64,000 nucleotides of DNA, from the NCBI RefSeq assembly GCF_000003815.2, contig NC_049986.1, forward strand, positions 22,316,030 to 22,380,029. The letters run 5' to 3'. The position numbers and the translations under genes were made by a program. Each line of letters opens with the position of its first letter. The first letter of the stretch is position 1. The DNA is from Branchiostoma floridae (taxonomy: Eukaryota; Chordata; Leptocardii; Amphioxiformes; Branchiostomatidae). A model generated the notes under the pieces. It made no database searches. It was given only the letters and a program-made list of their open reading frames with translations, and was not told the origin of the DNA. Positions 1 to 64,000 of the stretch are shown piece by piece.

Positions 1-18
1 CCCTTTTCCATGTCTTAG

Positions 19-3000
19 ACATTGGAATCCAGCAGTAAAAGTGACGACGAAGACATCCCCAGAGACCCTACACCGTCTCAGAAGCTCCCAGATGATCGGT
101 ACGTCATAGGTTTTTCCATATTCTTTCAATGGTGGAGTTTTAATGACTTTTTACCTCGTCAGATGCAATCGTTCCTTTCAATCTATGATAAGAGGTAACA
201 TCATAAGAACGTAGAACAGTGTCTATACTCGCTAAATTATACCTGTTTCAAGGTGCGTTGCCGTTGACGAGAAAAAAGAACAACTCCATTGCGAAGAAAC
301 CGACGAAAAGATGTCTGTAGAGTCAAAGGTGGAAAAGGTATTGAGTGCAGTTTTATTCTACTTTACTGTTTGTCACTTTCTCTACAGAATTTCTGTTCTT
401 GATCAAGTCCCTGAAAGGGATTTACATACGAATAATTACTTTTTTTCTCAGTTCCTTTTTATCGTAGACCAAAAAGAGTCTAATACTTGTTATTCTTGTA
501 GGCCCCACTGAAAAGACAGCCGAGTTGTGACTCCCTCTTCACCGGGACGCACCTGAAGCCCACCGGCGTCTGGAGGCCGTACGGCCCGCCGCTGTACGGG
601 TACGGCTCCGCCCTGAACCCTCCGCGCAGGAAAGGGCCGGACACGCTGGTCATCCTCGCCGCCATCTTCTACTGCCTGGCCGCCCTGACTGCTGTGGTGC
701 TCGCTGTCCTATTCAAGACTAATGTCCTGTCGTGTGAGTAGAGTGGGTTAAAGGCTAGCTTCTGCCATCTTCTGCTGCCTTACCACTGACGGTGTTAATA
801 TGTAGCAGTTGTGGTCAACTGTTCCTTACCAAGGAGCTTAGATTTCTTTCAGTTTGTATCTTATCACTTTTGCCACAAATGTATGGCCATATGGTTCTTC
901 TGATTACTAATAGAAGCTGTTTTCCAAAGGATCGTGAAAATGCTTACTCTGCTTTGATCAAACCAATAACTACTCTTTTTCCCGTCATATATCTTCTGCA
1001 TCTCTTGTAGTATTTCACTCTTGGGAACGTTTAATTTCTTGTATTTTCAATTGTTTGACAGTGTACACGCCCCCGGAGCCCGTACCGGCGTGGGTTCAGC
1101 AGTTTTCCCCAGAGATGCAGAGGTGGTACCGGTTGGCGCTGGCCGGAGGGCAGGACGCGTCAGAGATACAGCCTCCCGGCACCGTGCAGCAACCGGCCCT
1201 GCCGCCTCCTGTGGAGGAGCGTGAGTCACCTGTAGTCACTTCTGATTTTGAGTGTTGGAGGGTAAAGCCTACAGCATGACAAAAGAGTTGACTTTAATTT
1301 CTAAAGGTTTTATTTAATCCCCAAGCAGATCTATCAGAGGCAAAGACAGTATTCGAGGGCTCTGACCAAGCTGGACACAGTTCAGCCCTTAGATACTTTA
1401 CCCCACATAGATCTGCTTGGAGACTAGGTTTTCTTAACTTTTCTTTCCAGTTTGCAGCAACACGTCCCTCCCAGACCTACGTCACGGCAACTTCAGCTGC
1501 ACCAATATCGCCCACTACAACATCTACGTACGCATGTGCATCGCCAAGTGTCACGTGGGCTACCAGACCGATGACGCAGGCCTGCTGTTCTGCAACCGCG
1601 GCCGATGGGCGCCGATCCAGCCCGAAGTCGTGTCGACACTTGTCGGCGTCGGTCGGGCTGCCGACACGATGCCGAACACGGACCCTCGGGTGTTACAGTA
1701 CCTCGGTATCCCCGACGAACTTTACGCGGACGTGGCTTTAAATATTTTAGTAAAGCTTGATTATGTCCCTAACCTTTCTATCGTGGAGTCATATCTAGAC
1801 ATGATTTCAGAAAACGATCTCATCGATTTTGACATGATGCGGCAGTTGCTGATATGGGTCGGTCCAAACATCGAGGACATCATCGCCAACCTGGACTTCC
1901 TGCATGCTCTATCTCGTTTAGGTAGGGAGACTGAGGCCAGAACATTTATATTCTTAAATTTCAGACGACGTATAAAAAACGTAGAAGAATCTATATTGCT
2001 AAAAAAAGCTCCTTTTTATCATTTGTTTTAAAACATATCCATAAGTGTCATCGTCGTTAAGGCCTTTGTCATCATTGCGCAACGTAGTCATTCTATCAAA
2101 GACATCTGTTTCTCATATATAGGCCGAGTTCATGTCGTTCATGTGTGTGGCATTATATGAGTACAGTCACAGCAAATCTTACCTAACATAAATCTTGTAA
2201 ACGTTTGTGTAATTTGATACCTTCTGCTGACTGTTTGCAGAGACGTTCGGAGCTACCAGACATCCTATTTGCAGAACTGTGAACTGTGGGGAAGAATCTG
2301 AGGTACTTATTTCTAATGCCTTTTCTAAACAGTTATGAATGTGGGGTATAGACATTAACAAGGCTGTACCTAAGTCTATCTGCAATCAAACTAAATTAAA
2401 CATAATCTGTTCATTGGGGAAATTGATCAAAATAAGACATATGCATAGTTTTAATTGCTAAAACAGGTATAAAAGTCGTAAAAGAAACAGTTTCCAGTCT
2501 TTGTAGAGGAAATAGGTTTTCCTTTCATTGACAGAATTTAGCTCATGGCCGAGTGAAAAGCAGCACAACCACGTACATGTCAGAAGCCGGAGTGGTCTGT
2601 GAGCGAGGCTACCTGCCCCGGCACCCTGTACTGACGTGCACGGCTTCAGGACAATGGGACAAACCCGCACTATGCGAACCAGGTACGGCGTTGATATGAT
2701 TTCCATTCACTTACAAATCTGATTTTCAATAAGAACTTTGGTCTTATGGTCTCATCGTACGCATTTTACGTAGTAACCTGCAGTCCACCTGAGGACCCCC
2801 CGCATGGATCGTACTTGTGCCAGGGTCACGTGTTCTCGGACCTCTGTGACGTCATCTGTGACGTGGGGTACGTACCGAAAACAGATGACACCCTGGGCTG
2901 CAGCTGGACCGGAAACTGGACCGCCTTTCATAGAGGGAACACGACTGAGATGGAAAATGCTGTATCAGCAGGTGTGTGGGGGGGTGTGGGGGGGGTGGAT

Positions 3001-6000
3001 GGGGGGTTGTTACATCAACATTCGCATCCAAATCGACAAAATGACTAAGAGGAATAAAAAAAGGTTATTCCTCTATAGATACAAGCGAGTAATACTTCTT
3101 GTACATCTGGAACTATTACACACATGTATATACATTCGCTGAGGTTCGTAGATACACTGTAGTTCATATTGACTAAAACGTTTAGAAACTCTTATTGCTG
3201 TGTTGAAATGTTTTATGATTGTCCTTTTCTCTTTCTGGCAGATGTCATCATCCCACAGACCCTGGACTGTGTCATCGCTAACTGCGGAGACATTTCGGTG
3301 AGTATCTCAGTATGTCAACACCAGTCATCAATTTGCATACTCACTGTATAAGCCTAATCTCCATTCAGATGCTTCAAGAATACTAGTAAGTAGCGATACA
3401 AGAAGGATGACTGGTCAAGAAAACCTACGCGAGACAATCTTCCATGCCGACATGGTTGGATATTAGGATTAGCCATCGCCGTATTTTCTTGATAAAAATG
3501 ATGACGGTCTGAAATGATAATTCACCTCTTCCGTTCACAGACGCCAACACACGGTGACGTCACCTGTACAGGTACGACGTACGGTGAGACGTGCCATCTC
3601 ACCTGTCATGACGGTTACGAACGGCTGACCCGAGACAACTTCACCTGCCAGGTTTACAGAAACAAAGCCACCTGGAGTGGGGAACCAGAGTGCATTCCAG
3701 GTGACATGGCATACATTACTGGGACAATGATATACTGTTATGGTACATATATGATTTCTCAAAAAGAATATTCCCTTACTGTACACAACACATTGTGTCT
3801 TAGTCTACAATATGTAGATGAGGACGAGATAGTACAACATATTATATATCATGCCATGGGTAAGAGGCACAGCATTTCAGATACTTTTTAGAAAATGAAG
3901 AATGCGTTCAATATTTTCCATCAGTGAATTGTAGAGCTCCTCCCGAGTTCCCCAACACCGCCCTCCAGTGCGCCAGCGGACACACCTACGGGAACACCTG
4001 CGGAGTCACCTGTGCGGACAGGTACAACAGAACGAACCTCCAGATCGTGACTTGTCACAGTACCGGCAACTGGAGCTTACAGCTAGGTGGTAAGCCCAAG
4101 GCATGCCGTTGCTTGCGGACATTTTCCTCATACAGTCAATGTTTTTTGCAATTGTTATTGCGAATAATCCATGACGTTTGTACAAACATACAGTGATTTT
4201 CATGATGCTGTCAAACTCAGGATACGGATTGTAGAATTTCCCTGGACAGTGAAACTTCTTATTACTAACAAACCTTTTTATACTGCTGATGGGATCCCTG
4301 GAACGAAAGAGATTTCTTTACGTAAATGAGATATAATCCTACCATTTCCCTGGACAGTGAAACTTCTTATTACTAACAAACCTTTTTATACTGCCGATAG
4401 GTTCCCTGGAACGAAAGAGATTTCTTTACGTAAATGAGATATAATTCTACCATCATTGCCTTCTCATTGTGGTTAAGATGAAAGAAGCCTGATGTACATT
4501 TGCCTTTGTTATTCCAGCGCTCCAGCCAGTTGTTGGTGGCCCAGATCTGTTCTGTCAAAAGAAGAACTGCGGCTATCTTTCTGTACGTAGTCTTGTGTTT
4601 TGTCAGTAACTTTTGTTACATGTATAACACTTTCATACATTACTGCTATTCACACAGACTTTAACGTTTATTGGCCCCTTAGCCAGATGTGAGGTACTTA
4701 CTATAAATTGTCCATCTATCACCACAGTAAGATCACAATAAGAAAAGCAGCATATGCTACTACTATGATTTCAACCCAGTTACATTGCTTCTACCCACAA
4801 CGATTAAATGATAGGCTCGTGACGTTATCGCCACTCTAGCATCGCCAAACATTAAAGAAAAAACTATGAAATTATTGAGAATTTATGTGTGGAAATCGCA
4901 CCACTGTTTCCTCTCAATGAACAGACCCCTGCCCACGGCAGCCTGACGTGCAGCGGCACCAGGTACCAGGACTCCTGCCGCCTGACGTGTGAGCCGGGCT
5001 ACAAAGTTGCCAACGAGAGCGGCCATCTTCTCCACAGTCTCTACAACTTCAGGTGCACGGCAAGTGGGCAATGGAACAACAAGCCAAGGTGAGGGAGTAG
5101 TTTTTCCCATGTAAATTTGTCTTTGGAAGCAAACATGCACAAAGCTTTTTGCACATCGATATATGAACCGACTGCATAGAAGACGTTGAACGTTTTGCTT
5201 CTATTGATTCTCGCGATCGGGTGGTCACGAAAGTATCAAATTACCATTCTTGTCTGGCTAGTATCCTGGACTATCAGTCAACGAACACGAATATCAATGT
5301 ATGGAATACCGATCAAAATGCCAATTTCATTTCTGAACGGTACTCGCTCTGCAGTTGTGTCCCATCTGACTTCTGCCGGCTCGGGCTGCACGACTGCCAC
5401 CCTGAGCACGGGCTCTGCAGCCTGACGGGTCACCAGGCCTTCAGCTGCCGCTGCCGGGTCGGCACGGTCGGGGACGGGACGCACTGTGAAAGGACCTCCT
5501 GTCCGGATTTTCCGGTAAGTAGCAATTGCCCCTTCCCCCCTTAAAAAGATAAAGACTGGGGAAATTAGACAGGTTTTATTTATCTTTTACCCGCAACTAC
5601 AAACAGAAACTTGACTCGCTTTCGATCGAGTGGCAACAGCAAAATGTTCTGATTATGTCGGAAGGCTTGAATCTGTAGATGACCAGAATGATGTATGATT
5701 TGCTATATGTCTATAACAAAAAGAAATACCAAGCGTTTTCAATAACAGGTAGCAATCTTGGATCTATGCACTCGACCATCATGGCGGCTAAACCTTTTTG
5801 TAAGCTATGACGTAAACACGCTATACCAAATAACCTATGTGTCTCTCACTGCCGCATCTCCACAGTTCGCTGAACCGGAGAACGGCTTCTTCTCCTGTTC
5901 TATCCCGACATCCTCTGCTGCTGACACCTGCCAATCAGCTGTCAGCACAAAGGCGGAGTACGAAGTTACCTGTGTGCTCCACTGTAACCATGGTTACGAC

Positions 6001-7978
6001 AGGCTGATCTATGCCGAGTACTCCTGTAGACACGACGGGAACTGGACTATTCCTGTCGACATTTACAGCGCAGGGAGCACGCCTTGTTTAGGTACAGCTT
6101 ACTTCCCCTTACTGTTCAGCTTTGGCAACTTCGCCTAATTACAATTGAGACTTTGAGCTCATTCAAGTATGTGATCATCAAATGCAATCAAAAGTTCGGC
6201 TCGTAGCTGTCGGTACTTTTCTCCTGGAAGTTTTTGCAGGAAGTTTTCGAGGTACATGCGTGTACCTCGTTTAGTTGTTATAGTATACTCACTTTTTTTC
6301 GTGAGAAAATGCTTATTAAAGCCTGTTTGTACTTCAGCTGTGAAATGCCCGGACCTGTCTGCTCCCCAGCACGGCAGAATGACGTGTGACAGCGGCTCCT
6401 ATTTCCGCTATCCCGAGACCTGCAGCTTCGCCTGCGACGTCCAACCGGGCTACAAGCTGACGTCGACAACCAGCAGGGTGAGGCGCTGCCAGGCTGATGC
6501 TACCTGGTCTGGTCACGACGCAGAGTGTATCGGTATGTGCAACATCGCAATCATTCTAAAAAAGGACAAAACTTGATCCCGTTATCATTGTAAACAAATC
6601 TATGGTAATTCATACATAACAAAGCTTTTCTGGTTCAGATGTTTTCACATTTGACACTCGACTCGTGTACGATATGATGCTTCCCCTCCATCATTGTCGC
6701 CAGACCTGATAAAAGCTGCAATTCCATATTTGTGACTGCGTTGGCTTAAGACTCAGCATCTTGTTGCTGTAGAATCATGTACTTTATCCTCCCGTTTGTG
6801 CCGGGGAGGGAGGAGATGTCTAGAGGTTTCTCTGCAGCCAGTTGGGTAGTATCCTGGAGAGTCAGGCCGTGGCACAGAGNNNNNNNNNNNNNNNNNNNNN
6901 NNNNNNNNNNNNNNNNNNNNNNNNNNNNNNNNNNNNNNNNNNNNNNNNNNNNNNNNNNNNNNNNNNNNNNNNNNNNNNNNNNNNNNNNNNNNNNNNNNNN
7001 NNNNNNNNNNNNNNNNNNNNNNNNNNNNNNNNNNNNNNNNNNNNNNNNNNNNNNNNNNNNNNNNNNNNNNNNNNNNNNNNNNNNNNNNNNNNNNNNNNNN
7101 NNNNNNNNNNNNNNNNNNNNNNNNNNNNNNNNNNNNNNNNNNNNNNNNNNNNNNNNNNNNNNNNNNNNNNNNNNNNNNNNNNNNNNNNNNNNNNNNNNNN
7201 NNNNNNNNNNNNNNNNNNNNNNNNNNNNNNNNNNNNNNNNNNNNNNNNNNNNNNNCCCCACCAATGGAAGGATGTCTTGTAACCATGGATACTCCTTCCG
7301 CTATCCCGAGACCTGCCACTTCAGCTGTAACCATGGTTACCACCTGTATGCCGGCAGCACCAGTCGGACCTGCCGGGCGGATCGCACGTGGTCGGGCAGC
7401 GCTGCCAGATGTACGGGTAACATGTTTCACTCCATACCGCAGGTATTAGAGGGACATGTATTATTTTTCATGACGTTCCCTGTTTTGCTTGGGGAGGTGG
7501 GGGTCGACATCAAGTCTGATGTTTTCATTTAGTACCCATTAATGCTGACGAAAACAATCTTCTCTCCAAAAAAGGTTGCCCAGGCGGGTACAAGTACTAC
7601 CAGCCGAGCCAGTTGTGCTACAAGGCCTTCAACCAGCAGAGTGACTACACAAGTGCAGCCGCGACCTGTTCTTCTGGCGGCGGAACTCTCGCCATACCCC
7701 GGGATGCGGGCATCAACACGTTCCTTATCAACCTGAAGAACGCTGTGGATAGCAAAGCCTGGTTCTGGTTCGGACTGACTGACCGCGACCAAGAAGGCAG
7801 CTGGGTTTGGGCAGATGGTGTTGCTCTTGGACATTTCAACCAGTGGGGTCCAGGAAGACCCGACAACGCGACCAAAAATGAAGACTGTGCCCTTTATTGG
7901 CCACAAAAAGACAACAAGTGGAGCGATTTTCCGTGTTCTGAAACCTCTCTGAAGTTCATTTGTCAAGTCGGTACCTGA
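19..7978 (+). CDS. Type II transmembrane CCP/EGF/C-type lectin protein, copy 1 (5' partial, one exon in a gap)
   Basis: Exons I place by splice sites and frame: 19-98, 253-337, 502-733, 1062-1220, 1451-1921, 2241-2302, 2535-2682, 2774-2971, 3242-3297, 3541-3700, 3925-4089, 4518-4582, 4925-5088, 5355-5514, 5866-6091, 6338-6532, one starting in the gap and ending 7416, and 7575-7978 with stop TGA. Order of parts: acidic cytoplasmic tail, one membrane helix without a signal peptide (type II topology), Pro-rich stalk, CCP plus spacer, a run of CCP modules, EGF-like domain, more CCPs, CTLD. All junctions keep frame. The gene matches the minus-strand gene at 46853-58162 exon for exon, most exons being the same length. 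The first exon(s) lie left of the window. A surface recognition or adhesion role is inferred from domains; no named orthologue is recognised. Confidence 0.88.
502..733 (+). CDS. Exon coding the membrane helix of copy 1
   Basis: This 232-bp exon is preceded by TTCTTGTAG and followed by GTGAGT. It encodes a Pro/Gly/Tyr-rich juxtamembrane stretch, a basic stop (PRRKGPD) and a helix of about 24 apolar residues (from TLVILAAIFYC to AVLFK). The basic residues lie on the N-terminal side and all Cys-rich domains are downstream, so the N terminus should be cytoplasmic. The exon has the same length in all three paralogues (502-733, 56646-56877, 63677-63908) and is nearly identical, making it the best conserved part of the family. 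Confidence 0.9.
1315..1426. mobile_element. MULE-like MITE in an intron of copy 1
   Basis: A 112-bp foldback between the stalk exon and the first CCP exon. Its ends are TAATCCCCAAGCAGATC and the inverse complement with one or two changes (GATCTGCTTGGAGACTA). It is flanked by GGTTTTATT (1306-1314) and GGTTTTCTT (1427-1435), a 9-bp target duplication with one mismatch. It shares the terminal core TCTCCAAGCAGA with copies at 15586, 50987, 51944, 54529 and 62256. A 9-bp duplication suits Mutator-like elements; the superfamily is inferred. Confidence 0.75.
1451..1921 (+). CDS. Exon with first CCP domain plus an unassigned helical spacer (copy 1)
   Basis: The first 60 or so codons form a CCP/sushi module with the usual Cys pattern and a Trp near the end (RGRW). 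They are followed in the same exon by about 95 residues without Cys that I cannot assign. This spacer is rich in Leu, Ile, Asp and Met, looks alpha-helical, and holds DTMPNTDPR, NILVKLD and WVGPNI. The paralogous exon at 54761-55243 (161 codons against 157) keeps all these motifs, so the segment is constrained. It could be a divergent GAIN-like or other helical stalk; I claim no family. Confidence 0.8.
3712..3924 (+). other. Unusually conserved intron block between two CCP exons of copy 1
   Basis: The sequence after the exon ending at 3700 and before the exon starting at 3925 aligns over about 200 bp with the matching intron of paralogue 2 (51293-51490, minus strand) at roughly 95 percent by eye. 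The downstream exon aligns at only about 85 percent. The block opens with ATGATATACTGTTATGG and is open in one frame for about 50 codons in copy 1. In copy 2 the frame continues into the next exon. It may be a dormant or alternative exon, a regulatory element, or a trace of gene conversion. Confidence 0.7.
5355..5514 (+). CDS. EGF-like domain exon (copy 1)
   Basis: This 160-bp exon begins inside a Ser codon shared with the previous exon and encodes a module with Cys spacing of EGF type, ending CRCRVGTVGDGTHC. The last codons (SCPDFP) open the next CCP, which continues at 5866. No full calcium-binding EGF consensus (D-x-D/N-E at the start) is visible. The paralogous exon is 49576-49735 on the minus strand, with the same length and phase. 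Confidence 0.85.
6880..7255. other. Assembly gap inside copy 1
   Basis: This run of N covers the 5' part of the last CCP exon, which resumes at 7256 with PTNGRMSCNHGYSFRYPE. From the paralogous exon at 48162-48347 the missing exon should be about 186 bp, of which 161 bp (7256-7416) are visible. The 350 bp before the gap (6533-6879) are intronic and I recognise nothing in them. Confidence 0.95.
7575..7978 (+). CDS. Terminal C-type lectin domain exon (copy 1)
   Basis: One exon holds a whole CTLD of about 134 residues and the stop codon. Landmarks in order: CPGGYKYY, LCYKAF, GGTLAIPRDAG, WFWFGLTD, WVWADG, then WGPGRPDN, NEDC and KWSDFPC, ending KFICQVGT. In sugar-binding CTLDs the calcium-2 site uses EPN or QPD and WND. 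Here the positions read RPD and WSD, so the site is only partly canonical, whereas paralogue 2 has QPD and WND. Ligand type cannot be predicted safely. Confidence 0.92.
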
Positions 7979-8900
7979 ATCGTTATGTGTTGATATGAAA
8001 ATTGTTGCTTCATATCCATGTCACGTACCTAAATTTGGTCCAATTCGACACACATAAATATATGTCAGGAAGGAGACTACGATGTAGAAATCGTGATCGT
8101 AGTCTCTGTTGACAAAAAATCCGATCGGTATCTCAACAGGCAGAATCGCAGATTTTGTCAACAGAGATCCCGAATGGAGTATATACTGGTATAATTGTCA
8201 ATTCTGCCAGCAGAAGCTCCGGACACATTGACTGAAGTACCTCTTTGAATTTTTACACAAGTTTTTAAGCTTTCAAAACCATGACTTACATGCCTCTGCA
8301 CAGAGGAACTGGAACTATAATATAGACACATATACTTGACACAAAGAGTTGCATTTAGACTTTCTTGGTAGAATGTTACCATTTTCTTATATCCTCAGCC
8401 ACAAGTTCAACTTCACGTTCGTCTGACAAGTGAAAATTAACTTAAAAAGCGAGCTGAAAAAGTGGCTAACCTGACAGGACTCCGGCTCAAAAATCCTGTG
8501 CTTTTCCCGAAAAAGGCGGAAAATCTTTACAATATCTTTCTTGGGGATGAGGAAACGAATGGGGAAACGAATATCTACTAGGTTGAAAGGGCAAAGCTGA
8601 GAGATCGTCTGCCTGAATCTTCGCATCGTGTAGCAGTATATAGATATGTCAGTTACACTATGATTGTTCAGTACTTATCAAATCAATAACATTCAAACGT
8701 TTTGCTGTACAGAAACGTGCTAAAGAATCATTGACTGTACCGCATGTGGAAGGTTCAACAGAAGGTTCAACAACAGCCTGGTTACATGTACCCAAATGAT
8801 CATTTGGGACATGATTTGTACAATATAGAACTAAAGCAACGTACAAACTGACAGCATTTCCGGCGTTTTGACAACGTTATGTTTGAAAATACCTACAATA
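7979..8900. other. Downstream of copy 1, no gene seen
   Basis: AT-rich sequence with an imperfect inverted repeat near 8070-8170 (AACAGAGA-type arms). No AATAAA signal close to the stop at 7978, no coding pattern and no RNA gene were recognised. Confidence 0.5.
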
Positions 8901-8901
8901 C

Positions 8902-9521
8902 CTACCACCACCCTAAGTTCCTGACCGCCCTGCGTATAAATATTAATGAGCTTACCATTATATAGATAACTTTATTGCACGACAATTGTACATGGTACAA
9001 AGTATGGCAACAACTAAGTACAAAATAGAGGTATAGGATAAAGCTTAACATCATAGTTAACATAACAATAAGGGCTAATATGCATAATTCAATCATAATG
9101 AAGTAGGCTAATCATTAGCTTCAGTATTCTTTCTAATAGCAGAGCAGTCCTTGATATATTTGCCTATTTTTGCATTATGGGAGTGCTGACATCTAAATAA
9201 ATGTGCAAATCTGTCTGTAGCATCGAGTCTTTTAAAATATGTTGTAATTGCTTCGAGAAACGTGAATAATTCATTGCGTAAACTAGCGTATCTAGAACAT
9301 TCCATTATAAAATGAATCTTCAATATGATTTGGGCAGAATGGACATAACCTTTGGTATATATGCGAGATGCCTTTTGAAAACTAAAAGGCAATCTATGAT
9401 TGGCTGCTTTTTGGTGACGCCCACAGGAACTAAGGGTGACGGTTGAGAAAGTAGGGTACATCCAGACAGGCGGTTTCGCCGTTGGATGTCCCTGCGAAGG
9501 AGGATGCCAAAAAGAAAACAA
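8902..9521 (-). mobile_element. LINE remnant, C-terminal reverse-transcriptase region
   Basis: Minus-strand reading gives a segment with IHFIMECSRYASLRNELF followed by LDATDRFAHLF and KYIKDC. This matches the typical tail of non-LTR reverse transcriptases, where a Cys-containing HFLL-C-Y-LR motif precedes a final helix. The upstream catalytic part is not visible, so it is a 5'-truncated dead copy. Sequence from 9522 to 10100 is AT-rich and unassigned. Confidence 0.55.
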
Positions 9522-10128
9522 TCTCCTGTCTTGGTTAGCAGATTTATTATGAAGAAACTCTTAACACGTTATAAAATTACAAACAAACAGTAAATGAAAA
9601 TAGGACAAAGCTTCAGAAGAAGGAAATATAAATATTTTTATCATAAGAAATTTGTTTTAAGTGTTAAAATGTTGAAAGCACTCTTTTGATATCCACTTTA
9701 TATGTTATTTATACATGTACATAGGGTAACTTACGGAAGATTTCAATAACTTTTCTACATCTCCAACCTCCACACATTTGTCTGTAGAACGTCTGTAGTT
9801 AAATATAGCTATAAACAAAGTTAAATGTTTTCATACTACAGTAATAATAATACCATTATACATATAACTAATGATAAATCAATTAATACCATAGTTAATA
9901 TCATCAGTATTACAGTTAAGATGAAGCCAGCTATCAAACTTAAGTGGACGTACGTCTTAAGTGGATCGCAAAAGAACCTACAAGCGGTATAAAATAAAAA
10001 GAAGGAAACTAAATTTGCGGAAGTACATTTGAAAGCAAGGTTATAGAAATATTCAAAAGACAACGAGCTGTTAAAAAAAAGAGTAAAAATTGTTTCAACG
10101 ATCTCTGGTCGCTGAAGATTCTTGTCTA

Positions 10129-10206
10129 TTTGCACACGTCTCCAATCCTCTGCACACGTCCACAATCCTTTGCACACGTCCCCAGTCCTTTGCACACGTC
10201 CCCATT
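10129..10206. repeat. 20-bp minisatellite
   Basis: Four tandem copies of a unit close to TTTGCACACGTCCCCAGTCC. It is followed by a segment with AGACGTTTC and CTTCGTCAGTGAC (10228-10290), which resembles sequence often seen at Penelope-like element termini; that link is only suggestive. Confidence 0.7.
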
Positions 10207-10433
10207 CATTCCAGGAACGTTCCTTGGTTTTGGAAACGGTCAGACGTTTCAACTACTATCCCGCATGCAGTCTTCGTCAGTGACACTGAAGAGATCTAGT
10301 TGGAGAGGGATTATATATCCTGCCTGTGAACTACGAATGGATATGCAAAAATGCGTGGAAAACAATTTTTCAAAGTTAAGAACCCCTGATCCAAGTTAAG
10401 TTTGTTTCTTGATTTTTCACCAGGCACTTAACG

Positions 10434-12418
10434 TTACAGACTGCTTATGTCTTGGGCATGTTTAGCCTTGTGCCTCTTCAAGTGCGCAATCTGCGCTGCA
10501 GAGTAGTTACACTGGTCACACTTGTGAGGCTTCGTGTGTGTGGCCGTGTGCTGTCTCAAGGTACCCTGCGTTCCTGTCTTAAACCCGCAGATCTCACACA
10601 TGTACGGCTTCTCACCCGTGTGCTTTGCCATGTGCATTGCTAAGCTCCTTTTTTTCGTTGTGAAATAGTCGCACTCTTCACATTGGTAAGGCTTCTCCCC
10701 GGTGTGTTTAGTCATGTGCTCTTTCAACGAGCAAATTTCTGCCGAAGCGTATCCACAAACGTCACATTGGTAAGGTTTCTCACCAGTGTGCGTGATCATA
10801 TGCCGCTTCAGATGGCCCCTTCGCGCTGTGGAAAAATCACAAAGTTCACATCTGTGCGGTTTGTCGCCGGTGTGTTTAACCATGTGTCGTTTTAGGTCTA
10901 CTTTTCGTGCTGCAGAATAGTCACAGTATTCACAGTGGAAGGGTTTCTCCAAGGCGTGAACTGCCATGTGCTTTTTCAAATAAGGCATGCTTATGGTCGA
11001 GTAATCACATACCTCACATTTGTACGGTTTTATGTTGGTGTGTGTGGCCATGTGACTTTTTAAAGATGATTTTGATGCACTAGCATAATCACAGACTTCA
11101 CATTTAAAAGGTTTCTCCCCAGTGTGTTTCGCCATGTGCAACTTTAAGTGGCCCTTTTGACGTGCGGAAAAACTGCACAACTCACAGCTGTAAGGTTTCT
11201 CACCAGTGTGTGTCGTCATGTGCTGCTTTAAGGACTTTTTGCTAACAGAAGAAAAGTCGCACAGTGTGCATATGTGCGGCCTGGTGTTGCTGTGTTTAGC
11301 CATGACGTGCTCTTTCAGGTGACCCGTCTGTTGTGCCGAATAATCACACAACTGGCACTGATAGGCCCTCTCCCCACCGTGTATCGTCCGGATGTGCACG
11401 TAAAGACCGTCCTTCCTCGCCGCGGAAAAGTCGCAGTGGCCACAGTGGTAAGGTCTCTCACCGGTGTGTTTGCTCCGGATGTGCCGTTGCAGTTGCGCTT
11501 TCTGCGATGCTGAGTAGTCGCACTGTTGACACTTGAAGGGTTTCTCCCCAGTGTGGGTCCTGATGTGTTTTGTCATTGCTGTTGTACTAATGGTTTCATA
11601 CTCACAGTGTGGACAGCTATGTTTCTTTGGCTCCTTTTTAACCTTGATTTTAGGTTGTGTGTGTTTCAACATGTGTCTTTTTAAAGCTCCCTTTTGGACT
11701 GCGGAATAGTCACAGACATGGCACTTATACGGTTTATCGGCACTGTGTGTGAGCACGTGTTGTTTTAAAGTCTGCTTTTGATGAGTGGCGAAAGGACACA
11801 ACTCACACTTGTACGGTTTCTCCCCAGTGTGGGTAGCCATGTGGAACTTCAAACCCCTTTTCTCAACCGCAGAATAGTCGCACAGCGTGCACTTGTGCGG
11901 CCTGGTGTTGGTGTGTTTAGCCATAACGTGGTTTTTAAGTTGAGCGTTTTGCGCTGTAGAATAATCACAGTAAGTGCACTTATATGGTCTATCACCGCTG
12001 TGCACTGCTCTAACGTGGCTAAAAAGACCGTCTTTCCTCGCTGCAGAGAAGTCACAGTGGCCACAGTAGTAAGGTTTCTCACCGGTGTGCACCGCCAGGT
12101 GGCGCTTCATTCCGTCCTTGTGTGAAGTGGAATAGTCGCACTGGTCACACTGGTACGTTCTGTGGGACCTCATGTGTCTCCTCATCATCTGCTTGTGCTC
12201 CGTCTCATACTCGCAATGACGACAGCTGAGTCTCCTCCGCTCCCCTCCACTTTCATTTTCACCTTCTCCACTTTCGCTTTCAGCTTCTCCACTTCCACTT
12301 TCTTCACTTTCGCTTTCAGCTTCTTCACTTTCACTTTTCCAACTTTCATTTTCTCCACTTTCACCTTCTCCACTTTCGCTTCCAGCATTTTTACTTTCAT
12401 TTTGACATCCGTTGTCAA
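10434..12418 (-). CDS. C2H2 zinc-finger protein, about 21 fingers (5' partial)
   Basis: One long open frame on the minus strand. From the ATG at 12188 there are 584 codons, but the same frame runs upstream through one more finger (SCRHCEYETEHKQ, C-x2-C-x12-H-x3-H) and an acidic Ser/Glu/Gly-rich stretch until the gap at 12419. I count 21 fingers, mostly C-x2-C-x12-H-x3-4-H, with TGEKPY-type linkers. A Lys/Pro linker (KIKVKKEPKK) after finger 7 splits the array, and the protein ends QDISSL. No KRAB, BTB or SET domain is visible. Many fingers have the CDYSA pattern common in invertebrate poly-finger proteins. A role in DNA binding is expected from the family; targets are unknown. The upstream start is uncertain because the acidic repeat is also open in a Lys/Val-rich frame. 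Confidence 0.9.
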
Positions 12419-12419
12419 A

Positions 12420-12519
12420 NNNNNNNNNNNNNNNNNNNNNNNNNNNNNNNNNNNNNNNNNNNNNNNNNNNNNNNNNNNNNNNNNNNNNNNNNNNNNNNNN
12501 NNNNNNNNNNNNNNNNNNN
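12420..12519. other. Placeholder gap (100 N) in the 5' part of the zinc-finger gene
   Basis: Exactly 100 N, so the real distance is probably unknown and frame cannot be carried across it. It sits directly upstream of a (GAAAGTGGAGAAG)n-like coding repeat, which probably caused the assembly break. Confidence 0.9.
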
Positions 12520-12622
12520 AAGTTGATTCTGTTGTAATATGGCGAGTTGTAGTCTTAGCTGTGGTGGTCACTACAGTTGCATCTGTTGTAACATCAGTCG
12601 TTACGTCTGTAGTCACCCCCAT
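12520..12622 (-). CDS. Possible N-terminal Thr/Val-rich coding segment of the zinc-finger gene
   Basis: Minus strand from the ATG at 12622 reads MGVTTDVTTDVTTDATVV and on to a Thr-rich end at the gap. The ATG lies inside the terminus of foldback element A1 (12613-12974), so the element would supply the start codon. A TTDV motif also appears just past the gap, but in the frame that conflicts with the fingers. It could be a repeat without coding value. Confidence 0.25.
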
Positions 12623-12974
12623 GAAACTCCTTTTCCGCCGTACGCCGAAAATATCGCCGTACCCGCTAAAAAATATCGCCGTACCCGCTAGGCTCGCCGT
12701 ACCCGCTAAAAAATATCGCCGTACACTAAAAATCTCGCCGTACCCGTCCCTTTCCGCCGTACGGAATAGCCGGCCACAGGGCATACCCACACGAAAGTCG
12801 CATCTAAATACCCTGTACGGCGACGATACACGGTCTCATATAGCCTATGCTATGGGAAACATTCCTGGCCACCACTCTGCGGAGTGGCATCGTACAAATC
12901 GCGCCCAATGTTGAGAACACTTCTGCAAACTGTGGTGAGAAGCGGTCTGGAGGGCCCGAGTAACCCGGAAGTGA
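12613..12974 (-). mobile_element. Foldback-type element A, copy 1
   Basis: On the minus strand it runs from TCACTTCCGGGTTA to CATGGGGGTGA; both ends start 5'-TCAC when read inward. Order: short terminus, a 90-bp core (from CAGTTTGCAGAAGTG to GAGCATAGGC-like sequence), a CGACTTTCGTGT spacer, then seven copies of GTACGGCG separated by T-rich or AG-rich spacers, then GGAGTTTCATGGGGGTGA. Copy 2 at 16117-16488 is in opposite orientation and looks identical over the 205 bp compared. No transposase frame and no clear target duplication were found. Confidence 0.7.
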
Positions 12975-13369
12975 GTTTCGTATCAACGTCAGCGCTCTTC
13001 GAAGGGGACAATTAATTTAGTAACGTTACGTATTTCACAATTTCATTCATTGTATTGTACTGATATGGCGTGTCCCTTTTATTCCTGCCCTCTTAGTCCA
13101 CTATCTGGCTAGGGAGTTCCTGCAACGTTTGATGTGTCAATTCCCATTGCAGGGATTTAACGTATATTTTTTTTTTATATCCCATTTTAAGTGTGGAAGG
13201 CGAGGTTGGTGATCGTGACAATGACTCTCTATAAGGAGACGTGTTAATTCAATGTAGCAATCCATTATATACATTTTTGCTGATTTTTCCAAGTCCTCAT
13301 TGTAGTAAGACGGTCATTTTCACCTTTGGAAGCAAATGGTGAGTAAAGCAGTGATAATTAAAATGATTT

Positions 13370-13760
13370 TTACCTTCGCCAAGAAGGTTATATTTTGGGT
13401 AGCGTTTGTGTGTGTGTATGTTTGTAGGAAAACACCATAAGTCAAGAACGCATGAATGGATTGTATTGATATTTGGTATGTGGGTAGGTATTGATGAGAC
13501 CTAGAAATGATTAGATTTTGGGCCTCCTAGCGGCTTGCTATGGTACTGCAGCGGAACTTCCGGGTTGGATATCTCGAGTTCTGAACATGCTGTGGCTATA
13601 ATTTTTGAGTGGTAGACAGGTCTTGATGCCGAGAGTAAGTGGTATAAGTTTGGGCCCCCTAGCAGCTTGTTTTGGAACTGCAGGGCAGGTTTAGTGTCAG
13701 ACTTTGAAAGGGAATAACTCAAGAAGGGGTTAACGGATTGTTATGGTTTTTGGTATGTAG
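13370..13760. repeat. Interspersed repeat family (AAGTCAAGAACG type)
   Basis: The segment has GTGTGTGTG-rich sequence, an AACTCAAGAA-type motif twice, GGTATGTGGGTAG and GCCTCCTAGCGGCTTG. Related pieces occur, in either orientation, near 30500-31060, 31922-32080, 45405-45542, 47370-47475 and 50345-50660. Family identity is unknown to me; it behaves as a dispersed non-coding repeat. Confidence 0.6.
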
Positions 13761-13789
13761 ATAGCTTAAGTGATGCTTCATATAATGAC

Positions 13790-14210
13790 ATAATGATTAT
13801 GCAAATTGTATCTAATTTGCATAATTAATGAGGAAATCGTGTAAACACGCCCAGTTCCATTATAGGTCCATTGCAACATGTGACATTTGTAACTGAGAAA
13901 CAGAAAAATATTGATAGATACATATTATGCAAAATAAAGACCTAATTTGCATAATTAATGAGAAAATGCTATAATGTCATTGTGGTAAATGACTTCTTAC
14001 TTGTAGCATTTGGAAGCTATGTACAGGTGAACATCATTGAACATCAATTATGCAAATGAGATCGTCATTTGCATAAATTATCAGAAAATGTGACATAAGC
14101 CTCCTTTCTTAACATATATTGCGCACGTCTCTTATTTAGTGAAGGAGATGATCAAGTTATATAATTTATGCAAATGAGAGCCTTATCTGCATAATTAATG
14201 ACAAACACAA
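13790..14210. repeat. Octamer-bearing tandem-like repeat, about four units
   Basis: Units of about 110-125 bp each carry TTATGCAAAT or a variant, then ATTTGCATAATTAATGA. Perfect ATGCAAAT or its complement occurs at 13799, 13815, 13945, 14050, 14067 and 14168. The motif is the POU octamer. Related sequence is seen at 36660-36830. Function, if any, is unknown. Confidence 0.6.
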
Positions 14211-14214
14211 TTGA

Positions 14215-15240
14215 TAAGCAGTTGTAAAAGATCAAATCATTTTGCGAAGGTATGGGGTCGTGGAACTCTAGTTTACAGATATCTTACTGAGCACCTTATA
14301 CAATGCACCCTTATTGCTGCTTATGTTTCACTCTCAAGGGTCCCCCATCAAAGCTTAGCTCCACAGAGTCACAGGAATATGAGCGGGAGGATATTGACAT
14401 CTGAGGTAACATAGCTATCTGTCCAGCTGGACTTTATGCATCTTGTTGTCAGAATATGATACAGAATCATTGTTTCATTTTCACAATTACATCTAATGTA
14501 GTGTTGCAGCAAAAGCGATAACGCTGAAAAGTTAAAATAAAGTAATGCTTTGTATGGTACTTTGTTTATGTTTCAGTTCTGGTTCCTGCTGAATGAGTTT
14601 AGTTGAGTTGTTACTGCTGTACCAGTTAATATGAAATTCTTTAGATCCATTTTTTGCATTCATTCATGATATATTTCAGTATCTTTAATTCTCCTGCAGA
14701 TTTAGACCTAGTAGGACCTTATATTGTAAGAATAGAAAGGAAATTTAGTAATGAAAAAGAAGTAGTCTGTGCATATTGAGAACATTCTTGTCTGAAATGT
14801 GTACCATACATTCATTCGCAACTCTTCTATGAGGAGGCTAAAGTTGGACTCAATTGCTAGTATGACTTTAACATATTGAATAGGGCACATGTGTGTTGTA
14901 TATAGCTACATACTGGCTTCGTATGCTTTATGATAATGATAATGACCATTTTTTCCATTTTCATTTAGAATGAATGGGAAGCCAAATGTCACTCAATATG
15001 GTGTTTGTTGTTGCTGATAGCGATGAAGCAGACAATTATCTTAATATGCAAACATAGACTGCTAATTTGTACAAAAGGTGCAACAATATGTACAATATGC
15101 AGAACTCAAAATAAAAGTAGTGATTAAGACGTGTGCATGTAAATAGATGTTCTCTAATGTTCTCAATACAAATGTATTGTACAATATATACACAGAAGCA
15201 AATGAATAAATAAAGCTCATCTGTAAATGTTGCACTTCTG
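14215..15240. other. AT-rich stretch, nothing recognised
   Basis: No coding pattern, RNA gene or clear repeat boundary is visible on either strand. Confidence 0.5.
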
Positions 15241-15254
15241 TCTTGGCCTTCTGT

Positions 15255-15515
15255 ATGTTGTGAGGGACCTTCACCTGTATTCACTGGTGGTGGATCTTCA
15301 CATGTCTTCACTGGTGTTCACGGGGGGATCTTCATATGTTACTGAATATTTACTGGTGTTGGGGGATCTTCACCCGTGTTCACTGGTGTTGGGGGATCTT
15401 CACCTGTGTTCACTGGTGTTGGGGGATCAATATAAAATCATATGTACTCACTGGTGGGTGGAGAGTCATATGTATTTACTGGTGGTGGGGATCTCTATCT
15501 ATCATTTGTGGTGGT
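15255..15515. repeat. Minisatellite with GGGGGATCTTCACC units
   Basis: Imperfect tandem units of about 27 bp combining GGGGGATCTTCACCTGTG and TTCACTGGTGTT. They degrade toward both ends (CACTGGTGG variants to 15515). Confidence 0.7.
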
Positions 15516-15585
15516 GACTCAGGTGCGAGGGTGACTGAACTGATAATGGAATATCTGCGATTGTGTACACATTCCATGTTTGCGC

Positions 15586-15775
15586 TACTCTCCAAGCAGA
15601 GGTTAGGCGCCGACTGTTTATTTTTTAAAAACTTTTTTAGGTGTTTTTATCGGGCTTTCTATTTTGTACCATATTCTTGATGTCTCGTGTTAGGTCACAA
15701 AATGGAAAGCTCGATGAAGACGCCTAAAAAAGGTAAAAAAAAAACGGAGCCGAACCTCTGTCAAGTTGGAGAGTA
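15586..15775. mobile_element. MULE-like MITE
   Basis: A 190-bp foldback with ends TACTCTCCAAGCAGAGG and its near inverse complement. Long imperfect arms include ATCGGGCTTTCTATTTTGT against ACAAAATGGAAAGCTCGAT. Flanks are TGTTTGCGC (15577-15585) and TGTTTGTGC (15776-15784), a 9-bp target duplication with one mismatch. It has no coding capacity. Same family as the copies at 43003 and 62256. Confidence 0.8.
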
Positions 15776-16116
15776 TGTTTGTGCTACAATTTTATCTTAT
15801 CAAATCGCTACACATTGCAGTAAACATAATTCGACTATGGTTGGTTCCACTAGCCCTTTATCTCACACCACCCTCCATTACTATACCCGTGTGTACAGAC
15901 CCACCAAGACCCCTGTGAACAGACACTACTAGTATATTTATTGCCCAGACTGCTGTTTAATACCTGTTGTTTCTTATTATAATGAACTAGCAATAGTTGT
16001 CACCAGTTCCTGCCACCGGATAGGTTAAGTTTACTTAACGTTTCATCAACCTTCAAAGTTGACAGTATCATTCTGCTGAAAAGGGTTCAAGTCATGTTTG
16101 TCACCACAGACGACTG

Positions 16117-16488
16117 TCACTTCCGGGTTACGNNNNNNNNNNNNNNNNNNNNNNNNNNNNNNNNNNNNNNNNNNNNNNNNNNNNNNNNNNNNNNNNNNNN
16201 NNNNNNNNNNNNNNNNNNNNNNNNNNNNNNNNNNNNNNNNNNNNNNNNNNNNNNNNNNNNNNNNNNNNNNNNNNNNNNNNTCGTACAGGGTATTTAGATG
16301 CGACTTTCGTGTGGGTATGCCCTGTGGCCGGCTATTCCGTACGGCGGAAAGGGACGGGTACGGCGAGATTTTTAGTGTACGGCGATATTTTTTAGCGGGT
16401 ACGGCGAGCCTAGCGGGTACGGCGATATTTTTTAGCGGGTACGGCGATATTTTCGGCGTACGGCGGAAAAGGAGTTTCATGGGGGTGA
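16117..16488 (+). mobile_element. Foldback-type element A, copy 2 (with gap)
   Basis: Begins TCACTTCCGGGTTACG, is broken by N at 16133-16280, then resumes in the spacer and shows the seven GTACGGCG units up to GGAGTTTCATGGGGGTGA at 16488. It is the inverse of copy 1 and appears identical in the visible 205 bp. The core should be in the gap. Just after it the frame opened by the terminal ATG reads MGVNNMAAAGTTDQN and stops. Confidence 0.7.
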
Positions 16489-17070
16489 ACAACATGGCGG
16501 CGGCTGGTACCACGGACCAAAACTAGTGTGCAACTTCCGCGTTTCTCTTCTGCATTTTTCTCCGTTTGACGACTTCCCATCACGAGACTGTCACAACCAC
16601 TGGATCACGGAGAGAGTTAAGAATCGATGTTTTTGTCGTACCTTACGTCTGTGGTTATACGGTTTGATATTTGGAACGTCCGACACGGGCTTGCGTAAGC
16701 GTTCAGTTCTTTGTTATTTTTACACGGCGTAACACGTTTTTCCTGTAATTTGAGCGGAGTCTGCGGAATTAGTTCTATTCTATTAGGTATAGTTCTGCTT
16801 GTTAAAAAGTCATGATAAACACCCAGAATGCGTACGAAAACGTCGCACAATCGGTCAATGTCTTACTAAAATGTGGCCAAGAAAGTAGTAGGTGAGGAGC
16901 TTTACAAAGAAAGACAAGATGGAGGAGGAACAAGAAGAGACGACACCGCTGTGTCACCCCAAAGGAGAGCACATGGTACNTATTGCCTTGAGTAATAACC
17001 TGCTAAGGTTTCACTGGTAGGTTCTGTTGGCATTCAGGCGGGAGGCTTTTGTTTTAATTCTCACCTATTC

Positions 17071-17572
17071 ATCTACTACAATATTCTTCCAGTGACAGTT
17101 TTTTAAGGTATAGAGACATAAAAATTGTCGATGTCTTGCAGCACATATTTTTACGGAGTGACCTAGTCTCGCGAGAGAGCACGAGACTGGTTCGATAAAA
17201 CCGCGCTAAGCCAACACAAACTCCAGTCGCGTCACTTTGTTACCGGCAATCAGTCACTTACTACATATTGAAATCATTGACGAAGAAGCACGCAAGGCCC
17301 ACAGAAAGATTAAGGAGGCTGTCCACATCCAGCTGGAGGGTGCGAAGCAGAACCGCAACGAGGGCTGGGAGCTGCCCAAGTCCTACCTACCCCTTCTCCG
17401 CAAAGAGGGCGGGGGGAGGGGCAGATGATCTACACAAGTCTCGGCCCTAGTCTCGTGCTCTCTCGTGTGACGTGGTCGCTCCGTCAACAATATGTGCTGC
17501 AAGACATTGAACATTTGAGGTATGTATCTATGCCTTAAAAAACCGTCACTGTTGGTAAAATATTACAGTAGA
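17071..17572. mobile_element. Foldback element carrying a GIY-YIG-like endonuclease fragment
   Basis: Arms of about 110 bp pair (TCTACT..CAGTGACAGTTTTTTAAGG on the left; CCTTAAAAAACCGTCACTG on the right; inner arm CGAGAGAGCACGAGACT against AGTCTCGTGCTCTCTCG). The middle, 17260-17428 on the plus strand, reads DEEARKAHRKIKEAVHI and NRNEGWELPKSYLPLL. This resembles the C-terminal end of GIY-YIG endonucleases of retroelements (K-x-x-E-x-x-x-I then N-R-x-x-G-x-E-L-P). Only that end is present. Assignment to a Penelope or DIRS source is open. Confidence 0.45.
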
Positions 17573-18176
17573 CTCACCATACTCCAATGGAGTGGCTGTC
17601 CATCCATTACAGTAACTGTATTCATAAGTGTCCGATGAGCCTCTTCAACGATAATCTATTCAAGTTTGAGTTTGACTTCAATTATGTTCAATAACTTGAT
17701 AACATACCAGTACATGTAGCTACTCCTCCTGTGGTCATTATTCAACGAAACCGAAAGAATCACCCTGTTTAGAGAAGTCACAAAGACTTATCCCAACTTC
17801 CCCACATTGACAGACAAACAGAAGGCCACTTTTCTCTTGAAATCGCAGAACCCACAAATTTTAGAAAATGTGGGGCTTTTCGTCTCCCTCTGCTTCCAAA
17901 AAAGAAGTCAAACCCAACCTGCTTAGAAATAGCCAACACTAGTATTAGATTAGAACATTGTTTATGACTGTCCATTGTCACTATGTGTATACCATGTACT
18001 TGCAATTAGCCCTCGGGCACGAACTTGCAAATAAACTTCTTATTATTATCAACATACATAATTGAACAAATACACGAGTCGGAAAAATAACACAGACAAA
18101 CCATTCTGTTTTAAATTTTTTGGGGGTTACGTGCATTCTATCAAGTTATCCAGTCATTTCTAATTTCACAGCATTT

Positions 18177-18967
18177 TCACCCCCATGAAACTCCTTCAGC
18201 TTTTCCCCATACCCGTTCACCTTTTCCCCCGGACTTCCCCTTAACCCCCGCTGTACTTCATCTGTGCCCCCGTCGTTCTTCTTTTCCCCCGGTGTAATTC
18301 CGCTTTTCCCGCGCCCTTCCGCTTGTCCCCCAATGGCCGCCGTCAACCCGAATTGCACGTAGTCGACACGAAAATCGTTCAGAAAGTAACAATAACGGCT
18401 GCGCCACGAAACAGGAAATGGCCTATGCTCTGGGAAACATTCCTGACCACCTCTTTGCCCAGTGGCGTTGTACAAATCGTGCCCAATCTTGAGAACACTT
18501 CTGCAAACTGTGGTGAGAAGCTAATCTCGAACCAGATCCACGGTGCGTAATGTATAGTATCAAACTTCCCGTAGGTGCCCGTTTGACTCCCTTAGCCGGC
18601 TATACTCCCTGGCCAGCTTTGATACTATCTTATGGCACCGTAGGATCTGGAGATTAGTGAGAAGCGATTTGTACAGCGCCACTGGGCAGAGAGGTGGCCA
18701 GGAATGTTTCCCAGAGCATAGGCCATTTCCTGTTTCGTGGCGCAGCCGTTATTGTTACTTTCTGAACGATTTTCGTGTCGACTACGTGCAATTCGGGTTG
18801 ACGGCGGCCATTGGGGGACAAGCGGAAGGGCGGGGGAAAAGCAGAATTACACCGGGGGAAAAGAAGAACGACGGGGGCACAGATGAATTACAGCGGGGGT
18901 TAGGGGGAAGTCCGGGGGAAAAGGTGAACGGGTAGGGGGAAAAGCTGAAGGAGTTTCATGGTGGTTA
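18177..18967. mobile_element. Giant foldback element B (palindrome of about 800 bp) with a nested MITE
   Basis: Left arm 18177-18480 and right arm about 18666-18967 are inverted copies at roughly 95 percent. Outer ends are TCACCCCCATGAAACTCC and GGAGTTTCATGGTGG. Without the nested MITE (18522-18656) the loop is only about 45 bp. From loop to end each arm carries a core about 90 percent like that of element A (CAGTTTGCAGAAGTGTTCTC on), then ATTTTCGTGTCGAC, then a G-run array (GGGGGAAAAG, GGGGGCACAG, GCGGGGGTTA) where A has its GTACGGCG units. No transposase is visible. Confidence 0.7.
18522..18656. mobile_element. MITE nested in the loop of element B
   Basis: A 135-bp foldback starting TAATCTCGAACCAGATCC and ending GGATCTGGAGATTA, flanked by a perfect 9-bp direct repeat GTGAGAAGC (18513-18521 and 18657-18665). 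The terminal TAATCTC and the 9-bp duplication match the copy at 50987-51123, although the inner sequence differs. Confidence 0.8.
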
Positions 18968-18969
18968 TT

Positions 18970-20580
18970 TTTTTAACCGATATGAATGTGACCTACACCT
19001 TATTTTTGAGTGTTAGTAACTTTATAATTCTTATAATAAAAAAAAACAGAATATAAGGATACTGTAATACAAAGAAAACTTTTTTTCAGCACCGACTAAT
19101 CCAAAGCGTCTTTCTACAAGTTTTTGATGTTCTCCTAGTAAATGGCTTGGTCAGAAGTCTGTGTTGATAAAAAGAGAAAGAAAGAAGCCATCGGTAGATA
19201 GTTACAAATAAACTTAAATTAAGGTCAGAAAATGTAATGAGCATAGGCAACTGATCTTGTGTCTGCCAAAGTTCTCACTACAGTCAGGTGGATTTGGAGT
19301 GTTAGCAATATTTACAAATGTACAAGTTCAGATTTGACCTGATCGGAACACCAGGCTCAAGTTTGTTCCACTCTCTGGTGAAGAGGAAGAGGGAGAGCCT
19401 GTGGCAGTTGTTTTTGCCCACAGCGGTCTAACTCACTTGTATCCAAGTCTGAGAGCACAAGTCTGAGTATGATACGAGTATCAGTAGCCTACCACCAGAG
19501 TCAAGGCTATGATAGAAGCCCAGGTTCACCACACAAAGAGTATATAAGACTTAACACTAAAAAAAACTAGATTTGCCATGGCACATTGAAAACGGTGGAG
19601 CCATGCGCGGTATCAGCATGTGTGTGTGCGTGTTTTAACCCGTTAGGCCGCAGCAAGTAAATTTTATGAAAAATTACCAAAATGAGCATTTGTAGCCTAA
19701 TGATCGTACTTGTAGAAGTGACACTTGCGAGGTACCTTGGACTGTAGTTGTAGAAATGAAACTAGTTGGAAAGTTGTAAAAGTGGCAGCAATATGGAACC
19801 CATGAGTGTAGCTGCCAACTTAACCTGTCAACCACACTAGTGTCCATTTTACTCCACTAGTATACATGTCTTGAATGCAGGAATGAATGCCTTGTTGGCT
19901 GTGATACCATGTCTTGTCTCTACTTGCTGTGGCCTTATGCTCATTCGTCATCCATAGCTACAGAAAAATGTCACAAAAGCAGAAAAGAGGAAAATATGTA
20001 AGGGTAATGCAAGCTCCCCATCTTTTCTGGTCCTGTAACAGTTGGCTAGCTTAAACTTAATCTGGGGCCACACCAGTTGGTGTCCTTGATTTTCGTTTTT
20101 TTTTCAGCAAAGTTAAACAAGGAGCTAAAAACAATCAGAAAGCCAAGAAACTGAACTGGTGTGGCCGAACATGTGGTCTGTCTTGTTGTCTATGCATTTA
20201 ATCTGCGCCCAAATCGGTGGGAAAGATGTTCTGACATCGCGGTGACATCAGAGCATCTTCAGATCCGTGTTGTCGTGACGACACAGCGATGTTATGACGT
20301 CACGGTTCGTCACCGTCCTACTTGCTGCCGTTGCCTCCTAGAAGAGGTTGAGACACTCGTCAGAAGACCGACCATTGAACGAAAAGAAAACCATGGAGCA
20401 AGAGACCCTTATTAATTTAAACCATGTACACACTAACCCTAACCTCTAACTGAAGATGGCTGTACTAAACTGATTACGATAGATGTTGTGTATATTCTGT
20501 ATAGAGTGACTGTCATAGAATATGTTCTGGGTGTTTCTTGGGCGAATCCTTTGTTTTACTCGCCAAGCTAACAATGTACA
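18970..20580. other. No gene recognised
   Basis: Mixed AT-rich sequence with poly-A/T runs. Short open stretches such as 20161-20415 have no homology I recognise and no splice or start context. Confidence 0.5.
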
Positions 20581-20583
20581 CAT

Positions 20584-22205
20584 AGGGGCACCCTGTATAA
20601 ACCCTACTCACCCAGAGCAGAGGTACGCACAAACACCCTATATAAGCCCTACTCACCCAGAGCAAAGGTACGTACAGAAACACCCTATATAAACCCTACT
20701 CACCCAGAGCAGAGGTATGTACAGAAACACCCTATATAAGCCCTACTCACCCAGAGCAGAGGTATGCACAGAAACGCCCTATATAAACCCTACTCACCCA
20801 GAGCAGAGGTACGCACGGAAACACCCTATATAAGCCCTCCTCACCCAGAGCAGAGGTACGCACAAACACCCTATATAAGCCCTACTCACCCAGAGCAGAG
20901 GTACGCACAGAAACACCCTGTATAAACCATACTCACTCAGACCAGAGGTACGAACAGAAACACCCTATATAAGCCCTACTCACCCAGAGCAGAAGTACGC
21001 GCGGAAACACCCTATATAAGCCCTACTCACCCAGAGCAGAGGTATGTACAGAAACACCCTGTATAAGCCCTACTCACCCAGAGCAGAGGTACCGACAAAC
21101 ACCCTATATAAACCCTACTCACCCAGAGCAGAGGTATGCACAAACACCCTATATAAACCCTACTCACCCAGAGCAGAGGTATGTACAGAAACACCCTATA
21201 TAAACTACTCACCCAGAGCAGAGGTACGCACAAACACCCTATATAAACTACTCACCCAGAGCAGAGGGACGCACAGAAACACCCTATATAAGCCCTACTC
21301 ACCCAGAGCAGAGGTATGTACAGAAACACCCTATATAAACTACTCACCCAGAGCAGAGGTACGCACAAACACCCTATATAAACTACTCACCCAGAGCAGA
21401 GGTATGTACAGAAACACCCTATATAAACTACTCCACCCAGAGCAGAGGTACGCACAGAAACACCCTATATAAGCCCTACCCACCCAGAGCAGAGGTATGC
21501 ACAGAAACACCCTATATAAANNNNNNNNNNNNNNNNNNNNNNNNNNNNNNNNNNNNNNNNNNNNNNNNNNNNNNNNNNNNNNNNNNNNNNNNNNNNNNNN
21601 NNNNNNNNNNNNNNNNNNNNNNNNNNNNNNNNNNNNNNNNNNNNNNNNNNNNNNNNNNNNNNNNNNNNNNNNNNNNNNNNNNNNNNNNNNNNNNNNNNNN
21701 NNNNNNNNNNNNNNNNNNNNNNNNNNNNNNNNNNNNNNNNNNNNNNNNNNNNNNNNNNNNNNNNNNNNNNNNNNNNNNNNNNNNNNNNNNNNNNNNNNNN
21801 NNNNNNNNNNNNNNNNNNNNNNNNNNNNNNNNNNNNNNNNNNNNNNNNNNNNNNNNNNNNNNNNNNNNNNNNNNNNNNNNNNNNNNNNNNNNNNNNNNNN
21901 NNNNNNNNNNNNNNNNNNNNNNNNNNNNNNNNNNNNNNNNNNNNNNNNNNNNNNNNNNNNNGACTGTGTATATACAGAACGCCCTATATAACTCGCTCAG
22001 AGCAGAGGTATGTACAGTAATTCTCTGTATAAACCATACTCACCCAGAGCAGAGGTATGTACAGAAACACCAGGGATACGCCAAAAATAGTTACTCAAGC
22101 AACTGGATATGGTTTTGGCTCAGAGCAGAGGTATGTTCAGTAATTCTCTGTATAAACCATACTTACCCAGAGCAGAGGTATGTACAGAAACACATGATTG
22201 TATAA
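20584..22205. repeat. 47-bp minisatellite, 3' of the discoidin-lectin gene
   Basis: About 20 units before the gap and a few degraded ones after it. A typical unit is CACCCTATATAAGCCCTACT followed by CACCCAGAGCAGAGGTACGC and ACAGAAA; length varies from 42 to 47 bp. Each unit holds TATATAA. The array is interrupted by N at 21521-21961, where more units are likely collapsed. Confidence 0.95.
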
Positions 22206-22396
22206 ACCCTACAGTCTTTCATGTTTCAGTTGTACTTATATGTTCCAACGTGTATGTCTACTTATCTCTCTGTAAGTTGTTTTTTTATTCCCTTGTATGT
22301 ATATGTGAAACTGGGCCCTATCGAAGACCAGTGTATTAGCACTGAATAGGCTACCCAGGTGTTTGAAAATAAACAAAACAAACAAAAACAAAAGAG

Positions 22397-25300
22397 TTAC
22401 TCACCCAGCTGGCAGATGTACGGGTAGCGATCGTCGCAGTTCTCGATGTCCCAGCGAGCCATCCTCCGAGTCCTGTAGAGAATGACGCAGTCGCGAATCC
22501 TGTGCGGGGCGCTGGACCGGAACAGGTCATACTCGCCCAGCGGGGTCCCGTCGTTCCAGAGGAACGCCTTCTCCGCGTTAAGGTCGTCAAGGCCGATCCA
22601 AAAACGCCTGAATCAAGTAGGCAACAAATGAATGAATACATGAATGGCGACAGGAGGGATTGAGTGAATGATTTGAACCTACAATACGTCATAGTTTCTA
22701 CACTAGAATGTATTTATGATAACTTCAATATTTGTACTAACTCTACATTGATGGTAGGTGCCACAGAGAAAATACATGTAGCCACGGTGGTCAAGTATCT
22801 ATTTCCTTCAAGAAGAAATTTTTATGTGCCTACGTGTGTGTGTTTGTGTCTGTCTGTCTGTCTGTGTGTGTGTGTGTGTGTATTTGTGTCTGTGTGTGTG
22901 TGTATTTGTGTGTCTGTGTGTGTATTTGTGTGTGTGTGTGTGTGTGTGTGTATTTGTGTGTCTGTGTGTGTATTTGAATGTGTGTCTGTGTGTGTGTGTG
23001 CGTATTTGAATGTGTGTCTGTGTGTGTGTTTGTGTCTGTGTGTGTGTGTGTGTCTGTGTGTGTGTGTTTGTATTTGTGTGTCTCTGTGTGTGCGTGTGTC
23101 TGTGTGTGTGTATGTACGTGTGTCTGGCCGCGGTGTATGTGTGTATTTGCGTATGTTTGTTGTGTGTGTGTATGCATGTGCGTGTGTGCTTGAGTGCGTG
23201 TGTGTTTGAGTGTGTGTGTATATGAGTGCACGTGTCTACTTCAAGTGGTTTGTGTGTATTTGTGTGTGTGTGCGCGCGCTAGTGTGTCGTGTGTGTGTGA
23301 CTGTGCGTTCTTGTGTGTGCGCGCGCGTGTCTGTGTGTGTGTGTGTCTGTGTGTGTGTGTGTGTTTATGTGTGCTTGTGATTGTCTGCGGGTGTTTATGT
23401 CTGCGCTTTAATGTGCAATCGTGCGGCTGTGTTACAGTAGCTGTGTTTTTTCTACTTCAATTCGTCCCGATGTAGATGTGACGGGGATGATTATACCAGT
23501 TGCCGTCAGTGTGTATCTTTATACTGGTACGTGTTTCTCAACATTTACCTCTGCCTACGACCGCTGATGGTCTTCAGATGGTTACTCAGAAACGTTTGGG
23601 TTGCTTCGTCCTTAATCATGGCCAGGGTGCCGCCCTGGGCCTGTATGGAGAGTGAGCAGGTTTTTGTATTCTTATTTCATACAGGATAAAATAACTAAGC
23701 ATTATAAAAGTCTAAGCAATTGTATATAGAAAATGTTGGGTCACAAAGAGACCAGTCATGCATTCGAGGCCTTCCCATCTAGTTTGATCTTACAGAAACA
23801 TCAAAGTACGATGATAGCTGGACATGATGCACCACTATGAATAAATCAATGAATAAACAGTTTGTTTTTTTGTTTATGGCTAAAACAACTGAATGGGCAC
23901 ACATGATAATAACTGATAAATACTGTACCTTACGTAACAAATTGTGGGTATAACAAAAATAAGAGAGAAGTAACACCAACTCTCAGAATTCCACCGGGTG
24001 TGTGATAATACCGCCACATGAGACGAAATAGATGAATTTAGAGTTAAGCTATGTGCCAATGTAGCATTATTATTATCCTTAGGTCTATACACTCCACATA
24101 TTTAGATGGATCGATAGACAGCCTTGGGAAGACCTCAGTCTATAACATTTCTTATGTGGCGGTATTATGTCACCCAGTGGAATCATAAGAGTTGGTGTTA
24201 AAAGACAATGGACATTGGGTTTTTTTAAAAATGACAAAATGCAGTAACTTGCTTGGCAGGCTTGCTTGGCGGCCATGTAGTTCAGCTTAGGAGTGCGGAA
24301 GGTGCCGACCCAGAAGCACTGGTCCTGGTAAATCCCAAAGTTGTGGGAGGGCTGGAGTCCGGGGTAGAGTTCGGAGCAATCTGTGGGGACTGAACGGACA
24401 AAAGTTCAAACGTCACGAATGAATTCGTATTGAGGTCGCCTGAGTTAGCGCCGAATGGCAGCTCGCTCCAGACCATTGCAACAGTCGTACTGAGGTCACC
24501 TGAGTTAGAGCCGAATGGCAGCTCGCTCCAGACACTTGCAACAGTCGTATTGAGGTCACCTGAGTTAGAGCCGAATGGCAGCTCGCTCCAGACACTTACG
24601 CCAGTTGTATTGAGGTCACCTGAGTGGTGCCGAATGGCAGCTCGCTCCAGACCATTGGTAGTTGGCCCACCCAATAGGAATTCCCAATAGGAACTCTAAA
24701 CCCCACTCCTTGCAGCGTTTTCACTGTTCAGAGGCATGAGTCCTTTTAAGGGCACGAAATGCGGGGTTTTGACGTTTTGAAGGGAGGCCCATTCCCAGTC
24801 CAAGAGAATGTTACAATGCCATTGAATGATTGTGATCATTGAATACCGAAAACACCATTATCAATATAAAAAGAAAGGACTGTGCAGCACCATGGAAAGG
24901 TGCTAGGGGCCATAATTCATGGCATCCCTTAATTTTTTCAACATCTATCAACCTATTATAAAGATCCAGCCAAGCGTAAGCACCGAATGGCAGCCGCTCC
25001 AGACCCTTGCGACAGTCGTATTGAGGTCACCTAGGTCACCTTTTTTATATTGATAATCGTGTTTTCCATACCGTACCATGGAAAGGTGCTAAGGACCATA
25101 ATTTTATGACATGGTAATTGAGAATGTCCTTAACATGATTAATCCAGTCATGATCACCAGAAAATACAGTGTTGTATGCATCGCGAAGCAGAGAGCCCTC
25201 AGGTAAGTTTACCAAACGGTGCCAGTATTTAATGAGCTGAATTTTAGCAGATATCATAATAGGAAAAGTTCCTAATTCTCCTCAAACACCGTCAATAGAG

Positions 25301-28300
25301 GATTTTGAATGGATTCCAAAGAAAATTTTTGAAAACGTATATCAATTATGTCGAATTCTGGTATGACTGTTGGGAGGCGTGTGTTATCAATAGAAAAGTC
25401 ATCCTTTTCTAGATTAAGTCCAGACGCATATTTCAGAAACACGTCTTTGTCTGAACTTCTTTCAAAATTAATGACATAGGTATGAGTCAGATCAGTACAA
25501 GTGCTCCTTCGAATAAAACTGGGATGTTATCCTTAATCTGAACTTTCTTCAACAAAAGGGAGAAAATATACTTTGAAGAAGACACAGGGGTGTTTCTTGA
25601 AATATTAAGTTTCAGTGTTTTGGAGGCATGGTCAAAGCATGTTATCTCAGATCCATACAAAAGGATAGGTTTAACAATTTTGTCAAAAAGACTTTTACCT
25701 AGCTTTATTGAAATATTTTCCGATGTTAAAAGTGATTTTAATTTGAAAATAGCTCTCATAGCTTTGGTTTTTAGAAACTTTCTGGCCGTTTTAAAGTCAC
25801 CTGAGGACGTAAGAGGTATACCAAGGTAGGTGTAACTGTCTGTAACTTCTATTACATTATTATACAATATAGAATTCTTTTGGCATTTTCTTTGTAGCAC
25901 CTTTAGAGAAAATAATAATTTTTGTTTTAGACACATTAACAGTAAGTTTCCAATTTTTACAACATGTTTCCAGAGTATTGATGCACTGTTGGAGTCCCCA
26001 TCTCTCAAGAAAAGAAAAATGTGTTTTACCTCAGTAGTGTAGATGGAGTCAGTTTGTACAAGTTTATACAATCATGAAATCAGAGCGTTCCAGACTTTGC
26101 GAATGTTTTCCCCATTTGTTTCCATGAGGACGGCTTTAGAGTTCCCAGTTGTAGTGTTGAGGGTTTCATGATCTGCAGACCTGTAGAACCTCCCGCTTGA
26201 TTTCCTGTCGTCTGGTGCACTGTAGAATGGTGGCGAGAGGGGATCCTAGGTCCAACAGGAACAGCGTTCGCGCCGACCCTAGCGTGATGGCTCGTAGTTC
26301 CCCCTCGGATCGGCGCTGGGTTGTTGGGTCTAGGGAGAGTAGACTGACTCAGTCCCCGGGTCGGGCCGAGGTTGTCACGTCTCGGGAGGGTGGGTTGGAA
26401 CCTTTGCGGGACCTGGCGGTTGGAGGTGTGACGTCGGTGCTGTGGGCCCGTAATGGTGGCCTGTTGGACGTGTGGCTCTGGTGTAGCTGGTCTGGGCTGC
26501 GCTGTAAGCGTGCGTTTGACATCAGCCACCAAGTGCTTGGTTCCACTTCTGGGTTCAAGGTGAATGTGATCTGGCAGGTAGAGATTCCTGTTCTGAGCTT
26601 CTTGTGTTTGATATAGGTGAAGTCTGATGTTCTTGATATGTTTAACATCTCCTGGTTGTAGTCTCTAATGTTCTTATTCAGTACTGAGGTGTGGTTCGCC
26701 CCTCTCTGTAACACCTGAGAAACCGCTACTTGAGCATTTGGAAAAGAAAGCCTAGTTACTGCAAGCTGAGTTCGTGGGTCTTTTGAATTGTTCATCTGAC
26801 AGAGTCGTGGTTATATTTGGAGTTGTCAAGGTCATTAGAGCCCACATGGAGAATCACTGTCTCGGTTGTCAGGTCGGTCATGTTTTTTATGTTTCCAGTG
26901 GCTGCTGTGATTGTACTGTTTCTGTGTAGCTGAGCTGATTTTCCTTGGAAGGCGCGAACTGGGTCAACATCCCGGAACAAAGAATCTGCAAAAATCCTGA
27001 CTTGTGCGTTGTTTGGTTTAGCAGCTGGTCGCGTGGTTGTGTTATTTTTGTCAAAGGACGCGCCTCTGTACACAGGCGGTAGATGTTCCATTGTTTTGCT
27101 GGTTCGCAGTTGTCGCTCCATTGTCATGTATCGCTGTGTGAGTTGTTAGCATTGACTGATTGAGTGAGTTGACGGTGGTGGCTCTGTTGATATGCTGAGT
27201 AGGCACTGTTGGTTGCACAGCTGTCTTCTTTGTTGTCTTGTTGCATTGACAAGATCCCAGCATGGATTCCAGTTCCTTTGATCTGTCAGTTAGGGCGCTT
27301 ATCTCTGAATCCTGTTTCTTGATTTCTTGGAGTTCTGCATTTGACGCTGACAGTGAATCCACCTTGCAAGACATATCACGAATTCTTTCCTCCCACAATG
27401 CCCTTGCAATAGCAGCATCTTCTGCTTGCTTTTCCCTCTGAAGAACAATGTCCCTTTGGGCTTTGGATAGGTCATTGTTCAGTTTGGAGATTGATTTTCT
27501 TATGTGTGGGATTCCAGGGATTTCTGTGTAGATTCAACCTGTGCTGTTAGGTGCTTTAGTGTCTGCGCGTGAGCTGCATCTCTTTCGTTGTCCTTTGCGA
27601 TCAAATCATCCTTGAGTGAGTTGAAGTTTTGTACAAAACTGACAAACTGTTTTTGTAGGTCACCAAAGGCAGCGTCACTGTTGTCTGTAGGTTTTGATTT
27701 AACTCACCTCGCCAGCTGAAGCGTCACTGTTGTGTTCGTTATTATCAAACAAGACTGGTACCTCTTCTTCCACATCCTCAATTAATATGGGTGCTTGTAG
27801 ATCTTTTAGGATACGAGGGTTGGTACACTTCAGCAGTGTAGGTGTTTCACTAAGATCATTACTTGCTGCTTACTTGGGTGTGCAGTTCGGTTCTTAAGTG
27901 ATACAGTTTGGAAGCTGTCTATGGCGTCTTGGATGCGCTGGGCGCTTTGATCGTTGACCTTGTCTGTGTAGCCTGTGCGTTTATGTTGGTTCAGAATAGA
28001 AGCAGTCCATCCACCACTTAGTGCATTGCCCCTGAACCATCAAACCGTGTTTCTTATGATAAAAATGAACAGATAAGAGACGCTTGCCTGCCTTCCTTGT
28101 TGTTGTGTTGGCCTGAACCGATACGGATGTAGTTCCTGGTGTGCACTTCCATGTGACAGATGTCTTCTTGGCTCTTTCAAACGAGTCGTCGAGAGCGTCC
28201 TTATGAGCTGAAATCCACTTGTCCAGCTGGTCGGATCTCAGTTTAACTCCAGTCACAAACGAGATTTGCCCTGATCTTCATAATCGGAAACAAGGACTCG

Positions 28301-31300
28301 TCCGGGGAAGTTGGCTCAGGCTGACGTTCCAAAACTTCGTACTTGGGGTCTTGCGTTTTGGCGTCTTGGCGCAGTCCTTGGCGTCACCACCCATTTTGCA
28401 GATAAAGTACTCCCAAGAGTCTTTAAAATCTTCCGACTATATACAGAATATGAAAATTGTAAACTGAAATAATATAAACTCCTGATAGCTCACTTCATGT
28501 AGCGTTATCGATTTGTGCCCCTCTGCCCTGGTTTTACAACCTAATGACCTGAATTTTGTTACAGAGGTGCATTGGACATATGAGCACAGGACCTCATCAA
28601 CACGTTCTTTATAGATCACTTAAAAAATTAGTTATTTGCGGTTTTTTTGCCCATTTTTGACTAAAATTGTATTTTTTTTTTGCTTTTATGCCCTTGTATG
28701 GAAACCAAAAGACCTGAAATTTGGTACATAGGTGCATTGGGCATATGAGCACAGGGCTTCATCAACACTTTCTTCATAGATTACTTAAAAATAGTTATCC
28801 TGGGGGTTTTGGCCATTTTTGACTAAAATGGTATATTTTTGGCTCCTATGCCCTTGTATGGAAACCAAATGACCTGAAATTTGGCATGAAGGTGTGCCTG
28901 GCAAGTGTATACAGTACTTCATTATCACTTGGGGCATACATTACTTTAAATTGTTGAATTTTTGGATTTTTGCTATTTTTAGGCTAAAAATGTTAAGTTT
29001 TGGCTCATTTCCCTTTGTATGAAAACCAAATGATCTGAAATTTAGTATGAAGGTGCATGGGGTATGTGCCCACAGGGTTTTATTCACACCTATGGTGTAC
29101 ATCGATTAAAAATTGTTAAAATTGGGATTTTTTGCCATTTTTGACCAAAAATGTATATTTTTGCTTCCTGTATCATGGAAAAGCCTGTGTCATGAAAAAA
29201 TCTGATCTGGAATTTGATATTGAGGTAGATTTTGCACTATAAATGAATGGAACATGGGCCATATACATGTTTTGTACACCTGTCCAGTCCATTTGCATAG
29301 ATAGACCGGGTGTTCTGGAATAGTCCATTCTTGTATGGGGGGAGGGGGTAAAATAAAGTTTGGAGCGGGATGATGGAAAGGTCAACTTCTGCAAAAGGTT
29401 GATATGGAACAGTACATTTTGGCATGGAATGAAGATGGATTGCAATATGCTGTAGTTGCTCTCAAGCAAATGTCGGCCTTTCTAGTGTTTGGTCTAGAAT
29501 GCCTTGCGTGTTTTGCCATTTTCAACCGTCCAAAGCAGTTAGATTTCATGATGAAGGTTTAACACATTTGTATTAGTTATGGAGTGCCCAGACTCAAGAG
29601 TCAGCCCCGCACCGAGACTGGAAATGGATGGTATGGTTTATCGATTAACAATAGTAAAATATTTCCTTTAAACTAGACTCTAAACAGTGAAACAACCGAA
29701 ACATACCACTCTCGATCTCGCAGCCTGAAATCTCCACTCTTATCCCCGGCAGTGCAACGAAGTCCTGAGGCAGAAACCGAACATAACGGGCTTCAAAGGG
29801 GTCGTCCAATACGTTCGTTGTAGGTGCGTTTGGCGGATCCACGTAGTTTGCAAAAATCTGGAAGATAAAAGAATAATTCTGATAATGAATTTCAGCTCTT
29901 CGACAGACCTTTTTACTATAAGTATAAACAACCCAACAGCCTCCGCAAGGTAAAATAACACACCATCAAATTTTGATGGGTACACCTAGCGTCAACAGTG
30001 TGTGGGTGCGGACGTATGGTTGTGTGATGATTTAACATAGGTCCTGTAGAGTCACAAAATAACAAGCGAGAAAAGACTTTTGTGAAAAGATTGTTGGGAC
30101 GGGACAGATGCAGTACGACATTTTTTTTAAACGGATTTGTTCTATGCAAGGCCACATAGACCACATCTGGGCCGGGAACTAACGAAGAGGATATGCCCGA
30201 AATGACTTTTATGTTCGACATGGTGTTCAATTATATTTCAAAGACAGCAAGATTCCCTTACTTCGTAAGTCAGCCTTGTGTTAATGCCGTAAACTTCCGT
30301 TTCAGATTCAGTTCGTTTGTTATTTTAATGTCAGCCTCTGTTTTTGTTGGTGTTGTATTTATTAGTTCCCTTTGTTAATTTTGACTGACATATTCGCTAT
30401 TTATGTTACTTTGAGCAGAAGACTCACATATTTTAATCAATGTGCTTCTTGTCTAATGCTCAATAAATGAATGTGAATAAAATATAATAAACTGCGGCCC
30501 CATTGACATTTCAATATATAGATCATCACTCAAGATATCTAAATACCAAATATCTTGACGATGTGTCGACCCTTTCCTGAGTTATTCTGTTTCAAAGTCT
30601 GCAACAAAATTGGATCCTGCAGTTCAAAACGATCCGCTAGGGGGCCCAAACCTACACCACGTATTTCTTGCCCCAAGACCTAGCAACCACTTAAAAATCA
30701 GAACCTGGCATTTGCAGAAAATCTGACCTCTAACTTTAAAGCAAAGGAATGCAACTCGCCACTAGAAGGCTCATTATTGAACTTGACCTTCCTTTTTGCC
30801 AGCCCTACCCATCTACTAAATATAATGGAAATCCATCCCCAACATCTCGAGTTATCTTGTATACAGACAAATGTACCTACATACAAAGCCCACTACAGCA
30901 CCGTAGGTAAGAGCCCGGTAAACCATTTTCGCTCTTGACCTTCCTCTTTACAACCGCTAAACACCTGCCAAATATCTTGAAGATGCCCCAGCTGCGTCTC
31001 GAGTTATGCTGTTCACAAGCAAGCGCACAAAAACACAAAGCTCAGTGCAGTACCGTAGGAAAAGGCAAGACCGAGCTTTCCCGCGGAATACCGGCAGATC
31101 TCCTTGCTGAGCTGCGTCAGCAAGGTATTCGAGGGGCTTCTGCGAGACGCGAGGAATAAGGAAAATGTTCCCAATCCACCCGGGGCCCCATCCGGCAATA
31201 GCTGGCCTACAGATACAACGTGTCACTTCATTCAAACTTCTCGGTATTGTTATCTCCTCCGATCTGACTTGGGACGCACACGTCCAGTATATGCTGTCAA

Positions 31301-34300
31301 AAGCTCAAGAATGTACTACCTAACTGTAGCTAAGAAGGCTGGACTAGCAACTGATGTGCTTACACGCATTTACTTGGTATTTATTCGTCCCTTGTTAGAG
31401 TATGCCAGTCCAGTGTGGGGAGGGCTGCCTAATCACCTTTCCCATTCGCTTGAGGGCATACAAAAGCGTTGCTGTAAGATCATTGGAATACCTGTAGAGT
31501 CCTTGCCTTCCCTGTCCATGAGGCGAGATCAAGCAACATTACGATCCATTCAAAACATACTGAAAGATGATGGCAGTCCTCTACATGAGTTTTTATCTAC
31601 CACACAGAGCAACTACAGCCTGCGACGTCCTAAACAACCGACCCCCTCTTTCAGTAGAACGAATAGGCACGCCCAGTCTTTCATGCCCCGTGCACTGAAA
31701 CTCTACTCAAAGAGCTGTACAGTATAGCAGATTTTATAATGTATGTGCTATCTGAATTTTATTGAAAATTGTATTTTAAGTGATTTTAATCCTACCTGTG
31801 TATTATCTTGCATTATACGGTCTTAATGTGCAGCGCCCTTGTGGGCCAACAGATTTCATGTGCCTGTTTGTACAATGCACGTGCAAGTTGGACTCAAATA
31901 AAACTGAACTGAACTGAACTGAAAACGCCAGGTAAACCGTTTTCGAACTTGGCATTCCTTTCGACAACCGCTACACACCTTTAAGAAATCACAAAGTTCC
32001 ATCCACAATTTCTCGAGTTATATGCAGTTGACCTACATATAGACCCATATAACCGAAAACATACTCTTTTTAATTTAATGGCGAAGAGAAAAATGACATT
32101 TTTTTGTTCCAAAAATAAATCGGCTTTATTTTCAGTGAGAACTACCTGGTTGTTTAGGAATTCCTGTTTTAGCCATAGCCAAAAAATGACAGTCAACTTA
32201 TCATTTTTGGCTCCATTGGTAATGTATTGCAGGACAGGTACCAAACGTTACCGTTAACGTTTGTTAAAACAGTAGCCTTTACCCTGGTTTCTTCGAAAGG
32301 ACTTAACTTATTGACTACATCATTTGATTATAAGTGGACGTCCCTAGGGACATTTAAAAAGTGGGCAGCTTTTTTACACCAGGTCAAATAGAAAGTTAGG
32401 ACAGCATCAAACAACGGTAACGTTTGTTACAGTCATTTTTGTACAACATTTTGTTAAGGAAGGTGGGGTACAAATGGCAGTCAACAGCCCATTCTTGTTT
32501 CTCTAGAAAGCCAGAAAAGCTGTACAGCGTCACAAAACGGTCATTTCTAGTCTTATACGTGGATGATATAACAGTGGCAACCATCGCACTCGTGGTGGTA
32601 ACGTTTGTTATCGAATTTGGCGACAGACATGAACAACCTCACACAGCCTCCAAGATCAGTGACAGTACGTACATTTAGCGATCTGACGTGATAAGGCAAA
32701 GGGCCTGGGTAGCTGGTTTCACCTACCGAACAATCATTCTGTGAACTGAAATGTTACATTTGGGGCTACTATTAGAATTCTTCGTGTCTTCTCAGGCGAC
32801 AGCCAATTTTTAGGGGGTGAAATCCCACCCGTGGCTATGATAATCTTCCAAGCCATCAACCAATATGAAAGTTGTAGTGCATCTTTTGCAAAACATTACA
32901 GGGATTGTGTAAATAAGAAGGAACTAGTGTTTTTGTCTAAAATTTGCTGCATGTGAAGTCGCAAAGGCAGGCGACAGCATTTTTTTTACATTTAAATGAC
33001 CCTAAAGACAATTGGGATTCCAGATAGGAAACAAAGGTAAGGCAAAGCTAAGATCAAAACCATATTAAGCTGCTTGAGTGTCTGCTTTTTAGCGTATCTT
33101 ATTACCTAGATGTCTAACCTTCATCGACGAAAATGATTATTTGTCTTGTATATCCAGCAGAAGGATGAAATGGCAGAGAATGACGAAGGTTGAATGTAAA
33201 TCTAACTTTGGACTTTTCCGTATGCCATCAAATGCATCCGAAGTTATTTGTGACGCCATCCTTACTTCGGACAGTGGGCAGGGAAGTGACAGCAGTTAGA
33301 ATCAAAGTTACCTTATCTGAGCCATCGCCGTCGGCATATGTCGTCCACTCCGTCCCATCTGCACTGAATTGGAGTTTGTATAACGTCGCACCCACTGGGG
33401 CATCACGCAAGCCCTGAGTAATGATCCCCGTGACGGCCTTCATCTCCCCTAAATCCACCTGAAAGGTAGAATTGTTTTGTAAGAATGTAACAATTTGCAC
33501 AAGATCCGATCTGGCTGATGACACTCGCTTAAACTAGACCATATGATAGTGAGCCATCGCATTTCCAAGGCAGCAAATCCATGATCCCATCATGACCTCC
33601 AGTAGCCATCTCTCTACAGAAGAGACGTGGATATATAGGCCAGGCTGCTTTATAAGCGCCACACGGCCACGCTTGTCATTAATACAAGGTCCCAACTCCG
33701 GGCCCGGCCAGGTAGCTTTAGTGAACAAAAATTATGATATCAAATGCACCAAAATACACAGAACGTAAGAATGATATTTATGAGTAATTAATTTGTGTAT
33801 GTATTCCTTGATAAACACATTTATTTTTCGTTTCCGCAAACATCCCGGCCGGGGCCCGGTTTGGAAATGGGACCTAAGCCTAAGACGAAGCCCATCTCCA
33901 GCAGACAAGCCAGGAGCTCTCGTCAGACCCACTCTGCTGCCGAGCAGGTCATCCTTAAGCAGAACAGCCTACAAACAACTTTCATATTTCTCACGACATG
34001 CAGCAGAATATTCATTATGTTAAATGTTAAATCCATCAAAATGTGTACCTACCTGTAACCACTCTTCGATGGACGGCCCACTGGGTGCCCAGCCTAACCC
34101 GTTTAGCCGCCCTGCTTGGGGCGGGTTAACAAATGGACCTGAGTCGTAGTAGGAAGATGCAGTGATGCTACTATCAGGGATGGCACCAGATTCCATTCCA
34201 AGCGGAGACTGACATGCTGGGAGGAAAAGAATATTATTATGTTCAAGTTTGTTGGCGCATACAAAATCCTGTGACCACAATATCATGCGACCAAAATGTT

Positions 34301-36512
34301 GTGCGACCAGAATGTCGTGCGGAATTTGTACGACCATGATATCGTACTACCATAGCCAGGAAGACCATAACTAGGCTTACTGGTTCATCATCATTTACTG
34401 TTAGCTGTTTGGCCAAACAGTCCCTAACCCTAACACCCTAACAGGGTTCTCCCAGAATCTTTTAGTATAGTGGAGGGGCTGGCAAAAATAACCCAAACCA
34501 ACGCGCTACACTTTCATGAAAATGTGTTCATTTTGCATGACAGAGGGTGTCAAATACTACAAGACATAATATACTGTTGTTATTCCTTTGTTGTGAAGTG
34601 TCAAAACCACTAATGGTTTTGATCATCGCCCATTCACAAGTTTTTGCAGTTAATGCCAACTGGAAAAGTGATGCCACCTGGCACAAAAATCTGTGAATTT
34701 TCATTAATTTTAGCAAAAGTAACCATGGAAATAGGGAAGAAACACACTAGATTTCAAAATTAGTATAGTGGAGCTGGGCTGGAGTATAGTGGAGGGCCTC
34801 CCTTATTCCATCCTTTGGGGAGGACTCTGCCTAACCTTAACCCTAACTCTCTGTGTAACATAGACTCCTCTGTCCGGGGTTATAACTGACCCCTTCCCGC
34901 AGAAGCCAGCAATGTTGGGCGGCCGTATGGAAGCGTGAGGACATGACTTTTCCTAGAATATTGTTGGCAACAATTTACCAAAAATAGAGCAAGTTTATGA
35001 TTTTTTGTGTTGCCATGGCAACGGGTTTCTGAAAGGCAAATTTTACAAAATTCACTAATTTTGGGTTAAACAATGAGATTTTAAGATTTTGTGTCATAAT
35101 TACGTGATATTACGTCATACTGATATAGAAATTTCTTGACGAGCATAGCAACCCCCTGCAAATTTGGTCATTATACAGTAAGCCGTTTTGAAAATACAAA
35201 GCCCCTCCCCCCAGTCCAGGGAGTCAGGATGAGTGATTGGACAGTATAGACAATGGACTGATGACCTCGGTAGTGTTTCTGGACTCAAGTGCAGCGTTTG
35301 ACTTGGTGGACCACGTCCTTCTTTTGAAGAAGCTAAAAAATTTATGGATTCTCTGAGGAAGCGCCGTCGTGCATCCAGTCATACCCATCAAACCGCAAGT
35401 GGCAGATGCAAATAGAGAATACAGCCAGGGAGTGTTACAATGCGGGGTGCCACGGGAAAGTTGTTTGGGACCGCCAACAACTGCAAAGCATTTACGTCAA
35501 TGACATGTTTATCACAGTAGAGAATGGGGAACTGGATCGGTATCCTGATGACAGTACAGTACATGCACGTGCCATGCAGCAGTATGCGCTGTACATGGCA
35601 TAAGCTAAAGGACAAAGGCTTTCGTGGATTTGGATTGTGTGGCTAGATGCATGGTCTGACTACAACATGTTTGAACTGAACGATGACTAAGACTATGCTG
35701 TTTGGGACGTCTAAGAAGATAAGACTAACACTTGTGCACTCAGAGGGCAGAATTTTCAACAAGTACAAGTACAAGATTTTGGGACTCGAGTACATGTCAA
35801 CCAAAACCTCACATCAGCCAATATTGTCTGATGTGAGGTTTTAGACCATGTAGTAAACTTAAAGACGCGTAATAGGAGCATGGCACAAGTGAGCAGGGTG
35901 AGGAAATCACTTCTGCGCAGACTGAGAATAGCACCGATTCTAGCCCAGAGACAGAGATGCCCAGACTTCTGCAGCTCGTTGTGGGCAAGTACATCCGTGA
36001 AAAACATAAAACGGCTTCAAGTCATAGAAAAAGAGCAGAAACATGGTAAGAATACCAGTGGTCCTGTCCAACATGCCCTCCCCTTCGCCTGGAATTCCAT
36101 CAATCTGTGTCCTACTGTCCCAGTTTTCTAGACCGAACGCCTCCAGCTCCAAAGGGAGTCTGCATGACCCACTTTCTACCAGGTTGGAATTCCAGCAGCC
36201 CTGCCCTGACTGGCTCCCTGACTGGAATTCCAAACATTCCCATGGACCAGCATTCCTGTGTACAATTCCCAGACTTGCGGCGTCGCCATGCGGCGTCGCC
36301 AAAAATATCACTTGAGTCATTTTTTATCAATTTACGACAACCTGTGATTTAATCAGGCTATTTGGCCGAAGTGGTATCATGATATTTTCCTGTCACTGCT
36401 TGTGACAACTATGGGAATGACTATGAACTGATAACTCGTCCCTACCTTGGCCTCTTGTCATGCCTGCCAGTAACGCCAGGGGGAGGGCCAAATAGACCCA
36501 ACGGTGATCCAT
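22397..36512 (-). CDS. Secreted F5/8-type C (discoidin) plus C-type lectin protein, 322 residues
   Basis: Seven exons on the minus strand: 36446-36512, 34053-34216, 33312-33458, 29707-29857, 24253-24389, 23549-23640, 22397-22607 (stop TAA). They sum to 969 bp and keep frame. The start [17 protein letters not shown] is a clear signal peptide (cut near residue 22). Residues about 24-172 are an F5/8C domain starting [11 protein letters not shown] and ending VEISGCEIE, with YVRFLPQ near the end. Residues about 181-320 are a CTLD ([53 protein letters not shown]). EPN/QPD and WND motifs are absent (RWDIENC instead), so calcium-dependent sugar binding is unlikely at the usual site. The gene is secreted as far as seen and may bind glycans or phospholipid through the discoidin part; that is inference. 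Intron 5 appears to use a GC donor. Confidence 0.88.
22820..23400. repeat. (GT)n-rich microsatellite in the last intron of the discoidin-lectin gene
   Basis: Interrupted GT/GTGTCT/GTATTT runs over nearly 600 bp between the last two CTLD exons. Long Val/Cys-rich open frames here are artefacts of the repeat. Confidence 0.95.
24253..24389 (-). CDS. First CTLD exon of the discoidin-lectin gene, with a GC splice donor
   Basis: Acceptor TCCGTTCAG precedes [19 protein letters not shown], and the exon ends at KQACQ. The next bases are GCAAGT, not GT. Splicing there joins Q to the AQGGTLAM exon at 23640 in frame and restores the CTLD. No GT donor gives a sensible join nearby, so a GC-AG intron is the best model. 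Confidence 0.7.
24426..24663. repeat. 60-bp tandem repeat, four copies, just upstream of a CTLD exon
   Basis: Units contain CGTATTGAGGTCACCTGAGT and GCCGAATGGCAGCTCGCTCC. One further separate copy lies at about 24980-25035. On the gene strand the array starts some 36 bp before the acceptor of exon 5. The segment between array and orphan copy shares CCATGGAAAGGTGCTA with 25076, so duplication in this intron was repeated. Confidence 0.9.
25045..28256 (-). mobile_element. Decayed LINE with ORF1 esterase part and reverse-transcriptase C-terminal part
   Basis: Read on the minus strand. 28256-27981 gives [18 protein letters not shown] and [14 protein letters not shown]; 27400-27050 has a coiled-coil-like part ([18 protein letters not shown]); 27127-26792 has RIFADSLF and [11 protein letters not shown], typical of SGNH esterase-like ORF1 proteins of CR1/L2-type LINEs. 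From 26030 reverse-transcriptase thumb sequence follows ([53 protein letters not shown]) and near 25200 [19 protein letters not shown]. Frames shift several times, and endonuclease and the catalytic core are missing. It is a pseudogenic copy with an internal deletion in an intron of the discoidin-lectin gene. Confidence 0.75.
28545..29210. repeat. 162-bp tandem repeat, about four copies
   Basis: Units start CCTGAAATTTGGTACATAGG, continue through a poly-T/GCCATTTTTGACTAAAA part and end CTTGTATGGAAACCAAATGA. Divergence increases toward the right. No coding content was seen. Confidence 0.85.
29707..34216 (-). CDS. F5/8-type C domain exons (three) of the discoidin-lectin gene
   Basis: 34216-34053 encodes [20 protein letters not shown] to GPSIEEWLQ; 33458-33312 encodes [29 protein letters not shown]; 29857-29707 encodes [13 protein letters not shown] and [10 protein letters not shown]. 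These follow the order of a discoidin/F5-8C domain: N-terminal Cys, W-L-Q-VDLG strand, TQG turn, YVRF-P strand, and the closing Gly-Cys-Glu. Length (about 150 residues) is usual. Intron phases are 1-0-0-1, so the domain could move as a symmetrical phase 1-1 module. Confidence 0.9.
31062..31921 (+). mobile_element. 5'-truncated LINE (CR1/jockey-like) inserted in another repeat
   Basis: Plus strand carries [18 protein letters not shown] (about 31228-31285), then after a frame change [45 protein letters not shown] and a C-terminal end near 31727. These are the conserved C-terminal motifs of non-LTR reverse transcriptases. The 3' end is a short (ACTGA)n tail at 31902-31921. The flanking repeat (CAGTACCGTAGGAAAA before; AAAACGCCAGGTAAACCG after) is continuous if the element is removed. 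Confidence 0.8.
31922..33311. other. Intron of the discoidin-lectin gene, repeats only
   Basis: Continues the interrupted interspersed repeat to about 32080. From 32220 to 32640 it shows GTTACCGTTAACGTTTG-type motifs in both orientations (possible foldback), then unassigned sequence. No exon was recognised. Confidence 0.4.
33690..33878. mobile_element. MITE with GGGCCCGG termini
   Basis: Foldback with left end GGTCCCAACTCCGGGCCCGG and right end CCGGGGCCCGGTTTGGAAAT. Similar termini occur at 41818-41975, 57284-57395 and 62466-62937 (CACATTTCCAAACCGGG), so this is a family in the window. Confidence 0.6.
34780..35225 (-). mobile_element. Possible diverged relative of the piggyBac-like element at 38036
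   Basis: Around 34955-35060 the sequence, reversed, resembles 38765-38885 (TTGTTGGCAACAATTT, GTTGCCATGGCAAC, CTTTTCCTA motifs). Its right end has a C-run (GCCCCTCCCCCCAG) like the other. Clear termini were not found. Confidence 0.4.
35255..36035 (+). mobile_element. LINE reverse-transcriptase pseudogene
   Basis: Frames with shifts give [16 protein letters not shown] (the AFD-VDH motif), then [16 protein letters not shown] where an active enzyme has YADD or FADD, and later [18 protein letters not shown] of the C-terminal region. The catalytic motif is altered and frames are broken, so it is dead. It lies in intron 1 of the discoidin-lectin gene. Confidence 0.65.
36446..36512 (-). CDS. Signal-peptide exon of the discoidin-lectin gene
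   Basis: ATG at 36512 is the first in-frame start; 22 codons encode a basic residue, an apolar core ([12 protein letters not shown]) and a polar end (MTRGQ), then GTAGGG donor. Phase 1 matches the next exon at 34216. The upstream sequence GCAGGTGAACAG could be 5' UTR; no TATA box is evident. Confidence 0.88.
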
Positions 36513-36519
36513 TCTGTTC

Positions 36520-37650
36520 ACCTGCAGCAAAACAAAGTGTAAAAACATTCATATTATGTAATAATCTATGCTTGGTCATGTACACCTTTAACTAACTTAC
36601 TCAGGTCTCAGTGTTTACGTAACAATCAAAGCATTTATTACATGTACTTAGAAGAATTAGAGACTTTAACGTTGATTATGCAAACTAGGGACTTATTTGC
36701 ATGATTGATATCTGCTAATCTTCCACCTGTCACAAATGTAGAAAATATGGAAAACGCTGTGAAAATAGATTTTCATATCAAGTATGCAAATTAAGTCCAA
36801 ATTTGCATAATTTGCACTTTATGGAAATCTTTCTATGCTCCGTTATGATCTTTGGAAGATATGGACAAAAAATGAGGCTTGATTCTTCAAGAGCAAAATC
36901 GCTATCTACACGGATGAGTTAAATTGCAAAGCAATTGGTTTATAGCAAACTCATTTTTCACCGAATAATATGAAATTTAGCACAAAGATAAAGGCACATA
37001 TCTTTTTGAAACTGAAATATCCCAGTATTCTGCACAGATTTTTATGAGAGACGGAGTTGACTTCAAGATGACCACACCCTGGAAGTCTGCCAGGAACCCA
37101 GTTCCTTCGGATCTGACCCATTTACAATTACTGTAGGGAGATGGAATTACATCTGTATAATAATAATATATGTATATATGTTGCATGCTAATTTTGACCT
37201 CTGAACCCCCAGCAGTTCCTCTTTTACAGTGGTAGGATCAAGTGAAGTGTGACATTAGAGGCAATGTATGGATTCATAGCCGACTGAGTCATGTTCGATT
37301 AAAGGTTTCTGTAGACCACTTTTCCATTAACGGAGAGAAACGAAGACTGGCACAGTTATTAGATGTTTAAAGACACCAAGAAGGGTGTTGAATTCCGTAT
37401 CTCTTACTTGATGGCAAAGTAATCAACAACAAAAATTTCGACACTTTCTCAGCACCCTGAAAAACACACTGAACCTCACTCAACCCCAGCAACGAAAAAA
37501 CCTATTGGATTTCCAGACTGAAAATAAGCTTGTGGCTTATAGCGACCTGCATTTGGATAGATGTGCAGGTTCACTCTCCTGCAATATTTGCAAGTTTCAA
37601 GGCGGTTGTGTGGCTTGGTACTAAGCTGTCAGGGACTGGTCGATATTTAG
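36520..37650. other. No gene recognised
   Basis: Contains pieces of the octamer-type repeat (TTATGCAAACTAGG, CAAATTTGCATAATT, 36660-36830) and AT-rich sequence. It is the presumed upstream region of the discoidin-lectin gene. Confidence 0.5.
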
Positions 37651-37659
37651 CAGGGGGAG

Positions 37660-37760
37660 GGCCGGTCGTCAGAGGGGGGGGGGGGGGCTAGGAAAAAAAT
37701 TGAGCCGGGGGGAGGGCCTAGGAAAAAAAATTGAGCCGGGGGGAGGGCCTAGGAAAATTT
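37660..37760. repeat. G-rich tandem repeat
   Basis: About three copies of a 35-bp unit containing GAGCCGGGGGGAGGGCCTAG and GAAAAAAAATT, preceded by an unbroken run of 14 G. Confidence 0.85.
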
Positions 37761-38035
37761 TTTTGATCGGACTACCAGCAAAATTTGTCCCTCAAAATGC
37801 CGGAAATTGGCGTTTCAGATGGTCAAGATTTCAAAATTTCCCCAGGCCTCCACAAGCTTGACACGCCTCGCACCAAAGTTCGGCATGGTACAAAAAGGTC
37901 GGTGGGTCCCCGCTACACATGCTGAAAATTCGCACAGTCATATTTCACTGCCGCGCCTTTGACTCTATCTCTGTTTAACACCGCTATACAACGTTGTAAA
38001 AATATTGATGTTACAGTGTTCATTTACCGTTTTAA

Positions 38036-38977
38036 CCCTATTCAGACTGAGCTTTTTTGGTCATCCCTGGACCGGGGGGGGGGGGCTTTTGAGGCCCTCC
38101 ACTTCTAAGTCCTCTAACTCTTGAACGACGTGTTGTAAGGCCACAAAATTTTCAGGACATGATATCGACATAATATCTGACGAGTATTCGACGTTTGACG
38201 TTACGTTGACGTAAAATGACGTAATTATGACGTCATCAACTTGATTATATTGGCCGGACCCATGAAAAAAGGGTATTCTCAGAAAACTTCAAGTTATACT
38301 ACAAAAATGTAACAACAAGTGCAGATAACAGAATAATAATGTTTATTACGACTTGTATTGCCAATAGCAACATCGATGACGTCATAATGACGTCTTAAAA
38401 TGACGTCATGCACATCTAAGAAACGAGTTAGGCTCCGCCATATTATATCCACCACCTTGAATTTTTTTTTTGCAACAAATAATCACAAAGGGCAATGGAA
38501 ATAGACTAAATTCATACATTTAGATGGTTTTTGATGAAAAAATACCAGGTAGTTACAAATTTTAAGGGATAATTAGCTTGTTATTCTTGATCTGGCCATA
38601 CGGTCCGCCATCTTGGATTTTGGGCTGATGACGTCATCAAATTAGCATAATTCATGCATACATAATTATGAAAGATATGCTAAATAATATAAGATTTTAT
38701 TTAACAGAAACAGAATAGCAGTAATATAGCAAATAAATGTGAAAAATACATTGTTAGAACCAAAAATAGTGATTTTTGGCAAAACTGCCTGTCAACAAAC
38801 GGTTACCATGGCAACACGAAATAATGGGAACTTTGTCAAACTTCGTAAAATTGTTGCCAACAATATTTTAGGAAAACTCACTAAATTTGGTGGCTTTAGC
38901 GTAAGGCGTTCTGGCGTTATAGGACATCGAAGTTGGCGCAGGCCTCAAAAGCCCCCCCCCCCCCGGTCTGAATAGGG
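38036..38977. mobile_element. piggyBac-like non-autonomous element
   Basis: Ends CCCTATTCAGACTG and, inverted, CCCTATTCAGACCG, each bordered outside by TTAA (38032-38035 and 38978-38981). TTAA target duplication and CCC-starting inverted ends are the piggyBac signature. The ends continue into G-run/C-run arms (GGCTTTTGAGGCC against GGCCTCAAAAGCC). No transposase frame. Four perfect TGACGTCA sites lie inside. Confidence 0.7.
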
Positions 38978-39929
38978 TTAACGCTTGTATTAATAGAGGT
39001 GGGCGGAGAAAATATCAGTCAAATTTGTTTTCCTTTCTTATGAAGATGGCGCGGCAAAGGCATGAAGCTGATTAAGTTACCAAAATGCGACGTAAAATGT
39101 AACGTTACTTCCGGTTTGCAATGCTACCATTCAGTCACGGTGACAAAATTTAGCGTACTTGCATATCTAGTCAACATCTGCGCACCAACACGTGTCGGTA
39201 TTTTTCCTCATATTTTACCTAAAAAAATGACGTGAAAATTCGTATTTTCTTTCATAATTTGGAACGCTCTGGAAGATGACTTGTGACAAAGTGCCGTCTG
39301 TGAAACGGCTGGTGAGACTTGTGAATTCAGCTTTCCTCGTTTCATGTTCGCTTTCTCTCGCTGTACATCGTCAGCAAATAGGTGTGTTTGGAGATCAAAA
39401 TCTTTGTCGACAATGTTCAATTTGCTTAGAAGGAAAAAAGACGACTGTCACAGGGCTTGGCGCATCGTGAGGGCTTGGAATATTTTGCATGGCGCAACGT
39501 GATTTCAAACCCACTGCGCTACCTGAAATTTTGCAGACAGGACACCTCTTTCCCCACTACTATGTTATAAAATCTTACACAACGTCCTTGTTATAACCTG
39601 TACAGCTAGCAGCGAGTTCTCGGCTTGGGAACTATCATAATTATCAAACGCACGCAGTACAAGACGTGTGCAAGCCGATTCCCATGTAGGACATGCTGCT
39701 GTACGTGTCGTTACCATGGCAACAGCCTTGTCTGCAGTCTTTAGATGTACCGATTGGACAGGGCGTGCCACTTTATGCTTAAAATCGAATTAACTTGCGA
39801 CCAATCACAGCCCGCAGCGGCGCCAAAAAGGCGGTAAACGTAACGTCAATCAAGAAGAAGCGCGAAACTACGGGAATAACCCGGGAAACTGCAATGTTTG
39901 GGACTGGACAACATTCACATTATCTCGCC

Positions 39930-40265
39930 ATGGCGTCGACTTGTCAAGAAAAAGTGGACGACGCGGAAACTATTGCTTCTACTACAAGTGTTGAGGGACA
40001 AGGAGAAGGGGCAGCAGTGGAGTTGGGGCTTGCAAAGTCCGCGAGGAAACGATGTCGGAGCCGCGGAGGATCTCAAGCCTCTCAAATCCAAGAAAAATGG
40101 GGCAAGAGTCGGCAGTGTCTTTGTCACGTCGGAGACGAGTGGTGTGTGACGTCTGTTTACAGTTTGCACCAGGGGGATGTCGATAGTTTTAAAACTATGA
40201 AAATCGGAAGCTTGACAGTTCATGAGGCCTGTGATACAGACACAGCTACTGAGAAAAGAATCTGA
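39930..40265 (+). CDS. Uncharacterised reading frame of 111 codons
   Basis: ATG in a good context (CTCGCCATGGCG) opens MASTCQEKVDDAETIASTTS, a basic stretch (SARKRCRSRGG) and RQCLCHVGDEWCV, ending at TGA 40265. No domain is recognised. Two other frames are also open over much of it, so chance or a repeat origin is quite possible. Confidence 0.25.
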   Translation: MASTCQEKVDDAETIASTTSVEGQGEGAAVELGLAKSARKRCRSRGGSQASQIQEKWGKSRQCLCHVGDEWCVTSVYSLHQGDVDSFKTMKIGSLTVHEACDTDTATEKRI

Positions 40266-40329
40266 ACTAACGTGTCAAAAAATAAATAAATTCCCGTCAA
40301 AATGCCTTTTAAATCGTACCATTTCAGCT

Positions 40330-40960
40330 CTATTTTTCGTCATAGGACGCTCCCCGATTTACTGCGATTGACGCAGGTACGCTCTAATGACCTCATCGTA
40401 CGATGCACTACGATTCTTGTGACCACGGCTTCATATATTTAAACCATTGCTTCCGATTCTTCCCCGACTTACGACGTACTGTGCTTATGCCGCGCATAAA
40501 ACCTCCATCGCAGTCAATCGTACGATTCTTGTGACCGGGGCTTTACGACGCACTGCGCTCATACCGCGCATCGGAAGGAATCGCGAGGAATCGTTTGCGC
40601 TTTGTGACCGGGGCTTAAACAAACGAACAACAGACAAATAAACAAACGAAAACAACGATTTCAGCTGCAAACATGACACAGCCTGCCGTTGTGCTGCTAC
40701 GATGTTGCTACTTACCGAGTTTCTTGTCAGGACGGTCTCGGTGAGACTGCAGTCTTCTGGAGATCTTCTTTTCGCGCTCTTCTTCTCGAGTCTGGAAGCA
40801 GAAGTGAGGGAATGCGGTGGATCGGGTTTAATTATCTTGTCATGCAGAGCAATTACGCTGACCAAAGCTTTAGTCTACTCATGTTACACAAGCTCTCTGT
40901 TGCCGACTTGACCAAAGCAGTAGTCTACTCATGTTACGCAAGCTCTCTGTTGCCGGCGTG
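40330..40960. repeat. Local repeats
   Basis: 40330-40615 repeats TCGTACGATTCTTGTGACCG and GACGCACTGCGCTCAT variants. 40850-40960 is a two-copy tandem of about 52 bp (TAGTCTACTCATGTTAC, GCAAGCTCTCTGTTGCCG). Nothing coding is recognised. Confidence 0.6.
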
Positions 40961-41017
40961 CAAAGCCTCATCCTGGCCATTCCACGTAAAGGGGGTTTAC
41001 TGACTTCCTGACTTATG

Positions 41018-41297
41018 TCGGGTGTCGCTCATCCCCTGCCACCCGAACCACTGTAGCAGCCCAGTAGTCTCTATCGAGCATTGCCTTTCACTCGCTGTCA
41101 TCCTCGAGACCGGTGTCCCGTCTTAGAACATCTGTGTAGGTGAGGAGTGGTCTGCCCTGTCTCCGCTTCCCATGGGCTGGCTTCCATAGAACTAGGCTGG
41201 ACACTGCTTCTTGGTTGTTTCTGAAGCAGTGCCCAGCAAACCTGAGACGTCTTGCTCGCACTTTATCTGACACCCTGGGTAGTCCAGCATACAACAC
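41018..41297 (-). mobile_element. RTE-like LINE 3' end, broken
   Basis: Minus strand reads VRARRLRFAGHCFRNN, LVLWKPAHGKRRQGRP and TDVLRRDTGLEDDSE, the typical last motifs (R-L-GH, W-P-G-R-x-R-GRP, D-L-R-D-G) of RTE-type polyproteins. An in-frame TGA interrupts it before KAMLDRDYWAATV and a final stop near 41020. Only the end is present. Confidence 0.75.
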
Positions 41298-41299
41298 CC

Positions 41300-43000
41300 T
41301 GTATGTTGGTGGGTTTTAAACTACACCTTCATTTGACGTTGTGAACGCTACCTAGTATTTTATGCGATTAGCTCAAGCTTCAACAGCGGTTAGTTCGGCT
41401 TGATATGAAAGACGCATGTATGTTTCTACAGCTAAGACTGGCATAACTTGAGAACGCCGGGATGGTTTGTAAACCCAGCTGGTCTGAAATATGGCCAAAA
41501 AGTAATCGATTCACGTGATTCTCCTGAACTCTTGTGTATCTTATGTACAATTATCTAATAAGGTAAGATTTAAAGACAGTCACGTACCGTTTTGCGTGAT
41601 ATAAAGTTGGAAATCCAGTCGTCTCCAAGTGATGGAAAACGGTTTGGTAAACTGTGACACACAATTGACCCAGACACGTGTGATCAGTCCGGTGGCTAGA
41701 GGAGTACAGACCAAGGAACTACATGTACAGTCGAAAAACCGGTCCTAGAGGTCAGAGGTCACCAAACAGGATGTCTCCATTTTGGGGAGTTTCCATGCCA
41801 TCTGGCATTTAGTTCACATTTTTTCTAAACCTGGGCCCGACCGGGAAGCTTATGGGAACAAAAAGAATAATAAAAAAGACACCAATATTCACAAAATGTA
41901 GAAATAAGATTCGCGGGTATGATTTGAGTATATTTCTACTTCGTTTCGTAAAACATCCCGGTTTGGTAATATGACCCAGAGTAGCCCCTGAAGGCCTGCA
42001 CACTTGTCAGAATATATTCTAGACTGGCTTTCATGTATTCCAACGTTCATTTCCTTGTTGTTTTGTTAGATAGCCTCATGATATATTTCGAACCCGAAAA
42101 ATACATGTATTCTGCGCTTCAATTAACCTGTGCGTCGGGCATCCAAAATTAGGTCAGCTACAATACGCAACTGGATACTATCTTAAGCTACCAATCAATA
42201 GTTAAGACCTGGAAGAACCATTGTGCTCCCCAATAACGGGGGATGTGACCCAAATCACACATTATTTCAGAGCAAGTTTTCCAATTTCCTTCCTCAAGAC
42301 CAGTCAGCCGTATGTCCGAACACATTAAGGCAGGGTGTTGTGACATGGAAATAGATTTAGTAATTAGAAAGTCAATGAACCGGTGTTTGTGAAGTCGTTC
42401 CTCTTCATTCTGCGATCCGTAACTCCTGTGATATGTTTGACCATCTCCACGGACTCAAACGTTACACCAATGTTGTCAGATTGGAGCCTACGGACGATCA
42501 ACTTGATAAGATCCATACAAAGTCCAGCTTTTGGAGTTTATCCAGAGAACAGAAGACACAGCCGCCATTTCCAATCAACTAAGGTCAGAAGCCAGAGATT
42601 CGTCACGGTGGACTGCCGGATACAGGGGATACCCCTCGGTGTTCCCCACGGGTGGTAATTCGCTAAGATATAACGCCAATTCACCTTTATTCGAAGTATA
42701 ACCTATATCCGTTGTTCCTAAAACAAAGCATTTAAGGATATCAAGTTGACGGGCGGCGGTGTCAAACTGCGATATATTTCTTACAATATTTCAGTTTGAA
42801 ACCACTGCCCGTCGACTTGCTATCACTATTATTATTAAAACACCTGTCTTTCAAAACGACGAATATAGGTTACTCCATGGATAAAAGTAAACTAGCGTTA
42901 GACGAAACTGAAGTAATAGGACTAATACTTTTTCATAGAAGTTGGTCGACTTATCTGTTCAAAATTCTTCATTTTTCGGCCCACAAATTTTTGGAGAAAA
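41300..43000. other. No gene recognised
   Basis: Holds a GGGCCCG-type MITE at about 41818-41975 and unassigned DNA. A moderately GC-rich patch at 42383-42660 is open on the plus strand but has no recognised domain or splice context. Confidence 0.5.
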
Positions 43001-43002
43001 AT

Positions 43003-43717
43003 TACTGTCCAAGCAGAGGTTAGGCTCCGGTTGTGTTTTAAAATGTTTTTATGTGTTTTTATCGGGCTTTCTAGTTTTTCTACCCTTTCTTCGTGTCTCG
43101 CGGCCTCACGTTGTTGTTGTTAAGGTGGGGTCACACCTGCGTATATATCCAAGTCCGTTTGAGGTGCGTATGAAGCTCTTAGTCTCTACCAGGCTCCACA
43201 GGTCGCGGGAAAAATAGTACAAATTGGAAAAATACAGAGGCACAACATGCCAGATGAGTTAGCTGACCGAGAAGTATGGTTATCGACCCAGCTAACTCGT
43301 CTGACATGTTACCTGTTTACGTTTGTCCAATTTCCATTATTTTTTCCAACGACCTGTGGGGCCTGGTGGAGGTAAATACTCCCATGCGCGCCTCATACGG
43401 ACTTAAATATATACGCACGTGTGACATCTTAAACTTCTCTCCCAAACCGCACGAACACATCGCCATGTCACGTGGTAATTACCGCATTGAACGTACACGA
43501 TCTGGTTCGTAATGCTTTTAATTTGCGGAATCATATCATGCATTTCAAAACTTATGTTGGATGCACCTGTGCTCATGTTTCATTTATTGTGTTTTTTACA
43601 TGCATGAGTGTATTTTAGGCCGCGAGACATAAATGGTACAAAATGGCAAGTCCGATAACTACGCGTAAAATATATATTTTGAAAAACAGCCGGAGTCTAA
43701 CAATTGCTTGGAGAGTA
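43003..43717. mobile_element. Long MULE-like MITE (715 bp)
   Basis: Left end TACTGTCCAAGCAGAGG then TTAGGCTCCGG; right end CCGGAGTCTAACAATTGCTT then GGAGAGTA. Internal arms repeat ATCGGGCTTTCTAG-type sequence and CGCGGCCTCAC against GGCCGCGAGAC. Same termini as 15586-15775 and 62256-62455 but a longer middle. No clear 9-bp duplication remains. Confidence 0.65.
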
Positions 43718-43719
43718 GT

Positions 43720-45158
43720 GAAAGCTCATTAACTGACCCACACGCAGATAATTGGGATACTTTAATGAGACATCATTTAGTGATCGAACCGGTTTTTCGT
43801 TTCTTTGTGGATGTTTTGTTTACTCCAGCAAACAATAGACAGCGCCTCTCAGCCTGCCGTACTGATTTTCTGACGCGCTACGGTTTTACTGATTAACATT
43901 CAATAGCGTTAAAGTGTTACGTATTACTTTGTTTTTAAGTGTTTCAAAATTCACCAGAAATAGTATTCTTTGCAGGAATCTGGTATGGGGCAGTAGTACA
44001 TGTAGAAACAGCAACAACTATAATCCGAATGAATTCAGGTCCTCTATGTCTATTTATAATTTCTATTACACCCAACTGGCTCAACTTAAGCATACATGGC
44101 ATAAGGGTGCATTTGTCATTTAAACGTTTAGCCTCTCATATTTGTCTGGAACTTGCCCCAATAGGGAGTGCGTACTTTAATCGGGGTGCATACTTTACTC
44201 GAGAAAATACGACATGTACAGTTCCTTAACTGTACCGCCCACTCCTCAAACCTTTAGTCCCAAATACTAAGTATGTAATGTAAGTCAAGACCAAGCATGC
44301 TAGGAACTTCTACCAATTTGTTTTCAACCTTTATTTAACCTTGATACATCATTCGGCCTGAGCCGTTTTTCAAGATTTCAAGGGTGGGGGAGGTCAGAGG
44401 TCTAAATCCCTTCTAAATACAATGCAGTACACAAAAGATACAATTCAACATTCCATAAATACTTTCGTATTCAACACAATATCAGTCCATCTCATAGTCC
44501 ATAGTTACATAATTTCTAGTCGAGTCAAGTTCTTAAACGACGATAAAGAGGGCGCCTGCCTCAAGTTCTGCCTCAGACTATTCCACAGAACTGTGCCTGA
44601 ATACGTTATAGATCTTCGAAACGCTTCTCTGTGGACCATGGGTAAGTATAGTTGGTTGGATTCGCTTTGTCGCGTTGATCTAGACCAATGACAAAACTCA
44701 ACTGGTAATAGACCATTTATTATTTGCAGAAAATATTTAGTAAGTTCAGTTCATTGCACTGACTGTCCTTGTCAGATTGTCCAGGGAGAATTACTGGCTG
44801 GTACACATCGTGGGGTGGAAATTAAAGTTTACGTATCAGCAGTTATGATAGTAATTTAACATACATGTAGCAATCATATAAGAATTCCTGTTACCTTTTG
44901 CAAAATGATAATTTGCACATAATTATTCAAGCTTGTGTGTGTATATGTACATGTATATCGTATCATAGATGACACGAGTTATAAAGATGCGAAGGATAAC
45001 AAAATTCTTGTACATGACCAAGTACTATATTTGAAGACCGACGTTTCGGCGATCGCCTGTCACATTCCTCTGGACAATTCTGACTGGTTCTGGTCCGCAC
45101 CAAAAGTAAGTGTCTCTGTTGATTGATACGGTCCTAAATGTAAAGTATTTAGTACAAA
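43720..45158. other. No gene recognised
   Basis: Open stretches at 43914-44229 and 44422-44691 show no domain I know. 45040-45070 has GACGTTTCGGCGATCGCC and CACATTCCTC, a dispersed motif like that near 10228. Confidence 0.4.
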
Positions 45159-45304
45159 TACTGTAAATGCAGAATTTTTTTGCGGTGGATTAATGTTTCT
45201 ATTATTGTATTAGACTGCAGTCTATGGTGTTACCGCGAACTTGAATCCACCGCGAAAAGTCCCTTTACCCGCTACCGCGAAATTAAATCCCCGTATTTAC
45301 AGTA
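45159..45304. mobile_element. Small MITE with TACTGTAAATGC ends
   Basis: 146-bp foldback: left TACTGTAAATGCAGAA, right CCCCGTATTTACAGTA. The interior is rich in CGCGGT/CCGCGA motifs (TTTGCGGTGGATT against AATCCACCGCGAA). Confidence 0.75.
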
Positions 45305-45542
45305 TATCAAAATAGGTGTTAACATATGCCGTATTTACACATGAAAGATATGTATACTTTTATATACAAGGAATGTTTTTAACTCCATGAAAAGTGGAGA
45401 TATACTAGTATACTGTCTCTGTCTGAGTGCCTGTTTATGTTTCCGGATATTTGTGGTCAGCATAACTCATGAACATCTTGATGGATGGCAATGATATTTA
45501 ATATGTGGGTAGATGTTGAGAAGACAAAGGTCAAGTTCAATG

Positions 45543-45846
45543 NNNNNNNNNNNNNNNNNNNNNNNNNNNNNNNNNNNNNNNNNNNNNNNNNNNNNNNNNN
45601 NNNNNNNNNNNNNNNNNNNNNNNNNNNNNNNNNNNNNNNNNNNNNNNNNNNNNNNNNNNNNNNNNNNNNNNNNNNNNNNNNNNNNNNNNNNNNNNNNNNN
45701 NNNNNNNNNNNNNNNNNNNNNNNNNNNNNNNNNNNNNNNNNNNNNNNNNNNNNNNNNNNNNNNNNNNNNNNNNNNNNNNNNNNNNNNNNNNNNNNNNNNN
45801 TGATATACATATATCAGGCATTACAGTATTGGTCCATATTTTATTG

Positions 45847-45931
<85 letters not shown>
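45543..45931. repeat. Gap followed by (TA)n microsatellite
   Basis: N from 45543 to 45800, then TA repeats 45847-45931. Before the gap lies a piece of the interspersed repeat family seen at 13370. Confidence 0.9.
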
Positions 45932-45934
<3 letters not shown>

Positions 45935-46109
45935 GTTTCTTAAAACAAAAACTAAAAATACAATGTGTATTAATTGGTCCATATTTTATTGATAAATACA
46001 GATTGCAGATAAAGGTACGAATACAAAGTGACGGCGGAGTTGTTTTATTTCATTTCAGCGCCTCCACTTATACAAATATTAAAAATAGACTATAGGCTAT
46101 AATAAGTAG

Positions 46110-46710
46110 ATAATTAAATAAGTATATACATAGGTGTATATAAGTATATACATAGGTAAATAAGTATATACATAGGTAAATAAGTATATACATAGGTAAA
46201 TAAGTACATGTATATATAAATAAGCTCAAAAAAGAACAAGAAACAGCCATGACTTCAAGTACCAGAGTTACCATATGCATCCTAGGATTGATGTGTTCAA
46301 AACTTCGTATTCCCCCAGAACTATCGTAGAGTGCAATATGTTATCACCAAGCACAGTAGGGGCATCTTCTCTTGATAGATAAAGAACGCTTGCAGATAGA
46401 TGTGCAAAAGTTAGGTGTGACGGATCGTCCGGTGTAATATAACCAGCTGCTGCCGCGCCGCGTGCCTGCGAAGCTGGTGTGTTGCGCTGAAGGGCGGTTA
46501 TACCGGCTATATAGATACCGATACAGAAGCTGGTATGTTACGCCCAAGGGCGGTTATACCGGCTATATAGATACAGGTACAGAAACTGGTGTGTTACGCC
46601 GAAGGGCGGTTATACCGGCTATATAGATATAGATACAGATACAGAAGGTGGCGTGTTACGCCGAAGGGCGCTTATACCGGCTATATAGATACAGATACAG
46701 ATATACATAA
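46110..46710. repeat. Two minisatellites beside the 3' end of copy 2
   Basis: 46110-46210 repeats AAGTATATACATAGGTAAAT in 20-bp units. 46492-46710 has four units of 56-62 bp, GGGCGGTTATACCGGCTATA plus TAGATACAG and GTGTTACGCCGAA. Confidence 0.9.
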
Positions 46711-46852
46711 TGTGCGTGAGTCGATCCCCCCAAGAATGAAACCCGAACGATTTGTAGATATGATGTAATCCTGTCACGGTGATTTTGTGTGGCCAACATG
46801 ATGTCCATTTTTGGATATTAAGCTAGGCACTATTCATAAAACGTACGATGCT

Positions 46853-47271
46853 TCAACTAGCGACCTGACAAATGAACTTCAGATAGGCGGCAGAACACGG
46901 ATAATCGTTCCAACTGTTCCTAACATATATGGCAGAATTCCCTGCAAAATAATGCACACAGTCCTCATTGCCGTACGCGTCGTCGGGTTGTCTTGGATCC
47001 CACCGCTTGAAGTGTCCGAGAGGAACACCATCAGCCCATACCCAGCTGCCTTCTCGGACGCGGTCAGTCATTCCGAACCAGAACAACGCGTTGTTATCGA
47101 CGGCATTCTTCAGGTTGATGAGGAACCTGTTGATGCCCGCATCCCGGGGCATGGCGAGAGTTCCACCGTCTGAAGAACAGGTCGCGGCTGCTTCGTCGTA
47201 GTTTCCCCGCTGGTTGAAGGCCTTGTAGCACAGTTGGTTGGGCTGGTAGTAAACGTACCCGTCTGGGCAAC
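46853..47271 (-). CDS. Terminal C-type lectin domain exon (copy 2)
   Basis: CTLD of about 139 residues: CPDGYVYYQPNQLCYK, GGTLAMPRDAG, LFWFGMTDR, WVWADGVPLGHF, then WDPRQPDD, NEDC, SWNDYPC and KFICQVAS. QPD and WND are the calcium-2 site motifs; QPD is usually linked to galactose-type binding. Against copy 1 (RPD, WSD) this domain looks more canonical. It is flanked by a 26-bp direct repeat at 46095-46120 and 47330-47355. Confidence 0.92.
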
Positions 47272-50200
47272 CTGTTTCGGGGAGAGGATGGTTCACTGTA
47301 TTACTATTGCAATCGGTTTTCATCAGCAAGGGCTATAATAAGTAGATAATTAAATATCTTACAACGTAATGCTTTTGTGATAAAGCACCAAGAACGAGAT
47401 ATAAAAACCGGAAGCTCTGCTGCAGTACCAAGGAAAGCCGCTAGGTGGCCCAAAATCAAATCATTTCTTTTACAGGACATGACCAAACAAAATAGATACC
47501 TAGCGTCATGACAATTCACCAATAGCCTCTTGAGTCATTCTGCTATCCAAGCAAACATACATCCAAACCTGCATCGAGACGTCAACGAAAAATAACCTTC
47601 TGGCCAAGATGATAAAAAGAAGGTATAATTTGATCGCGTGTGAGAGCGGCAGCCTGTTTGCCTCGGGACCGAGAGGTCTCGAGTTCAAATCCGGCTGCGT
47701 GTCACCGATCTTGTGCCCTTGGGAAAGGCACTTTACACGGCTTTCCTCACTTTACTTAGGTTAAAATGAGAACCTAGCTTCGGCTAGGGCCGCCCCTCGG
47801 ATAGGACGTAAAATGGAGGTCCCGTATCTGGGGAGAGCCATACCCCAGGCACGTTAAAGAACCCACCACACGTGCGATGGTGCGGTGTGAGTGGTTCACA
47901 ACCTACAGTCCCTGGCCGCACCTGGGGCAATTACTGTCGTATTGGGGTAATTAGGCGCTGTATACAGGCTACCATTTCAGACCCTTGCGATTTAGCCCCA
48001 CCTATTGTAAGCTCCTCGCAATTCAGCCCCTATCCTCGAGGAGAGAGTAGTCGGCCCATACAATACAATACAATACAATAATTTACCCCTTTCGATGTGA
48101 ATGACCATGCGACCTGCTTGTCCAACTTTATTATAATTAGTCCCTAAAAAATGATACCCACGGGTACATCTGGCAGAGCTGCCCGACCACGTGCGATCCG
48201 CCGGGCAGTTCCGACTGGTACTGCCGGCATACAGGTTGTAACCATGGTTACAGCTGAAGGTACAGTTCTCGGGATAGCGGAAGGAGTAGCCATGGTTACA
48301 GGACATTCTTCCATGGGCGGGGCTGTACAGGGTCGGGCACTGCACAGCTGGAATAGAAAATTTAAACGGTAAAAGAATCCTGAGCGTTACAATGAACAAA
48401 TAATAATCCATTGAAATGTTTTAATTAATGGAGTGTAACTAGTAGATGAAAATAAAATGGGTAATACATTTAACAATTAGAGGAATATACACTTCTCTGT
48501 TTCTGTTATGACTTTGCTTTCGATTGCTTTTGGTTATTTTTGACAGGTTTTGGTCGTTCTTTCGCTTACCGATGCATTCGGTGTTGTTTCCTGACCAGGT
48601 TGCGTCAGTTTGACAATGTCTCTCGTGGCTGCTTGTGGACGTCAGCTCGTAGCCTCGGTCGCAGGCGAAGCTGCAGGCCTCGGGATAGCGGAAACTGTAG
48701 CCGCTATTGCAGGTCATTCTGCCGTGAAGGGGGCTAGACAGGTCCGGGCATTTCACAGCTGAAATTCAAGCACGCGTCTTAGAAAGAGCATAAATTCGAC
48801 AAGAGCTGGTTAAAGATAAACAAAAAGGTCCACATTGATTTAAAAGAATGCATTTAGTGTGTGTCACTATTTGAGGTACCGGACAATACCCGTTAATGAC
48901 CTGGTGCTGAAGACCATATACTTTGTCATATTGTACAATATATTTGTACAATATATTTTGTCATATTGTAAAAAAATAAGCTTATTTTTATATCATAAGT
49001 ATATTCTGGCACTAGGAGATAACATTATAAGATTTACCTAAACAGGCTGTGGTTCCTGGGCTCTTTGGGTTGAAAGGAATGTCCCAGTTCCCATCGTGTC
49101 TACAGGAGTACTCGGCATAGATCAGCCTGTCGTAACCATGGTTACAGTGGAGCACGCAGACGACCTCGTACTCCGGCTGTGTGCTGTTGGCTGATTGGCA
49201 GGTGTCGGCTGCTGAGGATGTCGGGATAGAACACGAGAAGAACCCATTCTCCGGTTCAGTGACCTGTTAATGTGCAGCAGTGAGGAACATGAGTTGGTGC
49301 TTACGATGACACCACGATTGGCACCTTGAAACACGGTAGTGTATAGATGGCCCTCAAAATGCATGAAACTTCTTTTAGTCTACAATTTATAAAATATGTA
49401 ATACTGCAGATTATTCAGCATTCTCGCCAACTGCAGAGTTAAGCTGTACGATATTTCTTCAATATCTGAATTGTCGTTTTGGTTGTGTTTGTATGGGTGA
49501 GTGCATGTGCATGTGTATGTCTGAGTGTTTCGTGGCGGTGGGATAAGCAGCGCCTGATGTTGAAACCGTACTGACCGGGAAAGGCGGACAGAGGGTCCGT
49601 TCACAGTGCGTCCCGTTCCCGACCGTCCCGACCCGGCAGCGGCAGCTGAAGGCCTGGTGACCCGTCAGGCTGCAGACCCCGTGCTCAGGGTGGCAGTCGT
49701 GCAGCCCGAGCTGGCAGTAGTCTGATGGGACGCAGCTAAAAAAACGGTCAAGAAATTATATTTATTGAAGATTCGTCGTACAAAAAGCCAATGGCTACTT
49801 TTTTTCTTGACTGCCTTAGATCTAGGAAGTTATATGACGTGGGACCGTCGAACATGCTTGCTTAGATTTACACCCATTCGACTAAGTCATCAAAATACAT
49901 AAAGCGAAACAAGCAAACACGCCGAAAGTATCAATCCCGAAAACACAATGTTATTTCAATGTCGGATGATACAGACTTATGTAAAAAAAATATTGAAGGA
50001 CTTAGTCTAGTTCTGAGTTTGAAAACATGCACCGGAGACAAAGGCAATGTATAGTTACTTCCAAGAAAAGCTAGTCGAATAAAACCCTTCACCTTGGCTT
50101 TTTGTTCCATTGTCCATTTGCCGTGCACCTGAAGTTGTAGAGACTGTGGAGAAGAAGGCCGCTCTCCTCGGCAACTTTGTAGCCCGGCTCACACGTCAGG

Positions 50201-53200
50201 CGGCAGGAGTCCTGGTACCTGGTCCCGCTGCACGTCAGGCTGCCGTGGGCAGGGGGCTGTGTGATCGGAAATATGTAGTCTTCATTGTCCTTTGCGACGT
50301 TTTCAACGCTTGAAGAAACTGGTAGTTCCAGAGCAGAACCCTATAGGGACCAAAACTACACAACTTTTTCCTTGCATCAAAAGCTATTTACCACCAAAAT
50401 ATCAAGACCCAAGAACACAGCATGTTCGGGACAAAAGATCCAAAACCCAAAAGATATGTTGCAGTACCAAGGTCACATACCAGGGGCCCCAAATCGACCT
50501 TGACCTTTGTGTTGCTAACTCCTATCAACATACCAAATATTATAACAATCCATCCAGAGGTTCTAAAGTTATACTGACCACAAATATCCGGAAACGCATG
50601 CCCACAGAAAGACAGACACACCAAAAACTATACCTCCAATTTTCATGGAGGTAATTATCGTCAATGAAAACGAACGCATTTGGCTGCTATTGTGCAAGCT
50701 TAGACGAGCTTTAGGGTACGTACAGGGAGTCTGGCACAGTCCTTCCTCTGACAGAACAGATCTGGTCCACCAACAACTGGCTGGAGCGCTAAAATACACA
50801 ACATATCATTAGAAACATCTTTTGAAGTACTACGTATACAGCGAAAAGACATTGACCCTGCACTATAAAATATAGCTAGCTGTAGGGGGATCGTAGAAGT
50901 CATAAAGCTTTTGCTGATACGACCTGTGCTATCTTAAAGTCTTTTAAGCAGAAAAGGTCGTTGGAAAACCATATGTGCTACCTTCCTAATCTCCAAGCAG
51001 ATTCCTCCGGTGGCATTAAAACAGTAACATAAGCTGGGGCAAATTATCCTCCTTTGCCGGCTAATTCCTTCCCCAGCTTATGTTACTGTTTTAATGCCAC
51101 AGTATTAATCTGCTTGGAGATTACTACCTTCCGCCTGTAGGCTCCAGTTGCCGGTACTGTGACAGGTGACCCTCTGGTGGTTCGTTCCTTCGTACCCGTC
51201 CGCACAGGTGACTCCGCAGGTGTTCCCGTAGGTGCGTCCGCTGGCGCGCTGGATGGTGGTGTGGGGGAACTCGGGAGGGGTTCCACAACTCACTGTTGGA
51301 AAATATTGAACGCATTCTTCGTTTTCTAAAGAAGTATCCGAAATGCTGTGCCTCTTACCCATGGCATGATATATAATATGTTGTACTATCTTGTCCTCAT
51401 CTACATTGTAGACTAAGAGAAATGCGTTGTGTAGAGTAAGGGAATATTCTTTTTGAGAAATCATATATGTACCATAACAGTATATCATTGTTATGGTACA
51501 CGTTTACAGACAAAAAGAAAACTACTCTCCTTTAAAAGTCGCAAAACTCACACATAACAAAAAACTGGGATCTTTCGTCTTCCACTGTCTCAGAAAAAGA
51601 AGTCAAACCCAATAACTTATACTTATTATACTTTTTACCATTATTTGTCTGTCATTTGTTTGTCAATTACAATTAGCCCTTGTGCAGGAATTTGCAATAA
51701 ACTTATTAATGTCCCGGAAATGTATGCCATGTCACCTGGAATACACTCTGGTTCCCCACTCCAGGTGGGTTTGTCTCCGTGTACCTGGCAGGTGAAGTTG
51801 TCTCGGCTCAGCCGTTCGTACCCGTCATGACAGGTGAGATGGCACGTCTCACCGTACGTCGTACCTGTACACCTGACGTCACCGTGTGCGGGCGTCTGTG
51901 TGCAGAGGAGGTGAGTGAAATGTTTTCAACTGTCTGGATTTCTTAGTCTCTACCAGACTTCCGACTGGCCGAATAGTAATAGGGGGGCTTTTGCCAAGTT
52001 CGGAATAAAAGTCTAGTCGGAGTTAATTGACCTAGGAGTGAACTGTTCGGCCACTAGCTGGATAGACTGCGAAAGACTGACTGAAAATCCAAATTTATTT
52101 GTCCCTATTTGTCCAAATTCTTTTTTTTTGTCATCCAGCTGACACATCTGCTTAGAGACTAAGGATATTTCTACTCATGAATTGTAACAGACTGAGGTAG
52201 TAAACTGACTCAATGCACATTCGTTAGATCAATATATTGATGACGAAAATATACCAATGTAGCACATTAGCGGGCAATGTAGCAGAACTGAAATAACCAC
52301 CAGAGGATGAGTGTGCATGAGTGGTAATCAGCGGCGAATCTACCAAAAGCCAGTCAGGGGTTAAGCTGGCCAAGGCGTGTTCTGAGCCCCTCATTGGCCA
52401 GCTTAATTCCTTATGCCACCGGTTGATCTGCGTGGAGATCACATGAATCAAAGATACTCACCGAAATGATCCCACAGTCAGCAATGACACAAGCCAGAGT
52501 CTGTGGGATGACGATATCTGTCAAAGAAACAGTCTGATATTTCATTTCACAATAGCGTTGAGACAAAGTCGACGTTGTAATATTCTTAATTATCATGTTA
52601 CCTTCACAGAAGGGAACATGTCTGTTTTTGCTTTGTTTCTTCTTCTTCTCCGCGCAAATAAGGTCAACGACCTGGACCAGACGGATGTCACCATGGTAAC
52701 CGGTAAAGTAGCAGGCACCATGTGGTGTTCGGTTACATAATATAGCAAATGTCAGATCTAGAAGGGCTCGGGTCACTACATTTAGAAATGTGTTCAAATA
52801 AGAATGAACAAAACAGTTGCCAGTCACCTTCGACTACATTCTGTATTTGCTTGCAAATATTACCTTTCTAGTTCAATAATAACTTTGATGCATATTCTTT
52901 CCCGAGGGGGATAAATGAAGAAGAGTCCAAATATGGTGTAATGGACATTAATGAAATGAAAATTATCATGAAGAAGATCTTTATGTATAATCGTATTCGT
53001 ATGTACTCTGGGATACTAAATCTATATGTTTTTCCTATTCCTTGTGGCCAGACGAAGACAATGTGGCACTGCACTCCAGTTAGTAACTTATATCACAGTG
53101 GCACATACACATTACAGACAGTAGGTAAAGTTAGTCTTTTCTTACTACATTCAATATGACTTAAAAGCCTAATGCTGAGGAAAGTAGATGACGTGTTTAT

Positions 53201-56200
53201 TTCCTGACCTGCTGATAAATCATTTTCCATCTCCGTCGTGTTCCCTCTGCGAAATGCGGTCCAGTTTCCGGTCCAGCTGCAGCCCAGGGTGTCGTCTGTT
53301 TCCGGTACGTACCCCACGTCACAGCTGACGTCACAGCGGTCCGAGAACACGTGACCCTGGCACAGGTGTGACCCGTGCGGGGGGTCCTCAGGTATGCTGC
53401 AGGCTACTACGCAGTGAACAATACATACGAACGATGAGGCCAACTTTTAAAATGAAAAATTAGAATTGATAGTGATTACCTGATAACAGTTACATGGAGT
53501 GGAACTTTATAGATTTGTTCAAATTTGTCAAACATTTTCAAACTCGTGCAAAAGACGTGTTTGTTTCGAAGAATATATGTGCATTTTGTCAATTTCTATC
53601 AGACCTTAGAGGTGGAATTATTTAATCGGTAGCATTGGTGACGAGTCTAATGATAATAATCACATGGCATACCCCTACCTGGGTCGCACAGTGCGGGTTT
53701 GTCCCATTGTCCCGAAGCCGTGCACGTCAGTACAGGGTGCCGGGGCAGGTAGCCTCGTTCACAGACGACTCTGGCTTCTGACATGTACGTGATTGTGCTG
53801 CTGTTCACTTGGCCATGAGCTACTTTCTTCGAATAGAAGAAAGACTAGTCGTTAGTCGATTATACTTCAAAGTAAGATTTTGTTTAAAAATCAATATTAT
53901 TTTCTTTTGCTATTTCATCCTTTTTCATGTGTTGGCATTATCATTGTTATTTTTCATTTTCTTCCTTCTTGTCATTTTTAGAAACTAATGTATTGCTTAA
54001 CAGACTCTGTTCAGTTGTCGACCATGTGAGTAGATTTTGATATGACATTATGAAACGTGATACCTCTCAAATACATATGACTAGTCTTATTTTTAAAGTA
54101 TGTCTGTTTGAATTAAATAGATTAGGAACAAGTACCTCGAAGTCTCCCCCACAAATCCCGGTTCTGCAAACAGGATGTCTCGTCGCCCCAAACGTCTCTG
54201 CAAACAGACAGGGGCAAGATGAACCATAGGTAAGATTAACTATGGACTAAGAGATTATGGAATAGCAAAGTTTGTATCATTGTTGATGACTATGGGTTAT
54301 GAAATCACCTCTGGACCCGCTCCAAACCGTGAACCCTTGAAAACCAGCTCAGGCCGAAGGGCTACTTGTATGTAAATCAAGGCTAAATAAAGGTTGAATA
54401 AAACTAAAGGCGCAGAAGACTTAAAAATAGTTAACAAAAAGCCAATGCTAATTTATGGCATTACTGACTTTCACTCAAGAAAATATAAACGAAGAAATGT
54501 TGAGTATGACACTTATGGCTATGTTATCTATTTTCCCAGCAGAGGTTGGTTCGCGGAGATAGTTGATGTTGGGATTTCTGAGGGGAGAGAGCCGGTAAAA
54601 ATTCGGTAAAAACCCTGACATCTGCTATATCCGCAACCCAACCTCTACTTGGAGAATAATGTTATAGACAACTTACCACGAAAGAGACTGATTATCAAGA
54701 TCTAGGTAATTTTACACTGTGTCTTCACAAAAATAACTTTTATGGCTTTAGTCTCCCTACCTAGACGAGACAGAACCTCCGGGAAGTCCAGGTTAGTGAC
54801 GATGTCCATGATGTTTGGACCGACCCAGGTCAGCATCTGCCGCATCATGTCAAGATCAACAATGTTGTCCACCGAGATCATGTTTAGATACGTCTCCGCA
54901 ATAGAAAGGTTTGGGACTTGGTCAAGCTTCACTAAAATGTTAAAAGCTACGTCAGAATAAATTTCGTCGGGGATACTGAGGTACTCTAACGCCCGAGGGT
55001 CGGTGTTCGGCATCGTGTCGGCAGCCCGACCGACGCCGACGATTGTCGACACGACTTCGGGCTGGATCGGCGCCCATCGGCCGCGGTTGCAGAACAGCAG
55101 GCCTGCTTCATCGGTCTGGTAGCCCACGTGACACTTGGCAATGCACATGGTGACGTAGGTGTTGTAGTAGGCGATGCTGGTGCAATTGAAGTGGCCGTGA
55201 CGCAGGTCTGGGAGTGACTCGGTTAGGGACGTCTTGCCGCAAACTGACAAGAAATTTATATATAAATTTAAAAAAAAATTAAATTCAAGGCCCCTTTTTG
55301 TTGGTTTTGTATAGCCTGGTATCCAGCCGTATCAGAGCTACCGAGTCACTTCTGTCCTCCCCGCAAATATTTACAAGAGCTATAATACGGCTGGATATAA
55401 GGCTAGGTTTCGCATTTTAATAGATCAGAATAGCTCCATTTACGCACCAGAAGAACATTTCGGTCAAAATAGACAAAGTAATGAGTACCCATAGTTATAT
55501 GAAGTGCGACGTGCAAATACCTTTATCATGTCGATCGGAAGCAGTCGAGACTGCAGGCTAGTTAGCAGTGAACAATTTAAAGTGCGCATGTGTAGTTCGA
55601 GGTGTTGTAGATAATATGTCAAAGTTGAAGACCCCCATGGCAACAGATTTTGAATGGTCAAGGTATTTCAACTTTGACATATCATCCACAATGCACCACA
55701 TACCGCATGCGCACGTCGAACCTCGAACAAGCTTTTTTTCTGTAAGACAGTGAGGATGTGAATGACGGAAATATCCTTGTCTGTCATTTACTGTTAGCAA
55801 AAAAAATAGAAATTGAAAAAATCTTGAGATTTATCCCGAAATTCTTAAGATTTTGTGTTGAATTTTGAGATATTCTGACTTCATCTTGAGATGTTTTAAC
55901 TTGATTTTGAGATGTATAAGAAAAATTCGAAAATGCTTAGCAAAAATCTAAAGACATTTTTAAAGTTGCCTTGAAAGAGTCCCGATTTTAGAAGTGTGAC
56001 TTTAAGCTGTAAGCAATCAACAGCATTAGTCCAAAGTGCTCTACTAACTCAAGTTCGATGATAATCTACTCGCTGTTTATAACATCATCTTACGTCACTG
56101 CACTTGACGTCTCAAAAAGAGCTCTGCGCGCCAGCGGATCAACATTGATCCATTCGTCATGCTCCTTTTTCCTTCGAATGTCAAACCCAACAATACTGCT

Positions 56201-58162
56201 CTTGTGTGACTCAGACAAACTCACATTCGTTTACAGGAGGCGGCAAGGCCGGCTGCTGCACGGTGCCGGGAGGCTGTATCGCTGACGCGTCCCGCCCTCC
56301 GGCCAGCGCCAACCGGTACCACCTCTGCATCTCCGGCGAAAACTGCTGAACCCACGTGGGCACGGGCTCCGGGGGCGTGTGGACTGTTAGGGTATTTAAA
56401 AACGGACGGTTTTTAAATGGGAGAATATGAAGAAGGCAAAGGAATAAGAAAAGAACAAAGTGATATACAAGCGGAGTCAGGTCAGAAGTATATACGAGAC
56501 GTGCTGATCTTTTTGTACTATGAATAGTGGATTTCGATTGATCAGACTGGGTCAAGGACCGTTATTGAGATTTTTTCTGATAGGTCGTAACATGCACTGT
56601 CAATGGCCCAATACGTTCAAGTAAAAGAGTAACATGGCTGCTGACATGTCACGACGCTGGTCTTGAACAGAACAGCGAAGACCACAGCTGTCAGGGCGGC
56701 CAGACAGTAGAAGATGGCGGCGAGGATGACCAGCGTGTCCGGCCCTTTCCTGCGCGGCAGGTTCAGGGCGGAGCCGTGCCCGTACAGTGGCGGGCCGTAC
56801 GGCCTCCAGACGCCGCCGGGCTTCAGGTGCTTCCCGGTGAAGAGGGAGTCACAGCTCGACTGTCTTTTCAACGGGACCTGCATGCAAGAGGAGCACGTAA
56901 TCATCACAGACGTTTTCTGGCGCATCTTCTAAATTGTAATAATCTGAACTTTGGAGATATTGACATAAGGCTTCATACTATAAAGTTGGGTGAGGCCGAG
57001 AACTCCTCGTATTAATAAGTTTGAAAATGTACAGTTACCCTTTTCTCACTTGAGTCCACAGACACACAGTGTTCTATTTCTTCGGATGCGGACTTTTCTT
57101 CCTCAAACGGCGACTCCTCTGTAACGGTGACACACCTGATACAAAGTAGCATGAGGAATCGATCAAATGGACTTATTCATGATCATTAATGTCAATGGCA
57201 TTGATAAAAATGTCAGTATTGTAGCTGAGAAATGATCTGTAAATGAGAGCAAGTGTCAAGATGGAAAATGACAATGCTAACATCGCTTGTCACATTTCCA
57301 AACCGGGGCCCGGTTCGGGCTTTTTGTGTAAGCGACAATTCTGTCTTTGTTTCCACAAACAGCCCGGCCGGGCCCCGGTTTGGAAATGTGACGTTAGCCT
57401 ATTAAAGCATGACTTGACACTCGGATATAAACTCCTGTAACGTACAGATCCACCGGGTTGTCCTGAGGTTGTACGGCGTCTTCTGGAGTGTCTTCGTCGT
57501 CACTTCCTTTGATGATATTCGCCATGTCACCAGTCTGGGATTTTGAGTGAGCAATAAGAAAATCGTGCAAATTGACTTTCCTGGTTTTAATAGCATGAAA
57601 TAAGGAAATTCATTTGTACCGTAAGCTACTTCACGACCCTTGAAAAGAATGGTATTGAAGTTAAATGCAATTAGGGTAATACTAACGTGTCATATGTACA
57701 GTGTATAATATAATGCAGTAGGTTCAATACATAGATAAGAATAAACAAGCTACATGCATGCCGTGATTTACTTAAAGTATTTTTCACATGTTTCTTCCCT
57801 CTTCTTAAGATGTGTGTAGATGAACTTTATGAGTTTTTTCCATTACATCGTAGTTAGATGATGACTTTAGATATTAAACATCTGTCCCTTCGGTAGGTGT
57901 GTATATTTCTGTACTACGTGATTGTGTAGCATTATCAAAGATATTACATGTATTCTTGTACAGCGAGCACCCAAAAAGAAAGTGTACTTTGTTAACTTTA
58001 TAATCTTATCACAACGCAGCAGCACTGAGAATATGACATAGCTAAACTGTATACACCAAAAAAGGGTAAAAATAACGCTTCACTTGTTTAGTTTAAAGTG
58101 ACCAGAGTGCATCCTACCTCTAGCTCCTGCCCGTCCTTGGGTATGTTAAAGTCTCGCCACAT
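46853..58162 (-). CDS. Type II transmembrane CCP/EGF/C-type lectin protein, copy 2 (about 1,100 residues)
   Basis: Exons on the minus strand: 58118-58162, 57446-57534, 57039-57135, 56646-56877, 56225-56383, 54761-55243, 54136-54197, 53679-53826, 53209-53406, 52462-52517, 51736-51895, 51128-51292, 50724-50788, 50093-50256, 49576-49735, 49038-49263, 48570-48758, 48162-48347, 46853-47271. They sum to 3,303 bp, divisible by three, with no stop before TGA at 46853. Residues 1-124 cytoplasmic (very acidic, EEE-rich), about 125-148 membrane helix, 155-207 Pro-rich stalk, 208-368 CCP plus spacer, 369-761 CCPs and EGF-like domain, 762-961 three CCPs, 962-1100 CTLD. The start MWRDFNIPK is tentative: an acceptor-like CTCTCCAG precedes this exon, so it may be internal and the true start may lie in the gap at 58567. 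Surface recognition is inferred from domains. Confidence 0.88.
47632..48077 (+). mobile_element. tRNA-derived SINE
   Basis: Head has A-box-like TGAGAGCGGCAGCC and B-box-like GAGTTCAAATCC at tRNA-like spacing. A middle domain has TGCCCTTGGGAAAGGCACTT and the tail is (CAATA)n at 48060-48080. The direct repeat ATAATTT occurs at 47625-47631 and 48078-48084, a likely target duplication. The middle domain resembles the conserved central domains shared by many metazoan SINEs; which one needs a search. It lies antisense in the last intron of copy 2. Confidence 0.8.
50345..50660. repeat. Interspersed repeat copy in an intron of copy 2
   Basis: Contains CATACCAAATATTATAACAA, GTTATACTGACCACAAATAT and GACAGACACACC, matching the family at 13370 and 45405 (reverse orientation). 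Confidence 0.6.
50987..51123. mobile_element. MULE-like MITE at a splice donor of copy 2
   Basis: 137-bp near-perfect foldback with ends TAATCTCCAAGCAGATT and AATCTGCTTGGAGATTA. Flanked by a perfect 9-bp duplication CTACCTTCC (50978-50986 and 51124-51132). The right copy overlaps the exon/intron border at 51128. On the gene strand both copies read GGAAG-GTAG, so the donor was duplicated. Copy 1 has no insertion at its equivalent site (4089). Confidence 0.88.
51944..52161. mobile_element. MULE-like MITE (diverged)
   Basis: 218-bp element with ends TAGTCTCTACCAGACTT and CATCTGCTTAGAGACTA. Target duplication is decayed (TGGATTTCT, AGGATATTT). A further hairpin, 52320-52445 (GGTTAAGCTGGCCA against TGGCCAGCTTAA, ending GATCTGCGTGGAGATCAC), lies in the next intron stretch. 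Confidence 0.55.
54529..54658. mobile_element. MULE-like MITE (short)
   Basis: Ends TATTTTCCCAGCAGAGG and CCTCTACTTGGAGAATA with TTGGTTCGCGGA against TCCGCAACCCAA in the arms. Flanks share ATGTTAT (54521 and 54659). Intron of copy 2. Confidence 0.65.
54761..55243 (-). CDS. Exon with first CCP plus helical spacer (copy 2)
   Basis: 161 codons: CCP from FCGKTSL to RGRWAPIQPE, then the Cys-free spacer with VGVGRAADTMPNTDPR, FNILVKLDQVPNLSI, MMRQMLTWVGPNI and ending LSRLG. Compared with copy 1 it has four extra codons near the start (LTES). Conservation of the spacer supports a folded domain of unknown type. Confidence 0.82.
55312..55405. mobile_element. MITE with TAGCCTGGTATCCAGCC ends
   Basis: 94-bp foldback, TAGCCTGGTATCCAGCCGTA against TACGGCTGGATATAAGGCTA. 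Flanks GGTTTTGTA and GGTTTCGCA suggest a 9-bp duplication with two changes. Its terminus differs from the CAAGCAGA family. Confidence 0.6.
57284..57395. mobile_element. MITE with TCACATTTCCAAACCGGG ends (copy 2, intron 2)
   Basis: Arms GTCACATTTCCAAACCGGGG and CCCCGGTTTGGAAATGTGAC. The same intron of paralogue 3 carries the same element in expanded form (62466-62937), so it predates the duplication. Confidence 0.7.
57536..58117. other. Intron 1 of copy 2
   Basis: Non-coding. 57840-57990 aligns, reversed, with 61694-61860 upstream of paralogue 3, marking the inverted duplication. Confidence 0.6.
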
Positions 58163-58566
58163 GAACGATCTCTCAACACGTGTGCTTCTAATCTGGAGAG
58201 GGAATGAATACTGACGTTCCTGAAGATATATGGGACAAACTCAGGGCGCAAAGATAATTTGTACAGGACATGATCAACCAACACCTTAATGTCTTGTCGT
58301 AACATGACAAGCCAAAAATGATATATATATACATTTATCAATCTATCAATCTGTCTATATCTATCTATCAATACATACACATATATCTATAAATAAATTT
58401 ATATCTGTCTATCTACATATATATACACACACCCATATCTATATCTATCAATCTATCTATCCATTCATCTATCCGCCTATAGATAGTAACTATATAGATC
58501 TGTACCCACTTTTTTCTGTAGTTTATGTTTGACCATACAGAAGCCACTGTACTTTCTGTCGTGTCA

Positions 58567-58666
58567 NNNNNNNNNNNNNNNNNNNNNNNNNNNNNNNNNN
58601 NNNNNNNNNNNNNNNNNNNNNNNNNNNNNNNNNNNNNNNNNNNNNNNNNNNNNNNNNNNNNNNNNN
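58567..58666. other. Placeholder gap (100 N) at the 5' end of copy 2
   Basis: The paralogous region near 61605 has ATGTCCTCCTCATCGAGCGG directly after the point where this gap begins on the gene strand, so a coding start of copy 2 may be hidden here. Confidence 0.85.
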
Positions 58667-58771
58667 ACATCTCTCTGGAGTATGACACGATGACGTGACA
58701 CGAATTCAAATTGGTACAGAAAATGGGCTCCATATATGTTTAATTTGGTTAGGGTCTTCTGAGATACTTAC

Positions 58772-58855
58772 CTGTGCTGCACACCTGTCCGGTCCACACA
58801 CCTGTAAATACCGTCTGACCGTGTTGTGTGAGCAGGTGCGGCACACCCACTAGAC
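58772..58855 (-). other. Possible non-coding first exon of copy 2
   Basis: Ends on the gene strand in GCAGCACAG followed by a perfect donor GTAAGTATCT. The segment (CGGTATTTACAGGTGTGTGG, CCGGACAGG) is conserved at 61441-61519 before paralogue 3, where the donor bases are deleted. The 5' boundary is unknown. Confidence 0.4.
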
Positions 58856-58859
58856 AAAA

Positions 58860-61700
58860 AAAAGAAAAGTTAAGTCCCCAAGAGTTAATGTTTTACCTGG
58901 AAAATATTAACAGCCAGACGGAGAAGGTTATTCCCCCGCTACCCCACCTAATAGTCATGGTCTAGATACAGTACATGAAGTCTTCTCGGGCTGTCAATGT
59001 TTTCAGACGCAAGTGTTTTCCCTGTCTGGAGTATTAAAGTCGGGCATTGTTCACTTAAGTTGCCGTGTACACAAATGGAGACAAAAGGCAAACAACTAAT
59101 AACGAATGAAGTACGCATGTATGAGCGATCAGATCTGTATTAAAGACGAGACAGGTGACCTATAGCTAGTGCGTCAGTGCACGGGCCGTGTCGGCTATGT
59201 TTGGCCGAAGTTCAAGCAAAACAGTACAGCACATTGTGATCCTCATGTAGACAGGAGTATTCTGAACTGTCTTCTAAATAATAGAAATATAACCAGCTGA
59301 AGTAGTTTACCGTCAGCTTTTTTGTCTATTTCTAAATTCGATACTTCCACCTTTATAATGCTTTACATGTATGTTTGTTTACAAGGCCCCCTACGTACCC
59401 GACAAACTTTACCATTGCTTGAAATGTCACAATGATCTTGTTTTCGACGGAAAAAATAGCAGTTGGGACGAAACGTGTATTTGTTAGGCCATGCCTAATT
59501 AATTTGTCAGTTCTCGTATTAAAAAAAACAACAAGATTCTAGATTCAGATATCAATATGAAAACATAGTCGGAGGGGAAAGTCTGCACTTTGCTTTGGGG
59601 AGTTTGTTGTTTGTCTGGTACCTAGGGGGGTGTCGCAAACAAACAAACAAACAAACAAACATGTGTGGCGTGAGGTGGAAGTACCAAACATATAAATAGA
59701 CAAAAGACTAACCGAAAAACTACCTCAGCTGTTTAAAGACATTTTTTTAAATGACGGTGACAGTTCAAAATATCCCTCTCTACTTGAGAACCACACTCTA
59801 CTTTTGAAGTACTGTTTTGTTTGAACGGCCCGTGCACTTACGCACTAGCTATAGGTCATTTGACTTGAGAGGCCACCTCATACAGACTCGATCGCTCATA
59901 CATGCTCATTCATTTATCACTGTTCTTCATTTGTCTTACTTTGCGCAAATGGCAACGTCAATTAACCATGCCGATCTGTGATCAAGTTTTAGTCCCAGTC
60001 CTCTCATTCGATGATATCCGTGTTGCTGAAATTTTATATAAAAACTGTCAAAGGACCAATGGATTAAATTGGTGTGGCCATATGTGTGTATGTAAATACA
60101 GACATAGTGAAAATATAAACACTTAGTTAGATAAGGCCTGAGAGTGAACACAGCAGCTGATCTTCAACGTGTTTTTTGTGAAATGTGTCTGTTAAAGATT
60201 TGAAGCTTTTGCCAAAACTTTATTTCTGTCCCTTGTTCTGTTGCTACAAGACTGTCTTGGCTCAGTGAATGATCGGTAAAACCGACATCTGGATACGTCA
60301 ATCATGCCAATATCTCAATGATGATAATCCGTGTCTGAAAGGGAGACTCTGCTGTTTGTTTATTGGTGTAATGTTGGGAATATTCCAGGTGTTTAATCGG
60401 AGAGGAAGGTGCGTTGCACCCCATACTCTATCGCTGTGTATTAAATAAGGTCGTGGGTAAGCTAAATGACTGGGTCTCTTCCTCGTCCTGACTTTTTATC
60501 AAATACAACTCAATAAGTCCTTGTTTTTCAAGTGCAAAATTTCTTTAATTCGAATTTCACATTGACGCAGGGTCTTGAGAAGCCGCGTTGAAGTATTGAC
60601 GTTGTTCTTAGCAGTTAATTTCCATTTTTATTCAATTCTTTGCTTCCTCCCTCCCTGTGGTACTGACGTCACGGCCTGCTAGAGTGTGATTGATGGGGTA
60701 AATAACTCAGAAGAAAGCACCATAACAAGTGTAATATCGTGGGCTTCCCTGTAAGTCCCGAGTAAACAACCCTGGGGTAGAGCTTTGGTTAATCAGTCAG
60801 TGCAACAGATGGGTTCATGACCTAAGCCTTACTGAGGATGTTTAGCATTATGCGGGCTTGCTGTTTACCAAAGCTGGCGCTGACTTGCAGTTTGCTTTGT
60901 AGATACTCTGTGCCTTACAAACAAACACGTAAGGCATTATAAAGGTGGAGGTATCAAACGTATTGATAGACAAAAAACTGAGGTAAACTACCTCAGCTGG
61001 TTATATTCTTATTATTTCAAAGACAGTTCAGAATACTCCTGTCTACGTGAGGATTACAATGTGCTGTACTGTTTTGCTTGAACTTCGGCCCAACATAGCC
61101 GACACGGTTCGTGCACTGACGCAATCACCTGTCTCGTCTCCAATATAGAATTGATCGCTCATACATGCGTACTTCATTCGTTATTAATTTTTTGCCTTTT
61201 GTCTCCATTTGTGCACACGGCAACTTGAGTTAATTGACAATGCCCAACTCTAATACTCTGGACAGAGAAAACACTTGCGTCTGAAAACATTGACAGCCCG
61301 AGAAGACTTCATGTGCTATATCTAGACCATGACTGGTGGGTGGGGGTAGCGGGGGAATAACCTACTCCGCCCGGCTTTTAATCTTTCCCAGGTAAAACAT
61401 TAACTCTTGAGGACTTTAAACTTTTCCGTGTTTTTGTCTAGTGGCTGTGCCGCACCAGCTCACAACACGTACGGGCGGTATTTACAGGTGTGTGGACCGG
61501 ACAGGCGAGCAGTACAGGAATCCTAACCGATTCAAACATATGTGGAGCTCATTTTCTGTACCAATTTGAATTCGTGTCACGTCATCGTGTCATGCTCCAG
61601 AAAGATGTCCTCCTCATCGAGCGGTGACAAACAGGTTCCTCGGGGAGAGTCGCGCCACGGCCCGACTAAATCAGCCTGGATCACCCGGTGTGAAGTACAC
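58860..61700. repeat. Nested inverted and direct duplication between divergent paralogues 2 and 3
   Basis: Three copies of one segment: about 58772-59390 (minus), 59660-60120 (plus, truncated) and 60930-61700 (plus). Shared landmarks are GACACGGCCCGTGCAC-type sequence, TCGATCGCTCATACATG, CAAATGGCAAC and AAACTACCTCAGCTG. Between copies 2 and 3 (60120-60930) I recognise nothing. The whole acts as the spacer between two genes pointing away from each other. Confidence 0.75.
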
Positions 61701-61730
61701 TTTCTTCTTGGGTGCTCGTTGTACAAAGAT
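61605..61730 (+). CDS. Possible start exon of paralogue 3
   Basis: ATG at 61605 opens MSSSSSGDKQVPRGESRHGP and continues to a stop at 61736. An upstream in-frame ATG (MELIFCTNLNSCHV) is also conserved in copy 2. No convincing GT donor connects it in phase 0 to the exon at 62139, and sequence homologous to the MWRDFN exon of copy 2 is missing. Start remains unresolved. Confidence 0.3.
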
Positions 61731-62138
61731 ATGTGAACATTTGTTAATGCTAAACAATCACGTAGTACGGAAATATGCACACCTACCGAAGGGACAGATG
61801 TTTAATATTTAATCATCTAACTATGATGTAATAGAAAAACTAATCTACACACGTTTAAAGAAGACAGAAGAAACATAAAAAATACTTCAACTAAAACCAG
61901 CATGTATGTAGCTTCCTTATTATTATCTCTGAATTGAACCTACTTCATAATATTATACATTGTACACATTATACATACATGTATTATTATTACCCAAATT
62001 GGGCATGAATACGAATAAACTTCAATGTCATTGTTTGCAAGGGTCGCGAAGTAGTGTACGGTACGGGTGGAATTCTTTATTGCATGCTATTCAAACCAGG
62101 ATAGTCAAGATTTTCGTATTGCTTACTCAAAATATTAG

Positions 62139-63908
62139 ATTGGTGACACCACGGATGGCAACAAAGGAAGTGAGGAATACACTTCAGAGGACGCCGTACA
62201 GCCACAGGACAACTCTGATGACCTGTAAGTAACGGGAGTTTATGCCTGCCAAGTCTACTCTTCAAGCAGAGGTTAGGCTCCGGTTGTTTTTTTAACGTTT
62301 TTTTAGTCGTTTTTATCGGGCTTTCTATCTTTTTATTATATCTTGCTGTGTCAAAACATTAGGCCGGACACACACACACAAAAAAGACAAAATAGAAAGC
62401 CCGATAAAAACGACTAAAAAAAAACAGCCGGAGCCTAACCTCTGCTTGGAGAGTATGCCAAGTCATGCTAAGGCTAACGTCACAATTCTAAACGGGGACC
62501 CGGCCGGACTGTTTGTGGAAACAAAATTAGAAATATTTATGGTAATATACTCAAATAATGTCCACGATTATTCTCTTTACCTCTTGTGTCACATTTCCAA
62601 ACCACGGCCCACCCAGGCAGCTGTCGAGGACAAAAAGGGAGATATAAAAGACATAAACTACACAGGGTGCAAAGTTAACAGTCTGAGCGTTATTTGTGTA
62701 TAGCCAATCAATTGCTAAACGGATTAACGCACACTTCTGTTAACTGCACGGAATCCCAAACCGGTGCGGTGCAGCTAGATAACTTCGCATTATTGCACCA
62801 GCCGGATAATTGCACCAAATTCACTGGCAAATAGGAAGTGTTATTAAGTGGTTCTACTGTATTCTTACGTATATTTTTTTTTACTTCCACAAAAAGCCCA
62901 ACCGGGTTTCGGTTTGGAAATGTGACAAGCGATGTTGTAATTGTCACTTTCCACCTTGACACTTGTGGATATACCTGAATTGCTCTTATTTACAGATCAT
63001 TTCTTAGCTATAATACTGACACCTTTTATTATAAGTCAGCCGATTTGACCCATTCATCATGCTACTTTTTATCCATATCAGGTGCGTCGCTGTTACAGAG
63101 AAGGGGCCGTCGTGCGAGGAAGAAAACTCCCTGTCCGAAGAAATCAAACACGGTGTAGCTGTTGCTTCAAGGGAGAAAAGGGTAACTGTACATTTTTAAC
63201 CTTATAGATATGTACATGCTGGATGCAAAGCGTACTATATGTGATGATGATGATACTATATGAGACTATTTGTAAGCTGCGCTTAATTCACTCACCATCT
63301 GTGTGGTGGATTCTTAAAGGCTTTGATAGCTTAGTGTTTATATCCTCGTCACATGTAACGAAAATCGATCGGACGACGCGTCTGCGAGCTTTAGATTACA
63401 AGGAGGCATGGCCCTGATACCGACGAAGAAATGACAGAGTTCCCCCTTCCCGTATAGGTCATGCCTTCTCGTAATGTAGAGCTCGCAGACTCGACGTCCG
63501 ATCGATTTTCGCTTCATGTGACGGGGTTCAATAACATCTCAGTCAGACATACATATACAGATAGGGAATCTGTAGGACAAGAGGCGTGATCTCTGTTTGT
63601 CAGACCAAGTGCACGTCTGGTTTAGAAGATTCGCGACAAAACGTACGTTTGTGCTGACCCGTTGTTCCTCTTGCAGGTACCACTCAGAAGGCAGCCGAGC
63701 TGTGACTCCCTCTTCACCGGGAAGCACCTGAAGCCCGCCGGCGTCTGGAGGCCGTATGGCCCGCCGCTGTACGGGTACGGCTCCGCCCTGAATCCGCCGC
63801 GCAGGAAAGGGCCGGACACGCTGGTCATCCTCGCCGCCATCTTCTACTGCCTGGCCGCCCTGACTGCTGTGGTCTTCGCTGTGCTGTTCAAAACCAACGT
63901 CGTGACAT
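62139..63908 (+). CDS. Type II transmembrane lectin family, paralogue 3 (3' part outside window)
   Basis: Exons 62139-62224, 63082-63181 and 63677-63908 match exons 2-4 of copy 2 in phase (0-2, 2-0, 0-1). They encode IGDTTDGNKGSEEYTSEDA, then CVAVTEKGPSCEEENS with SREKR, then the juxtamembrane and helix exon VPLRRQPSCDSLFTGKHLKP to AVLFKTNVVT. All domains beyond the membrane helix lie right of 64000. Orientation is opposite to copy 2. Confidence 0.82.
62256..62455. mobile_element. MULE-like MITE in intron of paralogue 3
   Basis: 200-bp foldback with ends TACTCTTCAAGCAGAGG and CCTCTGCTTGGAGAGTA. Perfect 9-bp duplication TGCCAAGTC (62247-62255 and 62456-62464). The paralogous intron of copy 2 has the unoccupied site TGTCAAGTC (minus strand of 57411-57419). 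Confidence 0.9.
62466..62937. mobile_element. Expanded MITE with ACGTCACA / TGTGACAAGCGATG ends
   Basis: Left CTAACGTCACAATTCTAAAC, right GGTTTGGAAATGTGACAAGC. The interior has further CACATTTCCAAACC and CAACCGGGTTTCGG pieces, suggesting nested copies. Same element as 57284-57395. Confidence 0.6.
63348..63522. repeat. Hairpin in the last visible intron of paralogue 3
   Basis: Arms of about 70 bp: GTCACATGTAACGAAAATCG, ATCGGACGACG, TCTGCGAGCT pair with AGCTCGCAGA, CGACGTCCGAT, CGATTTTCGCTTCATGTGAC. Likely another MITE; no target duplication identified. Confidence 0.7.
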
Positions 63909-64000
63909 GTAAGCTATCTTTCCTGTCATTTAAACCTTTTACTTGAACGCATTTGCCCATACACGGTGAAGATATTTCCAACCTATCGGAGGACAAATTT

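Follow-up and report, generated by a model that had tools for sequence, protein, structure and literature searches.

A MITE-like element appears to have been inserted into the splice donor of a Sushi exon in an ancestor of two amphioxus genes. The copy of the donor that now lies next to the exon is probably the one in use, the copy on the far side of the element having since decayed. The analysis is based on a window of 64,000 nucleotides of the Branchiostoma floridae assembly (contig NC_049986.1, positions 22,316,030 to 22,380,029), together with paralogs of the exon found throughout the same assembly. The gene in the window is referred to as copy 2, and the second gene that carries the insertion as copy 3. 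The initial annotation proposed that the donor GGAAG/GTAG (the slash marks the exon-intron boundary) was doubled by the 9-bp target duplication of a MITE-like insertion. The sequence supports this proposal: GGAAG/GTAG is found beside the exon, followed by the element and then by a second GGAAG/GTAG. As an example of how a transposon within a splice site may be tolerated the locus is a clean one, with the target duplication retaining one donor. Furthermore, with 14 uninterrupted and two inserted paralogs in one assembly, the sequence itself records the steps that followed insertion: the near donor lost its +5 G and the far donor decayed.

The element is located at positions 50987-51123 of the window (no strand assigned) and consists of an inverted repeat that fills all 137 bp between two 9-mers. 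Its 53-nt arms (50987-51039 and 51071-51123) are 92% complementary and its ends read TAATCTCC...GGAGATTA. The hairpin had been described as flanked on both sides by a single 9-mer, and this was confirmed by two perfect copies of CTACCTTCC starting at 51124 and 50978, the only two positions at which this sequence occurs on the plus strand of the whole window; its reverse complement, GGAAGGTAG, has no occurrence on that strand. Read on the gene strand, the near copy of the target duplication (51124-51132, minus strand) is GGAAG/GTAG with its GT at 51127-51126 and with TA, derived from the element, at +5 and +6. The far copy (50978-50986, minus strand) has its donor GT at 50981-50980 and reads GTAGCA, giving a C at +5. 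The predicted RNA fold of 195 nt around the element has an energy of -96 kcal/mol, which was equalled by none of 200 dinucleotide shuffles. Similar elements with TAnTCTCCAAGCAGA-like ends are seen elsewhere in the window at 1315-1426 and 15586-15775, each with 8/9 agreement between the nine-base flanks, and at 62256-62455 (9/9).

We then searched for the element family in the assembly from which the window comes, 513 Mb in 431 contigs. The first pass gave 723 candidate places, of which 40 were scored, giving 81 match rows; since the element is a palindrome, many places are counted on both strands. Leaving out 12 of the 40 (nine partial and three weaker full places), 28 family copies were examined for flanking duplications. 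These include the two inserted loci studied here (L001 and L003), and three others (L055, L056 and L059) have the same target duplication and are possibly not independent. The flanks matched at 9/9 positions in 18 of the 28 copies, at 8/9 in one, at 7/9 in five and at 4/9 or fewer in four, whereas control flanks offset by 30 bases gave a maximum of 5/9, reached by only two of the 28. Hence the flanking duplication is not a chance repeat. Taken position by position, the two flanks were equal in 22 to 25 of the 28 copies over the nine positions and in 9/28 at the tenth. The element thus shows several features of a MITE: a short size with terminal inverted repeats, many similar copies in the genome (the 723 candidates) and a target site duplication of fixed length, 9 bp, exact in the 18 copies given above. 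The Mutator-like superfamily is compatible with a 9-bp target duplication and the family fits it in this respect, although a length of 9 bp alone is not specific for that superfamily. The same data bear on whether the flanking 9-mers could be an artefact of assembly or a chance repeat. The window does contain gaps elsewhere, but the insertion site itself is free of N bases, 9-bp duplications are typical of the family, and the identical insertion is present at a second, separate locus (copy 3). We consider that an artefact has next to no chance of being the explanation.

The 165-nt Sushi (CCP) exon (51128-51292, minus strand) is of phase 1 at both ends, has an open reading frame and a length divisible by three, and has its donor boundary at 51128. 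The following exon (50724-50788, minus strand) encodes the end of the same Sushi module, and the two exons together give a Pfam Sushi match with an E value of 1.9e-7. Sixteen copies of the 165-nt exon were identified in the assembly, all 16 candidates having been scored. A GT is present at the homologous exon end in 16/16, in L036 after a 1-nt shift to allow for a deletion in the exon, with the exon end extrapolated for those copies whose match ended before base 165. The exon end at 51128 is therefore real, and the right-hand copy of the 9-mer does span it, as had been suggested. The 280 kb that were scanned on contig C8 contain seven copies of the exon, in both orientations and spread over about 153 kb. 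The region C8:22317000-22477000 (window positions 1000-56500 and onward to L019) holds the cluster to which the gene belongs, in which Sushi, C-type lectin and EGF-like parts occur; the EGF-like match is below Pfam's cut-off. L036 (C15:10037761-10037924), with its 1-nt deletion and an internal stop, probably represents a damaged copy or a mistake in the assembly.

The element is absent from 14 of the 16 exon copies and present in copies 2 and 3. The donors of the 14 uninterrupted paralogs read GTAGGG, GTAGGA, GTAAGA, GTAAGC, GTATGG, GTACGA or GTACGT, with a G at +5 in every case. One of them, L034, contains the uninterrupted 9-mer GGAAGGTAG followed by GG, which corresponds to a view of the empty site. 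In copy 2, the remainder of the host intron (50789-50977, minus strand) starts with 60 nt that align with the intron starts of some uninterrupted paralogs. The match of these 60 nt, which directly follow the far copy, is clear for L033 and L034, where 0/500 shuffles were as good. It is weak for L045 (2/500), L036 (8/500) and L035 (11/500), weaker still for L043 (23/500) and L041 (46/500), and at chance level for the other seven of the 14 paralogs (at least 120/500 shuffles as good). From the paralog donors, the uninterrupted 9-mer of L034 and the intron-start matches of L033 and L034, we conclude that the target of the transposon, as judged by these alignments, is the donor itself, the element being placed between intron positions +4 and +5. 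The empty site can accordingly be shown by L034 and L033.

The initial annotation had used copy 1 of the exon (3925-4089, plus strand), which is without the element, to argue that the MITE is younger than the gene duplication. Copy 1 proved to be a poor comparator and was rejected for this purpose. Its intron aligned with that of copy 2 no better than shuffled sequences (64/300 as good, and 43/300 when the last 20 nt were removed), while a positive control, the upstream intron of copy 1 against that of copy 2, gave a strong alignment (0/300). Furthermore, copy 1 has a different exon end, CTAGGTG/GTAAGC, and L039 is the only other copy with this type of donor and last seven exon bases. Copy 1 is therefore unable to show the empty site. 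The dating that was drawn from it is nevertheless right in outline, as 14/16 paralogs lack the element. Given that copies 2 and 3 alone among the 16 carry it, a single insertion in their common ancestor, on the branch leading to these two copies and before their split, is the simplest placement. Several other differences were seen between these genes. In copy 1 and L039 the exon ends and the intron begins differently, with CTAGGTG/GTAAGCCC (window 4083-4517), and the copy 1 intron contains a 110-bp tandem duplication (4236-4345 and 4344-4453). The preceding intron of copy 2 is about 212 bp longer than that of copy 1 (51492-51703), and copy 3 has at least 51492-51592 of this extra sequence.

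The copy 3 exon (C8:22444090-22444254) is located about 77 kb from copy 2 in the opposite orientation and carries the same element in the same place. Copies 2 and 3 group together in the exon tree with 97/97 support, in a tree where 10 of the 13 inner forks are unresolved and the bootstrap is not settled. Ten of the 12 exon segments of copy 3 gave gap-free alignments with copy 2 and contained no stops (dN 0.036, dS 0.080 over 621 codons); the other two are gapped and lie outside this dN/dS figure, and no stop is seen in their printed reading. The near donor of copy 3 is intact, with the intron starting at 22444255. In the far copy a 12-nt deletion took out the GTAG; a GT survives where the deletion was closed, AAG/GTTTTC, but it is very poor, with a score of -4.46 on the splice matrix described below. 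If copy 3 is expressed with this exon included, the near donor would be by far the better candidate. The element itself (positions 1510-1659 of L003) is 150 bp in copy 3, 13 more than in copy 2, and one of its arms is, in its inner part, closer in sequence to the opposite arm than is seen in copy 2, possibly as a result of hairpin-templated change.

The two donor copies of copy 2 had been regarded as equivalent, and in this respect our data lead to a different conclusion. The donors do share their first four intron bases, and the +5 G is missing in both. Their scores are also similar: using a matrix of human splice-site frequencies, the scores of which rank sites and do not measure them, we obtained -0.35 for the near donor and 0.11 for the far donor, with the 14 uninterrupted paralogs ranging from 2.99 to 5.87. 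The U1 duplex energies are -6.3 (near) and -6.2 (far), within a range of -0.7 to -11.2 across the tabulated sites. The predicted consequences of their use, however, are very different. Splicing at the near donor gives an exon equal in length to 14 of the 15 other copies, L036 being one base shorter, and the phase of the following exon fits the near donor and not the far one. Splicing at the far donor would lengthen the exon by 146 nt and change the frame downstream, and translation would run into an in-frame TAA inside the element (51105-51107, minus strand). This codon would be met whenever the near donor is unused, and intron retention would lead to the same TAA at 51107-51105. The far product would be frameshifted and terminated, the far donor is without the +5 G found in 14/14 uninterrupted paralogs, and copy 3 no longer has the far GTAG; on these grounds the two donors cannot be called equivalent.

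These observations also bear on the proposal of the initial annotation that both donors are used, yielding a normal and a truncated protein. It draws on the identical first four intron bases, on matrix and U1 scores that differ little between the donors, and on the prediction that the far donor is the easier to open. In the predicted fold the +5 and +6 bases of the near donor form the first pairs of the hairpin stem, and the opening costs at three flank lengths were 3.87, 4.73 and 4.49 kcal/mol for the near donor and 2.52, 2.50 and 4.16 kcal/mol for the far donor, the far donor being the cheaper in 3/3. The opening cost of the empty site ranges from 2.13 to 5.28 kcal/mol, and no reading is based on this comparison of accessibility. 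Against use of both donors are the frameshift and TAA of the far product, the C at the far +5 position and the absence of the far GTAG from copy 3, and we regard it as quite improbable. Most likely the near donor makes the normal exon, despite the +5 G that was lost through the insertion. Its low matrix score, the absent +5 G, the pairing of its +5 and +6 bases in the stem and its higher opening cost are nevertheless signs of a donor that has been weakened. Within the exon there is a further GT at 51195 (CGG/GTACGA) with a matrix score of 2.18, above that of the near donor; its use would result in the loss of 68 nt and a shifted frame.

A weakened donor could also mean that the exon is often skipped, resulting in a shorter protein. 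Skipping of a 165-nt exon of phase 1-1 would keep the frame and remove most of one Sushi module, and the +5 G common to all 14 uninterrupted paralogs is found in neither donor of copy 2. On the human-frequency matrix the near donor is the third lowest of 26 tabulated sites, for which donors were assigned by eye. Two donors of the gene pair (5837 c1 and 4518 c1) score lower still, however, the U1 duplex energy of the near donor is not extreme in the range given above, and the exon is still open in copies 2 and 3. Substitutions within the exon add to the case for skipping, with dN at or above dS both for copies 2 and 3 (dN 0.041, dS 0.028) and for copies 1 and 2 (dN 0.135, dS 0.127), although these values come from few sites and the second comparison includes copy 1's own changes. 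In addition, exon residue 15 is an Arg in copy 2 and a Cys in all 15 other exon copies, suggesting that the Sushi module of the copy 2 gene may be impaired. The exon dN/dS and the lost Cys leave room for skipping or relaxed selection, and we view frequent skipping as possible, if on balance doubtful.

The same lost Cys and an exon dN/dS at or above about 1 could be taken to indicate that this gene copy is a pseudogene, or that its Sushi module is free of selection, and the gene-wide dN/dS of about 0.45 between copies 2 and 3 might be read in the same way. In contrast, the copy 3 segments are without a stop, and over nine exon segments (556 codons) copies 1 and 2 differ with a dN of 0.078 against a dS of 0.192, a ratio of about 0.41. 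The copy 2 segments were selected for being open and so their openness is no independent test. Overall we consider a pseudogene unlikely.

Taken together, the data are best explained by a model in which a non-autonomous MITE-like transposon that makes a 9-bp target duplication entered the Sushi exon donor. The near copy would most likely be the current donor, so that the element is spliced out along with the rest of the intron and leaves no mark on the mRNA. As deduced from the paralogs, the far copy probably kept the original downstream bases at the time of insertion, including the +5 G, and may at first have been the stronger donor, with a truncated product. It would then have decayed, through the C at +5 in copy 2 and the 12-nt deletion in copy 3. 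The price of the insertion would be a near donor weakened by the lack of a +5 G, presumably adequate, but with the in-frame exon possibly skipped in some transcripts. A more speculative extension, which rests on two loci and which we think rather unlikely, is that selection, and not mere drift, disabled the stronger far donor or, more boldly, that the far AG/GT was once a recursive splice site through which the element was removed without trace. As an acceptor the far AG scores -5.6 (human matrix), a value equalled or beaten by 40% of the AGs in the window. If selection did act against the far donor, copies 2 and 3 would preserve in nature the traces of how two donors arising from one target duplication competed.

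Among the literature matches listed, no title or abstract opening names a MITE that copies a splice donor in amphioxus, and such a case may still be in print. Maize Ds and similar insertions in or next to exons are spliced from the pre-mRNA via sites at their borders. The amphioxus element would be analogous, as a transposon beside an exon that the splicing machinery takes out at sites on its borders, the difference being that the amphioxus gene appears to retain its original donor, copied by the target duplication. There is also some likeness to stwintrons and recursive splice sites, as the far GGAAG/GTAG contains both an AG and a GT and removal of the element to restore an outer donor is formally possible; the far AG is, however, a weak acceptor and copy 3 is without the far GTAG. 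MITEs such as LanceleTn have been described in amphioxus, one of them, according to a second-hand report, in a gained intron of PRHOXNB (PMC5802833). The likeness, a MITE within an intron of an amphioxus gene, is one of description and not of sequence. A further parallel is offered by the introners, described as DNA-transposon-like elements that create introns, some families of which take their 5' splice site from the target duplication (PMC9860276). As far as that description goes, the copy 2 element resembles them in being short and in having terminal inverted repeats and a target site duplication. The donor sequence also lies inside the duplicated target, and would correspond to the splice site of those families if it is the one used in the RNA. 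Introners, however, make a new intron within an exon, whereas a GT donor sequence is already present in all 14 uninterrupted paralogs, and the amphioxus element would instead have landed at the donor of an intron that was already there, with no intron gained.
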